Part shown: one piece after another, positions 1 through 64,000 of the stretch
Numbering within the stretch: the first letter of the stretch is position 1
Layout: each line of letters opens with the position of its first letter
Assembly: GCA_028386065.3 (NCBI GenBank)
Contig: JAKUCV010004308.1
Location: forward strand, 85,367-149,366
DNA from: Turnera subulata
Taxonomy: Eukaryota; Streptophyta; Magnoliopsida; Malpighiales; Passifloraceae
Direction: 5' to 3'
DNA: 64,000 nt
Position numbers and translations under genes: made by a program
The notes under the pieces: generated by a model
Databases searched by the model: none
What the model was told of the DNA's origin: nothing
The model's input: only the letters and a program-made list of their open reading frames with translations

Positions 1-288
1 AAGAGAGCTGAAGTTCATGTGACTTGAACTTTCAGGGTTTAGGATTCTTGTGACTAGAATTCCTAGGTTGTAACGGTTTGTTAAGCACCCGTAAGCTTAA
101 CGTAGATAGTGAAATCTTCAAGTGAGACTTGAAGGGCTGGATTAGCCACACTAGTAGAGTGTGTGTGAACCAGGATAAATCTCTTGTGTCCTTCATTCTT
201 TTAATTCCGCACTTATTTCCTGCAAAGTTTTAATTTTCGATCATAAGCTATTCACCCCCCCTCTAGCTTAAGTCTATTGTTCCGAACA
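1..288 (+). mobile_element. 3' end of a Copia LTR (SIRE-E-like family), cut by the window edge
   Basis: The stretch ends in a CCCCCCTCTAG run and ...TTCCGAACA, and it resembles the last ~290 bp of the SIRE-E LTRs (ending at 31371 and 38211), including the GCACCCGTAAGCTTAACG block at 87-104. At 289 it changes abruptly to Tekay LTR sequence that matches 8249 onward. I infer a Copia element inserted in the Tekay-1 5' LTR, with the rest of that element left of the window. The 5 bases after the junction (ctcgg) should be its target duplication. Confidence 0.8.
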
Positions 289-807
289 CTCGGGAGCTGG
301 AGGATCTGTCTTGGGGAAGGCTCCACAGGATAATCGTCATTGAGGTAACTTTATAAGTCTTTTTATGTTTGTATGCATGAGTTTGCTAGATTGGTCTGTT
401 TGAGTTGCATGCCTTGTTTGCTAACATGCTATGCTCCGTATTGTGTGCCTATGTGTCCTATTTGCTGGATGAGCATGACTTTTAGATTGTTATGGAAAAT
501 AATATGTGGAGTGATTTTGGGTGATTTGTGTGATGTACTGTGGGTCGGAGACCCGGATACTTGATTGAGTTGATAATTCACACAACCCTGTTAATTCACA
601 ACTCTTGGCACACATGAACTCATAATTTATGAATAAGAATAATGTACAGTAGAAGATAGGCTACTGTGTGCTGATGACCAGTTGGTTCGAGCGGGAAGTG
701 ATACCCCTCGGGTTTGCATGCGGGATAGCATGGTATATGCGGTTTAGCATATGGGTCTGTGATGACCGGTTCTACCTCTTTCCTTCTACCTCCCCTTTTC
801 TACCTCC

Positions 808-851
<44 letters not shown>

Positions 852-1601
852 CTACGGATATGTTTGGGCTTCATGCCTGGTTATATTGGGCTTATGCCTG
901 GTTGTCTCTTGAGATGGGACCGAGCTCGACGCACACAGTAGGGGGCCCTGAATAATAAATATAATAAGAAAACTCAACACACAACATATGTAAAATGTAA
1001 ACAGTTTGCTTTATGTGGTTGGTATGTTAGTACTGGTTATTGTGTGTTTGCTTACTTGTGTTTGTATCTCTACTTTCCTTTCGAACTTGCTTTGCACACC
1101 TACATAACTAGATTTATACTGCTTACTGAGTAGGCGACTCACATAATCGCCACCGTTGTTTTTCAGACTCATAGTTAGCGTGCAGTCTCTCTCTTCCTTT
1201 CTGGAGTACGGTCGTGGTTATCCCAGCAGGTAGCTATGCTTCTTTTCCCGGTTGGATCCATAAAGCCGACTTGCATATCATTTTCTACTTTTTTTTATTT
1301 TATTTTATTTTATCCTTATCTTCCGCTGCATTGGATCGTGTTGAGATGTCATTGTTAATTTTGATTACTTTATTGGCGGGTTGCCGGGTTTTGTTACCTG
1401 ATGATCTTTCGGCTGGATGTCGGGTTGACTTATGGCTGATAAGCCGGTTTTCTCTTGTACTTTATGACATCTCGTCTTATTAAGATTTTCTTTTCAGATA
1501 ATGTTTTGGTATTGGATTTCGTGTCCTAGGTTTCAGGGGCATTTTGGTAAATTCCTTTCGATTAAGTTTTTTATTTGTAAAATTGGGACACGGGTGTCTC
1601 A
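289..1601 (+). repeat. Tekay-1 5' LTR, 3' portion
   Basis: Collinear with 8249-9532 of the 3' LTR and with 52630-53912 of the solo LTR. It ends ACACGGGTGTCTCA at 1601, directly before the PBS. The main difference from the 3' LTR is a longer CT microsatellite. No gene is supported here; small open frames are shadows. Confidence 0.9.
813..848. repeat. (CT)n microsatellite in Tekay LTR
   Basis: Uninterrupted CT dinucleotides, much longer than at the equivalent place in the 3' LTR (8766-8787) and in the solo LTR (about 53153-53179). This is ordinary microsatellite length variation among copies of one LTR family. Confidence 0.95.
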
Positions 1602-1603
1602 GC

Positions 1604-1616
1604 TTGGTAGCGGAGC
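1604..1616 (+). other. Primer-binding site of Tekay-1
   Basis: TTGGTAGCGGAGC lies two bases after the LTR end. It resembles the common plant initiator-Met PBS (TGGTATCAGAGC) with substitutions. The same sequence serves SIRE-B and SIRE-E, and a close form serves Copia-D. Confidence 0.75.
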
Positions 1617-1745
1617 AGGCTTCAGATCCTTGGTTTTAAAAGTGTTTTAAACTTTGTTTTCAAAGTGATTTCTGTGTTTAAGCCTGTTTTTGGAGTTATG
1701 ACTAAAAAATGTTTTTGACTCATTTGCATTCATATAGGCGTTGAT

Positions 1746-3640
1746 ATGGATCACCAAGGGCAGCATAATGCTGAGGATGACGCCGGTACTCATGTCTCCG
1801 ACAATGGGTCGGTGATGCAGGTTCCCGTTGGTCAGGGGAACAATAATGCAGCAGGGAATAATGCTGCAGGTGGAGGAGAACAGAACGTTGTGCCACCCGT
1901 ACCACCTGTTGTGGACCCAGCGTTTCAGCAGTATCAGGCTTTCTAGCAGTGGCAACAGTTCCAGCAGTTCCAGCAGCAGCAGCAAGATGCCCAACCGGTA
2001 GCACCTGCTGCGGCAGATGGTATGGAGAGTGGATATAAGCACATGGAAAAGTCGGCAGTCAAGGAATTCTCTAGTGAAGAGGGCGAAGCCAAGGAGTTTG
2101 ATGATTGGTTCCGCCAGGTGGAGAATGTTCTGGAGAAGTTCACTTGTGCACCGGAGCAGAGGGCTCGATTTGCGGCACACAAGTTCACAGGATATGCATT
2201 GACATGGTAGCAGGAACTTGTGGCCAACTTACCGAAGCCTGTAGAGATGCCATAGGAGGATTTCAAGGAGAAATTATACAAGGGGTTTCTCACTGTTGGT
2301 TTTCTGGAGGAGCAGAAAAAGCAGTTTCTTGAGGTGACGCAGGGACTAGAGGAGACGGTGTCAGCATTCAGGATCCGGTTCAGCATCCTTCTCTCTTATG
2401 CTAGGGAGTTTGTGCCCGATGAGGTGTAGGCGGTTTGTTAACGGCTTACGCACAGAGTTGGCGTTAGCTTTGGCTGGTGGAGGGCACAAGACTAGGGAGG
2501 TAGTTTGTGAGGCTGCCTTTAATGCTGAGAGAGTTCAGTTGATCGGGAAGAAGGCTCGGACAGCCGAGCAGAGGAAGCAGTCATCTGCTTCAGGACAGAA
2601 GAGGCAGTATTCTGATGCCGGAGGTGCAGATTATTCTGGTGGATAGGGTTTTTCTTACCTAGGTTCGAAGAAGTCCTGAGGGCAGAGCTATCAGGGTGGA
2701 CCAGGCAAGTCCTCGAAAGGACGGTCCTATCGGTCTGGATCCCAGGGACGGTGTTCCTCGGCACGATTCTCGTGTACATGCTGGTATTGCAATAAGCCGA
2801 GACACCAGAAGTCATCTTGCTACAAGTGGATTAAGGATAGTGGTGGCAGTGGTTCCCAGTATACAGTACAGAGTTATGTGGCTAGTGGTGCTGTTTCTTC
2901 TGGTCCGAACAAGGGTGGCAGACAGCAGGGTCGAGGTCTTGGGGGTTCTGGAGCTTCGAACCGCGGGGGTGCGACTCAGTCTGCTGCAGCTCCTAGGGTT
3001 TATGCCATCACCCGGGAGGAAGCTGCTGATGCTCCAGAGGTTATACCAGGTACATTTATGGTTTTTGGTCAAAATGCACATGCTTTAGTTGATCCAAGCT
3101 CAACACATTCTTTTGTATCACGTGCATTCATGAGCACTCATAACATAGAAGATGATAACCTTAGTAGACCCCTGAGAGTCCATTTACCCACAGGTGATGT
3201 AGTAGTGGTTGATCGAGTCTGTAGAGATGTATCGATAGAGTATGATAGTGAGAGTTTCCCTTCTGATCTTGCTATCATGGACTTGGGAGAGTTTGATGTT
3301 ATCTTAGGCATGGATTGATTGTCCAGACACCAGGCAGTAGTTGATTGTCAGGCCATGGAAGTGTCTTTATCTTCTCTGTTGGGGCGTAGATTGGTGTTTG
3401 TTGGAGAACGAAGAGCTCTATCGGCGTGTTGTATCTCGACCATCCAAGCTTTCAGGATGATCCGAGAGGGTTGTGATGCTTTTCTAGCTCATATGGTCGA
3501 TTCTTCAGTACCAGTACCTGGAGTGGAGGATATCCCAATTGTTCGGGAGTTTCCCGATGTGTTTCCTGATGATTTACTTGGGTTGCCTCCGGAGCGGGAG
3601 GTGGAGTATACAGTTGACTTGGTACTGGAGTTGCACCTAT
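1746..3640 (+). pseudogene. Tekay-1 gag-protease, degraded
   Basis: Structural polyprotein of a Gypsy element: a Gln-rich N-terminus (1746-2010), a capsid-like region (2022-2640), a CCHC zinc knuckle with the pattern CX2CX4HX4C near 2790-2835, and a retropepsin region (about 3058-3318). The protease active site reads DPSS near 3090, where D-S/P-G-S/T is usual. In-frame stops are TAG at 1944, 2208, 2253, 2427 and 2644 and TGA at 3316. Frame changes occur near 2430, 2650-2780 and 3640. Not functional. Confidence 0.88.
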
Positions 3641-3644
3641 TTCT

Positions 3645-6419
3645 ATGCCGCCCTACAAAATGGCTCCGACAGAACTTCAGGAGTTGAAGAAGCAACTGGA
3701 GGAGTTGTTGGATAAGGGCTTTATTAGACCGAGCATCTCACCTTGGGGTGCCCCGGTCTTGTTTGTGAAGAAGAAGGATGGTAGTATGCGGATGTGTGTG
3801 GACTATAGGCAGTTGAACAAGGTGACTGTGAAGAAAAAGTATCCTTTGTCTAGGATCGATGACTTGTTCGATCAATTGCAGGGTGCATCTGTATTCTCGA
3901 AGATTGATTTGCGATCTGGTTACCATCAGGTTCGGATTGCAGAACAAGACATACCGAAGACTGCTTTCCGCACTCGGTATGGTCATTACGAGTTTGTGGT
4001 TGTTTCGTTTGGGCTGACGAATGCACCGACAGTGTTTATGTGTATGATGCAACAGGTTTTCCATGAATTTCTGGACCGGTTTGTGGTATTGTTCATTGAT
4101 GATATTCTGGTCTACTCGAGTAGTAAGGCCGAACATGAGGACCACTTGAGACAGGTTTTGTAGAGGTTGAGAGAAGAACAACTCTATGCCAAGTGTGAGT
4201 TTTGGTTGGGTGAGGTCGCGTTCCTTGGGCACATTGTGTCCGGTGAAGGCATTAAGGTGGACCCGGCCAAGATTAAGGCAGTCATGGATTGGGAGCCACA
4301 GAAGAATGTACAGGAGATACGAAGTTTACTTGGACTTGTTGGTTACTACCGGAGGTTCATTGAGGGTTTTTCCTTAATAGCAGGTCCCATGACTAAGCTG
4401 TTGAGGAAAGACTGTGCTTTTGATTGGGATGACCGTTGTTAGAAGAGTTTTGAGGAGTTGAAGAGTCGGTTGACTACTACACCGGTTTTGACTGTTCCGA
4501 GACCCGGAGTCGAGTACACGGTGTTCAGTGATGCTTCTGGCCTGGGCTTAGGATGTGTTTTGATGCAGGAGGGTCGGGTGATTGCTTATGCCTCCAGGCA
4601 GTTGAGAACTCACGAGAGGAACTATCCGACCCATGATCTGGAGTTAGCCGCTGTGATCTTTGCTTTGAAATTCTGGAGACACAATATGTACGATGAGAAG
4701 TGTCGGATTTTCACGGATCACAAGAGTTTGAAGTACATCATGACCCAAAGGGAGCTTAATATGAGGCAGAGACACTAGAATGAGCTTCTGAAGGACTATG
4801 ACTGTACTATCGAGTACCATCCGGGCAAGGCCAATGTTGTTGCAGATGCACTGAGTCGAAAAAGAGTGGCTTCTGCGGATGAGGACCCAGTTTCTTATGC
4901 TTTGCCTTCCTTGGTGGAGCTGAGCTCGTTGGATGCACAGTTGGAGGTGGATGTTACTGGGGCGTTGCTTGCCAGTTTGAGCATCCGGCCGACCTTGCGG
5001 GATAAGATCATGGAGTTGCAGTATGGTGATCCTCTTTTGGCAGAGTTGCGGGATAAGGCTCTCGGTGGGGAGAGTTCTAGTTTCTATGTCCGGGAGGATG
5101 GTGCTTTGATGACCGGTGATCGGTTGTGTGTTCCGGATGTCGATGATTTGAGGAGATGGATCATAGATGAAGCGCATAACGCGCCATATGCTATGCATCC
5201 GGGTAGCACCAAAAAGTACCAGAACTTGAAGAGTCATTATTGGTGGCCCGGGATGAAGAAGGATGTTGCGGAGTTTGTTGCTCGTTGTATGACTTGTCAG
5301 CAGGTGAAGGCCGAGTATCAGGCTCCTACCGGCAAGTTGAGATCTTTGACTATTCCGCAGTGGAAGTGGGAACATATCACTATGGACTTTGTGATCAGGT
5401 TACCGAGGACCCGAGGTCGACATGATGCCATCTAGGTCATTGTTGACCGATTGACCAAGTCAGCTCATTTCCTTCCGATTCAGCAGACAGACACAATGGA
5501 TAAGCTGGCGAGGTTATATGTTTCGGGTATTGTCCGTCTACATGAAGTTCCACTATCCATTGTGTCGGACAGGGATCCGAAGTTTACTTCCCATTTCTGG
5601 AAGAGCTTACAGTCAGCTTTGGGTACTAAGCTGAATTTCAATACTGCATTCCATCTGCAGACCGATGGGCAGTCGGAGAGGACTATACAGACGCTGGAGG
5701 ATATGCTTAGAGCATGTGTGCTCAATTTCAGTGGTTCTTGGGATGAGACATTATTGTTGGTTGAGTTTGCATATAACAATGGGTATCATTCCAGTATCGG
5801 TATGGTGCCTTATGAGCCTTTGTATGGGCGGAAGTGTCGTAGTCCGATCTGTTGGGATGAGGAAGGTTTGAGACAGGTGATTGGTCCGGACCTAGTCCAG
5901 GAGACCGTTGATCAGATCGAGGTGGTTAAGCAGTGCATGAGAGCTGCTCAGGACCGACAAAAGAGTTTTGCTGATAAGCATCGTAGGGAGATGGAGTACA
6001 GTGTAGGTGACAGAGTTTTCCTCCGTGTTGCTCCCTAGAGAGGTGTTATCCGGTTTGGGAGGAAGGGCAAGTTGAGCCCTTGTTATATTGGTCCTTATGA
6101 GATCATGGAGCGGATTGGTCCGCTGGCCTACAGGTTGGCTTTACCGGAGGAGCTGTCGCGCATACATGATGTATTCCATGTTTCGATGCTGAGGCGTTAT
6201 CGGTCTGATCCTAGTCATGTTGTATCACCGACAGAGGTGGAGATCTCTGAGGATTTGACCTATGTTGAGGAGCCGGTGGAGATTTTGGCTCAGGAGGTGC
6301 GGCAGTTGAGGAGTCGTACCATTCCTATACTTCGGGTCTGATGGAGCCGTCATTCTCCGAATGAGGCTACTTGGGAGGTTGAGTCCCATATGAGAGAGCA
6401 GTATCCACATCTGTTCTGA
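3645..6419 (+). pseudogene. Tekay-1 pol: RT, RNase H, integrase, chromodomain
   Basis: One reading frame from 3645 to the TGA at 6417, broken by stops at 4161, 4440, 4776, 5433, 6036 (all TAG) and 6339 (TGA). Order: RT with fingers [18 protein letters not shown], motif [11 protein letters not shown] and catalytic FIDDILVYS (about 4096-4125); RNase H with [11 protein letters not shown] (about 4520); integrase zinc finger (about 5170-5310) and core with MDFV, SDRDPKF and QSERT (5380-5700); C-terminal chromodomain around YVEEPVEIL (6262-6410). Catalytic residues are kept, so decay is mainly by nonsense mutation. The chromodomain is known in this clade to steer integration to heterochromatin. Confidence 0.93.
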
Positions 6420-6450
6420 TTTTCATATCTTGTAATTTCGAGGACGAAAT

Positions 6451-6470
6451 TTTCTTAAGTGGGGTAGAAC
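6451..6470 (+). other. Polypurine tract region of Tekay-1
   Basis: AAGTGGGGTAGAA directly precedes the 3' LTR, after the GAGGACGAAATTTT block commonly seen upstream of PPTs in this clade. It primes plus-strand synthesis. Confidence 0.7.
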
Positions 6471-6893
6471 TGTAACGCCCCGGATTTTCATAATTTGATT
6501 TACGAAATTTTTGGAATTTTATTCCAATTTTACCCTCGATAGATTTCCGAGTTTCTGGTTAAGGAAAATAACTATTTTCTTTGGAAATGTCAATTTCAAG
6601 TTGGAATTTTTCATGCTTCGGGTTTCGTTGAAGTTGGAATGTGTTTCGGGGTGAAACACGGGACTTGTTGAGGCTTCAATCGAAACTACGTCGTTTTGAA
6701 ACTTTGAAAAAAAAAAACCAACTAACTGCACGCGTTGACTGAAGTGGGTTGACCTCGCCTAAGTCCGAAACGGCGTCTTTTCGGGACTGAGCTGGCCAAC
6801 CCTAAAAACTCCCTCTCCCCTTCTCCTCTTTCTCTCTTTTCTTTTCTCTTCTTCCTCTCTTTCTCTCCCGACGACGCCTCCCTTCTCCTTCTT

Positions 6894-6938
<45 letters not shown>

Positions 6939-9532
6939 CTCCCTCTCCCTCTCCCACGATTTCCGTCTGGCTCTCCTCTTCACTTCCTTGTTGCTTTCAC
7001 GCCGCCGCACCCTTGAGCCAGGGAGTCGGCCCAACGCGACATCGAGGACTAGGCTCACACACCGGTCGAGGACGGATGTTGGAGAGCTCGAGGACAGGTC
7101 CACGACGAGCCGCCCTCGGTTTCCTTTCCTTTTTCATTTTTCGTTGTTTTGGAGTAACCGTGTTTGATGAGGGCTTCGTGTGTGTGGTTGGAGTTCGTCA
7201 GTGGTTAGCGTTGTGTGTAGTGGTGGCCGGAGTTCGTGACAGGTTGTGTTGGCTGGGTTGAGTCCCGGTCTGGCGGTGGTTGCTCTGGCAGCAGGGTTGG
7301 GACTGCTGTGGGCCGGCGAAGCTATTCTGGACAGACGGGTTTGGAGTTCTGGAACGTAAGCCGGCAGCTGTGAATCTTGGTTGCAGACCCGGTTCTTGCA
7401 GCAAGTGTTCCGGTAAGGACTCTCTTTTCCAAATCCTTGTTAATCATTGTGAAGATCAATGGGTGCTGTGTCGTTTGATGGGATGATGTGGGTTTGAACG
7501 TTGGTTTTGGATGTTGTAGGGCCTTGGTTGTTTTGTTGGGTTCGTTTTGAGAGCTGTTTGGATTTTTCCGGCAAGGTCACTGGAATCCGGCGAGGCTCGG
7601 GAATTTTTCGGCAAGGCTAGGGAATTTTCCGGCGAGGGCTCGAGTTTTTGTTCCGTCATTTAACGGTATTACCTTGATGTGTCATTTGTTGTACATTCAT
7701 GGCATATATTATTTATTCTGAATTGGGTTGTATTAATTGTATTTTATATAGTAGAAACCGAGAGTTGGAAGCGAGTAGCTTGTGACCGGTTTGTCCGACG
7801 CGAACCTTTAGGATGGTAACTCGGGCTCGGGTAAAACCCTTAAATGGAAATTAGTTTATATCGGGTCAGGCACGGTAATGAGATTTTATGACTTAATTTG
7901 ATAATCTTTGGACTTGGGTAACGGGCTTTAAGCCCAACTTCATAATGGGCTTTAGGCTCGGGATTCGGTTTTGGACTTAGATGGGTTTTAGGCCCATGAA
8001 TTCGTTAAGGACATAATGAATGGGCCATAGGCCGGGAAACTATTTACGGACTTAGTTGGGCTTAAGCCAGGAGCACCTTAGGTCCCAATCTTTTTGGAGT
8101 TACCTTTTTGGCTTAGACCCTGGAATTACTTAACCGGGTGGACTGGGTCAAGTTCTATTCAGTTGAACATATTAGTATCATGCATGCACGGCTTATTGTA
8201 ATTGTTTGTAATTTATTGTGTGTGCCATTATTCAGGCACGGCTAATACCTCGGGAGCTGGAGGATCTGTCTTGGGGAAAGCTCCACAGGATAATCGTCGT
8301 TGAGGTGACTTTATAAGTCTTTTTATGTTTGTATGCATGAGCTTGTTAGATTGGTCTGTTTGAGTTGCACGCCTTGTTTGCTAACATGCTGTGATCCGTA
8401 TTGTGTGCCTATGTGTCCTATTTGCTGGATGAGCATGACTTTTAGATTGTTATGGAATATAACATGTGGAGTGATTTTGGGTGATTTGTGTGATGTACTG
8501 TGGGTCAGAGACCCGGATACTTGATTGAGTTGATAATTCACACAACCCTGTTAAATCACAACTCTTGGCACACATGAACTCATAATTTATGAGTAAGAAT
8601 AATGTATAGTAGAAGATAGGCTACTGTGTGCTGATGACCGGTTGGTTCGAGCGGGAAGTGATACCCCTCGGGTTTGCATGCGGGATAGCATGGTATATGC
8701 GGTTTAGCATATGGGTCTGTGATGACCGATTCTACCTCCCTCCTTCTACCTCCACCTTTCTACCTCCCTCTCTCTCTCTCTCTCTCTACGGATATGTTTG
8801 GGCTTCATGCTTGGTTATATTGGGCTTATGCCTGGTTTTCTCATGAGACGGGACCGAGCTCGATGCACACAGTAGGGGGCCATGAATAATAAATATAATA
8901 AGAAAACTCAACACACAACAGATGTAATGTATAAACTGTTTGCTTTATGTGGTTGGCATGTTAGTACTGGTTATTGTGTGTTTGCTTACTTGTGTTTGTA
9001 TCTCTACTTTCCTTTCGAACTTGCTTTGCACACCTACATAACTAGATTTATACTACTCACTGAGTAGGCGACTCTCATAATCGCCACCGCTGTTTTTCAG
9101 ACTCATAGTTAGCATGCAGTCTCTCTCTTCCTTTCTGGAGTACGGTCGTGGTTATCCTAGCAGGTAGCTGTGCTTCTTCTCTCGGTTGGATCCATAGAGC
9201 CGACTTGCATATGATTTTCTACTTTTTTTTTTATTTTATCTTATCCTTATCTTCCGCTGCATTGGATTGTGTTCAGATGTCATTGTTGATTTTGATTACT
9301 TCATCGGCGAGTTGCCGGGTTTTGTTACCTGATGATGTTTCGGCTGCATGCCGGGTTGACTTATGGCTGATAAGCCGGTTTTCTCTTGTACTTTATGACA
9401 TCTCGTCTTACTAAGATTTTCTTTTCAGATAATGTTTTAGTATTGGATTTCGTGTCCTGGGTTTCAGGGGCATTTTGGTAAGTTCCTTACGATTAAGTAT
9501 TTTATTTGTAAAATTGGGACACGGGTGTCTCA
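6471..9532 (+). repeat. Tekay-1 3' LTR (3062 bp)
   Basis: Starts TGTAACGCCCCG and ends GGGTGTCTCA. Its length is matched almost exactly by the solo LTR at 50850-53912 (3063 bp). It holds a CT microsatellite (6897-6934), a cluster of GGGCTTTAGGCCC-like palindromes (7923-8068), and the segment shared with the 5' LTR. The base after the end begins attcc, the expected right-hand target duplication; the left partner is outside the window. Open frames inside (e.g. 7013-7261) have no recognisable domain and look spurious. Confidence 0.93.
6897..6934. repeat. (TC)n microsatellite in Tekay-1 3' LTR
   Basis: About 18 CT units within a longer pyrimidine-rich stretch (6805-6985). The solo LTR has a pyrimidine-rich stretch at the same place (51175-51300) but no pure repeat, so the run expanded in this copy. 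Confidence 0.92.
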
Positions 9533-10527
9533 ATTCCCCTATTATAGACTTATAATAATTAGTGATCAAGGAACTAACATAGTTAAGAACCTTAGTTGTA
9601 TCAGAGAAGAAAAATAAAGAAATAATTATTTTTTTAAATGAGTATGGAAATAATTAAGAAGGGCATCCCCTAATCCTCGATTAGAAAAATAGCTAAAGAT
9701 AACAACTAGATAGAAGACAAAAGTAAAATGGAAATGCATTAAGGGAGTAGTAAAGGAAGAAGAAAAAATACAAATGGTGACTATTATGGCTCCTCTTCAA
9801 TAATGCAGTCTCCACATACAAAAGCTTCTACAATTTCAATCGCAAAGTGAAAAGCTAACTAAGTAGTATTCTATTTTTTATTTTTGTCGGAAAGTGTTGA
9901 GTTCTCTGTCTTCATGCACAAGCCCTTTTATACTACAAGAGAGAGTGATCTTTGTGGCAAAAAACACTTGCAGGTGGCGCCAAATGTGGAGTGGACCACT
10001 TCCTTGTACCACCAAAGATGCACCAGAGACCACGTTGCATGCAACTAGGCCAAAAGTCCCTCCAATTGCTCCTACCTTCAAGATATTACCCAAATAAGCC
10101 ACTTGGTTTTTTCAACCGTTGGATAGATTGGAGTGGTGTGCCACCTTTTAGGGAATGTAGGAACATATGGCTTGTTCATAGATAACCACCAAGACCTCTT
10201 CAAACTTGTCATATGGAGCATCTAGTAATCTTATAATTATTCTAAGATTAATTCTGGAAGGTTTGGGACAAATTCTTGATGCACAATTCTGGGCTTGCCA
10301 CGTGTCCATGGGCTGGTTATGCGGAAACTAGCCGCATAAGCTGCTTATGCGGTTTGAGCCAGAAATCTGTCGTTTAACCTTTATTCCTACACAAAAATAC
10401 TTAGACACTAGGACAAAGAGGATTACTGAAATAAAGTAATTAAAATACTAGAAAACAAATAAAATAAATAAAGATTGCAAGTCAAAAATCATAAATGGAC
10501 CCAAAAATGTGTGCAAAATATAACACA
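9533..10527 (-). repeat. Athila-1 3' LTR, truncated by Tekay-1
   Basis: Aligns with 21110-22101 of the other LTR, for example the ATTCCC-TTATTATAG start and the CAGGTGGCGCCAAATGTGGA block (9971-9990 and 21554-21573). It ends near ...AAAATATAACA. A triple TTATGCGG/CCGCATAA inverted-repeat cluster sits at 10317-10352. No coding sequence. Confidence 0.85.
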
Positions 10528-11645
10528 TCTGTGATAACCCTCGTAATTAAGGTACAATGTGTTTACTTGATGAGGAAAGGTGTTGGATGTGAGTTGGTTT
10601 CGGTAGGTCTCGGTTGGCCGGACATTGGCCTCAGCTAGCTAGAACTGGTACGGGTGGATTAATTAACTAATCACCGATTAGTGTGTGCTTGGGGGGAATT
10701 AACTGGCGATTAGTTAAGGGCTAAGTATGGGGCGAGGTGGATGATTTTTGTTGGTTGAGAGCATAAGAAGGAGGTGGATAGCTGGTGGTGGCAAATAAAC
10801 ATGAGGTGGAGAGCTGCTTGGGCAAGGTGGCAGATTTTGGTGTAAGAGGCAGCAAGTGACTGCTTAGTCACCTGCTTGCCTCAGCCATATCTGCCCAAGC
10901 AGGCACCTCAAGCCTCATTTCTGCCCCAAATTCGTGATAGGCACAGGGAGAAGAAACACTCAACCATCCTCCAAGTTCTCCCCAGCAGCTAGCACACAAA
11001 GGAAGGGGGTAAGTGATTTGAGTTGCAATTCTTAAGGGTTTTGATATTAATTGGCTTGCTTAGTGTGTTGTTGGCCTAGGTAGTGAACCAATTCGGTTTT
11101 GTGAGAAGTATGTAATCTTGTTGTTGGATGTTGGCCTGATGAAGGACAGTATGTGAGGTTAGGAGCATCAGTTGGAATCCATCATGCGAAAATTTCTAAA
11201 AGAGAACAACCAAAATGGTCCAGGCGTGTACTCTTTAGGTAACAATATTTGGTATAATTCTCCTCTTTCATCTCGCTCTAAATAGGAGTTTGGCATAAAA
11301 AATTAAAAAGAAGTCAAATATGCAGATCCATTTTCCAATCTCCACTAATGGCAAGGATGAATTTACAAGGATCAGAAGGACTGTTTCGCGGTTGTAACGG
11401 GGTTAAGGTTAGGCTAGAGAAAGAATGGGATAAAAAATAAACAAAAATATAATTTCATAAAAAAAAACTTACCAAAGTACCAGCCAAGTGATGTATTTCC
11501 ATTTGGTTTGAAATTTTGCTTGCACAACGGAGAGATTTTATTCGGCATTTTTTTTCCTCGCTTTTCTTTTTTTTTTTTACAGAAAATATATTCTTCTTCT
11601 TCTTCTTCTTTTTTTCTCTTTTGAAGAGGAACATTGCAAAGGGGC
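10528..11645. other. Unassigned non-coding stretch with a strong foldback
   Basis: No gene recognised. It begins GTGATAACCCTCGTAATTAAGG, somewhat like the start of a Gypsy LTR, so it could be a truncated LTR. It also contains a nested hairpin (10814-10902) and a short TTC microsatellite (11592-11611). An apparent Lys-rich minus-strand frame at 11414-11746 is low-complexity and not credible. Confidence 0.45.
10814..10902. repeat. Nested hairpin (foldback)
   Basis: CTGCTTGGGCA (10814-10824) is perfectly complementary to TGCCCAAGCAG (10892-10902). Inside it, the stretch 10848-10861 pairs with 10866-10880, apart from one bulged or mismatched base. The total is about 90 bp. It could be a small inverted-repeat transposon core, an RNA hairpin or part of an LTR; no target duplication was recognised. 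Confidence 0.65.
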
Positions 11646-12349
11646 GCTCTCTGGTATTTACATGGACTATTTGTGTTGTGCGTTGGTAGACCAATTTTTG
11701 TCCTGATGCTTGGCTGAGAACTAAGGAAGGTTAACTTTTTGAGCAATTACATGAAGGAATGCATACGTACAAATAGAAAAAAATGCATAGATAGCCATAA
11801 GCTCAAAATGAGGTTAGGGTAGTGAACGTGGGTGTGAAAACAAATAATGGCTATCTGATGGGCTCAAAGTGGTATGCAAGGGTGTATAAATATTTATACG
11901 AGTAGGCTATGTCTAAGATGGGCTATGAAAAGAAACGCCTTTATCCTATTCTTGTGGTCTATCCTTACAAATTTCACCTCTATTAGATTATGAATCTGCT
12001 CTCCGGTATTTACATGAACTACTTTCGCTATGCGTTTGCGGACCAATTTTTCTCCTAATGCTTGGCTGAGAACTAAGGAAGGTTAACTTTTTGAGCAATT
12101 ACATGAAGAAATGCATACGCACAAATAAAAAGAATGCATAGATAGTCATAAGCTCAAAAGGAGGTTAGGGTAGTGAACGTGGGTGTGAAAACAAGTAATG
12201 GCTATCTTAAGGGCTCAATGTGGTATGTAAGGGTGTACAAATATTTGTATGAGTAGGCTGTCTAAGATGGGCTATGAAAAGAAACGCCTTTATCCTATTC
12301 TTGTGGTCAATCCTTGCAAATTTCACCTCGATTAGAATATGAATCTGTT
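11646..12349. repeat. Two-copy tandem duplication, 352-bp unit
   Basis: Copy 1 (11646-11997) and copy 2 (11998-12349) are highly similar, both opening GCTCTCYGGTATTTACATG and containing the CTTGGCTGAGAACTAAGGAA block. They lie in the 3' non-coding part of Athila-1, a region type known to vary and to amplify in plant LTR elements. No coding potential is seen. Confidence 0.85.
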
Positions 12350-13098
12350 CTAAAATGCAAAGTTAATGCCAAATGTATTTTAAGTAATAAAAGGCGAGAT
12401 GAAATAATCAAAATTTCATCCAAATTGATTGTTACCCAACAAGTGTTACCTGGCCCTTTTCGGGATTCGCCCCAAAACTCATACATGTAGACAATTGAGA
12501 CTTATTTGCGGCAATCCGGAAAAAAAACTCAACTCCTTGGTCGAAAAGAGTTCAATTGGGCCCAACACATAAGTCTATGACTTGTAAAAATCCTTTATTC
12601 ATGCTAAAAAACAAACAAGAAAGAAAATAATCTAAAAAAAAATTATTCATGAAAACAAGTAGAAATATAAACTGCAGAAAAATGCCTGCAGTCAACTATA
12701 CTGAAAGTTCAAAAACTGAAAATGCACCTACAAACTTAAAATGTGTTATGTCCTCATTGCACCAAAACATGATTGAGAAACCCCCAAACCTAGAATGAGG
12801 ACAGTGAGAAAGATGGAAAAAAATGGGTTGTGGATATAAAATAAAATAGAAAATATAGTACCGTAGCAAAAATAAAGCAAAGTGGCCACCCCCAAGCTTA
12901 AATGGAGACAAGGATGCGTAAAAAGTTAATGAAGAAAAGATAGAACCTGATTTCTCCTTCTTGAGGTTATCGTCTTATTGATGCAAAATTGTGGGTTGCC
13001 TAACACATAACACTTCTTTAACGTCTTATAGCTGGACTTGGTGCTCCTCATCAGTTGGCTGAGTCAAGGAATGCTTGAACTACCTCTTTTCCAGTACG
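12350..13098 (-). other. Athila-1 3' non-coding region
   Basis: No open gene. On the minus strand it shows features I associate with Athila-type 3' regions: AAGCTTGGGGGTGGCCAC (around 12885-12902) and a GACGTTAAAG...TTAGGCAACCCAC block (about 12990-13026). The position right after the pol stub suggests that the deletion of RT-RH-IN joined these parts. Confidence 0.5.
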
Positions 13099-13345
13099 CT
13101 ACCTAAGATCGTAGCTTGAGTAACACGACTTTGTTTCCATTTCTAAGCTCTTGTTTTTGAATGCTCTTCTCATGCCAATGTTTGGTTCTTTCTTCGTTAA
13201 TTTCTTGAGTATAAAATTTATGTCAACTGGATGTGTGGAGTTTTTTCCTAATAATGTATATTGGAGCTCAGGAGGTAAAGGTTGCTTCTTAACCTTCGGA
13301 TTTTGTTCTTCTAGTTTGTCATTCGGTGTCTTGTCCATTTTTTCA
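13099..13345 (-). pseudogene. Athila-1 pol N-terminal stub
   Basis: A 79-codon frame includes PLPPELQYTLLGKNSTHPVD, which corresponds to the conserved linker just before RT in Athila-type polyproteins (family pattern LPxHLEYAFLGxxSTLPV). It then runs into unrelated sequence, and no RT motif follows. This marks the 5' side of the internal deletion. Confidence 0.65.
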
Positions 13346-14270
13346 AATATCGCAACTTCTTTACAAGCACCGACAATAGGATTTCATGCTGGCATGCACA
13401 TTCAGCAACCTCGAGATTTGGATCTCCTACATTCTTACTTTGAGATATGCATGCCAGAAGTGGATCTGCACCGAATTCTTGGGCTAAAATTCTTTGATTG
13501 CATAGTCTATGACGTCGATTCGATATCACGAGTCATCTGAGGTTCCTTTTTGCATTGCTTCCTCGACATTGAAACTAATTTTTTCAGACCCGACTCGTAA
13601 GGTAAGCTTTCCATTCTTGACGTCGATGAGTACTCCAGCAGTTGCCAAAAATGGTTTCCCTACGATGAGGGGAGTGTGGTAGCCTACTTCTATATCCAAT
13701 ACCACAAAGTCAATCGGGAGAAAAAATTTTCCCAATTTTGATGGGAACATCTTCCAGAATGCTGACTGGATACTTAATATAACGATCTGCCAGATGGAGA
13801 GACTTGGCAGTAGGTTTCATATCCCCCATGTTTAGCTGCTTGCTGACGGACAGAGGGATTGCACTAACACTTGTGCCAATATCGCATAATGCTCTCTTGA
13901 TGCCTATCTTCCTTATGCCACAGGGAATGGTGAAAGTTCCTAGATCTGGAAGCTTATTCTGAATGATTGCACTGCATTCTTCCGTCAGGGCCACTGTCCC
14001 ATAGTTAGTCAGTTTATTCTTATAGGACAGGATGTTCTTTAAGAATTTGGCATAAGTAGGCATGTGGGACATGACCTCGATGAAAGGAATTTTGATGTAA
14101 AGCTTCGTCACAATCTCCTGGAAACGTCCAAACTTCTTATTGTGGACAAGTGGGTTAAGCCTTTCAGGGAAAGGAATAGGCGGTACATAGGCCTTTATTC
14201 CATCTTTCTTCTTTTTCCCCTTTTCAGCTGACACAACCTGCTTATGTTTCGTAGGCTTGTCTTCTAACAC
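13346..14270 (-). pseudogene. Athila-1 retropepsin-like protease region
   Basis: Minus-strand frames 14270-13710 and 13750-13526 overlap, with one frame change near 13730. The first carries CDIGTSVSAIPLS (about 13892-13850), the aspartic-protease active-site region (D-x-G-x-S); the second carries the flap-side FVVLDIEVGYHTPLIVGKPFL. The N-terminal part is Lys-rich and precedes the protease as in Athila gag-pro. After 13526 an RIDVIDYAIKEF segment (family-typical) continues past a stop. The active site is kept; the frame is not. Confidence 0.75.
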
Positions 14271-15410
14271 GGCATGGTTGTGCTATGCGTCCTCTACCAA
14301 GACTGGAGGTGGTTTTCGCTCCTCATACTGAGTGCCACACCTAAGAGTGATTCCGTTACATTGAACTTTTAGGTTAACCTCCGGTTTGCTCGGTAGTCTG
14401 ACAGAATTTCCCTAACTAACGCTAGCTTGAGCAATTTGACACTTGAGATTGTCAAACTCATCAGAAAGCCCAGAACGACTTTACGCTGCTCATCCATGAA
14501 GGATTTCAGAAGTGACTACAAGTCTTCTTCAGGAGCTTGCTGGTATGCCTTTTGAGGTTGTTTAGGAGGGAATCACAGAGGGAACCCTTCCATTTGGAAA
14601 TTGATTTGGCAGCTGAGGCTTCCAGGAGAAGTTAGGGTAGTCCCTACGACCTATGCTGAAGGTGTTTCAATAAGGGCCCCTCTAGACTCTTTGGTTTACG
14701 TAGCTATCTTGCTCCTGCTAAGGTTCCTTATATCTTCCCTTAATTGGGCATTCTGAATAGCTCCATTCACATTTAGCATGGGATTAGGAATTTCCTTTCC
14801 CATTCATATTCTTCAAAATTGCATCCATTTTTGCGCCTAGCATGTTGACCGCGCCAAGTTCAAATACTCCAGCTAGTTTTCTACCTGGTGCATCAACTGG
14901 CCATTCGAATTTGTTGCTCGCGATGTGTTCGAACGGATCGTATACAACTTCAACATTCGTGGCCAAAGCAATGCCTCCTACTGCAACATCAACATGTGCA
15001 TGGAGAGACTCATTCAGACCAGAGTAAAATTTTTCCCCAACCAGTCAATCTGGAAGGCCCTGCTTGGGGCACTTCCTAAATGCATCCTTGAATCTTTTCC
15101 ATGCATCATAGAAAGACTCATCAGTCTTTTGTTTAGATCCCATTATGTTGTTCCTGAGCGTCACGGCCTTGCTTGGTAGGAAAAACTTCTTTAGGAAATC
15201 TTTGGATATGGCTGCCCATGTAATGAATGTTCCCAGTGCTTGTGCGGTTAGCTATGTCTTCGCTTTATCCTTGAGCGAGAAGGGAAACAGATGTAGTCGA
15301 ATGGAATTCTCGGAGACTCCGTTGACTTTGATGGTGTCACATATCTTGAGGAAATCCTGAAGATGCGGATTAGGATCTTCAACAGAGGAGCCTCCAAAAG
15401 GATCGTTTTG
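14271..15410 (-). pseudogene. Athila-1 gag, C-terminal two thirds
   Basis: The frame at 15410-15252 has QNDPFGGSSVEDPNPHLQDF and GVSENSIRLHLFPFSLKDKA, the hallmark capsid segment of Athila-type Gag. Matching segments continue with frame changes to 14784 (KFEWPVDAPGR, then a coiled stretch to NMNGKGNS). Stops and shifts are numerous between 14784 and 14271. SIRE-B is inserted at 15410, right before QNDPFGG. The upstream part of gag resumes at 20295. Confidence 0.75.
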
Positions 15411-16361
15411 GGACCAAAAATTAGGCTTAATCACCTCTTAATGCTAAACTATGATTAACCATGTTGATTATCTGGTTTTGATGACTAACAAATTGTAAGT
15501 GTGTTGTTAGATTTGCATGTGTTGATTTTTTCTTATAGGAAGAATTATGGTTTTTGCTGATACCATATCTCAGACACACGATATATGGTTTTTATCCATA
15601 CCATATCTGCGATTTGTTGCTATCAACCTTTCGAGCAAGTTGCGTACGGTCACAAGTATTTCAATCCCACTTCCAACCATTTGAATCGATGAACAAGAGA
15701 GAGGGAAGACTTTGTGGAAGTACAGGAGATGTTCCCACCTAACTCTAGAAGGTGGTCCAAACTTTCCAGATTTGGTAATACTTTGCAACCAAGGAGTTGA
15801 CATAGCATAACGGCACCAAACTGAAGTTTTCATGAACTAAAGTCAAGTGAAGTGCAAGAAGCCGTTGCAGGAGCTTATTCCCCACACTCAGATTCTATAA
15901 AGTGGGTCGTTTACACCTATAAAGAGGGTCGTTTACACATATGGAGAACCACCTAAGGGTTAATTTGTAAGCAAGACTTGTTTTAGTTTTGGTGGATACT
16001 CAAGTTTAGGATTAGATTTGAGGGTAGGTTAGAGCTTAGTCTGAGAAAAGCTTTTTAAGGTTTGAGCTTAGCCTAGAAAAGCTTATGTTTGTAAAGGTTA
16101 AGGTTGACCCCGCAAAAACTTAAGTATAGTGAGTGTTTGAAATCCTAAAGGAAGGAACCTTTAACTAGTGGAGGTACTTGGTAAGAGGGAACCACTCTAA
16201 ATCACCTGTTTCAATTTCTATTTGCTTTCCTTACTCGATTCTTACTATAAGCACTTTTCTCGCATCACAAAGATTTGGTTTCTCAAAAACCAGATCTCAC
16301 TGTTCGAAAAATTTTTAAAGTCTAATTCACCCGTCCCCTCTTAGGCACTTTTGGGCCAACA
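15409..16361 (+). repeat. SIRE-B 5' LTR (~953 bp)
   Basis: Starts around GGGACCAAAAATTAGG and ends TTTTGGGCCAACA; the 3' LTR starts TTGACCAAAAATTAGG. The expected TGTT start is eroded, so the left edge is good to a few bases. It contains two inverted pairs of the TATGGT/ACCATA type (15546-15606) and a GATTTGGTTT/AAACCAGATC pair (16272-16296). Confidence 0.85.
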
Positions 16362-16362
16362 A

Positions 16363-16375
16363 TTGGTAGCGGAGC
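16363..16375 (+). other. Primer-binding site of SIRE-B
   Basis: TTGGTAGCGGAGC, one base after the LTR end; resembles the initiator-Met tRNA type, as in the neighbouring Copia elements. Confidence 0.75.
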
Positions 16376-16411
16376 AAGGTCTCTTTATGATAGGATTAAT
16401 CTCCTAGAGCA

Positions 16412-18275
16412 ATGATCATAGCTTTTGAGGGAACAAGTGTGAACAAGGCACCATACTTTGATGGAGCAAACTTTGATTGTTGGAAGTTTCGTATGAAGAT
16501 CTTTCTTGAGGGAATGGACATTGAAATGTGGCATATTGTCCAGAATCCCTATAACAGACCAACTAGTGCTATGCATCTCTGGACTGAAGATGAGATGAAA
16601 AGAGCAAAGCTTGATGCTCAAGCAAAGAATGCTCTCTTGTGTGGAATTAGTGAAAGCGAGTTTCAAAGGGTGAGATCTTGTGAAAATGCTCATAACATTT
16701 GGAGGTTGATGTGCATCACTCATGAAGGCATAAACCAGGTTAAAGAATCGAGGCTTAATCGCTTGACCAGAGAATATGAGTTGTTCCAAATAATTCCTGG
16801 TGAAACAATTCATGCCATGGACACTCGGTTCACTATACTTTGCAACAATCTTGCATCACTTGGAAAAGTGTTGACAGATAGAGAAAAAGTTGCAAAAGTT
16901 CTGGGTCACTTTCGAAAGAATGAGAATCTAAAGTGACTGCCATTGAGGAAGCACAAAGTCTGAATTTGCTATCTTATGATGAGCTGATTGGCAAACTAAT
17001 TTGTCTGGTGACAAAATTGAACCAAAAAGGAAAGATGTCGCTTTGAAGGTCCAGGAACCAAACGATGATGATGACAGTGACTCTGATGTGGCTCTCCTTA
17101 CTAGGAGATTTGCTAGGTACTTTAAGATGAAGAAGCAACTCAAAGAGAAGAATCTTAAGGTTACAAAAGCTGAGGAGCCCAAGGCAGATCCTCTGGTGTG
17201 TTTTGGATGCAATCATCCTGGACATATCAAGTTTGAATTTCCTTATCAAAAGAAGGGCAGATCTGGTTTTTCAAAGACCAAAGGAAAGAACGCTATGGTT
17301 GTTTGGGATGATTCAGACTCCTGAAACGATTCTGATGTCGAGGAGGAGACTAACCTATACTTCATGGCTGAAGAAGATACTGAGGTAACAGATTCTACTG
17401 ACCTTAATCTTGATGATTTACTTGAAGCTTTTGATGAATTACATGTTAAATACAAGCAAGTTGTTAAGAAAAATAAAGAGTATAAAAAGAAACTTGACTT
17501 GCTTGAATTTGATGAAAAGGTTTATAAGAATGAAAACGAAAAACTTACACTTGCTAATTCTGATGCTATAAAAATCTGTGAAGATTTAAAAACTGAAAAA
17601 TTTGCGATAAAGAATGCTTATGATGAACTTGAAAAGGGATATGCTTGTAAGAATGATATGTGTGAAGTATTAGAAAATGAAAAATGAATTCTTGAGAAGC
17701 ATGTTACTGATCTAAAATCATCTCTAGAGAAGTTTATTGGTAGTACCAATAATCTAAATATGTTGTTAGGACAGTAAAGAAATCCTATGCAAAAAGAAGT
17801 TTTAGGTGCTACATATTTGGTTGCTGAAAAACTAAATCTTACAATGCAGTTTGTAAGGGTAGAATCTAGTGAACCATACAAACTCGACACCTCACACATA
17901 AGACATTATAGAACACATGGGTATTTGAATAACTATACATCAAGGTCAAGTATGTCACAGAAATCAAATCTAGTTGCTAGAAAACTAAATAGGAAGAACA
18001 TGTCATACAGACCAAATCTGGTTTTTAACAAACCAAATCATAAAGTGCAGTTACATGCTTTTAGAAGAAACATTTATGCATACTCCTCTGGGAAACATAT
18101 GCATACACATTATTATGCACCACGTATTACTTGCTATTACTGTGGGAAGAATGGTCATGGTATCAAAGCCTGTAAGATTAAAAAGAGAAATGAAAATATT
18201 AGATATGTGTGGGTTCCAAAAGGAACCAGATCTAACCCCACAGGATCCAATTTAGTCTGGGTAGCTAAAACCTAA
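16412..18275 (+). pseudogene. SIRE-B gag
   Basis: Starts MIIAFEGTSVNKAPYFDG, followed by the Copia Gag core (KFRMKIFLEG, AKNALLCGISESEFQRV). A 7-codon upstream ORF (16388-16408) precedes it. A frameshift occurs near 16935-17000, then one frame continues with stops at 17322 (TGA), 17685 (TGA) and about 17775 (TAA). Two zinc knuckles are seen: CFGCNHPGHIKFEF (first, last Cys replaced by Phe) and CYYCGKNGHGIKAC (about 18130-18171). The acidic and Lys-rich coiled middle matches SIRE-F gag. Non-functional. Confidence 0.87.
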
Positions 18276-18276
18276 T

Positions 18277-19244
18277 TATTTTCTTCAGGCGACAGGGGAT
18301 GAATGGATCTTAAGCAGTGGATGCTCAAGGCATATGACAGGAGAAGTATCCAAGTTTTCATCCCTAACCATGACAGATCGAGGAAAAGTAGCTTTTGGGG
18401 ACAAATCCCAAAAACAAATTCTCGGGTTTGGTAACATTGACTCTATCCCACCCATTGAGCATGTTTTACTTGTTGATAATCTCAAATACAATTTGCTTAG
18501 TGTTAGCCAACTCTGTGATAAGGGTTTTAAAGACAGTTTCGAAGCCAGTAAATGCTTAGTTAGCACTGTTGATGAAGATGTGGTTTTTACTAGTACCAAA
18601 AAAGGGAATATCTATTCTATATCCTTTTATAATGCTACTAACCCTGAGCTTAAGTGTTTAAGTGCAAGGACAAAAGCACCAACCTTGTGGCATAGAAGGC
18701 TAGGGCATGCCAACTTGGACCTTTTCTTCAAATTATCAAACAAGATGTCGGTGATAGGTTTACCCGCACTGAAATTTGAAAAAGAAGCTACATGTCGTGC
18801 ATGTCAGCTTGGTAAACAGGTTAAAAGTTCTCTTAAACCCAAGCATGTTATCTCTACATCTCGACTTCTTGAGTTATTGCATATGCATTTGTTTGGACAT
18901 ATGAGAACCATGAGTATAGGTGGTAAAAGATATGTCTTTGTCATAGTTGATGATTACTCAAGATATACATGGGTTATATTTCTTACTCATAAGGATCGTG
19001 CATGTAATGAGTTCAGTACTCTTGTTAAACGATTACAAAATGAAAAAGGATATAAAATTTCAAAAATAAGAAGTGATCATGGAGGAGAATTTGATAATCT
19101 TGCCTTCAAAAAATTCTGTGAGCAAAGTGGCATTGTACACTCTTTCTCAACTCCTAGAACACCTCAACAAAATGGGGTTGTTGAAAGAGAGAAACTATGC
19201 AAGAAATGGCTAGAACTATGCTTAATGAGTATAAGTTACCAGCA
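18277..19244 (+). pseudogene. SIRE-B protease and truncated integrase
   Basis: The frame from ~18277 carries the Copia protease site as SSGCSRHMTG (18304 on), where DSGC is expected, so the catalytic Asp is replaced by Ser. The integrase zinc finger (LWHRRLGHAN...CRACQLGKQ) is present. The core has HMHLFGH instead of HMDLFGP, so the first catalytic Asp is His. IRSDHGGEF and PQQNGVVERE follow. After a frameshift near 19190, the sequence ends in NEYKLPA in the shifted frame and then jumps to the PPT at about 19245. RT and RNase H are absent. Confidence 0.87.
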
Positions 19245-19260
19245 TAAAAAAAGGGGAGAT
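19245..19260 (+). other. Polypurine tract of SIRE-B
   Basis: AAAAAAAGGGGAGAT directly before the 3' LTR. It lies a few bases after truncated integrase codons, so it marks the deletion junction. Confidence 0.75.
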
Positions 19261-20294
19261 TCTTGACCAAAAATTAGGGTTAATCACGTCTTAATACTAA
19301 ACTATGATTAACCATGTTGATTATCTAGTTTTGATAACTAAGAAATTACAAGTGTGTTGTTAGCTTTGCTTATGTTGATTTTTGCTTACAGGGAGAATTA
19401 TGGTTTTTGCTGATACCATATCTCAGACACACGACATATGGTTTTTATCGATACCATATCTGCGAGCTATTGCTATCATCCTTTTGAGAAAGTTGCGTGT
19501 GGTCCTGCAAGCATTTAAATCCCACTTCCAACTGTTTGAATCGATGAACAAGAGAGAGGGAAGACTTTATGGAAGTGCAGGAGACGTTCCCACCTCACTC
19601 CTACTCAACTCCAGAAGGTGGTCCAAACTTTCCAGATTTGGTAATACTTTGCAACCAAGGACTTGACATAGCATAACGGCACCAAACTGAAGTTTTTATG
19701 AACTGAAGTCAACTAGAGTACAAGGAGCCATTGCATAAGCTTATTCCAAACACTCAGATTCTATAAAGAGGGTCATTTACACCTCTCGAGAACCATCCTA
19801 GCAATTATGCAAAATCTGAGTGTATACTTGTGCTAGAAAATTTGTTATCTGATCTGGTTTTTCTACTTACTGTGCATAATACATTCTAACGGTTAATTTA
19901 TAAGCAAGACTTGTTTTAGTTTTACTGGATACTCAGGTCTAGGATTAGATTTGAGGGTAGGTTAGAACTTAGCCTATAAAAAGCTTGTAAAGGTTTGAGC
20001 ATAGCCTAAAAAAGCTTGTGTTTGTAAAGGTTAAGGTTGATCCCGCAAAAACCTAAGTATAGTGAGTGTTTGAAATCCTAAAGGAAGGAACCTTTAGGTA
20101 GTGGAGGTACCTGGTGAGGGGGAACCACTCTAAATCACCTATGTCAATTTCTCTCTGCTTTCCTTACTCGATTCTTACTCTAAGCACTTATCTCGCATCA
20201 CAGAGGTTTGGTTTATCAAAAACCAAATCTCACTGTCCGAAAAAATTTTAAAGTCTAATTCAACCCTTTCCTCTTAGGCACTTTTGGGTCAACA
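19261..20294 (+). repeat. SIRE-B 3' LTR (~1034 bp)
   Basis: Collinear with the 5' LTR apart from an extra ~85 bp at about 19803-19889 (ending before ACGGTTAATTTATAAG). Ends TTTTGGGTCAACA at 20294. The TATGGT/ACCATA pairs recur at 19399-19420 and 19436-19459. Confidence 0.87.
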
Positions 20295-20443
20295 CTCACA
20301 TGTCACTCCATCTCTCTTTCAAAGTTGGTGTCGTCCTCTCCTAGCGTCTTCTCAACTCAGAGCTTTCGAATATGCCTCCAAAAGGTTATTTCGATCTCGG
20401 GATCTTGTTTTCCTGGTGCCACTCCCGAACTCCTTGTATGCAT
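20295..20443 (-). pseudogene. Athila-1 gag N-terminus
   Basis: From the ATG at 20443 the minus strand reads MHTRSSGVAPGKQDPEIEI, the standard opening of Athila-type Gag, then hits a TGA after 28 codons. The rest lies across the SIRE-B insertion at 15410. The codons between this piece and QNDPFGG are fewer than I would expect, so some gag may be lost. Confidence 0.7.
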
Positions 20444-20550
20444 GCACAAAAGGAAACTTGAAGAAAAAGAAAGAAAAACACAGATAAAAAGGAAAGATAA
20501 AAAAAAAACTAGATTAATCTAATCATTAAGTTTAGTAATACTGGCGTCGA

Positions 20551-20572
20551 TCCCCGGCAATGGTGTCAAAAA
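20551..20572 (-). other. Athila-1 primer-binding site
   Basis: Minus strand TTTTGACACCATTGCCGGGG lies just inside the LTR end. It is a decayed form of the TTGGCGCCGTTGCCGGGG site typical of Athila-like elements. It confirms orientation and the inner LTR boundary. Confidence 0.8.
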
Positions 20573-20574
20573 CT

Positions 20575-22101
20575 TGATAGCCTCCTGCAAGTATACAGGG
20601 TGTTGTAGCATTTAAGGTCATTGCACATGGATCTCTGCTTAGTAACACTAACCAAGTGATTTTTGATTATCTAGAGAAATGGATAATAATGAGTAGTTGA
20701 TATTTGAATAAGAGAACAAAAAGCAAATAAAAATAATTAAATTCAATAATTATAAATACCTAGGACTTGAGGTAATTGCTTGCTAAAATTTTCATGCACT
20801 TAAGCTCAACACAGGCAGGTCATGTTCTGTCACCACACAACTGGCTTGTGTAAAATATAGAAGTAATTAATTCGAAAAATTAATCTTATTTGAAAGAAAT
20901 GGGTAAACCTGTGCTAGATCGATAACCTACTTTCGTAGTGCCGTAAAACCCCTTCCTAATTTACGTCTACCATCCATTTGCCAGTGGCGAGGTAAATTAA
21001 GAGCATTAAACACTTTACCCAGAAAACTGTCCAATAGAAACATCTCCTCCTTTGAGTTCGATTTCTAAAGCCCAAACTAAGTTTTTCTATTAGCGAATGA
21101 TATTGTCACTTAGCATTCCCTTATTATAGATTTATACTAATTGGTGATCAAGCAACTAACATAGTTAAAAACCTTAGATGGATCAAAAAAAAATAATTAA
21201 GAAATAATTATTTTATTAAATAAGCATAGAAATAATTAACAAGAGCATCCCCTAATCCTTGATTAGGAAAGTGGCTAAACATAACAAATAGAAAGAAAAC
21301 AAAAGTAAAACTGAAATACATTAAGGGAGGAGTAAAGGAAGAAGACGAATTACAAATGGTAACAAATATGGCTCCTCTTCAATAAAGTAGTCTCCACGTA
21401 AGAAAACTTCTACAATTCTAATTGCAAAGTGAAAAGCTAACTACCTAATATTCTATTTTGTCTTTTTGCTAGAAAGTGTTGAGTTCTTTGTCTTCATTTG
21501 CATGTACTTTTATAGTACAAGAGAGAGTGATCTTTGTGGCCAAAAACACTTGCAGGTGGCGCCAAATGTGGAGTGGACCACTTCCTTGTACCACCAAAGA
21601 CCACGTTGCATGCAACCAGGTCAAGAGTCCCTCCAATTGCTCCTATCTTCAAGCTGTTACCCAAATAAGCAAAGGACTTGGCTTTTTTAACCGTTGGATA
21701 GATTAGAGTGGTGTGCCACCTTTTAGGAATGTAGAAACATATGTTTTCTTTTCAAGAATAACCACCAAGACCTCTTCAAACTTGTCATATGGACTTTCCA
21801 TTAATCCTAGAAATATTCTAACATTAATTATGGAAGGTTTGCAACAAAATCTTGATGCACAATTCTAGGCTAGCCATGTGTCCATGGGCTGCTTATGCGG
21901 AAACTGGCCGCATGGGCTCCTTGTGCGAGGTGAGCCAAAAAGCTGGTTTTTATTCTTTATTCCTGCACAGAAATACATAGACACTAAGACAGAGGGGATT
22001 AGTAAAATGAAATAAATAAAATACTATAAAACAAGTGCAATAAATAAAAATTACAAGTCAAAAATCATAAAATGGACCCAAGAATGTGTGCAAAATATAC
22101 A
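20575..22101 (-). repeat. Athila-1 5' LTR (~1.5 kb)
   Basis: Plus-strand TGATAGCCTCCTGCAAGTAT at the inner edge and AAAATATACA at the outer edge give TG/CA ends. Its outer part matches 9533-10527; its inner part resembles 63792-64000. It holds no gene; the frames at 21466-21706 repeat those at 9894-10185 only because the LTRs are copies. Confidence 0.85.
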
Positions 22102-22887
22102 GATGTCATTAATACTAATCAATGATTAAGAGCATTAATGAACCTGTGATGTATCCAATCACTACTTCTTTATTCCTAGCCTATTATTGAGTACACTGTA
22201 ATCCTTGTGACTGAAAAAAGAGTAGAAAAAGGAATGTTGGCACAAACAAAAAAGAAAGTTAGAGTTTTTTTTTGACTTCATATCTTTTTTTCTTTTTTGA
22301 CAATTTTTCTAAAAAGTCCAGCGATAAAATATTTTTGGAGCCAACATCTTCTCAACAGATATATAAAGTCACTGAATAACAACAAAAAATTAGGCTACAG
22401 CTTTGATTTCACCTTTATTATTTGGTTTTTATTGTTAGAAAGAAAAACTTAACAATTTTTCTAAACGATAAATATTTTTGGAGTCAATGTTATCTCAATA
22501 AACATTTTAAATTTTTTAAAACAGGAATGATTGGGAAATTAATTCATTCATTTTGTCCTTAATTAATACATTTTGTGGGTTTAAGAATTATGTTGCCTTA
22601 CTTTTATTTTAACTCCCACATGTCCACTATTTAAAATACCCCATGTCAAAACTTCAGAGTCCCACTGGTCAATTATTATTTAGAAAAATAGAAAATATTA
22701 AAAATTATCCAAAATAGAGTGCATGTTTAAGTTTAAGTCACAACATTCCTATCTAAATGGGAAGTAGATTTTATTAAAAGAAGTTCACTTGCAATGTAAA
22801 GATGAGAATTAGTTAATGCTTGCATTTATTTTTTAAAAAGAAATTAAGTTTTTCACTGAATACAAAGAATATTGCCAATTTTTATTT
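22102..22887. other. AT-rich non-coding spacer
   Basis: No gene or element recognised. A degenerate duplication is visible: CAATTTTTCTAAA plus an AAATATTTTTGGAG block near 22300-22370 recurs near 22453-22500. It may be the oldest, pre-insertion DNA in the window or an eroded repeat. Confidence 0.4.
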
Positions 22888-23481
22888 TGATGGCCTAGAA
22901 AAGGCTAAGAAGGGGGGGCGGGGGGGGGCGGTGCGTTGTTGAATTAGCTTTTTCCTCTTTTTCGGATTTTCTGTGATTTGGCTCGACACAGAAGCCAAAT
23001 GTGAAACTTGAATGAAATGCGAAAATGATTGCAGGAAAGCAATGAACACAGGCAATTTATAGTGGTCCCCCCTTTAGGATTTCTAAACTATCCACTAATT
23101 TGGTTTTTACAGGCAAGCCAAATAACCTGTGGTACACAAATTTTTGAGGGCTGAACTTGCTAAACCTAACCCAAAGCTGAACCTAGCTTTGTCCACCAAA
23201 CAAGATTATCCCCTAATCCTGCTGATTACAACCTTTCCCAAGGCAAAGCTTCAAGAGTGACTCACTCAAGAAGTTACACAAATTAAGCACAAAGAATATC
23301 TCTCAAGGTAAGCTCTTTTATCAACTTAGAATCTCTTGAATGGCTAGGTTAATTTGTTGTGAGGCTTCAATCCTCTATTTATAGATTCTAAAGATGGGGA
23401 GATGTGTTTCTCAACAGCTAAAAATTGTCCAGGTGGCAGCCGAGTTGACTTCTTGCTTCATTAAATAAAACTGTCCAGTAG
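22888..23481 (-). repeat. SIRE-F 3' LTR, distal piece
   Basis: Matches 62724-63328 of the 5' LTR, including GGCCTAGAAAAGGCTAAGA and the CTGTCCAGTAG where it breaks. The break is the Tat-1 insertion; agtag (23477-23481) pairs with aatag (50493-50497) as a one-mismatch target duplication. It has ATTTGGCT/AGCCAAAT at 22976-23000. Confidence 0.9.
22912..22933. repeat. Poly-G interruption in LTR
   Basis: Runs of 7 and 9 or more G separated by C, replacing a GGGGGGATGAATTAG stretch in the other LTR. It may be a real slippage expansion or a sequencing error in a homopolymer. Confidence 0.8.
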
Positions 23482-24742
23482 TGTGAATACTCGACCCAAA
23501 ATCACTTGGGCCTATTCACCTTTCCTTTACACCTTCATCATAACTGTCATCCAACATCTTTGGAGTCGCCACCCAAATTTTATTAAGGGACAAAAACTTG
23601 GGAAAAACCCTTCATGTGACTCCATTTAGGCAACCGGATAATGAACCAAAGATGTTGGACCCGGGGATTTGTCATGGATGGGAAGGTGTTAGGCACCCAC
23701 CCATATTGGGTCGAAACTTTGTGCAATTAGAGGATTTTGTATGCCTTGTGCAAGTGTGCAAGTGTGAGCACCAAAATATATAACAACTGAATATTAAAAA
23801 GAAGGGGGAGAAGAAGAAGAATGGGCTTGAATTTCCACCACTAGAAACCACCTACGTACCCCGCAACCGGGTTCAAAGCCCATGTAGTTCTTGACATGGC
23901 ACCACAACAATCACATCATCATCAACATCAACATCTCAACAATAATTGGTCAGACAAAAAGGGATTACGATTACCTCTTGTAGCCCTCCTCTAGCTCCTT
24001 GGTTTGGGTTGTGCCTCCCACACAATTTCCCCCCACTCCTCAACTCAATCTTGGAGTTCTTCTTGATCTTCCCCTTTGCTGCCTTCAATGGATGATGCTA
24101 CCCACAAAATTTTACCAGAGTTTTGCCTATGGAACTATTTCTTAAGCTTGGAGAGATAGAGTTTCTCCAAGCTTCAGAGCTTTATGAAAAGTGTTTGTGT
24201 AATAGAATGTTTGTGTTGAAATGTGAGAGGAGGGTCCTATTTATAGTGTTTTGGGTAGCCTAGTTGGGCAAACTTACTGATCAAGGTAATGGCCAAAAAT
24301 CTGGGCCAAAACCGAGTAGAATCAGATTACGGGCGAAAATCGGGCAGAAAACGCGTTTCTGGGTGTGCATGACCGCCATGGCCGTGCATGCAAGGGGTTA
24401 ATGGGTTGTGCAACTCTGAAGAAAAGTCCATACCTTATTAAATTGGACCAATACATTTATCTTCAACCCAAGAATAAATATAATTAGGTTTAATAAATAA
24501 ACAAGCCCAAATTTAATGAGATAAAATACATTTTAGCAATTTAATCCTTAACATATCCTATGATTAAATCGTCTCATTAATCCTAGGCATATAAAAGTCT
24601 TAATTACTATAACGTATAAATTCTACTAAAATTAAACCCCATCCATGCTTCAATCCAAGAGTAACTCATCAATCTTATGATTCAAACATGTTTGGAGTCT
24701 AATCTCAATATAATTTTCATGGGTCAAATTTGGGTGTTCACA
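23482..24742 (-). repeat. Tat-1 3' LTR (1261 bp)
   Basis: Starts TGTGAATACTCGACCC and ends GGGTGTTCACA on the plus strand. It is about 550 bp longer than the 5' LTR because the latter lacks the segment corresponding to roughly 23900-24460. The purine-rich PPT (minus strand CGTGGGGCATC) abuts at 24743. A GACCGCCATGGCCGT motif near 24370 echoes the motif at 43278. Confidence 0.9.
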
Positions 24743-26036
24743 GATGCCCCACGTTGGTGAGTCTTTAAAACTTAAAGACGAAGCAATGCAAGAAAGGAAC
24801 AACCAAATTTGGATAACGAATGTGAGTGCTGTGGACCAATGGTTGGAGCGTCTCATGCTCCACCTCGAGAATCATCTCATCCCGAGGTTTGTGATTGACT
24901 CTTCTCATCTCTTGGGATTTTCCTGGTCCCAAGAGCTACCAGGAATCATCTCATCCCGGCATTTGTTTTGGGATTTTCCTGGTCTCAAAAGTCATTAACA
25001 AAGGATCATCTCACCTATGCTAACTAAGGATATTATCACCTTCCCGTGGGGATTTCGCCAGCTAAGGATATTATCACCCTCCTGTGGGGATTTTTGCGAA
25101 CTAAGGATATTATCACCCTCCAGTGGGGATTTTGCCAACTAAGGATATTATCACCCTCCTGTGGGGATTTTGCCAACTAAGGATATTATCACCCTCCCGT
25201 AGGGATTTTGCTAACTAAGGATATTATCACCCTCCCGTGGGGATTTTGCTAACTAAGGATATTATCACCCTCCTGTGGGGATTTTGCTAACTAAGGATAT
25301 TATCCCCCTACCATGGGGATTTTGCTAACTAAGGATATTATCCCCCTCCCGGGAGGATTTTGCCGACTAAGGTTATTATCGCCCTCCTGTAGGAATTTTG
25401 CTAAGTAAGGATATTATCGCTCTCCCGTGGGGATTTTGCCAACTAAGGATATTATCGCCCTCCTGTGGGGATTTTGCCAACTAAGGATATTATCACCCTC
25501 CTATGGGAATTTTACTAACTAAGGATATTATCACCCTCTCGTGGGGATTTTGCCAACTAAGGATATTATCACCCTCCCGTGGGGATTTTGCCTACTAAGG
25601 ATATTATCACCCTCCCGTGGGGGTTTTGCTAACAAAGGATATTATCATCCTCCCGTGGGGATTTTGCGAACTAAGGATATTATCACCCTCCCGTGGGGAT
25701 TTTGCCAACTAAGGATATTATCACCCTCCCGTGGGGATTTTGTCAACAAGAATCATCTCACCTGTGTTAACTAGGGATATTGTCACCCTCCCGTGAGGAT
25801 CTCATGTCATCTCAGGGGTGTTTGGATTTTCCTGGTCCCAAGAGCTAACAGGAATCATCCTGTGGTTCATCTACATCGTCTCGGTGCTCCTCTATGTCGG
25901 GACAATGTCGCTAGGATATCTACCCCTCAACCTCTACTTTAGGGGTATTTGCCCCTAGCGACTCCCATCAGTTCTACTTCTATCTTAGGGGCACCTGCCC
26001 CTGGTCTCGGCTGGTCTGGAACGAGCATGTTCGCGG
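24743..26036 (-). other. Tat-1 3' UTR
   Basis: Non-coding. It contains the 38-bp array (25022-25782), flanked on both sides by related CCTGGTCCCAAGAGCTA and AATCATCTCATCCC blocks (24880-24995, 25825-25862), and a short region rich in AGGGGYAYYTGCCCCT inverted repeats (25943-25992). Ends at target site cgcgg (26032-26036) where Copia-D begins. Confidence 0.75.
25022..25782. repeat. 38-bp tandem array, about 19-20 units
   Basis: Unit begins AACTAAGGATATTATCACCC and ends GGGGATTTTGCC. Unit starts fall at 25022, 25060, 25099, 25137 and then every 38 bp to 25745, with one 39-bp unit; a degenerate unit follows. Tandem arrays in the 3' UTR are known for Tat/Ogre elements and can seed satellites. 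The repeat happens to be open in one frame (25541-25774) but that is periodic noise, not a protein. Confidence 0.95.
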
Positions 26037-27579
26037 TGTAAGTATCCGGGCATGCAAATTGACAATCAAATGCAATAACATACGCAGCGGAAAAACCGGA
26101 TACACATGGAGGATCCAAGTGAAGGGTTGCTAAACCGAATAACAATTTTTACGTACTTGAATCAGTTGAGGTCTTTCACCCAACTGTATGGACGAATCAA
26201 CAAGAGCCGGATAGAAATCCCGCCCCTCTACGGTATCCACACGAACCGTGATAACTAGTTGGAATCGTCACACGATTACCAATCCGAGCACCCCCGAACT
26301 GATGTGCTAGCAGCAGGTTTCCGGGAGCTAGTGTTTGTGGTGTTTTTCTTCTTTCTCAAAGAAGGATGTGTGTAACCTGAAAAACTCTAAGCTCTCAAGT
26401 CTCTCAAGCTCTAGAAAAACAGACTCAAAGTCATGAATCAACAAGGCATAATCAGATTATGCTTAGTCTAATCCCACTAACAAAAGCAAGGGACAAAGTG
26501 GCCAACACCTTTGGCCAACATGATTAGCTTTTAGCTAATTATGTCTCCACTAACTCTTGGTGGGATTACATATCACATGGCAGTAATTATGGTTCAATGA
26601 ATCAGATATTTAGTGAACCAAACCAGCCCAAAACGACCCTGGTCCAACCACAGTCCAACCACGGTCCAACCACGGTCCAACCACACCTAGTCGAACCATG
26701 GTCCGACCACAGTTAAACCATCTACTCGAATCAACGATTCTAAGTGTGTGACCATGTAGGCACTTGTAACGTCTGGCAATAATTGTAAACTCATTTACAA
26801 TTATAAGCAAAGAGCGGCGTCTAGCAACACATCATTGCTACCCGAACGACAAGATCAGTACTGATTCAATATGCCTCGTAAGCATGTCATCGTCCCTTCG
26901 TCCCATTATCAAGATTAAACACGAGACTTGGAATATGTCATTCTCGCATATGTTTAATCTCGGTTTCTTGATCCTCGAGCTAACTGTGTAAAACGGATAC
27001 TAATGATGTCACCATATCATAGTCCGAGCACGGCCGTGCATTTACAGTTCAACTCTCTCAAGAAACAAACCAATAATATACCCGTTATATGGGTTGGACG
27101 AATCCCGTCTGGATCATACAAAACCCACTACATATTTATCATATACCCAATGATTACACTATGTCTACTCATTTACGAAATAACCAAGAGTAATATCAAA
27201 GTATACGACTCATATGTTGGGAACCTTGATGATCACAGGTCTAAGGACAATACATATAAGAACCACTAATGACAATCATATAACGTTCCATGTAGCGTTC
27301 TTATGTGGGTCGGTCTAGTCCACAAGTTCTCTAACTTGTACCCGTATGTAGAATTCATATCACATATAATTCTCAACATATGCTAGTCTTAATTTATTAT
27401 TACAACCCATCCATAATAATAATCCACTAGGGACATTTAAGAATATATAAATATTCTAGGGTTATAAATATATGCAAGCGTTTATCTCATAAACGATATT
27501 TATTGGAATAACCTTAATGTGTATACATGATTACAAATAAACATCCATTGATTGGCTTTTTGGGAATATTACACTAACA
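26037..27579 (-). repeat. Copia-D 3' LTR (1543 bp)
   Basis: Plus-strand TGTAAGTATCCGGGCATGC start and ATTACACTAACA end. Collinear with 41414-42945. It has four contiguous 11-bp units GGTCCAACCAC (26641-26684) where the other LTR has three (42018-42050). No coding sequence. Confidence 0.93.
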
Positions 27580-27642
27580 ATCTCCCACTTGCACTAAAGC
27601 CAATCATACATGTATCTATTACCAATGGACACAGCTTGACCA

Positions 27643-29376
27643 TCATGCTTCAGTCAACGGATCTGCAACATTGTTCTCAGATGGAACTCTACATAGTCTG
27701 ACATCGCCTCTATCTATGATCTCTCTAATAAGATGATAGTGTCAGAGAATATATTTGGATCTCTGGTGGTATGTAGGTTCCTGAGCCTGTGAGATTGTCC
27801 CATTGTTATCACAATAGAGCTCAATCGGACTCCCAATGCTCGGAACTACCCCAAGTTTAGTTACGAACTTTTGGATCCAAACAGCCTCTTTCACCGCATC
27901 TGAGGCAGCAATGTACTCAGCCTCGGTTGTAGAATCGGCAACTGTCTCTTGCTTTGAACTCTTCCAGTATACAACACCACCTCCAAGACAAAACACATAA
28001 CCTGACTGCGATCTAAAATCATCCATATCGGTTTGGAAGCTAGCATCTGTGTAGCCCTTTACAACAAGCTCATCCACGCTTCCGTAAACCAGGAATGCAT
28101 CCTTAGTCCTTCTCAAGTACTTAAGGAAGTTCTTAACCGTTGTCTAGTGACTCTCATCGGGATCAGCTTGATATCTGCTTGTGACACTCAAAGCATAAGC
28201 GACATCCGGTCGAGTACATAGCATGGCATACATAATAGATCCTATTGCAGAAGCATAAGGAATCTTACTCATCTGCTCTCTCTCCTTAGTCGTACTAGGA
28301 CATTGATTCTTTGAGAGAGCTATCCCATGTGACAAGGGCAAGAATCCTTTCTTGGAATCTTGCATGCTAAACCACTTTAACACCGTGTCAATATATGTAC
28401 TCTGACTTAGCCCGAGAAGCCTTTTGGATCTATCTCTATAGATCTTTATGCCTAACACATAGGCTGCTTCTCCTAAGTCCTTCATTGAGAAATTCTTCCC
28501 TAACCAAGCCTTTACAGACTGTAGTGTCGGAATGTCATTCCCAATGACTAGGATGTCGTCAATATACAACAACAAGAAAACAATAATGCTCCCACTAACC
28601 TTCTTATAAACACATGGTTCATCTTCGTTTTTAATGAAATCAAACTCTATGATCGTTTCATTAAAATGAAGATTCCAACTCCTAGAAGCTTGCTTCAATC
28701 CATAAATGGATCTCTGCAACTTGCATACCATATTGGCATTCTCTAGATCGGCAAAACCTTCAGGTTGTGTCATGTACACATCCTCTAAAAGATTTCCGTT
28801 AAGGAAAGCGGTTTTGACATCCATTTGCGATATCTCATAATCATAGTATGCCGCTATAGCCCATAGAATCCAAATGGATTTAACCATGGCAACTAGCGAG
28901 AAAGTTTCATCATAGTCAATACCATGAACTTGCTTGAAACCTTTCGCCACCAATCGCCCTTTATAGGTAATCACTTTACCATCCATGTCGGTCTTTTTCT
29001 TAAAAACCCACTTGCACCCTATGGGTTTTACCCCTTCAGGTGAATCAACCAAGGTCCATATCTTGTTTTGATACAAGGATTCCATTTCTGAATTCATGGC
29101 TTCCAGACACTTCTTAGAGTCCGGACCCATGATGGCGTGCTGATAAGAAGTGGGCTCATCCTCTTCTATGAGCATCACATCCCCCGTGTGAGTGATAAGA
29201 AATCCATATCTCTCAGGCTCATACCGAGTCCTAACCGACCTACGCGGTCCATGTGTTACAGGCATAGGATTCTCATCCACAACATCTTGGGGTTCCTGTC
29301 CTTGTTCCATCTCAGCCTCAATATCTCGAACTTCTTCGAGTTCTATTTTCCTCCTACTGATTCTTCTAGAAATAAA
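27643..29376 (-). pseudogene. Copia-D reverse transcriptase and RNase H
   Basis: Frame 29310-28144 (388 aa) holds the RT: KWVFKKKTDMDGK, motif A QMDVKTAFLNG and catalytic LLYIDDILVIGND (about 28560). A TAG at 28141 splits it from RNase H (28116-27742), with GYTDASFQTD and the [10 protein letters not shown] helix. A TGA near 27739 (from Arg CGA, by family comparison) interrupts the tail, which ends DPLTEA at 27643. A TAA at about 29375 separates RT from integrase. Catalytic residues are intact; a few point mutations kill it. Confidence 0.9.
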
Positions 29377-29767
29377 TTATCTTTCTGGAAAAATAGCAGT
29401 CCGAGCAACAAACACTTTGTGCTCTGTGGGATTGTAGAAATAATACCCATTAGCTTCCTTAGGGTATCCTACAAAGAGGCACTTGTCGGATTTCTGGCCG
29501 AGTTTATCTGATGCGTCACGTCTCACGTAAGCCTCACAACCCCAAATTCTCATAAAAGACAAATTGGGACGCCTCCCAGTCCATATCTCATACGGTGTCT
29601 TTTCGACGGATTTAGATGGAACACGGTTAAGTGTAAATGCAGCACTCAATAATGCATGTCCCCAAAATGAAGAAGGAAGGTCAGCTTGACTCATCATCGA
29701 ACGAACCATGTCCCCAAAATGAATAAGGAAGGTCAGCTTGACTCATCATCGAACGAACCATGTCTAA
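29377..29767 (-). pseudogene. Copia-D integrase, C-terminal half
   Basis: MVRSMMSQADLPSSFWGHAL and TPYEIWTGRRPNLSFMRIWG are the conserved segment that follows the third catalytic residue in Copia integrases, then the GYPKEANGYYFYNP domain. It begins at the SIRE-E target site caagg (29768-29772) and includes a 52-bp tandem duplication (29658-29761) that shifts the frame. Confidence 0.9.
29658..29761. repeat. 52-bp tandem duplication in integrase
   Basis: 29658-29709 and 29710-29761 differ by a single base (GAAG/GAAT). The length is not a multiple of three, so it breaks the reading frame. It ends only 6 bp before the SIRE-E target duplication. Confidence 0.93.
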
Positions 29768-29772
29768 CAAGG

Positions 29773-31371
29773 TGTTAGAACTCGTGGTTCATTACAGGTT
29801 TTGATAATCGACAAACCAATGAAGCAAAAAGAAATGAAGTCAAACCAATCCTCAAGCAAAAGAAATTATTCAAGAGCAAAGGAACAAAGTGAATAAGCAC
29901 AAGATTGAAGAGCTAAGAAAGAAGAGCTAGATTCATAAATTGTACAAGGTATAACACTCAACTCTTCTAGGACATTGGCTCAAAATGAGATAAAATTTGC
30001 TCATGCATCACATAAACATATTTCAAACATCAAACTGTTTTTCTGTGTCAATAACATCGATGTTATATTTTACAACATCGATGTTCTGCCTTCCAACAAA
30101 TTTTCAAAACAAGCAGGAGATAAAATTTGCTCATGCATCACATAAACATATTTCAAACATCAAACTGTTTTTCTGTGTCAATAACATCGATGTTATATTT
30201 TACAACATCGATATTCTGCCTTCCAACAAATTTCCAAAACAGGCAGTAGGCAAATAACATCGATGTTGGCATCCTAAACATCGATGTTCTAGTGACCGTT
30301 GCTTTTAAAATTAGTCATAACATCGATGTTCCATATTGGTCAGTTTCACTTTGTTTTTGCCGAGCCAAAATAACATCGATGTTGCCTTCTAAACATCGAT
30401 GTTCCTACCTTCAAAGAAATTCCCAAAAATTTGCAGAAGGCAAATAACATCGATGTTGGCATCCCACACATCGATGTTCTCATGACCGTTGCATTTGAAA
30501 ATATCCTTTACATAAGCAAAACATCGATGTTGGATTTCATAACATCGATGTTCTTCAATGGTCAGCTTTAATCGTTTTTCACAGAAGCAAAATAACATCG
30601 ATATTGTGAATTAAACATCAATGTTCTCCAAGAATCAATTTTCATCTCATTTTCACAGGATCAAAATAACATCGATGTTTTAGTTACCGTTAGTCCAAAA
30701 ATTCAAATTTGCTGGACAAAACATCGATGTTGAGAATTAAAACATCGATGTTATGGCCGTTATTGCTGACAACTTTTAGCACCCACTATGTTTTGCTTAA
30801 AGCTTTTTCTTGGGTGGATTTCAAACGGCTCCATGACTTTTCAGAGCTACAAATTCAGCATTTTCAGCTCTGTTTCACAATCAATCAACTCTCTACATTC
30901 ATGCTATTCATTCATACATCCATTACAAATCTTAATTGAGCCAATATCCTTTTGAGGATTTGAGAGTTGCCTTTTAGAGCCTAATTCTGTATACTCATAT
31001 CTGCTCTTTGAGAGAGTTCTTTGTTTGAGTGATTGTGTTGTCATACACCTTAAGGGAGGTTAGTTCCCTTGTTGAGATTCATAGGAAGAGGGAATATCTT
31101 CTTGTGTGAGAAGTTTTGAAGTGAGGTATCTTCAAGCAGGAGATTAGAGTTTCTTGTGACTAGAACTCTAGGTTGTAAACGGTTTGTTAAGCACCCGTAA
31201 GCTTAACGTAGATAGTGGAATCTTCAAGAGAGTCTCTTGCTGGATTAGCTACACAAGTAGTGTGTGTGTGAACCAGGATAAATTATTTGTGTCCTTCAAT
31301 CTTTAAATTGTTTGTTTTATTCCGATAAACGCTATTCAACCCCCCTCTAGCGTAGGGCTATTGCTCTAACA
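29773..31371 (+). repeat. SIRE-E 5' LTR (1599 bp)
   Basis: Starts TGTTAGAACTCGTGG and ends TTGCTCTAACA. It is near-identical to the 3' LTR apart from four length changes: a 130-bp tandem duplication (29987-30246), two losses of 21 bp between paired palindromes (at 30319 and 30668), and a ~20-bp deletion near 31310. It should contain the promoter; no TATA element is claimed. Confidence 0.94.
30053..30752. repeat. Array of 12-bp palindrome AACATCGATGTT (18 sites)
   Basis: Sites start at 30053, 30074, 30183, 30204, 30256, 30277, 30319, 30372, 30392, 30446, 30467, 30520, 30541, 30594, 30614, 30668, 30720 and 30741. Fourteen are perfect and four have one change. Sixteen form pairs 20-21 bp apart; two are single. 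Intervening sequence is far less conserved than the palindromes. The function is unknown: a dimeric DNA-binding site or RNA hairpins (12-bp stem, 8-9-nt loop) are both possible. Confidence 0.95.
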
Positions 31372-31372
31372 A

Positions 31373-31385
31373 TTGGTAGCGGAGC
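31373..31385 (+). other. Primer-binding site of SIRE-E
   Basis: TTGGTAGCGGAGC, one base past the 5' LTR, identical to those of SIRE-B and Tekay-1. Confidence 0.75.
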
Positions 31386-31426
31386 CTAACTTTCTGAAGA
31401 CTTAACCGTTTGAGAGGAAATCTTCC

Positions 31427-33189
31427 ATGGCTTCTTCAAGTAATCATGCAGGAATCTTCGAAGGACATTCAACCGTTCGTCCACCGTACTTTGATGGCAC
31501 CAATTACAGCTACTGGAAGGAGAGGATGAGAATTTTCCTCCAATCCAACAACTATGCTCTTTGGCGAATCATGAAGATTAGAGAGCAAATTCCGATGAAG
31601 AAAGTTGGTGAAGTCCAAGTGCCAAAGACGGAGGAGGAGTACAACGCTGCAGATATCATATTGGTTGAAAACAATGCCAAATCAATCAATATGCTCTATT
31701 GTGCAGTCAACCCCGACGATTATCGAAAAATCTCTTGTTACACAACCGCAAAAGAAATGTGGGATTAGCTGGAGGTTACCTACGAAGGAACCGATCAAGT
31801 TCGAGAGGCCAAAATCGACTCCCTCACCACAGATTATGAACTCTTTCGAATGAAGGAGAACGAAGGATTATAGGAGATGTTCGAACGATTTTCTAAAATC
31901 GTAAATAACCTTCACGCTCTCAAGAAGGTCTACTCCGACAAGGACTTGGTCAGAAAAGTCCTTAGAAGCCTTACTCCCGAATGGCGTTACAAAGCCGACG
32001 CAATATATGAAAACATCGGGACATCGAACACAACCGTTGACAGCTTAAGAGGTAATCTTCTAACCTATGAAACTACTATTCTTAAACCCTCTTTGCAGGA
32101 ACCTAAGAAGAAGAACATAGCTCTCAAAGCTTCCACCTCCAAGACGCAAGAGCTCACTGAATCGGACTCTAGCGATGACGATCAGGAACTCGGACTTGTC
32201 ATCCGCAAATTTCACAAATTCTTGAAGAAGGAATTTGTAAAGAAAGGGAGGAAAATGTTCGGGTCACCCAAATGCTATGGATGTGGAGAAACTGGGCACA
32301 TCAAGCCCAAGTGTCCCAAAGCATAGGAGGGAAAGGAAAAGAAGACCTACAAGAAGCAAAGAGCATACATCTCATGGGGAGGTGATTCCGGTGACGAATC
32401 GTCCGATAGCGATGAGGAAGAAACGGCTAACCTATGTCTTATGGCAAGGGAAGAACCGAAAGAGGTAAGTACCACTTCTCAAAATAAAAATGCCTCATAT
32501 GAAGAATTACAAAATGCATTTGATGAGCTTTATGGTGAATTCATTTCTATTTCTAAAGTTAATAAGAATTTAAGGAAACAAGTTATAACTTTGGAAATGA
32601 TATGGAAAATGTGTCTAATGAGAATAAGAATCTTAAGGAAGAAAATAAGACTCTAGACACACCTAAGGAATGTATATCATGTGGCTCTTTAAAAGAACAA
32701 AATGAAAAATTAGCATCTGAAAATAGGAAGCTAAAGGATGAAAATAAGATGCTAGAAAAGAAAAGTTTAGAGGAATGTTCATCATGTGTACCTTTAAGGA
32801 AACAAGTTGAAGAACTTGAAACAACCTTGAAAAAGTTCAATACTCCTCAGAAAAATCTGAATTCTATGCTAGGTAACTTGCAATCTACTAGGCATGGGAT
32901 AGGTTTTAGGAATGAAACTAAAAGACATAAGGTTGAATCAAAGAAACCTAAGGTACAACCTAAGGTAAACAAAGTGAGTAATGTGCGTAAGTATAGGCAA
33001 CATAGTAACTACTATCAACCTAGAAGGATGCATAACCCAAATGTCATTTGTCATTATTGCAATAGAATAGGACACATTGCTCCTGTTTGTTTCACTAGAC
33101 ATAGGCATTGGGCTCAAGAAGAAGCTCATAACCACTATGCTCCTAACACTCAAGGACCCAAGAAGATTTGGGTACTTAAATCTCATTGA
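31427..33189 (+). pseudogene. SIRE-E gag
   Basis: ATG at 31427 in a MASSSNHAG context, then the Copia Gag core (PYFDGTNYSYWKERMRIFLQ). One frame runs to about 32590 with three TAG stops (31766, 31871, 32324), then a one-base shift leads to 32602-33189. Zinc knuckles are CYGCGETGHIKPKC (about 32270-32311) and CHYCNRIGHIAPVC (about 33050). The Lys/Glu-rich middle predicts coiled coil. The only losses are three nonsense codons and one shift, in keeping with a recent copy. Confidence 0.88.
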
Positions 33190-33202
33190 TTTGATTTTGT
33201 AG

Positions 33203-36200
33203 GTATGCTTGAAGGCATCAAGTGTACTTTGGTACCTTGATAGCGGATGCTCCAAGCACATGACCGGAGAAGCATCCAAATTTTTGCAAATAAAGCCATC
33301 AAATGGAGGAAACGTTGTCTTTGGAGACAACAACAAAGGAAAGATCATCGGCATTGGCTCGGTTGGCAAAGATGAGTCTTCCTCCATTGATAATGTTTTA
33401 CTTGTTAAGGGTCTTAAACACAATCTCTTAAGCATAAGTCAATTATGTGATAAGGGAAATCGTGTAATCTTTGATTCCAAGTCATGCACCGTAGAACGTC
33501 TTAGTGATAATAAGATCATTCTACAAGGTGATAGAATTGACAATATTTATATGGTTAACTTAGAAGAGTCTTCATCAAAATTTTCAAAATGTCTAATGAG
33601 CAAAGAAGATGATATGTGGTTATGGCATCGTAGAGTAGGTCATGTTAATATGAAAATGCTAAACAAACTAGTTAATCAAGACTTAGTAGTTGGCATTCCA
33701 AAAATTAGATTTGAGAAGGATTCCATATGTGATGCATGTCAAAAGGGGAAGCAAGTGCGAGCTTCGTTTCATTCTAAAAACGTTGTCTCAACATCTAGAC
33801 CACTTCAACTTTTGCACATGGATCTCTTTGGTCCCTCACAAATTAAAAGTTTTGGAGGGAACTATTATGCTTTTGTTATTGTGGATGATTATACTAGATT
33901 CACTTGGACTTTATTCCTTACTCATAAAAGTGAAGCATTTGATACATTGAAGAGCTTTCTTAAGAAAGTTCAAAATGAAAAAGGTTGTTTAATTGCTTGC
34001 ATTAGAAGTGATCATGGAGGAGAATTTGAAAACAATCATTTTTCAGCTTTTTGTGATAAACATGGCATTGAGCACAATTTCTCGGCCCCTCGGACACCAC
34101 AACAAAATGGCATTGTTGAACGCAAAAATCGGTGTCTTGAGGAAATGGCAAGAACTATGCTCAATGAGGCTAATATTCCTAAGTATTTCTGGGCTGATGC
34201 AGTAAGTACGGCTTGCTACGTGTTAAACCGAGCAATCATTAGGCCATTACTCATGAAAACGTCCTATGAATTATACAAGGGAAGAAAACCAAATATTTCC
34301 CATCTTAGAGTTTTTGGCTGCAAATGTTTTGTGCATAATAATGGAAAAGACAATTTGGGAAAATTTGATGCAAAATCTGATGAAGGCATCTTTCTAGGCT
34401 ATTCATTGCGCAGCAAAGCGTATAGAGTTTTTAACAAACGAACCTTAAGTGTTGAGGAGTCCCCTCATGTTGTATTTGCAGAGAATAATACTCGCTCGAC
34501 GAGAAAGGATTTCTGTGATGATCTTGTAGGTACACTTGAGAAGATGTCATTGGATGATAAGGAAGAAAAAGATGTGCAAGACAACGTTTGGAAGAAAGGA
34601 GGCACTTCAACCGAACCTACACCTCAACAGGAAATGGAGACTGCACCTCAACAAGAAGAACCAAGCCCTATGGAGGACATGCAAGAAACAACGGTTGATA
34701 TCAACCAAGAATTACCTAGAGCATGGCCAGAGTCCAAAGATCATCCCCTTGACACGGTAATAGGTAATATCAACCGCGGAGTAAGTACTCGAAATTCTCT
34801 TAGAGATAACATAGGGCACATTGCATTTGTTTCACAAATTGAGCCTACAACTATTTCTGAAGAGATTAATGATGAACATTGGACCTTGGCCATGCAAGAA
34901 GAGCTAAATCAATTCAAACGTAATGATGTTTGGGAATTGGTTCCAAGGCCTATTGATCACACAATAATTGGCACAAAATGGGTGTTTAGAAACAAACTAG
35001 ATGAAAATGGCATAATAACTAGAAACAAAGCTAGGTTGGTAGCAAAAGGCTACAATCAAGAAGAAGGAATTGATTTTGAAGAAACATATGCACCTGTTGC
35101 ACGTCTAGAAGCCATCCGTCTTTTGCTTGCATTTGCATCATCTATGAATTTCAAACTTTATCAAATGGAAGTCAAAAGTGCATTTCTAAATGGCTTCATC
35201 CAAGAGGAAGTATATGTTGCTCAACCTCCTGGGTTTGAAGATTATACCTTTCCCAATCATGTTTTCAAACTCAAGAAAGCACTGTACGGTCTCAAACAAG
35301 CTCCCAGAGCTTGGTATGAACGTTTGAGTAAATTTCTTTTGGATATTGGATTCACTAGAGGGAAGGTTGACACCACCTTATTCATTAAGAACAAACATCA
35401 TAACATTCTTTTGGTTCAAATTTATGTAGATGATATTATTTTTGGTGCCACTAATGACTCTCTGTGCAAGGAATTCTCTAACATGATGACCAGTGAGTTT
35501 GAGATGTCCATGATGGGTGTGTTGACATTCTTCCTCGGTTTACTAGTCAAACAAATGAAGGAAGGAACATTCATCTCCCAATCCAAGTACTGCAAGGAGC
35601 TGCTCAAGCGCTTTGAAATGGACAACTCCAAGCAAATGGCCACACCAATGAGCACTTCCATACATTTAGACAAAGATGAGAAAGGTATTGAAGTTGACAT
35701 TAAGAAATATCGAGGTATGATCGGATCACTTCTTTACCTTACGGCAAGTAGGCCGGATATCATGTTTAGTGTTTGTTTATGTGCAAGGTTTCAATCTTGT
35801 CCTAAAGAGTCTCATCTTAAGGCTATAAAACGAATCATGAAATACCTTGTAGGCACTATAAATGTTGGCTTATGGTATCCAAAAGGCACTACACATCATC
35901 TTGTAGGATATTCAGACTCTGATTTTGCAGGCTGCAAATTAGATCGAAAAAGCACTAGTGGAACATGCCATTTGCTAGGTAGCTCTTTAGTCTCATGGTT
36001 TAGCAAGAAACAAGCTAGTGTTGCATTGTCTACCACCGAAGCGGAATACATTGCCGCTGGAAGTTGTTGTGCACAAATTCTTTGGATGAAACAACAACTA
36101 AAAGACTATGGTCTAAGCCTTAGTCATGTGCCTCTTAAATGTGATAACACAAGTGCCATAAGCTTGACCAAGAACCCTGTTCTTCATTCTAGAACAAAAC

Positions 36201-36373
36201 ATATAGATATTAGGCATCACTTCATTAGGGATCATGTTCTCAAGGGAGATGTAGCTATCGAATTTGTTGAAACAAAATCTCAACTAGCTGACATCTTCAC
36301 AAAACCCTTAGACAAAGAGTCATACTTTCGAATTCGAACTGAACTTGGCATACTTGACTCTACATTAATGTAA
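33203..36373 (+). CDS. SIRE-E pol polyprotein (protease-integrase-RT-RNase H), open
   Basis: Open from the TAG at 33200 to TAA at 36371, a complete Copia pol; no ATG lies near the start, so it must be expressed with gag. Residues from 33209: protease [10 protein letters not shown] (11-20); integrase zinc finger LWHRRVGH...CDACQKG; DDE residues in HMDLFGPS (~205), IRSDHGGEF (~268) and NGIVERKN (~303); RT with YVDDIIFG (739-742); RNase H with YSDSDFAGC (~902) and TEAEYIAAG; tail DIFTKPLD. Oddity: RT motif A is [11 protein letters not shown], where the family has MDVK, so a metal-binding Asp is Glu. Probably impaired in cis, otherwise intact. Confidence 0.92.
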
Positions 36374-36682
36374 TCCATGCATTCCTCACATATCTCTTTT
36401 TGAACATTACTGACTTGAGCGTCGGAGGCTCCCCTAATTTTGATTTGCAGGTACTCCCCTTCCTAAAGGCAACAAGATAGGGGGAACAAGATATGCTAGC
36501 ATTGTTATTGCGCATCATCATTTCTTTTTGCTAATGCCAAAAGGGGGAAGATAAAAAGAGAAGTATATGTATCAAGATAGGGGGAATCATGGGAATCATT
36601 ATTTGAAAAATATAGGGGGAATTGTTGTTATAAATATTGGCATATACTTCTAGTTGTTTGTCATTATCAAAAAGGGGGAAAT
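36374..36682 (+). other. SIRE-E 3' UTR with repeated PPT-like runs
   Basis: No ORF. At least five G-runs of the AGGGGGAA type (near 36478, 36542, 36580, 36612 and 36673) are spread through it; the last, AAAAAGGGGGAAAT, directly precedes the 3' LTR and is the likely PPT. Confidence 0.8.
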
Positions 36683-38211
36683 TGTTAGAACTCATGGTTC
36701 ATTACAGGTTTTGATAATCGACAAACCAATGAAGCAAAAAGAAATGAAGTCAAACCAATCCTCAAGCAAAAGAAATCATTCAAGAGCAAAGGAACAAAGT
36801 GAATAAGCACAAGATTGAAGAGCCAAGAAAGAAGAGTTAGATTCATAAATTGTACAAGGTATAACACTCAACTCTTCTAGGACATTGGCTCAAAATGAGA
36901 TAAAATTTGCTCATGCATCACATAAACATATTTCAAACATCAAACTGTTTTTCTGTGTCAATAACATCGATGTTATATTTTACAACATCGATGTTCTGCC
37001 TTCCAACAAATTTCCAAAACAGGCAGTAGGCAAATAACATCGATGTTGGCATCCTAAACATCGATGTTCTAGTGACCGTTGCTTTTAAAATTAGTCATAA
37101 CATCGATGTTCCCATTTGTAACATCGATGTTCCATATTGGTCAGTTTCAATTTGTTTTTGCCGAGCCAAAATAACATCGATGTTGCCTTTTAAACATCGA
37201 TGTTCCTGCCTTCAAAGAAATTCCCAAAAATTGGCAGAAGGCAAATAACATCGATGTTGGCATCCCACACATCGATGTACTCATGACCGTTGCATTTGAA
37301 ATATCCTTTACATAAGCAAAACATCGATGTTGGATTTCATAACATCGATGTTCTTCAATGGTCAGCTTTAATTGTTTTTCACAGAAGCAAAATAACATCG
37401 ATGTTGTGAATTAAACATCGATGTTCTCCAAGAATCAGTTTTCATCTCATTTTCACAGAATCAAAATAACATCGATGTTGTGTTTGAAAACATCGATGTT
37501 TTAGTTACCGTTAGTCCAAAAATTCAAATTTGTTGGACAAAACATCGATGTTGAGAATTAAAACATCGATGTTATGGTCATTATTGCTGACAACTTTTAG
37601 CACCCACTATGTTTTGTTTAAAGCTTTTTCTTGGGTGGATTTCAAACGGCTCCACGACTTTTTAGAGCTACAAATTGAGCATTTCCAGCTCTGTTTCACA
37701 ATCAATCAACTCTCTAGATTCATGCTATTCATTCATACATCCATTACTAATCTTAATTGAGCCAATATCCTTTTGAGGATTTGAGAGTTGCTTTTTAGAG
37801 CCTAATTCTGTATACTCATATCTGCTCTTTGAGAGAGTTCTTTGTTTGAGTGATTGTGTTGTCATACACCTTAAGGGAGGTTAGTTCCCTTGTTGAGATT
37901 CATAGGAAGAGGGAATATCTTCTTGTGTGAGAAGTTTTGAAGTGAGGTATCTTCAAGCAGGAGATTAGAGTTTCTTGTGACTAGAACTCTAGGTTGTAAA
38001 CGGTTTGTTAAGCACCCGTAAGCTTAACGTAGATAGTGGAATCTTCAAGAGAGTCTCTTGCTGGATTAGCTACACAAGTAGTGTGTGTGTGAACCAGGAT
38101 AAATTATTTGTGTCCTTCAATCTTTAAATTCCGCAATTATATCCTGCTCATTTTGTTTTATTCTGATAAACGCTATTCACCCCCCTCTAGCGTAGGGCTA
38201 TTGTTCTAACA
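36683..38211 (+). repeat. SIRE-E 3' LTR (1529 bp)
   Basis: Starts TGTTAGAACTCATGG, ends TTGTTCTAACA, and is followed by caagg. This LTR has the complete nine-pair palindrome array and lacks the 130-bp duplication of its partner. Confidence 0.95.
36963..37573. repeat. Complete nine-pair AACATCGATGTT array
   Basis: Pair starts: 36963/36984, 37036/37057, 37099/37120, 37173/37193, 37247/37268, 37320/37341, 37394/37414, 37468/37489, 37541/37562. Seventeen of 18 sites are perfect; 37268 reads CACATCGATGTA. Within-pair spacing is 20-21 bp, and pair-to-pair spacing is 73-74 bp except one of 63. So it is a diverged ~73.5-bp repeat whose palindromes alone stay conserved. Confidence 0.96.
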
Positions 38212-38216
38212 CAAGG

Positions 38217-39123
38217 TTCTATTCCTCCTTTCGGATACACCATTCCATTGAGGCGTACCCGGTGGAGTGAGCTGTGATACTATACCACACTCCTTTAGAT
38301 GATTAAGAAATTCTCGGCCTAAGTATTCACCTCCTCGATCTGATCGAAGCATTTTAATGCTCTTGCCGAGTTGATTTTGTACTTCATTCTTAAATTCTTT
38401 GAACTTTTCAAAGGATTCTGACTTGTGTCTTATTAGATACACATAGCCATACCTACTGAAATCGTCAGTAAATGTAATGAAGTATTGGAATCCACCTCTA
38501 GCTTGTGTCGACAACGGTCCACATACATCACTATGTATAAGACCTAACAAGTCCGAAGCTCTTTCACCTTTACCGGTAAAAGGAGCCTTCGTCATCTTGC
38601 CTAACAAACATGACTCACATGTCTCAAATGATTCAAAATCAAATGAGTCTAAAAGTCCATTTTTATGGAGTTTAGATATACGAGTCTCGTTTATATGGCC
38701 CAATCGACAATGCCAAAGATAGGTTTCATTAGAATCGTTCATTCTAACCTTCTTCGTATTAACGTTATAAATTGTGGTTTCTAAGTTAAGAACATACAAA
38801 CCATTGCTTAAATGCACACTACCATAATAAACATTATTGAAATAAATAGAACAACATTTGTCCTTTATTACAAAAGAAAAACCTTTCTTGTCAAGACAAG
38901 ACACAGAAATCAAATTCCTACTTATGGTCGGTACATATTAACAATCGTCTAGTTCTAAAACCAAACCACTCCGTAAGGTAAGACAGTAAGTTCCTACGGC
39001 TAATGCAGCAACTCTTGCTCCATTTCCCACTCGCAGGTCTATCTCACCCTTTTGCAATCTCCTACTCTTTCTCAGTTCCTGCACATTTACACAAATGTGA
39101 GAACCACATCCGGTATCTAATAC
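38217..39123 (-). pseudogene. Copia-D protease and N-terminal integrase
   Basis: Begins after a TAG at about 39121, with LDTGCGSHIC as the protease active site, then a TAA near 38938, then the frame 38913-38217. That frame has the zinc finger LWHCRLGHIN...CESCLLGK, integrase HSDVCGPL, FTDDFSRYGYVYL, LRSDRGGEYLG and NGVSERRNRTL, so the D-D-E triad is present. It stops at the SIRE-E insertion; the rest is at 29767. The upstream TAG probably replaced a Trp codon (family pattern W-V-L-D-T-G). Confidence 0.9.
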
Positions 39124-39996
39124 CTATGATGCAGAGATAGAAATATTAGCTTCTATAACAAAAATACCTGAAGTGGAAGTCTTACTTCCCTTCTGTTTCT
39201 TCACCTCTTCAAGGTAAATAGGGTAGTTGCATTTCCAATGGCCAGGTTTATTGCAATGGAAACATTGTCCTTCCTTTGCAATACCACCTTTGGGTTTCAG
39301 CACATGGGAACAAGAAGATGCACATGCACCAAACTTTTTGGCACATTTCTTCTTCTTGTTAAACTTGGCTTTACCCTTTCCTTTGACTTTTCCAACCATC
39401 AAAATATTGTTGGATTTGTTTGCCTTCATTTGTTGCTCAACTGTTCCTAAAATGTTAAGCAACTCAGACAAATATTTGTCAAGATGATTCATATTGAAAT
39501 TCATGACAAATTGGCTGTAACTATCCGGCCACGATTGCAGGACTAGATCAACAGCCAACTCCTTTTGCAAAGGAAAACCTAGACCCTCAAGGCTCTCAAT
39601 GTATCCATTCATTTTGAGCACATGAGGTCTCACCGGTGATGACTCAGCCATCTTGCATTGGAACAATGCCTTAGAGGTCTCATGCCTTGCTTGCTCTTCA
39701 AAAAGCATTTTTAGATGTTCGATCATATCGAACGCACCCAAGGTCTCATGTTGCTTCTGAAGCTCAGAGTCCATGTTAACAAGCATAAGGCATTCAACAT
39801 CCAATGCATCATCAACAAGCTTCTTGTAAGCATCTCTTTTCGCCCTAGAAGCATTAGGCGCCGGTTCATTTGGAACTTGCCCTTCAAGGACATACAACTT
39901 CTTTTCTTGTTTGAGGACTATCCTCAAGTTGCGATACCATTTTAAGAAGTTATTCCCATTGAACTTTTCCTTCTCAAGGATAGATTGCAGTGACAT
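39124..39996 (-). CDS. Copia-D gag (290 codons open)
   Basis: ATG at 39996 gives MSLQSILEKEKFNGNNFLKW, a UBN2-type Copia Gag, followed by capsid-like helices (WPDSYSQFVMNFNM) and a Lys-rich linker. The zinc knuckle reads CFHCNKPGHWKCNYP: the usual spacing HX4C is broken because the final Cys is Tyr, while a Cys stands where Arg is typical. Both changes fit C-to-T type mutation. Open to the boundary with protease but likely defective in RNA packaging. Confidence 0.85.
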   Translation of the reverse strand: MSLQSILEKEKFNGNNFLKWYRNLRIVLKQEKKLYVLEGQVPNEPAPNASRAKRDAYKKLVDDALDVECLMLVNMDSELQKQHETLGAFDMIEHLKMLFEEQARHETSKALFQCKMAESSPVRPHVLKMNGYIESLEGLGFPLQKELAVDLVLQSWPDSYSQFVMNFNMNHLDKYLSELLNILGTVEQQMKANKSNNILMVGKVKGKGKAKFNKKKKCAKKFGACASSCSHVLKPKGGIAKEGQCFHCNKPGHWKCNYPIYLEEVKKQKGSKTSTSGIFVIEANISISAS

Positions 39997-40550
39997 TGAT
40001 CAACTCACACAAATAAGAGTCATGCATACAAAATTATTTAACAAGGAATTCTATTAAATGATACTCCTACTATATAAATCAAGACAATTATATAAGTAGG
40101 CCAAGATCCATATTTCACTACTAGATAAGTCAGCTTTGGCTGATCGCTTACTTCATAGTTATTTAGGTAGACAACTCTTGTCAATTACATCACTTGTAAT
40201 CTTGGATAGTTGAGTGAACAACACTTGTTCTTTTCTATCTCATAGACTTAGCTCAACTCCTTGCCTCTAAGTCCTTAATCCTATTAAGATGACCTAGTTA
40301 AGTTCAACACCATAATAACATTTTTCGATATTACAATTATCGCGTTGCACCTTGCTAGGATAAACATTGGCACCTTGCTTTGGCAAAACCTACCAAGTGT
40401 TGATCTAAGCAATGATGAGTGCTTATAATGGAAGGCAACACAAGAAGAACTTAATATTTTTCATCAACATATTATTCCAATACATTACATGCATGTTCTT
40501 GATGAATCATATATTGATGTTTGTAAATTTGGAAACCAAAATTATAAGTG

Positions 40551-41111
40551 AACATCGATGTTTAAACTTGAACATCGATGTTTTGAGAATCTGATTCTCC
40601 CAACTATTTGGCCGAGGCTCAAGAACATCGATGTTCAACACTTTAACATCGATTTTTTGAGTAACTTGAACAACAAACTATTTGGCAGTAGCTCAAGAAC
40701 ATCGATGTTGAACTCTTAAACATCGATGTTTTGAGAATTCTGAAAGTTCAAGATTTTGGCAGTAGCATTTTAACATCGATGTTGGAATGTCAACATCGAT
40801 GTTTGAACTTCTGGAACCCAAGAACATCGATGTTGGAATCTTGAACATCGATGTTATGAGAGTTCTGGAACTTCAAGCCAATTTGGCCGAGCTCAAACAA
40901 CATCGATGTGTAACTCTTAAACATCGATGTTTTTGAGAGTTTTGCATGAGAACATCGATGTTGGTCACACAACATCGTTTTTTTGAACGTTCAGCCGAGG
41001 CTAAACTTCATCAGAACATCGATGTTTGTCACACAACATCGATGTTGTGAAGGTTCGGCCAAGGCTAAACTTAATGCTAACATCGATGTTTGTCTCACCA
41101 ACATCGATGTT
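40551..41111. repeat. Nine-pair AACATCGATGTT array in Copia-D leader
   Basis: Pairs at 40551/40571, 40624/40644, 40698/40719, 40772/40792, 40823/40844, 40899/40920, 40951/40971, 41015/41035 and 41079/41100. Fifteen of 18 are perfect; 40644, 40899 and 40971 vary at the 3' end. Within-pair spacing is 20-21 bp; between pairs it is 51-76 bp. Spacers share only scraps (TTTGGCAGTAGC, GCCGAGGC) with the SIRE-E array. Confidence 0.95.
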
Positions 41112-41400
41112 ATGGCCTAGCTGTACTTAAACGACAATCGTTCTATACACAAACCGACACTCGATTTTTCTTAGTCGAACTCTTCGACGTACTGCCATGA
41201 ATATCTTGATTGATATCTCATACCAATCAAGTGCTTGTTGTCAAATCATTTTTAACAAAAACACAACATCAACATGTTCAATAACTCATTTAGCATATCA
41301 CATATACAAAATGAATTCAGCATATCACATATACTAGCATGTTCATACTATATCACATATAACATATGAACACATAATTCGGTTTAGAACTTCACAAGAG

Positions 41401-41412
41401 GCTCCGCTACCA
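41401..41412 (-). other. Primer-binding site of Copia-D
   Basis: Minus strand TGGTAGCGGAGC directly follows the 5' LTR, similar to those of the other Copia elements here. Confidence 0.75.
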
Positions 41413-41413
41413 T

Positions 41414-42945
41414 TGTAAGTATTCGGGCATGCAAATTGACAATCAAATGCAATAACATACGCAGCGGAAAAACCGGATACACATGGAGGATCCAAGTGAA
41501 GGGTAGCTAAACCGAATAACAATTTTTACGTACCTGAATCGGTTGAGGTCTTTTGCCCAACTGTATGGATGAATCAGCAAGAGCCGGATAGAAATCCCGC
41601 CCCTCTACGGTATCCACACGAACCTAGATAACTAGTTGGAATCGTCACATGATTACCGACCCGAGCACCCCCGAACTGATGTGCTAGCAGGAGGTTTCCG
41701 GGAGCTAGTGTTTGTGGTGTTTTTTTTCTTTCTCAAAGAAGGATGTGTGTAACCTGAAAAACTCTAAGCTCTCAAGTCTCTCAAGCTCTAAAAAATCAGA
41801 CTCAAAGTTATGAATCAACAAGGCATAATCAAATTATGCTTAGTCTAATCCCACTCACAAAAGCAAGGGACAAAGTGGCCAACACCTTTGGCCAACATGA
41901 TTAGCTTTTAGCTAATTATGTCTCCACTAACTCTTGGTGGGATTACACATCACATGGCACAAATTATGGTTCAATAAATCAGACATTTAGTGAACCAAAC
42001 CAGCCCAAAACGACCCTGGTCCAACCATAGTCCAACCATGGTCCAACCACACCTGGTCGAACCATGGTCCGACCACGGTTCAACCATCTGCTCGAATCAA
42101 CGATTCTAAGTGTGTGACCCTGTAGGCACTTGTAACGTCCGACAATAATTGTAAACTCATTTACAATTATAAGCAAAGAGTGGCGTCTAGCAACACATCA
42201 TTGCTACCCGAACGACAAGATCAGTACTGATTCAATATGCCTCGTAAGCATGTCAACGTCCCTTCGTCCCATTATCAAGATTAAACACGAGACATGGAAT
42301 ATATCAATCTCGCATATGTTTAATCTCGGTTTCTTGATCCTCGAGCTAACTGTGTAAAAAAGATACTAATGATATCACCATATCATAATCCGAGCACGGC
42401 CGTGCATTTACAATTCAACTCTATCAAGAAACTAACCAATAATATCCCCGTTATATGGGTTGGACGAATCCCCTCTGGATCGTACAATACTCACTACACA
42501 TTTATCATATACCCAATGATTACACTAAGTCTACTCATTTATGAAATAGCCAAGAGTAATATCAAAGTATACGACTCATATGTTGGGAACCTTGATGATC
42601 ACAGGTCTAAGGACAAAACATATAAGAACCGCTAATGAAAATCATATAACGTTCCATGTAGCATTCTTATGTGGGTCGGTCCAGTCCACAAGTTCTCTAA
42701 CTTATACCCGTATGTAGAATTCATATCACATGTAATTCTCAACATACGCTAGTCTTAATTTCTTATTACAACCCATCCATAATAATAATCGACTAGGGAC
42801 ATTTAAGAATATATAAATATTATAGGGTTATAAATATGTGCAAGCGTTTATCACTTAAACGATATTTATTGGAATAACCTTAATATGTATACATGATTAC
42901 AAATAAACATCCATTGATTGGCTTTTTGGGCATATTACACTAACA
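41414..42945 (-). repeat. Copia-D 5' LTR (1532 bp)
   Basis: Collinear with 26037-27579 and ends ATTACACTAACA at 42945, followed by cgcgg. Differences are scattered substitutions and one fewer GGTCCAACCAC unit. Confidence 0.93.
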
Positions 42946-43490
42946 CGCGGACCCTTCGGATCCTCCCTCATTTAAGGCCATTGTCCAAAGAATAGGCTCA
43001 TCGCGTTTTCAAAAGACTCATCATTCTGAGGTAAAGTACACGTCTAACTCATCATAGCACATACCATTGTAAATTCAAGTAAAAAATCATAAAATGCCCC
43101 TTAAATGATAAATACACATGTTTTCCTCTCCTTTTTTATATTCTCTTTTTCATCTTCTTCCTCTTTCTCTCCCAATTTTTTGGAATTTTTTTTTCGAAAA
43201 AATTTTTCGGGTGAAAAGTGTCGGCTGGGCGGTCAAGGGGAGAGATGACCGCCACTTCCTGGCCGTCTTGTATGGATGACCGCCAGGCGTGGCGGTCTTC
43301 TCGTCATGACCGCCCGCGCTGGTGGTCATAGCTCCGGGTTTTTGTCTTTTTTTTCCTTTTTTTGCTTTTGGGTTTGGGCTTTAGGGTTTTGTGCGAATTC
43401 CACCGACCCCAAATCGTTATAAATAAGACTTTAGGTACCCAGAACTCTTCACAACTTGTCAAAGCATATCTCAAACGCATATAATGCAAA
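42946..43490. other. Tat-1 region between Copia-D and the antisense ORF
   Basis: Non-coding. It includes a pyrimidine-rich stretch (43125-43195) and a perfect hairpin GACCGCCA/TGGCGGTC (43278-43297) among further GACCGCC copies (43247, 43308). It would be the 5' flank, possibly the promoter, of the plus-strand ORF that follows. Confidence 0.65.
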
Positions 43491-44694
43491 CATGAGTGAA
43501 GATTTATGTGCCAAGGTGTTCCAATGGATGGAGAGCATCCCCAAACGCGTCGCTTCGACCTCAAACCAACCGGACTTTGTGCCTTGTTCGACCTGGCCCA
43601 TGTGAAGATTGATGAAGGCTTGATTCGTGCTGCTGCTATGTTCTGTGGATCGTGACCATCACGTGTTCTGCTTTGGCCCTTCCATGGCAGAACTCTGTCC
43701 CATGGTAGATGAATTCGGCGCACTTTTGGAGGTTCAAATAGGGGAAGAAATTGCCATGATCTCCCCCACCGTAGTAGCTGAGCAGGAGGTTAGTTCCTTT
43801 CTGTCCCTTGACGGTGACCAACTGAAATTCTTGCTGGGCAAGGGGGAATTCATGAACTTTTCTTCCATGGTTGATCAATACTTTGTTGGTCACATGGATA
43901 CCTAGAATGCAGCCCTTCCTGGAGAAGCAGACATGACCATGCCCTAGCTTTGGTGATGGTAAGTGAATTCTTGTTAGTCACCCATTCTGGCGCGTGCCCC
44001 CTTGGTGTTGGCGCTTTGGTGGCCAAGATCTTTGACGGCTATAATGTGGTGCCTTCTATTTTGGGCGAGGCTCTTATTTGCTTAGATACTCTGGCATCTT
44101 ATCCTGGCAAGCCCTTGACTGGTTCTCCCCTCCTTCTCCATGTATCATCCTCGATTTATCTGACTTCTGAATCGCGTTTACTCTCCCACGCTTCTGTACA
44201 AAACTCGTGAATTTGTTTCCTTTTTTAAGATGTGGTTATACGACCATCTCCAATTGATTGTCCCTCCAAAGTCTGGCTGGTATACCCCTAAGGACTATCA
44301 TGAGCGAAACCTCGTCGTAGTTGTTTCTTCTACCAAAGACTGGGTGATTTTTATAAAGGATATGGCTGACAGCCAAATCATGGGGTGTTGCCCTTGGTTC
44401 CACACGCAAGAAGTCGTCTTCCGCTTGCCCGGTCAGAAGGTGGTGGTCCTCCCAGGGGTATATCGTTCTACCCAATATTATCCGGCTAGGATAGCTAGAC
44501 AGTTTGGCCATGCTCAATTCGCTCCTCCGCCTTCATGCTCGCCCCTCGACATGTTAATGGACAACCGTACCATAAAGCTTATGCACGGATATTGGAATCA
44601 GCCCATAAAAGTTAAAGTTCTTAATCCGAAGGCCCCCTATTCTTCTGAGGGATATCAACAATGGTTGAAGAAATACATGGGTTATTCTGAATGA
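43491..44694 (+). pseudogene. Tat-1 antisense ORF, DUF7745/plant-mobile-domain-like
   Basis: Plus-strand frames (43627-43905, 43905-44210, 44230-44694) line up into one ~400-codon reading with frameshifts near 43600, 43903 and 44190; an upstream ATG at 43491 opens a frame ending at 43612. Motifs DHHVFCFG, AELCPMVDEFGALLEV, RHDHALALVMVSEFLLV and KMWLYDHL match my memory of the plant DUF7745 / plant-mobile-domain proteins. Tat elements are known to carry an antisense ORF between pol and the 3' UTR, and its position here fits. Domain name is inferred, not searched. Confidence 0.65.
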
Positions 44695-44974
44695 ATCCTC
44701 TTAGGTTACAGGAACCGATTTTTAGGATCAAATGTTCGTTTAGAACCCGAATCTCCTAGCGACAATGAAGTGGAAGCTTAAGCATACTTGATGTTTTGCT
44801 AGGATAAATTTTATGACATGTGTAATGTATGCAAAATAAATGAGTGAATGAACTCCCTTTTTCTTTCTTGTCAACCTTTATACTCTTATTAATAAAAGTG
44901 GGCTGGACCCTGAATTTTATCACATTCTTCCCTCTTTGAGCATAAAAAATTTGATCTACATTATACATAATATT

Positions 44975-47900
44975 TCTTCAACTGGTCCAGGTTGACTGGC
45001 TCTCGAAGCTCATTCCCGTCCAAGTCTCTAATCTTTGTAGCACCTCTTGACATGATTTCTTTGATGATGTAGGGCCCGATCCATTTAGCCTTAAATTTGC
45101 CCCTAGGGTCATGTACGGGTCGTCTTATTTTTTCAACACCATGTCCCCTTTCTTCAATCCTCTCTCTCGAACTCGCTTGTTGAAGGCTCGAGCTATCCTC
45201 CTTTGGTACCCTTGCACATGGTATAAGGCTGATAATTGTTTTTCATCGAGCAATGCTTACTGATAAAGTCTTTCCTATACCCATTCTGTCTCAATAAGCT
45301 CACTCTCCTGAGCCACCCTGCACTTCAAGTTCTATTGGTAATACAGCTTCCATGCCACACATTAGAGAATATGGGGTTGCACCTGTCGAAGATCTGATGG
45401 AAGTCCGGTAACCCCAGAGCGCCAGTGGCAATTTTTCTGACCATTCCTTCTGTGTGGATATCATATTTCCCAGGATAACCTTTACATTCTTGTTGGCAGC
45501 TTCCACTGCACCGTTGGCCTGGGGTCGATAAGGTGATGACCTGTGATGCTTGATACCGTAATCCTGGCACAACTTCTCCATATAGCTTTGAAATGTGGGC
45601 CATTATCCGATAGCAGCTTGTTTGGGACACCATAACGACAGATGATGTTGTTTAGAATGAATTTGGCCACCTTTTTAGATGTCAATTTAGCATAGGACTC
45701 TACCTCCACCCACTTGGTGAAATAATCAATGGCAACTAATATGTACTCGTTGCCTTTGGGGTTATCTTCCCAATGACATCAATGCCCCACGCAGAGAACG
45801 GCCAAGGTGATGACATTGGTGTCAAAGGTGATGGTGGTTTAGAATATAGCTTCCTATGGATCTGGCATGTATGATAGCATTTCACAAATTTGGCACAATC
45901 TGCTTCCATGGTCGACCAAAAGTATCCCAATCGGAGTATTTTTCGAGCTAACATGTCTCCTCCCATATGAGGGCCCTCACCTTCCCCTTGAACTTTTCTC
46001 ATAATCTTCTCGGCTTCTCCCGCACCCACACATGATAGAAGGACCCCCGTTGTGTGCCGCTTATAAAGGCTCCCTGAACATACAACATAACCTCTAGCCA
46101 GTCTTCTTAGAGTCTTCTTCTCAATTTCTATAGTGCCCTCAGGGAATGTCCCATCCCTGAGGTATCCCAGGATGTCTTTATACCAATGATCCATATCATC
46201 ATCATTCATAATTTGGTTATGTGATGGTTGATCAAGCTCTACACCGGTGATAACTATGACAGGAGCCTCTTCGGAAGGTAAATCTTTCAAATAATCCTGG
46301 AACCAAGGTTCACTCACCCCCTTTTCCTGGTTAAAGGAAGGCCGATTCCTTTTCTAGACCATCAACGGTAAGATGATAGCGTTGTTCGGCATTCCCATCA
46401 TCGAGGAAAGTGTGGCCAAGGCATTAGCAAACTGATTCTCCCTCCCAGGCATATACTGAAAGTCAATTTCTTCGAATTGGGAAGCTAACATCTTTAAATG
46501 CTCGTGGTAAGGTATTAGTTTTTCCTCTTTTATCCTCCATTTTCCCTTGACTTGAAATATCACCAGAGCCGAATCCCCGAGTACCTTAATCCATTTTATC
46601 CCCATGTTCAATGCTAAACCCAGACCAACGGCACATGCTTCATATTCAGCCACATTGTTAGTAGCTTCAAATTCCAGCTTGCAGGAGATTGGATATGTTA
46701 CTCCGTCAGGAGATATGAGGATTACACCCGTCCCAAAACCTCGAGCGCTAACTACTCCATCAAAATGCATTTCTCATATTGGTACCTCTAAGTTCATCAC
46801 CTCCTCATCAGGGAATTGTGGCTCAAATCTCTCATCTCCATCCACCGGTTGTGAAGCTAGAAAATCTACTATGGCTCCTCCTTTAATAGCTTTTTGGGAC
46901 ACGAACCGGATATCTAATTTTGATAGGATTGCCACCCATCTGCTTGTACGACTACTCGGCACCGGCCTCTACATTAGATACTTGATGGGATCCATTCGGA
47001 AAATGAGCAAGACTTCAAAAGAGATAAAATAATGCTGGAGCTTCTGGCAAGCCCAGGTCAAGGCCACACAAGTCTTTTCAACCAAGTTGTAGCTCAACTC
47101 GTACCCATTGAACTTCTTACTCAAGTAATATATGGCGGTCTCAATGCGGGAATCTGGCAGGTATTGAGCTAACATGGCACCCATGGCTTCTTCTATGATA
47201 GTAAAATATAATAGCAATGGCTTCCCTTGCCTAGGAGCACTGGAGGATTGGACAAATATCCCTTAATTTGTTCGGAAGCGTCCTGGCATTTGTCAACCCA
47301 TCTTACAGGAACTCCTATCTTGAGCAACTGATGGATGGGTGCACAAATGCTAGAAAGCTGAGCAATGAACAGACTGACATACTGAATCCTTCCCAGGAAA
47401 CTTCGGACCTCCTTCTCATTCTCTGGAGCCGGCATTTCTTGTATGGCCTTGATTTTGGTGGGCTCTACTTCAATGCCTCATTCACTCACCATGAAACCTA
47501 GTAACTTTCCTGCCTTGACGCCGAAGACACATTTCTGAGGATTAATTCTCATGCCAAACCCCCGACATCTCTCGAAGAATTTTTTCAAGTTAACCACATG
47601 GGATTCTCGTGTTTATGATTTCACAATCATATCATCGACATAAACCTCTACTTCCTTATGCATCATTTCGTGCAAGAGAGTAGTAGCCATCCTTTGATAT
47701 GTGGCTCCGGCATTGATCAGCCCAAAGGGCATAACCTTGTAATAGAATGTCCCCCATTCGGTTCGGAATGATGTCTTGTGTTAGTCTTCTGGCGCCATCT
47801 TCACCTGATTATACCCTGAAAATCCATCCATGAAGGATAACAATGCATGTCCTGCCGTGGCATCCACCAAAAGATCAATATGGGGCAGGGGAAATTCGTC

Positions 47901-48541
47901 TTTCGGACAGGCCTTGTTCAAATCTCGGTAGTCCACACACATTCGTACATTCCCATTTTTCTTCGGAATTGGGACGATATTAGCTAACCACTCAGGGTAT
48001 TCAATCACTTCCAAGAATCCGGCTTTAATCTGTTTTTCTACTTCTTCTTTCACCTTCAAGGCCTATGGGGCTGAAGACAGTGGGCTTTTTGCTTCACGGG
48101 CCGAGCATTGGGAAATAGAGCGATCCGATGCTGAGCAATGGTCGGGTTGATTCCTGGCATGTCTTGATAAGACCAGGCAAACACATCCACATACTCTTTG
48201 ATTAAAACTGCCAAGTCTTCTTGGACGGAATTTTCAAGAGTCGCACCAATCCTTGTGATCTTAGGGTTATCTTCAGTTCCCAGGTTGATTTCGATTGAAT
48301 CCGGGAGTTCATTCATCTCATTACATTCACATACATTATTCATGCAATAAATGTTCTCAGAGAAAGCATCCAAGTAAGCGAAAGAGTGCCCCATTTCATT
48401 GCTATGGGATATGAATACATCATCATTTTCCATGGTTTTGGAGCAAGAAAGGCTAATGTTAATGGAGTTTTTGTCTAGTCCGTTGGCTACATCTTCGGGA
48501 TCATTGTCTAATTCAGATTCACTCTCGGAGCCAGTTGTCAC
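44975..48541 (-). pseudogene. Tat-1 pol: RT, RNase H, second RNase H, integrase
   Basis: Minus-strand order: pre-RT linker (FAWSYQDMPGIN, about 48160), RT (CVDYRDLNKACPKDEFPLPH, SFMDGFSGYNQVKMAPED, YVDD near 47640), connection/RNase H (MPAPENEKEVRSFLGRIQYV; AIYYLSKKFNGYE; 47435-46969), archaeal-type RNase H (MHFDGVVSARGFGTGVIL and NNVAEYEACAVGLGLA; 46770-46354), integrase zinc finger and core (46317-45300, KHHRSSPYRPQANGAVE), and an integrase tail (DPRGKFKA, near 45110). Many stops and shifts. The dual RNase H supports the Tat/Ogre group. Confidence 0.88.
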
Positions 48542-48595
48542 GTGAGAACTCTCATCAATTGCCTCCTTGCTGGTCTTGAAAATAGTACACGGTTT

Positions 48596-49284
48596 CTACC
48601 ATTCCCAATTCCTACCCACGTGCTCGATATCATGAACGACTCCTTGTGCAAAATCTCTTCCTCCGGCTCTTAGATCAATATCGATCATGAAACAATCTTC
48701 ACTTTCAACCCTTCTCGTGGAACTGATCTTCCCTTTTTGGTCTTGATGGAGTAAAGTGATTTCTTCCCGATCTAACAAACTTGCATCTCGTGGCAAATCT
48801 GGAAACATTCATTGATGGCAAGCCCAATCACGTAACAGAATTCACAACACTTATTAAGTTTTGGCATTAGAGGCTGCAGCGGGTCACCTTTTACGCACTT
48901 CTTGAGCAGTTCTTCCGAAAATATCGGGAGGGGGACGGATTCTCTATTGGATTTCTCAAGGTTCGGTATCTTGAATTTCTTTGGTAACCGGGCTTCAGAG
49001 AAAAAGGACAGGCGTTCCGAATTGCAATTGCCTCCTCGCCTCTTTGTGGTCCTCAACAAATTTCCCAACCTTCGAGGCTCCTCTTCTTCTCCTTTAGATC
49101 CTTCTATCTTCACGCCACCATTCTGAACCTTTCCGCTGCTTCTCATGATATCACGCTTTGAATCTTGTCCCCTAATACTCCCGGAGGACCTGGTCCTTCC
49201 TCGCTCGGGTGCCGTTAACAGTTTACTCACTACCGGTAGGGGTCCCACTGTCGTGGTCATCTTAAGGGAATCTTCTTTGCTCAT
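48596..49284 (-). pseudogene. Tat-1 gag remnant
   Basis: Frame 49284-48772 ends in CCEFCYVIGLAINECFQICH, which resembles the CxxHxxxGHxxxxC knuckle-like segment of Ogre gag (pattern CKYHR...EKCFVLK). The upstream part is Arg/Lys/Glu-rich with no clear capsid. A second frame (48808-48596) has no recognised domain. No protease motif is seen, so most of gag and the protease are missing or unrecognisable. Confidence 0.5.
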
Positions 49285-49783
49285 GTTTCTCTAGAATGAA
49301 GGGGTAGCAAAGTATAAAGGTTTCGGGTACCCAAAGGGGGTTCGAAGGTTTCTTTTTAGGGCGTGTAGGGATGAAAGGGGCACTCAATTCACATTTACTT
49401 GAATAACAATCACCCAAAATGCACATAACATTTATTGATTCATTATGCATGAGATGCTCAGGGTATGCAGCTGGTTGGGGGCTAAAATACTACCGCTAAG
49501 GAATAGTTTGGCCTACTCACATGTGATAAAAGATATCGCATGAGGTCCAAGGCCCACTAATCCCTATCATTGCATGAGCAGCGAGAAACCGGTTCACACA
49601 AGCCACTATCGCTTAAAGAAAGCATTGTAGCGGACTTGGATCCCCTGGCCCTCTTACGGTAAGGGCTACACAACATTTATCATGAATGCAGGGCACTTAT
49701 AATGACACATAAAAAGGCATACATAAATTCAATAATTGAACAAAGTTTCTTGAACCCACAAAGTCCTCAGTGGAGTCGGCAGC
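49285..49783 (-). other. Tat-1 5' UTR with PBS
   Basis: No gene. At 49764-49781 the minus strand reads TGCCGACTCCACTGAGGA two bases after the LTR, similar to the TGGCGACTCCACTGGGGA-like PBS of Tat/Ogre elements. The remaining ~480 bp show no further feature. Confidence 0.65.
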
Positions 49784-50492
49784 TGTGAATACCCGACCCA
49801 AAATCACTTGGGCCTATTCACCTTTCCTTTACACCTTCATCATAATCGTCATCCAACATCTTTGGAGTCGCCACCCAAATTTTATTAAGGGACAAAAACT
49901 TGGGAAAAACCCTTCATGTGACTCCATTTAGGCAACCGGATAACGAACCAAAGATGCTGGACCTGGGGATTCGTCATGGATGGGAAAGTGTTAGGCACCC
50001 ACCCATGTTGGGGCGAAACTTTGTGCAATTAGAGGATTTTGTATGCCTTGTGCAAGTGTGCAAGTGTGAGCACCAAAACACATAGTAACTGAATATTAAA
50101 AAGAAGGGGGAGAAGAAGAAGATTGGGCTTGAGTTTCCACCACTAGAAACCACCTACGTACCCCGGCGACCGGGTTCAAAGCCCATGTAGTTCTTGACAT
50201 GGCACCAAATCGTCAATCTAAGAATAAATATAATTGGGTTTAATAAATAAACAAGCCCAAATTTAATGAGATCAAATATATTTTAGCAATTTAGTCCTTA
50301 ACATATCCTATGACTAAATCGTCTCATTAATCCTAGGCATATAAAAGTCTTAATTACTATAACGTATAAATTCTACTAAAATTAAACCCCATCCATGCTT
50401 CAATCCAAGACTAACTCATCAATCTTATGATTCAAACATGTCTGGAGTCCAATCTCAATATAATTTTCATGGGTCAAATTTGGGTGTTCACA
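49784..50492 (-). repeat. Tat-1 5' LTR, internally deleted (709 bp)
   Basis: Starts TGTGAATACCCGACCC, ends GGGTGTTCACA; matches the outer parts of 23482-24742 but skips about 550 bp after GACATGGCACCA (about 50206). Followed by the duplicated target aatag. Confidence 0.9.
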
Positions 50493-50497
50493 AATAG

Positions 50498-50849
50498 ATG
50501 AACTAGATCTGGATATTTCTTGGGCAGAAATCTTCTCTCTTCAAAAAGTTTCCATAAATGGAAAGTGAGGACCACTGATTTCTTCCAAAGGTGAGAGAGG
50601 ATGTGAGGACCACTTCTTTGATCTTTTTCTAATCCTTGGAGAGCAAGCAAAACGGTTAGTGCAGTTGGTTTAATGTCAACCACTTTCTTGGACCACTTGC
50701 TGCAGCTTTTGGGACAACAGCTCCAACTGCCCGGAAAGCAACCTTTTGGTCGATGCGGTGAAGCCAAATGTTCCTGGATTTGGTTTCTGCGAGAAACCAA
50801 ATTTTTCTGCCAATTCTAAAAACACACAAGGCTTACCAAAATGTTTGTT
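50498..50849 (-). repeat. SIRE-F 3' LTR, middle piece
   Basis: Matches 63331-63678 of the intact LTR, e.g. GAGAGAGGATGTGAGGACCA. Bounded left by Tat-1 and right by the Tekay solo LTR; its last five bases (ttgtt) are the solo LTR target duplication. Confidence 0.92.
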
Positions 50850-53800
50850 TGTAACGTCCCGATTTTCCATAATTTTATTTATGGAATTTTTTAAATTTTA
50901 ATTCCATTTTTACCCTCGTGAGTTTTTTCGAGTTCTGGACAAGAAATATATTCTTTTTCATGGAAATTATTTCGTTTATGATGGATTCTTTCATGAGTTG
51001 GGTCTTCGTTGGAGTTTAATCGGGCTTTGGAGGTAACTCACAAGTTGTAGAGTAGTTTCCTTAAAACTACGCCGTTTTGATCAGCAAAAGAAAAAAAAAT
51101 TTGACTAAGGGCGGGTTGACCGCGCCTCAGTCCAAAACTACGTTGTTTTGAACTGGGGCTGGCTCAACCCTAAAACTCTTCTCTTTTCTCTCTTTTCTCT
51201 CCCTTCCCTCTTTTCTTTTTTTTTTTCTCTTCTTCTCCAAACCCGGCGCCGTCTTTTCTCTTCTTTTCTTCGTCAAACAAACCGACACCCCCATCTCTTC
51301 CCTTCCTCAACTCTCGTCACCGCCACCACCCGTGCACCTCGTCCCTTCTCGCTCCTTAGCCGTCGCCACCTAGCGTCGCGCTGCCCTGCAACCGAAGCAA
51401 AGACCATGGTGGGAGGTTTTTGGGCTCGACGCGACGCGGATCCAAGGGCGCAGTTGCCGCCGTTCGCATCCCTGGGTAAGCGGGTGTCGTCCATCTCTTC
51501 TCTTTCTTTTGTTGTTGGTTAATTGGGTTTAATTGGGTGTTGTTTGTCTTGGTGGCGTGGGTGGTTGTTCTCGATGGCGGCGGGTTCGATGGTGTCTTGA
51601 CGGTGGCTGGGTGTGTTGTTGTTCCGGCAGTGTGGGCTCGGGTGCTATGTGCGTTTCTCCAGCAGAGGGGTTGTGGGTTGGTTTCGGTGCTGCAGGTGAG
51701 GGAACGAGTCTTTGCAAGTGGATCCGTTCTTCCGTTCACCGTTTGTATTCCGGTAAGAACATAGCCTCTCTTCTAAACCTAAGTTCTATTTATGATGCAT
51801 CTGTGGACCTGGTTTAGTATGCTGATTATTGGGTGTTGATGTTCTTGTTCAATAGGTTGTTGGGGGAGAGGTGAGTTCTCGGTTTCTGGTAATTTTCCGG
51901 CAAGGTTGGCCAGAATCCGGCGAAGCTCGGGAATTTTCCGGCGAGGGCTCGGGTTTTGTTCCGGCATTTAACGGTATTACCTTGATGTATAATTTGTTGT
52001 ACACTCATGGCATGCATTAATTATTCTGAATTGGGTTGTACTAATTGTATTTTATATAGTAGAAACTGAGAGCAGAAAGCGAGTAGCTTGTGACCGGTTT
52101 GTCCGACGCGAGTAGAACCTTTAGGACGGTAACTCGGCTCGGGTAAAACCCTTAAATGGAAAATTAGTCTAAATCGGGCCCGGGCCCGGTAATGAGATTT
52201 TATGACTTAATTTATTAACCTTTGGACTTGGGTAACGGGCTTTAAGCCCAACTTCATAGTGGGCTTTAGGCCCAGGATTCGGTTTCGGACTTAGAAGGGC
52301 TTTAGGCCCGGGGACTCGTTATGGACTTTAAGGAATGGTCTTTAAGCCCAAATTCATAAATTGGGATAATTGCAGACTTGTGGAAGTGGGCTTTAGGCCC
52401 GAGAGGTTATTTTGTATTTAGATGGGCTTAAGTCCGGTTAATCTTAGGTCCTTGTCTTTTGGAGTTCTTAGTGAGGAGATATACCATATTGGGCTTAGAC
52501 CCTAAAAGTACTTAACCGGGTAGATAGGGTCAAGTTCTACTCAGTTGAGCATATAAATATCATGCATGCACGATTTATTGTAATTGTTTTGTAATTATTG
52601 TGTGTGCCGGTATTCAGGCACGGAAAATACCTCTTGAGCTGGAGGATCTGTCTTGGGGAAAGCTCCACATGATAATCGTCGTTGAGGTGACTTTATGAGT
52701 CTTTTTATGTTTGTATGCATGTGCTTATTAGATTGGTCTGTTTGAGCTGCATGCCTTGTTTACTGACATGCTGTGATCTGTATTTTGTGCCTATGTGTTA
52801 CTATTTGCCGGATGAGTATGACTTTTAAATTGTTATGGAATATAACATGTGGAGTGATTTTGGGTGATCTGTGTGATGTACTGTGGGTTGGAGACCCGGA
52901 TGCTTGATTGAGTTGATAATTCACACAACCCTGTTAGATCACAACTCTTGGCACACATGAACTCATAATTAAGAGCAAGAATAATGTACAGTAGAAGATA
53001 GGCTACTGTGTGCTGATGACCGGTTGGTTCGAACGGGAAGTGATACCCCTCGGGTTTGCAAGCGGGATAGCATGGCATATGCGGTTTAGCATATGGGTCT
53101 GTGATGACCTGTTCTACCTCCCACCTTCTACCTCCGCCTTTCTACCTCCCTCTTTCTCTCTGTCTCTCTCTCTCTCTCTGGTGATATTTGGGCTTTATGC
53201 CTGCTTATGTTGGGCTTTCGCCCTGGTTGTCTCATGAGACGGGACCGAGCTCGACGCACACAGTAGGGGGACCTGAATAATAAACATAATAATAAAACTT
53301 AACACACTAACAGAAGTAAAACATAAACTGTTTGCTTGTATGTTGTTGGCATGTTAGTACTGGTTATTGTGTGCTTGCATACTTGTCTAGTTTCTCTACT
53401 TTCCTTTCGAACTTGCTTTGCACACCTACATAACTAGATTTATACTGCTCACTGAGTAGGCGACTCACATAATCGCCACCGTTGTTTTTCAGAATCTTAG
53501 TTAGCGTGCAGTCTCTTTCTTCCTTTCCAGAGTACGGACGTGGATATCCCAGCAGGTAGCTGTGCTTCTTCTCCCGGTTGGATCCATAGAGCCGACATGC
53601 ACATCATTTTTCTTCTCTTATTTTACTTTGATTATTTCTTCCGCTGCATTGGATTTTGTTGAGGTGTCATTATTGATTTTGATTATTTTATCGGCCGGTT
53701 GCCGGGATTTGATACCTGATGATGTTTCGGCTGGATGCCGGGTTGACTTATGGCTTGATAAGCCGGTTTCTCTTGTTTTATGACATCTCGCTTTATTAAG

Positions 53801-53912
53801 ATTTTCAAATAATGTTTTGGTATTGGAGTTCGTGTCCCGGGTTTCAGGGGCATTTTGGTAAATTCCTTTTGATTAAATATTTTATTTGTAAAATTGAGAC
53901 ACGGGTGTTTAA
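50850..53912 (+). mobile_element. Tekay solo LTR (3063 bp)
   Basis: TGTAACGTCCCG start, GGGTGTTTAA end (CA decayed to AA), collinear with Tekay-1 3' LTR 6471-9532 over its whole length. Flanked by perfect 5-bp duplications ttgtt at 50845-50849 and 53913-53917. A single LTR with a target duplication and no internal region is the product of intra-element LTR recombination. It has a cluster of GGGCTTTAGGCCC-like palindromes at 52247-52437. Open frames at 51148-51817 have no domain. Confidence 0.93.
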
Positions 53913-54027
53913 TTGTTAATCATCAAAATAATATAATAAGCATTGAATAATCATCATAAATATACTAAACAAGATTAGTCTTAATTAATTACTTAATTAA
54001 GCCCTTAATCATATGTTTAGGCTAACA
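53913..54027 (-). repeat. SIRE-F 3' LTR, proximal piece
   Basis: TTGTTAATCATCAAAATAAT to TTTAGGCTAACA, matching 63677-63791. The minus-strand LTR therefore starts TGTTAGCCTAAAC and abuts the PPT at 54028. Confidence 0.93.
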
Positions 54028-54811
54028 ATCTCCCTCTTTTTGATGATGACAAACATGTTGTCAATTTTGCCATAAACGGTGGTTAAAAATAAGATAGCCA
54101 AATAAACTGTTTCATAGGCATTATCGGAAAGATTATAACGCATTCATTTGGCTCATTGAACCAGCCAAATGCTCCCCCTATGTTTTTGTATAGTATACAT
54201 AAAAATTTGCTAAAGGCTTTTTGCCAATAGCTCCCCCTGCATATAGGCACAGTATACATATGATTTCATTCCCAAAATTTTCACATACATATATCTTGCA
54301 ATGAAATTCCAGTATATCAAGATTATCATTTGGCTTTTTCATGGAGCCAAATCTTTCCATGCATTATAAGCGCAGATAACTTAGCAATCACATTTGGCTG
54401 AGCCAAATATGGTTCCCTGCATCAGAAAATAATAACAAGGTATATTGCAGCAGTATCAATATCAACAACAACATATTTGGTTGTTTCACCGAGCCAAATA
54501 CTGTTCCCTGCATAAAAAGATTTTCACAATGAAAAAGAAATATAGCGTAGCAGAAACATACATTCCATACATTCACAACATATCATACTCCCTCTTTTGT
54601 CATCAGTAAAAAAATAACACTTATAAAACCCAGGGCGGATAATAGATAATACCAAATCCAAATATCCAAAAACATAAGAAAACAAATATCCAAGCACAAA
54701 CCAAATATTCAAATAATACAAACCATAGGTAGAATAGTTATAAAAAAGTACTTAGCTAAATGCAGATGAGGAATGCAATGCATGACCTAAGAGCATCAGA
54801 TCCATGGAGCA
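54028..54811 (-). other. SIRE-F 3' UTR with ATTTGGCT hairpins
   Basis: No ORF of substance. Four inverted pairs of ATTTGGCT/AGCCAAAT sit at 54146/54163, 54328/54345, 54392/54401 and 54475/54492 (one mismatch in the last), three with 9-nt loops. Stretches reading GCTCCCCCT (54171, 54221) are PPT-like on the minus strand. Confidence 0.85.
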
Positions 54812-57380
54812 TCAATCTTCATCAGAATCATCTTGAGTCAGAGTGGCAGTGATTTGGTCAAGCTTCTCAAATGTCTTGGTCTGGAACTTCTTCATTTGGC
54901 TCCTCATGGAACCAAGTTCTTCCTTCAGCTCACTGATCTCATCCTTCATGCCAGCAACCAGAACATTCAGTTCCTCAAGTTTGTGATCTTTTCCGGCTCC
55001 AGATTTGGTCACAGAGTATTCTCCTTCCGGATTTGGCTTGATAGACATCTTTACCAGAGTATCAATATTGATTTCCTTGAGCCTAATCGGCTTATCCTCA
55101 GCAGTGGGCTTGATCTTCAATTTTTTAGCCAATAAGGTAATAAGTGCACCATGAGAATGTTCCTTGTAGAAGCCCATGTGATGGAGAATAAGAGTTCCAA
55201 AGCAGATAGAAGATTGCTAGATAAGGCAAGCAATGATCCATTGATCAAATTTTTTTATCATTGTGCGAGAATTCTTCCTTGGCATGATAGCCCTAGTAAG
55301 AGTGTACATCAGAGCTCTCTCTCTTGGCTTCAAGGCATTGTAGTTACCAGACTTGGTGCTCCCAAAGAGAAGCATGTTCTGCTTGGAGTGACAGGGAGTC
55401 TTCGGGATATTGATTGGAGTTCCAGAAGCAGAGTCATAGAACTTTACTTTCCCCGGCTTCATCTTTAACAGGTCACAAATCATCTCGGCTATCACTGTAA
55501 TCTTCTTCCCTTTGATCTTTGTTTTGATGCAAGTGAGCAGACCATTATCACCATACTCCACAGTTTTGTTATCATTGAAGTCCTTCATCAAAGCTTCATA
55601 TCCTTGTTCCTTCAAGGTGACCAAAGTAGTGAGCTTAGCATCCTTCAACAGTTTGGCTACACCGATTTCCTCAAAGTCATTTAGAACCATAGTGCAAGTG
55701 GGGGTATGAGTGAAGTACTTCTTCTTGGCCTTCTTGCTGGATCCAGATTTGGTTAGAGCCTTGAGCTTCTTTTTGGCTGGAGTTGGAGTAATTTCCTCCT
55801 CCTTCTCAGATTCCTCTTCAATCTCTTGCTCTTTCTCGTCATCCTCCTCTTTGTCTTCCTCATCATTATCCTCATCATCATCATTATTATTTCCCTTATC
55901 AGACTGATCATCTGATCCTTTCTTGTCTGAGCCGCTTTCATTCTTTGGCTCCTCCTTAGACTTCTATTCCTTGTCGCTTTCATTTAGTTCCTAATCACTA
56001 TTATTTGGCTCATCATTAGCCAAATCATCATCCGACTTCTCTTTGTCTTCATTACTCCTCTTTCTCTTTCTAGAGCTCTTGTCATCATCAACAACAGGTG
56101 AATTTTCACTTTTATTATCATCAGAATCGAATTCAACAATTTTCTTACCAAGCTTCTTTCCTCCTCTTCCAAATACAGTTTTTGCACGTGTGCTTGGCCT
56201 AACAAGTCGAGCTCTTGATGTTTGAGTGGTTGGAGTCTGAGATAAGTGCTTTGGCAGTTTTAGTCTCAATGCATCTGATTTGGTTTTTGAGCTCTCGGCT
56301 TCATTCTCTGCATCAATTTCTGGAACAGCTTTCTCAGCATCAGATTTGGTGTCTGGTTGGGCCAAATCTCCTTCTGGCAGCACATTCTCATCTTTCTCTT
56401 CAAGAAGCAAGCTTTGATTTTCAACAATCACCTCTTCTGCCTTGTCAGCTGCTTCTTTTCCAATCTCAGCAGCATGAACTAAATCCTTTTTGGCTTCAAC
56501 ATCAACTGGAATTGGAATCCCGAGAGGGATTGCATCAGCTTTCTCTGTGCTCTTCTCAACAGCTTCTTCATTCTTTGGATTTTCATATCTGGTTTCATCA
56601 TTAGCCAGACTCCTTTTCACAGGGCTTGCAGATTTGGCTCGTGTAGCAGCCAAATTTCCTCTGTTCGCAACAACAGAGTCTTCCTTTAGATTATCTAAAA
56701 CTCCCCCTAGTTGCTTCATCTTCTCAATATAGAAATCCTCAGCATCTATTCCCGGAGGTGGCACCAATGATCTCACAAATTCCAAATGCACATCATTCTT
56801 GGTTTTTGAAGAACCAGAACCTTCACTAACAGATCTAGGTTTTGCCAAATACTTAATCTTTGCACCAGATTTTGCCCCTTTCTCAACACTTATAACAATA
56901 CTATCAACAACAGTATTTCCAGTATCCGATTTTGTTTCTAGGGATCCTAACATAGTTTTCTCTGCAACATACACCTCCCCAGAACTTGAAACACGAACAC
57001 TAAAAGGAGCAGATGTCATAACCCCAGTTTCAAGAATATTACCTGGTGGTATTTCTTCAAGATTGAAGTCATGGATTTTGGATTCAGATCCTTCCTTTGG
57101 AGGAACCATGGCTTCTTTGTGTTGTGCAGATTCAGATTGTGGACCAATCTTGAGCTTTTTAATTTGAGAAACAGCCTCTTTTTCTGGTGAAGTGAGTTCA
57201 GGGTTTACACTTGCTTCTGGATCTTTCCCCTTTTTCTTTTCTAGTATCGAGGACTTCTTGAAGACAGGTTTTGCAGCAGCCATCTTAGTTCTTCCCTTAA
57301 GAGGTGCCGGCAGTTTTGGTGGTTTTTGTTTTGTGGGGGTTTGTCTCAAGGCTTTTGCCTTTGCCCGTGTTTCTCTTCAT
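54812..57380 (-). pseudogene. SIRE-F extra ORF downstream of pol
   Basis: Sense-strand extra gene read in three pieces. 57349-55991 (452 codons) is Lys/Pro-rich then Ser/Glu/Asp-rich, apparently disordered, with no signal peptide or membrane segment; an ATG at 57380 is one base out of frame with it. 55690-55217 is globular-looking (LLKDAKLTTLVTLKEQGYEA, CDLLKMKPGKVKF, MYTLTRAIMPRKNS). 55177-54812 (MGFYKEHSHGALITLLAKKL) ends in a heptad-like coiled coil (LNVLVAGMKDEISELKEELG). SIRE elements are known for an env-like ORF here, but this one resembles plant transposon-associated proteins more than an envelope. Name withheld. Confidence 0.72.
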
Positions 57381-57892
57381 GAAGGAGAGTAATTTTAGGG
57401 TTTGGGAGTTAATGTGTTTGAATGCAAAACTGAAAGTGGAAGTTAAAAAGGAAGTGGATAATGGTGGAGAGAGGTAGTCACGGGTTTTATGGAGGAGAAG
57501 AAACCAGCCACTTTCATTTAATGAACTCCTTCCTTTTGCAGCTTTTTCTCTTCATTGTGAGACGCAGGACTGAATATAACCGTTGTACCAGAAACTCCCC
57601 ATTTTGACCCTGCTTTTTCTATTTCTTCTTTAACTGCCGCTTATGGACCGCTGGACAATAGGTTTTGGCTCATCCTTGAACCAAATCTTGCAACTCTTCC
57701 TCTTTGATGCTCTTGATGATTTGATTGCAGCCATGACTCATATGCTCATATGCTTAGTGCAGGTGTGAGATGTGTGACAATTGTATATATTCTAAGTGCA
57801 TATGTGTGCAGTATGTTATGATATGCATGAACACTTAAAAACTAAATGTAGAGCCAAATCAGAATACTTATGATATATTGCAAATACCAAGC
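57381..57892 (-). other. SIRE-F pol to extra-ORF spacer
   Basis: About 500 bp with no ORF. It would be the leader of the extra ORF if that is separately expressed. Contains TTTTGGCT...ACCAAAT (57663-57686), a weak member of the hairpin motif set. No promoter is claimed. Confidence 0.55.
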
Positions 57893-60800
57893 ACGAGTTT
57901 GATTTTGGTGAACTGATCTTCCTTTAATGGTTTGGTAAAGATGTCAGCCAGTTGATTTTCAGTTCTCACAAACTCAATAGCCACATCCTTCTTCAACACA
58001 TGGTCTCAAATAAAATGATGTCTCACTTCAATATTTTGGTTCGAGAGTGTTGCACTGGATTCTTAGTTAAATTGATGGCACTTGAGCTGTCACAAAAGAT
58101 AGGAACACACTTGAAAGTTAGTCAATAATCAGCAAGTGTTTGTTGATCCATAGCACTTGTGCACAACATGCACCAGCTGCTACATATTCAGCCTCGGTTG
58201 TGGAAGTAGCAACTGAATTTTGCTTTTTACTTGACCAAGATACATGTGATTGTCCAAGTAATTGACAAGTACCACTTGTACTTTTTCTATCAGGAGTACA
58301 CCCTGCAAAGTCTGCATCTGAGTAGCTTGTTAGTTCAAAAGAGTTCACTTTAGGATACCACAAGCCTGAAGATGATGTTCCTTTTAAGTACATGAAGATG
58401 CACTTGATAGCTTTAAGATGAGATTCTTTTGGGCATGATTGAAATCTAGCACAGAAGCAAACACTATACATAATGTCTGGTCTTGTAGCTGTAAGGTAAA
58501 GAAGACTACCTATCATGCCTCTGTATAATTTCACATCAACATCCTTACCATTCTCATCCTTGTCAAGTTTAATACTAGTGCTCATTAGTGTCGGACTAGT
58601 TTTTGCTTCTGACAAGCCAAATCTTTTCAGCAGCTCTTGTGTGTACTTTGCTTGGTTAAGAAAAATCCCACCATTGAGTTGCTTGACTTGAAAACCCAGG
58701 AAGAAATTTAATTCCCCCATCATGCTCATTTCAAACTCGTTGTGCATAAGCTTTTCAAACTCTTGACAAAGAGACTCATCAGTGGCACCAAATAGAATGT
58801 CATAAACATATACTTGCACAATAATGATATCATCTTGATTAGATTTCACAAATAGAGTTGAGTATACTTTTCCTCTTGTAAAGCATTGTGAAATCAGATA
58901 TGCGCTTATTCTATCATACCAAGCCCTAGGTGCTTGCTTAAGACCATATAATGTCTTTTTCAACTTAAACACATGTTGTAGATGCTCATGGTTTTCAAAT
59001 CCTGGATGTTGTTCTACATATACTTCTTCCATGATATATCCATTTAGAAAAACACTCTTGACATCCATTTGATAGAGTTTAAAATATTTAAATGATGCAA
59101 ATGCAAGCAGCATGCGAATGGATTCAAGTCTAGCTACTGGTGCAAAGGTCTCATCATAATCAATACCTTCCTCTTGATTGTACCGTTGTGCAACCAATCG
59201 AGCTTTGTTTCTTACCACAGTTCCTGATTCATCAAGCTTGTTTCTGAAGATCCATTTGGTTCCAATGATAGGATGGTCTTTAGGCCTTGCAACAAACTCC
59301 CACACATTATTCCTCTCGAACTGATTAAGCTCTTCTTGCATTGCCATCACCCAATTTTCATCATGTATGGCTTCATTGGCATTTCTGGGCTCAACTTGGG
59401 ATAAAAAGGCAAGATGTGTATTGATATTTTGTAATCTGGATCTAGTAGTTACTTCTCTTCGAGGATCACCTAAAATGGCCTCTGTTGAATGTCCTCTAGG
59501 TGCTTGCACCTTTGAGTTTCTCGGTTGTGAACATGAGCCAAATTCCAGAACATTTGGTTGCACATTGCTGTTCTAAACATTTGGCTCGGGAGAAGCCAAA
59601 TGCTGTTGATTTGTAATTGGATCGGGAATTTGCACATCTTTTGCCTCATCAATATCAATAACCTGTGGCTGATTCTCAGAAATAAACTCAACATCTGTAT
59701 CATCACTAAGATCATTCAAGTTAATCTCATCAAACACCACATTCATAGATTCTTCAACAACCATGGTTCTTTTGTTATATACCCTATAGGCTTTACTACT
59801 CAAAGAATAACCAAGGAATATACCATCATCAGATTTAGCTTGAAACTTATCTAGATTATCTTTAGTATTCAGGATGGAACAATTGGAGCCAAATGTGCGA
59901 AAGTATGCAATATTTGGCTTTCTATCATGCCAAATCTCATAAGGTGTCTTTTTAATTAATGGACGCAAAGAGACACTACTTAGGACATAGCATGCTGTGT
60001 TCACACCCTCAGCCCAGAAATAAGCAGGTAACTTATACTCATTAAGCATAGTTCTAGCCATTTCTTGTAAGGTTCAATTCTTCCTTTCCACAATCCCATT
60101 TTGTTGAGGTGTTCTAGGAGTCGAAAATGTGTGTTTAATGCCATTTTGTTCACAGAATTGATTGAAGGTGGAATTATCAAATTCTCCTCTATGATCACTT
60201 CTGATTTTAGATATTTTCTACCCTTTTTCATTTTGCAGCTTCCTAGCTAATGAGCCAAATACATGACATGTATGATCTTTTTGTGAAATAAATAAAACCC
60301 ATGTAAATTTAGAATAATCATCAACTATAACAAATGCATACTTTTTACCACCAAGACTCACAGTTCTCATTGCACCAAAAAGATCAATATGTAAAAGTTT
60401 AAGAGGTCTAGAAGTTGATACCACATGTTTTGGCTTAAAAGAACTTTTGATTTGTTTACCGAACTGACATGCACGACATTTGGTTTCTGCCTCGAACTTA
60501 AGTTTTGGAAGACCATCGACCAAATCTTTCTTTGACGGATTTGAGATAAGTTCAAGATTTGCATGCCCTAGCCTCCTGTGCCATAGAGTTGCAGTTTCTG
60601 TTCTTGCACTAAAGCACTTGATTTCAGGGTTAGTAACATCATTTAAACATATAGAGTACAGATTACCAATCCTTTTTCCAACAAATAAGATATTCTCATC
60701 ATCAACTCTACTCACAAGGCATCTTGATCATTCAAAAGTAACTCTGAATCCTTTGTCACAAAGCTGACTGATACTAAGCAAGTTGTACTTAAGATTATCA

Positions 60801-60990
60801 ACAAGTAACACATGCTCAATAGTTGGATTAGTGCCAATCTTACCAATACCAAGGATTTTTCCTTTAGAACTATCACCAAATGTAACATTACCTCGGTGTT
60901 TTGAGAGAAGGGATGTAAATTTTAATGGGTCACCTGTCATATGCCTTGAATAACCACTGTCTAAAACCCATTCATCCCTTGCATCCTGTC
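57893..60990 (-). pseudogene. SIRE-F pol
   Basis: Minus-strand order: protease VLDSGYSRHMTGD (about 60960, Cys of DSGC is Tyr), integrase zinc finger LWHRRLGHAN...CRACQFGKQ (60590-60440), core HIDLFGAM, IRSDHRGEF and NGIVERKN followed by a TGA at about 60072, then frames 60061-59573 and 59563-58118. RT has motif A QMDVKSVFLNG, but the catalytic box reads VYVYDILFG where YVDD is expected, so one Asp is Tyr. RNase H has SDADFAGC and TEAEYVAAG, and ends past frame changes at DIFTKPLKEDQ (about 57935). Dead. Confidence 0.9.
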
Positions 60991-60996
60991 AAATGA

Positions 60997-62670
60997 TCAA
61001 TTTTTAGGTACCCAAACTAACTTGGGTCCATCAAGGTCAGATTTGGCTCCTCTCGGAACCCAAATATATTTGACATGATTGTTACGCTTCCTATGATAGC
61101 ATGATCTGATCATATGACCAACATTTCCACAGTAATAGCATGTGATATCATATTTATGTGAGTGCTCATGATGTCCCTGCCTAGGATTTTCATGATATCT
61201 AGGTCTATAAAGTGATCTAGATTCAGCCTTGACAAATTTAACTGACAGATTTGGCTTGTTAAAAACCCTATGTGTGGCACCTATTCCACTTTTATCTAAA
61301 GAATGCCTTTGTTGTCCTAGCAGCAGATTCAGGCTATCTCTTCCATTAGTAAACTTCTCTAGGGAACTTTTTAGATCATCTACTTCCGCCTTTAGAGCAT
61401 CATTCTTTTGAATCATCTCTTCACACTTGCTCAAATTACTAGCTAGCTTTTTCTCAAGGTCTTCATATGCATTTTGAGCAGCAAGTTTCTCTTTCTTTAA
61501 TGCCTCACAAATAGACAAACTTTCAGCATGTGTACGCTCAAGAGTTTCATATATAGTTTTGTGAGATGCATGATTAGATTCAAGTAGATCAATACGTTTC
61601 TTTTATGAAGCATTCTTCTTAAGTGCTTGCTCATACTTATCATGCAATTCTTCAAATGCATCTTGAAGCTCATCAAAAGTATAGTCAAGAGAATCATTTA
61701 CCTCATCATCTTCTCGAGCCATTAAGCATAGATTTACTGCTTCATCAGAATCAGAGTCACTTGATGAGTCCAAATCATCCCATGCTGACATGGCTTTCTT
61801 CCTTTTACTCCTTGGGAAATCAGATTTGGCTTTATGATGTGGACATTCTGACTTCATATGGCCAGGTCGATTACAGCCAGTGACTCTTTCTTTTGTTCAG
61901 TTGATTTGGCACCTTGGAAACCCTTTCCTTTCATTTGCCTTCTCTTTCGAAGAAATTTGACAAACTTTCTGGTGATTAGTGCCGTATCCGCATCATTGTA
62001 CTCATCACTAGACTCTTGGTCTGCCTTGAGAGCTAAATCTTTCTTCTTGAATTCTTTCGGTTCTAGTTTAGAACCATGAACTATAAGCTTGCCAATGAGC
62101 TCATCATAGGTGAGAGTGTTCAGATTCTGAGCTTCTTCAATAGTTGTGACCTTTGGCTCCCACTCCTTGGGTAAAGATCTAAGGATCTTTGCCACTTTAT
62201 CTCTATAAGTGACGAGTCTACCAAGTAGAGCTAAACCATTGCAAAGAATGGTGAAGCGTGTATCCATTTCTTGCACAGTTTCTCAAGCAGCCATTTGAAA
62301 GAGCTCATAGTCCCTCATTAGACAATTGAGCCGAGACTCCTTTATTTGGTTAGTTCCTTCATGTGTGACACAAAGAGGCCTCCAGATTTCATAGGCTGTG
62401 CCACAAGAACTCACCCTTTGAAACTCACTTTCACTTATACCACATAGGAGTATATTTTTAGCTTGTGCATCAAGCTTGGCTCTCCTTAGCTCATCCTCAG
62501 ACCAGAATTGCATATCTCTTTGAGGTCTGGCATAAGGACTGTGAACAATATTCCACATCTCAAGATCTTCTCCTTCAAGGAAGATCTTCATTCTAAACTT
62601 CCAATAGTCAAAGTTCACTCCATCAAAGTATGGAGCTTTTGTTGACACTTGTACCTTCATAAGCCATGAT
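60997..62670 (-). pseudogene. SIRE-F gag
   Basis: A MAYEGTSV start near 62668 and a one-base shift lead into the frame 62660-62283 (KFRMKIFLEGEDLEMWN). The frame shifts again to 62276-61854, 61857-61603 (RPGHMKSECPHHK, part of the first knuckle) and 61518-60997 with the second knuckle CYYCGNVGHMIRSC (about 61135). The last codons are VWVPKN followed by TGA. It closely matches SIRE-B gag in order and motifs, so the two are related families with different LTRs. Confidence 0.88.
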
Positions 62671-62709
62671 CTTTTCCTCTGGAGATTAATCCACTAGATT
62701 GAGAACACA

Positions 62710-62722
62710 GTTCTGCTACCAA
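62710..62722 (-). other. Primer-binding site of SIRE-F
   Basis: Minus strand TTGGTAGCAGAAC right after the LTR; a variant of the PBS in the other Copia elements. Confidence 0.7.
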
Positions 62723-62723
62723 T

Positions 62724-63791
62724 TGTTGGCCTAGAAAAGGCTAAGAAGGGGGGATGAATTAGCTTTTTCCTCTTTTTAGGATTTTCTGTGATTTGGCTCG
62801 ACACAGAAGCCAAATGTGAAACTTGAATGAAATGCAAAAATGAATGCAGGAAAGTAATGAACACAGGCAATTTATAGTGGTTCCCCACTCAGGAGTACAT
62901 CCACTACCTAAAGGTCCCCCCTTTAGGATTTCTAAACTATCCACTAATTTGGCTTTTACAGGCGAGCCAAATAACCTATGGTACACAAGTTTTTGCGGGC
63001 TGAACTTGCTAAACCTAACCCAAAGCTGAACCTAGCTTTGTCTATCCAACAAGATTATCCCCTAATCCTACTGATTACAACCTTTCCCAAGGCAAAGCTT
63101 CAAGAGTGACTCACTCAAGAAGTCACACAAATTAAGCACAAAGAAAATCTCTCAAGGTAAGCTCTTTTATCAACTTAGAATCTCTTGAATGGCTAGGTTA
63201 ATTTGCTGTGAGGCTTTAATCCTCTATTTATAGAATCTAAAGATGGGGAGATGTGTTTCTCAACGGCTAAAAATCATCTAGGTGGCAGCCGAGTTGACTT
63301 CTTGCTTCATTAAATATAACTGTCCAGTAGATGAACCAGATCTGGATATTTCTTGGGCAGAATTCTTCTCTCATCAAAAAGTTTCCATAAATAGAAAGTG
63401 AGGACCACTGATTTCTTCTAGAGGTGAGAGAGGATGTGAGGACCACTTCTCTGATCTTTTTCTGACCCTTGGAGAGCAAGCATAACGGTTAGTGCAGTTG
63501 GTTTAATGTCAACCACTTTCTTGGACCACTTGTTGCAGCTTTTGGGACCACAGCTCCAACTGCCAGGAATGTGACCTTTTGGTCGATGTGGTGAAGCCAA
63601 ATGTTCCTGGATTTGGTTTCTGCGGAAACTAAATTTTTCTGCCATTTCTAAAAACACACAAGGCTTACCAAAATGTTTGTTAATCATCAAAATAATATAA
63701 TAAGCATTGAATAATCATCATAAATATACTAAACAAGATTATTCTTAATTAATTACTTAATTAAGCCCTTAATCACATGTTTAGGCTAACA
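62724..63791 (-). repeat. SIRE-F 5' LTR (1068 bp)
   Basis: Plus strand TGTTGGCCTAGAAAAGG to TTTAGGCTAACA. The only intact LTR of the element and the reference for its three-piece partner. It carries ATTTGGCT/AGCCAAAT pairs at 62791/62808 and 62947/62965. Confidence 0.94.
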
Positions 63792-64000
63792 AGCTTCCCA
63801 CAAGTATAAGAGGTTGTTGTAGTACCAAGGTCGTCTCACAGGAATCTTTGCTAAGTACTATTTAACCGAGCAATTTATGATTATCTAGCGGAATCGAAAA
63901 TTTGAAAAGGATTGATGTTTGAAACGAAGATTAAAGCTACTAATAACAAGATTAAACTCAATAATATAAAGCATCTAGGACTTCGAGGAATTCCTCGCCA
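63792..64000 (-). repeat. Athila-like LTR fragment at window end
   Basis: AGCTTCCCACAAGTATAAG to CTAGGACTTCGAGG resembles the inner part of the Athila-1 LTR (20580-20775): CTCCTGCAAGTATACAGG, GTGATTTTTGATTATCTAG and CTAGGACTTGAGG. It begins about 4 bp inside that LTR edge. The element continues beyond the window. Confidence 0.75.

Follow-up and report, generated by a model that had tools for sequence, protein, structure and literature searches.

Why does the LTR of a retrotransposon in Turnera subulata carry the same 12-bp palindrome, AACATCGATGTT, 18 times over, in pairs set at regular distances, when the sequence between the copies varies? The palindromes lie in a stretch of 64,000 nucleotides (hereafter the window), in which two nested elements, F1 and F2, hold three such arrays:

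29773..31371, plus strand: 5' LTR of the Sirevirus-type element F1, found by self-comparison, with TG...CA ends and CAAGG at 29768-29772
31375..31385, plus strand: PBS-like site GGTAGCGGAGC adjoining the F1 5' LTR
33209..36373, plus strand: F1 pol ORF (integrase and reverse transcriptase, by Pfam)
36479..36680, plus strand: five copies of the polypurine tract AGGGGGAA, the last followed by AT and then the TG of the 3' LTR
36683..38211, plus strand: 3' LTR of F1, with the CAAGG target repeat next to it at 38212-38216
26037..27579, minus strand: 3' LTR of the outer copia element F2, pairing with 41414-42945 at 94.7%
41414..42945, minus strand: 5' LTR of F2, found by self-comparison
39124..39996, minus strand: F2 gag ORF (PF14223)
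28144..29310, minus strand: F2 reverse transcriptase ORF (PF07727)
36963..37573, no strand assigned: array of nine palindrome pairs in the F1 3' LTR, 18 sites, 17 perfect
30053..30752, no strand assigned: matching array in the F1 5' LTR, 18 sites, 14 perfect
40551..41111, no strand assigned: third array, in the F2 5' leader, 18 sites with at most two mismatches, 15 perfect

F1 is a Ty1/copia element flanked on both sides by the 5-bp target repeat CAAGG and nested inside F2, an older minus-strand copia element. The F1 insertion is fairly young, as its LTRs differ by only 28 substitutions in 1467 aligned bases; those of F2 differ by 71 in 1532. The five best homologues of F1 pol are 73-78% identical to it, and no relatives were found in the viral contigs searched. 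A similar nesting was seen at another locus (L020:4225 to L021:2608), where a further Sirevirus-type insertion interrupts the F2 reverse transcriptase gene at a different position. The window also holds ~19 tandem copies of a 38-bp unit (25018-25747), which contain no palindrome sites, and a match to the plant snoRNA snoR71 (15055-15161, 56.6 bits), the rest being rich in retrotransposons.

A site scan bore out the first-pass annotation of the 3' LTR array to the base: between 36963 and 37573, 280-891 bp into the 1529-bp LTR, there are 18 copies, of which 17 are perfect and one, at 37268, reads CACATCGATGTA. Within a pair the two starts are 20 or 21 bp from each other, and successive pairs start 73, 63, 74, 74, 73, 74, 74 and 73 bp apart, as had been described (73-74 bp with a single exception of 63). 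Chance is ruled out as the origin of these sites, since the window contains 54 of them at up to two mismatches, whereas 100 shuffles average 3.16 and never exceed 7. Nor is the feature peculiar to a single LTR, as is evident from the arrays in the 5' LTR, in the F2 leader (with the PBS-like site, 41401-41411, on one side of it and the start of the gag ORF, 39996, on the other) and elsewhere in the genome; its initial framing as an LTR feature was too narrow. An Rfam search returned no family match in the array and one plant snoRNA elsewhere in the window, and a plasmid search with the 3' LTR gave no similarity.

Across the 518.7-Mb assembly there are 31,022 perfect pairs whose palindromes are separated by 6-12 bp, whereas a reversed-pattern control gives 15. 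Pairs separated by 18-20 bp, i.e. three turns (30-32 bp start to start), occur 3,666 times (control 1), while a separation of 10-17 bp (22-29 bp start to start) is found 765 times (control 0). The first and last of these ranges overlap at 22-24 bp start to start; among 50 listed matches of the 22-29 bp class, 47 are at 22 bp, two at 23, one at 29 and none at 24-28. No site with up to two mismatches was present in five 10-kb stretches adjacent to array stretches (L025-L029, three of which contain N runs) or in the 8-kb stretch L030. Outside this genome, in searches from which records very near the source genome may be left out, a pair with 7-10 bp between its palindromes was found in one stretch of viral_contigs and in five stretches among 257 Gb of prokaryote genomes (genome_contigs). 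Of these stretches, L001 has one single pair within 701 bases, and L002-L006 have one pair each by listing.

We then asked which elements carry the arrays, using 14 stretches around the first listed places (L011-L024), a sample in contig order rather than a random one. Arrays of at least four sites are present in the window and in 13 of the 14 stretches, the exception being L019, and there are 24 arrays in total. They belong to the following carriers:

F1: Sirevirus-type elements, array in the LTRs
F2: the outer copia family, array in the leader (window, L014, L020)
F3: another copia clade, array near the 3' end of the LTR (L012, L013, L018, and L017 by similarity)
F3b: a short non-autonomous relative of F3 (L013)
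F4: a single locus (L024), array just after the PBS

Further F1-type arrays are internal. In L016 they lie between pol and the 3' LTR; in L022-L023, where no pol was detected in the element, they precede the 3' LTR. The position of the array thus differs by family, being in U3, in the internal region, at the LTR end or in the leader. In a reverse-transcriptase tree (midpoint-rooted, with long branches), F1, F2 and F3 form separate clades with starred support, and F1 groups with eight near homologues from other sources, in a tree drawn without named reference lineages. F4, known from its single locus, is of the Ty3/gypsy type, as judged by a PF03732 gag encoded in its internal region (28.8 bits, cut-off 24.1); an F4-related LTR in L030 has no array within that stretch. 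One short non-autonomous LTR element with arrays (L013:7679-8836) contains an ORF segment of 240 aa in which a DEK_C domain was recognised (39.9 bits); it may be a fragment captured from a host chromatin gene.

The PBS-like sites in these stretches share a peculiarity of their own. The PBS-like pattern GGTA[GT]C[AG]GAGC occurs at 12 sites in the window and L011-L024, 11 of which read GGTAGCGGAGC and one GGTAGCAGAGC; those of the window are at 1606, 16365, 31375 and 41401 (minus strand), and the others lie in L012-L024. The usual form in plants is GGTATCAGAGC, and none of the 12 sites contains either this sequence or TATCAGAGC. Such a change suggests a genome-wide shift of the primer tRNA or its acceptor stem.

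The regularity first noticed in one LTR proved to be helical phasing. Among 234 neighbour distances of 12-110 bp in the window and L011-L024, 120 are 20-21 bp, six are 18, 19 or 22, eight are 30-32, 23 are 41-45 and 73 are 51-55, with single distances at 58, 63, 74 and 109 bp; there are none at 23-29, 33-40 or 46-50 bp. In the 24 arrays, 227 of 231 spacings lie no more than 2.5 bp from a multiple of 10.5 bp, where 52% of the integers from 18 to 80 would be expected to do so, although some of the spacing is inherited through tandem duplication and sites with up to two mismatches were admitted. When similar spacers are collapsed, the long spacers still give R = 0.75 (n=63) or 0.74 (n=46) at 10.5 bp (Rayleigh p ~4e-16 and ~2e-11, respectively), their best-fitting period being 10.9 bp. 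Phasing holds within each family separately, since the in-phase spacings number 99/103 in F1 LTRs, 21/21 in F1 internal arrays, 41/41 in F2, 41/41 in F3, 13/13 in F3b and 12/12 in F4, so that the four spacings out of phase all come from F1 LTRs.

Changes in spacer length follow the same rule. Where F1 long spacers differ by at least 3 bp, the change is near a whole number of turns in 15 of 21 cases, as opposed to 2 of 25 in the LTR tail (p 1e-5), a test which overlaps with phasing itself in that some aligned rows pair a short with a long spacer. Length changes of more than 2 bp affect 21 of 52 long spacers in the array and 25 of 109 in the LTR tail (p 0.03); support for constraint comes from the phase of length changes only, and not from their rarity. 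A W/S peak at 10.5 bp was not found in the long spacers, which is of no help to a wrapping model.

The claim that palindromes are conserved and the spacers are not holds between insertions. In a pool of four same-family comparisons, hand-picked for independence from 54 rows, 23 of 504 palindrome positions differ, versus 252 of 938 other array positions (ratio 0.17, p 6e-29), a roughly six-fold lower rate of change (<5% vs ~27%), to be read with the fact that palindrome-anchored alignments favour palindrome matches. The remaining inter-element comparisons give ratios of 0 to 0.42 and were left unpooled, as some of them join different families via the palindromes alone. Within the site, positions 2-11 (ACATCGATGT) vary by 0-4% each and the outermost bases by 9-11% (245 sites). 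Of 42 distinct 9-bp spacers, 39 have A or T as the central base (p 2.7e-6). A divergent Sirevirus-type element (L015:4652-5190) has a related asymmetric variant, AACATCGATGTC, at 10 of its 16 sites.

The two LTRs of one insertion differ only through mutation after insertion. In seven such pairs, recognised by position, PBS, PPT or junctions, palindromes changed at 12 of 691 positions and the rest of the array at 46 of 1667 (ratio 0.63, p 0.19), which is not a significant difference. One of these pairs, L020/L021, lies beside a 2.1-kb N run and is identified as a single insertion by the interrupted F2 reverse transcriptase on its flanks and by TAAAC at both junctions. It shows the opposite trend, with 0/60 changes in palindromes and 14/135 elsewhere, and without it the ratio rises to 0.91 (12/631 vs 32/1532). 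The evenness of change after insertion is therefore not tight. Because spacers diverge between insertions while palindromes change little, and no significant difference is seen after insertion, selection has preserved the palindrome and its phase during replication of the elements. Dead copies decay more or less evenly, and only lineages that kept the palindrome went on replicating. The test proposed with the original description, namely whether palindromes elsewhere mutate like spacers or are randomly spaced, thus gave neither result, and the lack of a significant difference after insertion is as expected for dead copies.

Could the array be a neutral minisatellite, in which slippage or template switching between identical 12-mers expands and homogenises a functionless palindrome? 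Relative to the 3' LTR array, that of the 5' LTR carries a 130-bp duplication and lacks two palindromes, each of them lost together with one spacer. These copy-number differences suggest recombination or slippage between 12-mers, in keeping with a minisatellite, and tandem units are indeed visible. Duplication of whole units, however, would preserve spacers as well, yet these differ by ~27% and palindromes by <5%; moreover, F1 and F2 share the palindrome, although their spacers have no local similarity above shuffles. The between-insertion constraint and this lack of local similarity rule out plain tandem duplication, and we regard a functionless minisatellite as very improbable.

The sharing of one site by several families could also reflect recent transfer by retrotransposon RNA recombination or nested insertion. 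This concerns the origin of the arrays and is compatible with protein binding. Between-family spacer resemblance was tested for F1 against F2: mean global similarity exceeds that of shuffles (z 5.1 on the same strand, 3.8 on the opposite), but mean local alignment does not (z -0.3 and 1.2), and the global signal may reflect base preferences common to the flanks of the sites. The array also sits in different places, in U3, internal region, LTR end or leader. We consider recent transfer doubtful and, even if it took place, the constraint on palindrome and phase would stand.

The sites, their phasing, the constraint during replication and the sharing between families have all been shown. In our opinion this is probably a phased array at which a dimeric DNA-binding protein docks and which serves several retrotransposon lineages. 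It would act as a cis-regulatory platform of tandem operator pairs for a sequence-specific protein, each palindrome (core ACATCGATGT) holding one dimer. Paired dimers would sit two helical turns apart on one shared face of the DNA, and spacings of 3-7 turns would hold the following pairs on that face. Identical self-complementary sites, two turns apart on one face with an A/T step between them, are what two cooperating dimers would be expected to need. The location of the arrays, be it U3, LTR end or leader, suggests a role in controlling transcription or chromatin state. Unrelated LTR-retrotransposon lineages would thus place the site near the promoter, the LTR end or the leader, and there it would most likely recruit one host nuclear factor, an activator or chromatin opener rather than a silencer or insulator, which enables element transcription. 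The dimeric protein proposed in the first-pass annotation hence fits the constraint, the phasing in all sampled families and the A/T preference midway, the protein itself being putative.

The other reading offered there, that each pair folds as a hairpin with a 12-bp stem in the transcript, has lost ground. Such hairpins could yield miRNA-like small RNAs or act as a packaging or dimerisation signal, and an RNA or small-RNA role was proposed earlier for the palindrome-rich LTRs of maize Sireviruses. RNA of the array has a much stronger fold than shuffled sequence (z -11.8, 0 of 20 shuffles), the F2 and F4 arrays in the leader 3' of the PBS and the F3 array beside the PBS are probably transcribed, and the available text of PMC5311732 describes palindrome-rich LTR regions of maize Sireviruses as hotspots of small-RNA mapping. 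At the same time, single-stranded RNA gives no reason for helical quantisation of the spacings, and a hairpin requires complementary arms, not one self-complementary sequence in all arms. Only two of 32 left-arm changes are matched by a compensating right-arm change (116 pairs), a weak test in which many changes possibly arose after insertion. We think it unlikely that an RNA role explains the arrays in place of protein binding, but the two could coexist, given how unusually well the array RNA folds.

A dimeric protein might alternatively be encoded by the retrotransposons, with the site as an anti-silencing address, like that of VANC on VANDAL tandem motifs. By this analogy, anti-silencing is a serious alternative for the job of the putative bound protein, the motif here being likewise dense, noncoding and set within changing repeats. 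Nevertheless, a non-systematic Pfam search of those window ORFs that reach 250 aa (six in all) gave no additional DNA-binding domain, and a host factor is the simpler explanation for one site common to copia and gypsy lineages, making an element-encoded binder quite unlikely in our estimation.

If the binder is a host factor, retrotransposons would be exploiting, and possibly soaking up, one regulator to an extreme degree, with 31,000 perfect pairs over 519 Mb. Tentatively, and with somewhat less than even confidence, we propose that one dimeric host protein became, by convergence or exchange, the common regulatory input of unrelated LTR-retrotransposons across the copia/gypsy divide within one plant lineage, and that the perfect pairs, >31,000 in number, may titrate or spatially organise it. 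The spacing rule in unrelated elements is precise enough for predicting the geometry of the protein.

A literature search for the 10-mer, to which subscription papers were mostly inaccessible, returned no paper on the motif by title. Clustered protein-binding sites in the leader or U3 of LTR elements are known from the Su(Hw) sites of the Drosophila gypsy insulator and from the U3 boxes of Tnt1; these have other motifs and fewer copies, and are not known beyond one family each. Bousios and co-workers reportedly found in 2016 many palindromes in LTR regulatory regions amid highly variable surrounding sequence, and are said to have read them via small RNAs. Both their LTRs and ours are palindrome-rich with variable surroundings. 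Phasing at multiples of 10.5 bp, as observed here, goes unmentioned in the available text on the maize Sirevirus palindromes (PMC5311732).

VANC proteins, as far as the available text of the respective papers goes, target short motifs in fast-changing noncoding tandem repeats, where motif density matters (PMC5735166). This is similar to our arrays, which are also dense in a short motif within changing noncoding transposon repeats, and the VANC motif is protein-bound (PMC5735166, PMC10398659). That system differs in belonging to VANDAL elements, in its YAGTATTAY motif, in its element-encoded binder and in having separate motifs for each VANC (PMC5735166, PMC10398659).

The nearest likeness is found in the palindromic RM boxes of 13 Sireviruses (Bousios et al. 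2010, PMC2829016), conserved LTR palindromes described without a binder. According to the available text of that paper, which also mentions Tnt1 box I and a Copia 5' UTR activator, RM boxes are present in at least eight copies, for the most part highly conserved within an element, and usually occupy the upper LTR half; they begin 200-400 bp after the PPT/LTR junction, and some elements also have them in the linker domain (PMC2829016). The window array agrees, being a dyad-symmetric palindrome in 18 copies in the upper LTR half. Its ATCGAT core differs from the usual CGG-CCG core and is common to the RM of tobacco Tnd-1, ACAATCGATTGT in eight copies, which was treated there as an exception (PMC2829016). 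The Sirevirus PPT octamer is AGGGGGAG, with an A-ending form in Tnd-1 and ToRTL1 (PMC2829016); the F1 tract AGGGGGAA likewise ends in A. As in Sireviruses, it is repeated in identical copies clustered ahead of the 3' LTR, with AT and then TG after the last. F1 and Tnd-1 also both lack a TATA motif, there being no TATA[AT]A in the F1 3' LTR. In place of the Sirevirus PBS TATCAGAGC (PMC2829016), F1 has TAGCGGAGC, a change not unique to it. The F2 junction reads AGTGGGAG, with no AGGGGGA[AG] found near it, and in F3 no AT precedes the TG. RM boxes were reported as absent from classic non-Sirevirus elements (PMC2829016), whereas the site described here occurs also in other copia clades and in a gypsy-type element. 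The initial impression that no described element has this arrangement must therefore give way as far as palindromes in Sirevirus LTRs are concerned, and stands for their pairing and helical spacing, neither of which is described in the available text of PMC2829016. We conclude that the closest known counterpart is the Sirevirus RM box, a kind to which the window feature belongs, and that, relative to the literature searched and to the text of it available, strict pairing, helical phasing and a spread into non-Sirevirus copia and gypsy-type elements extend beyond the RM description.
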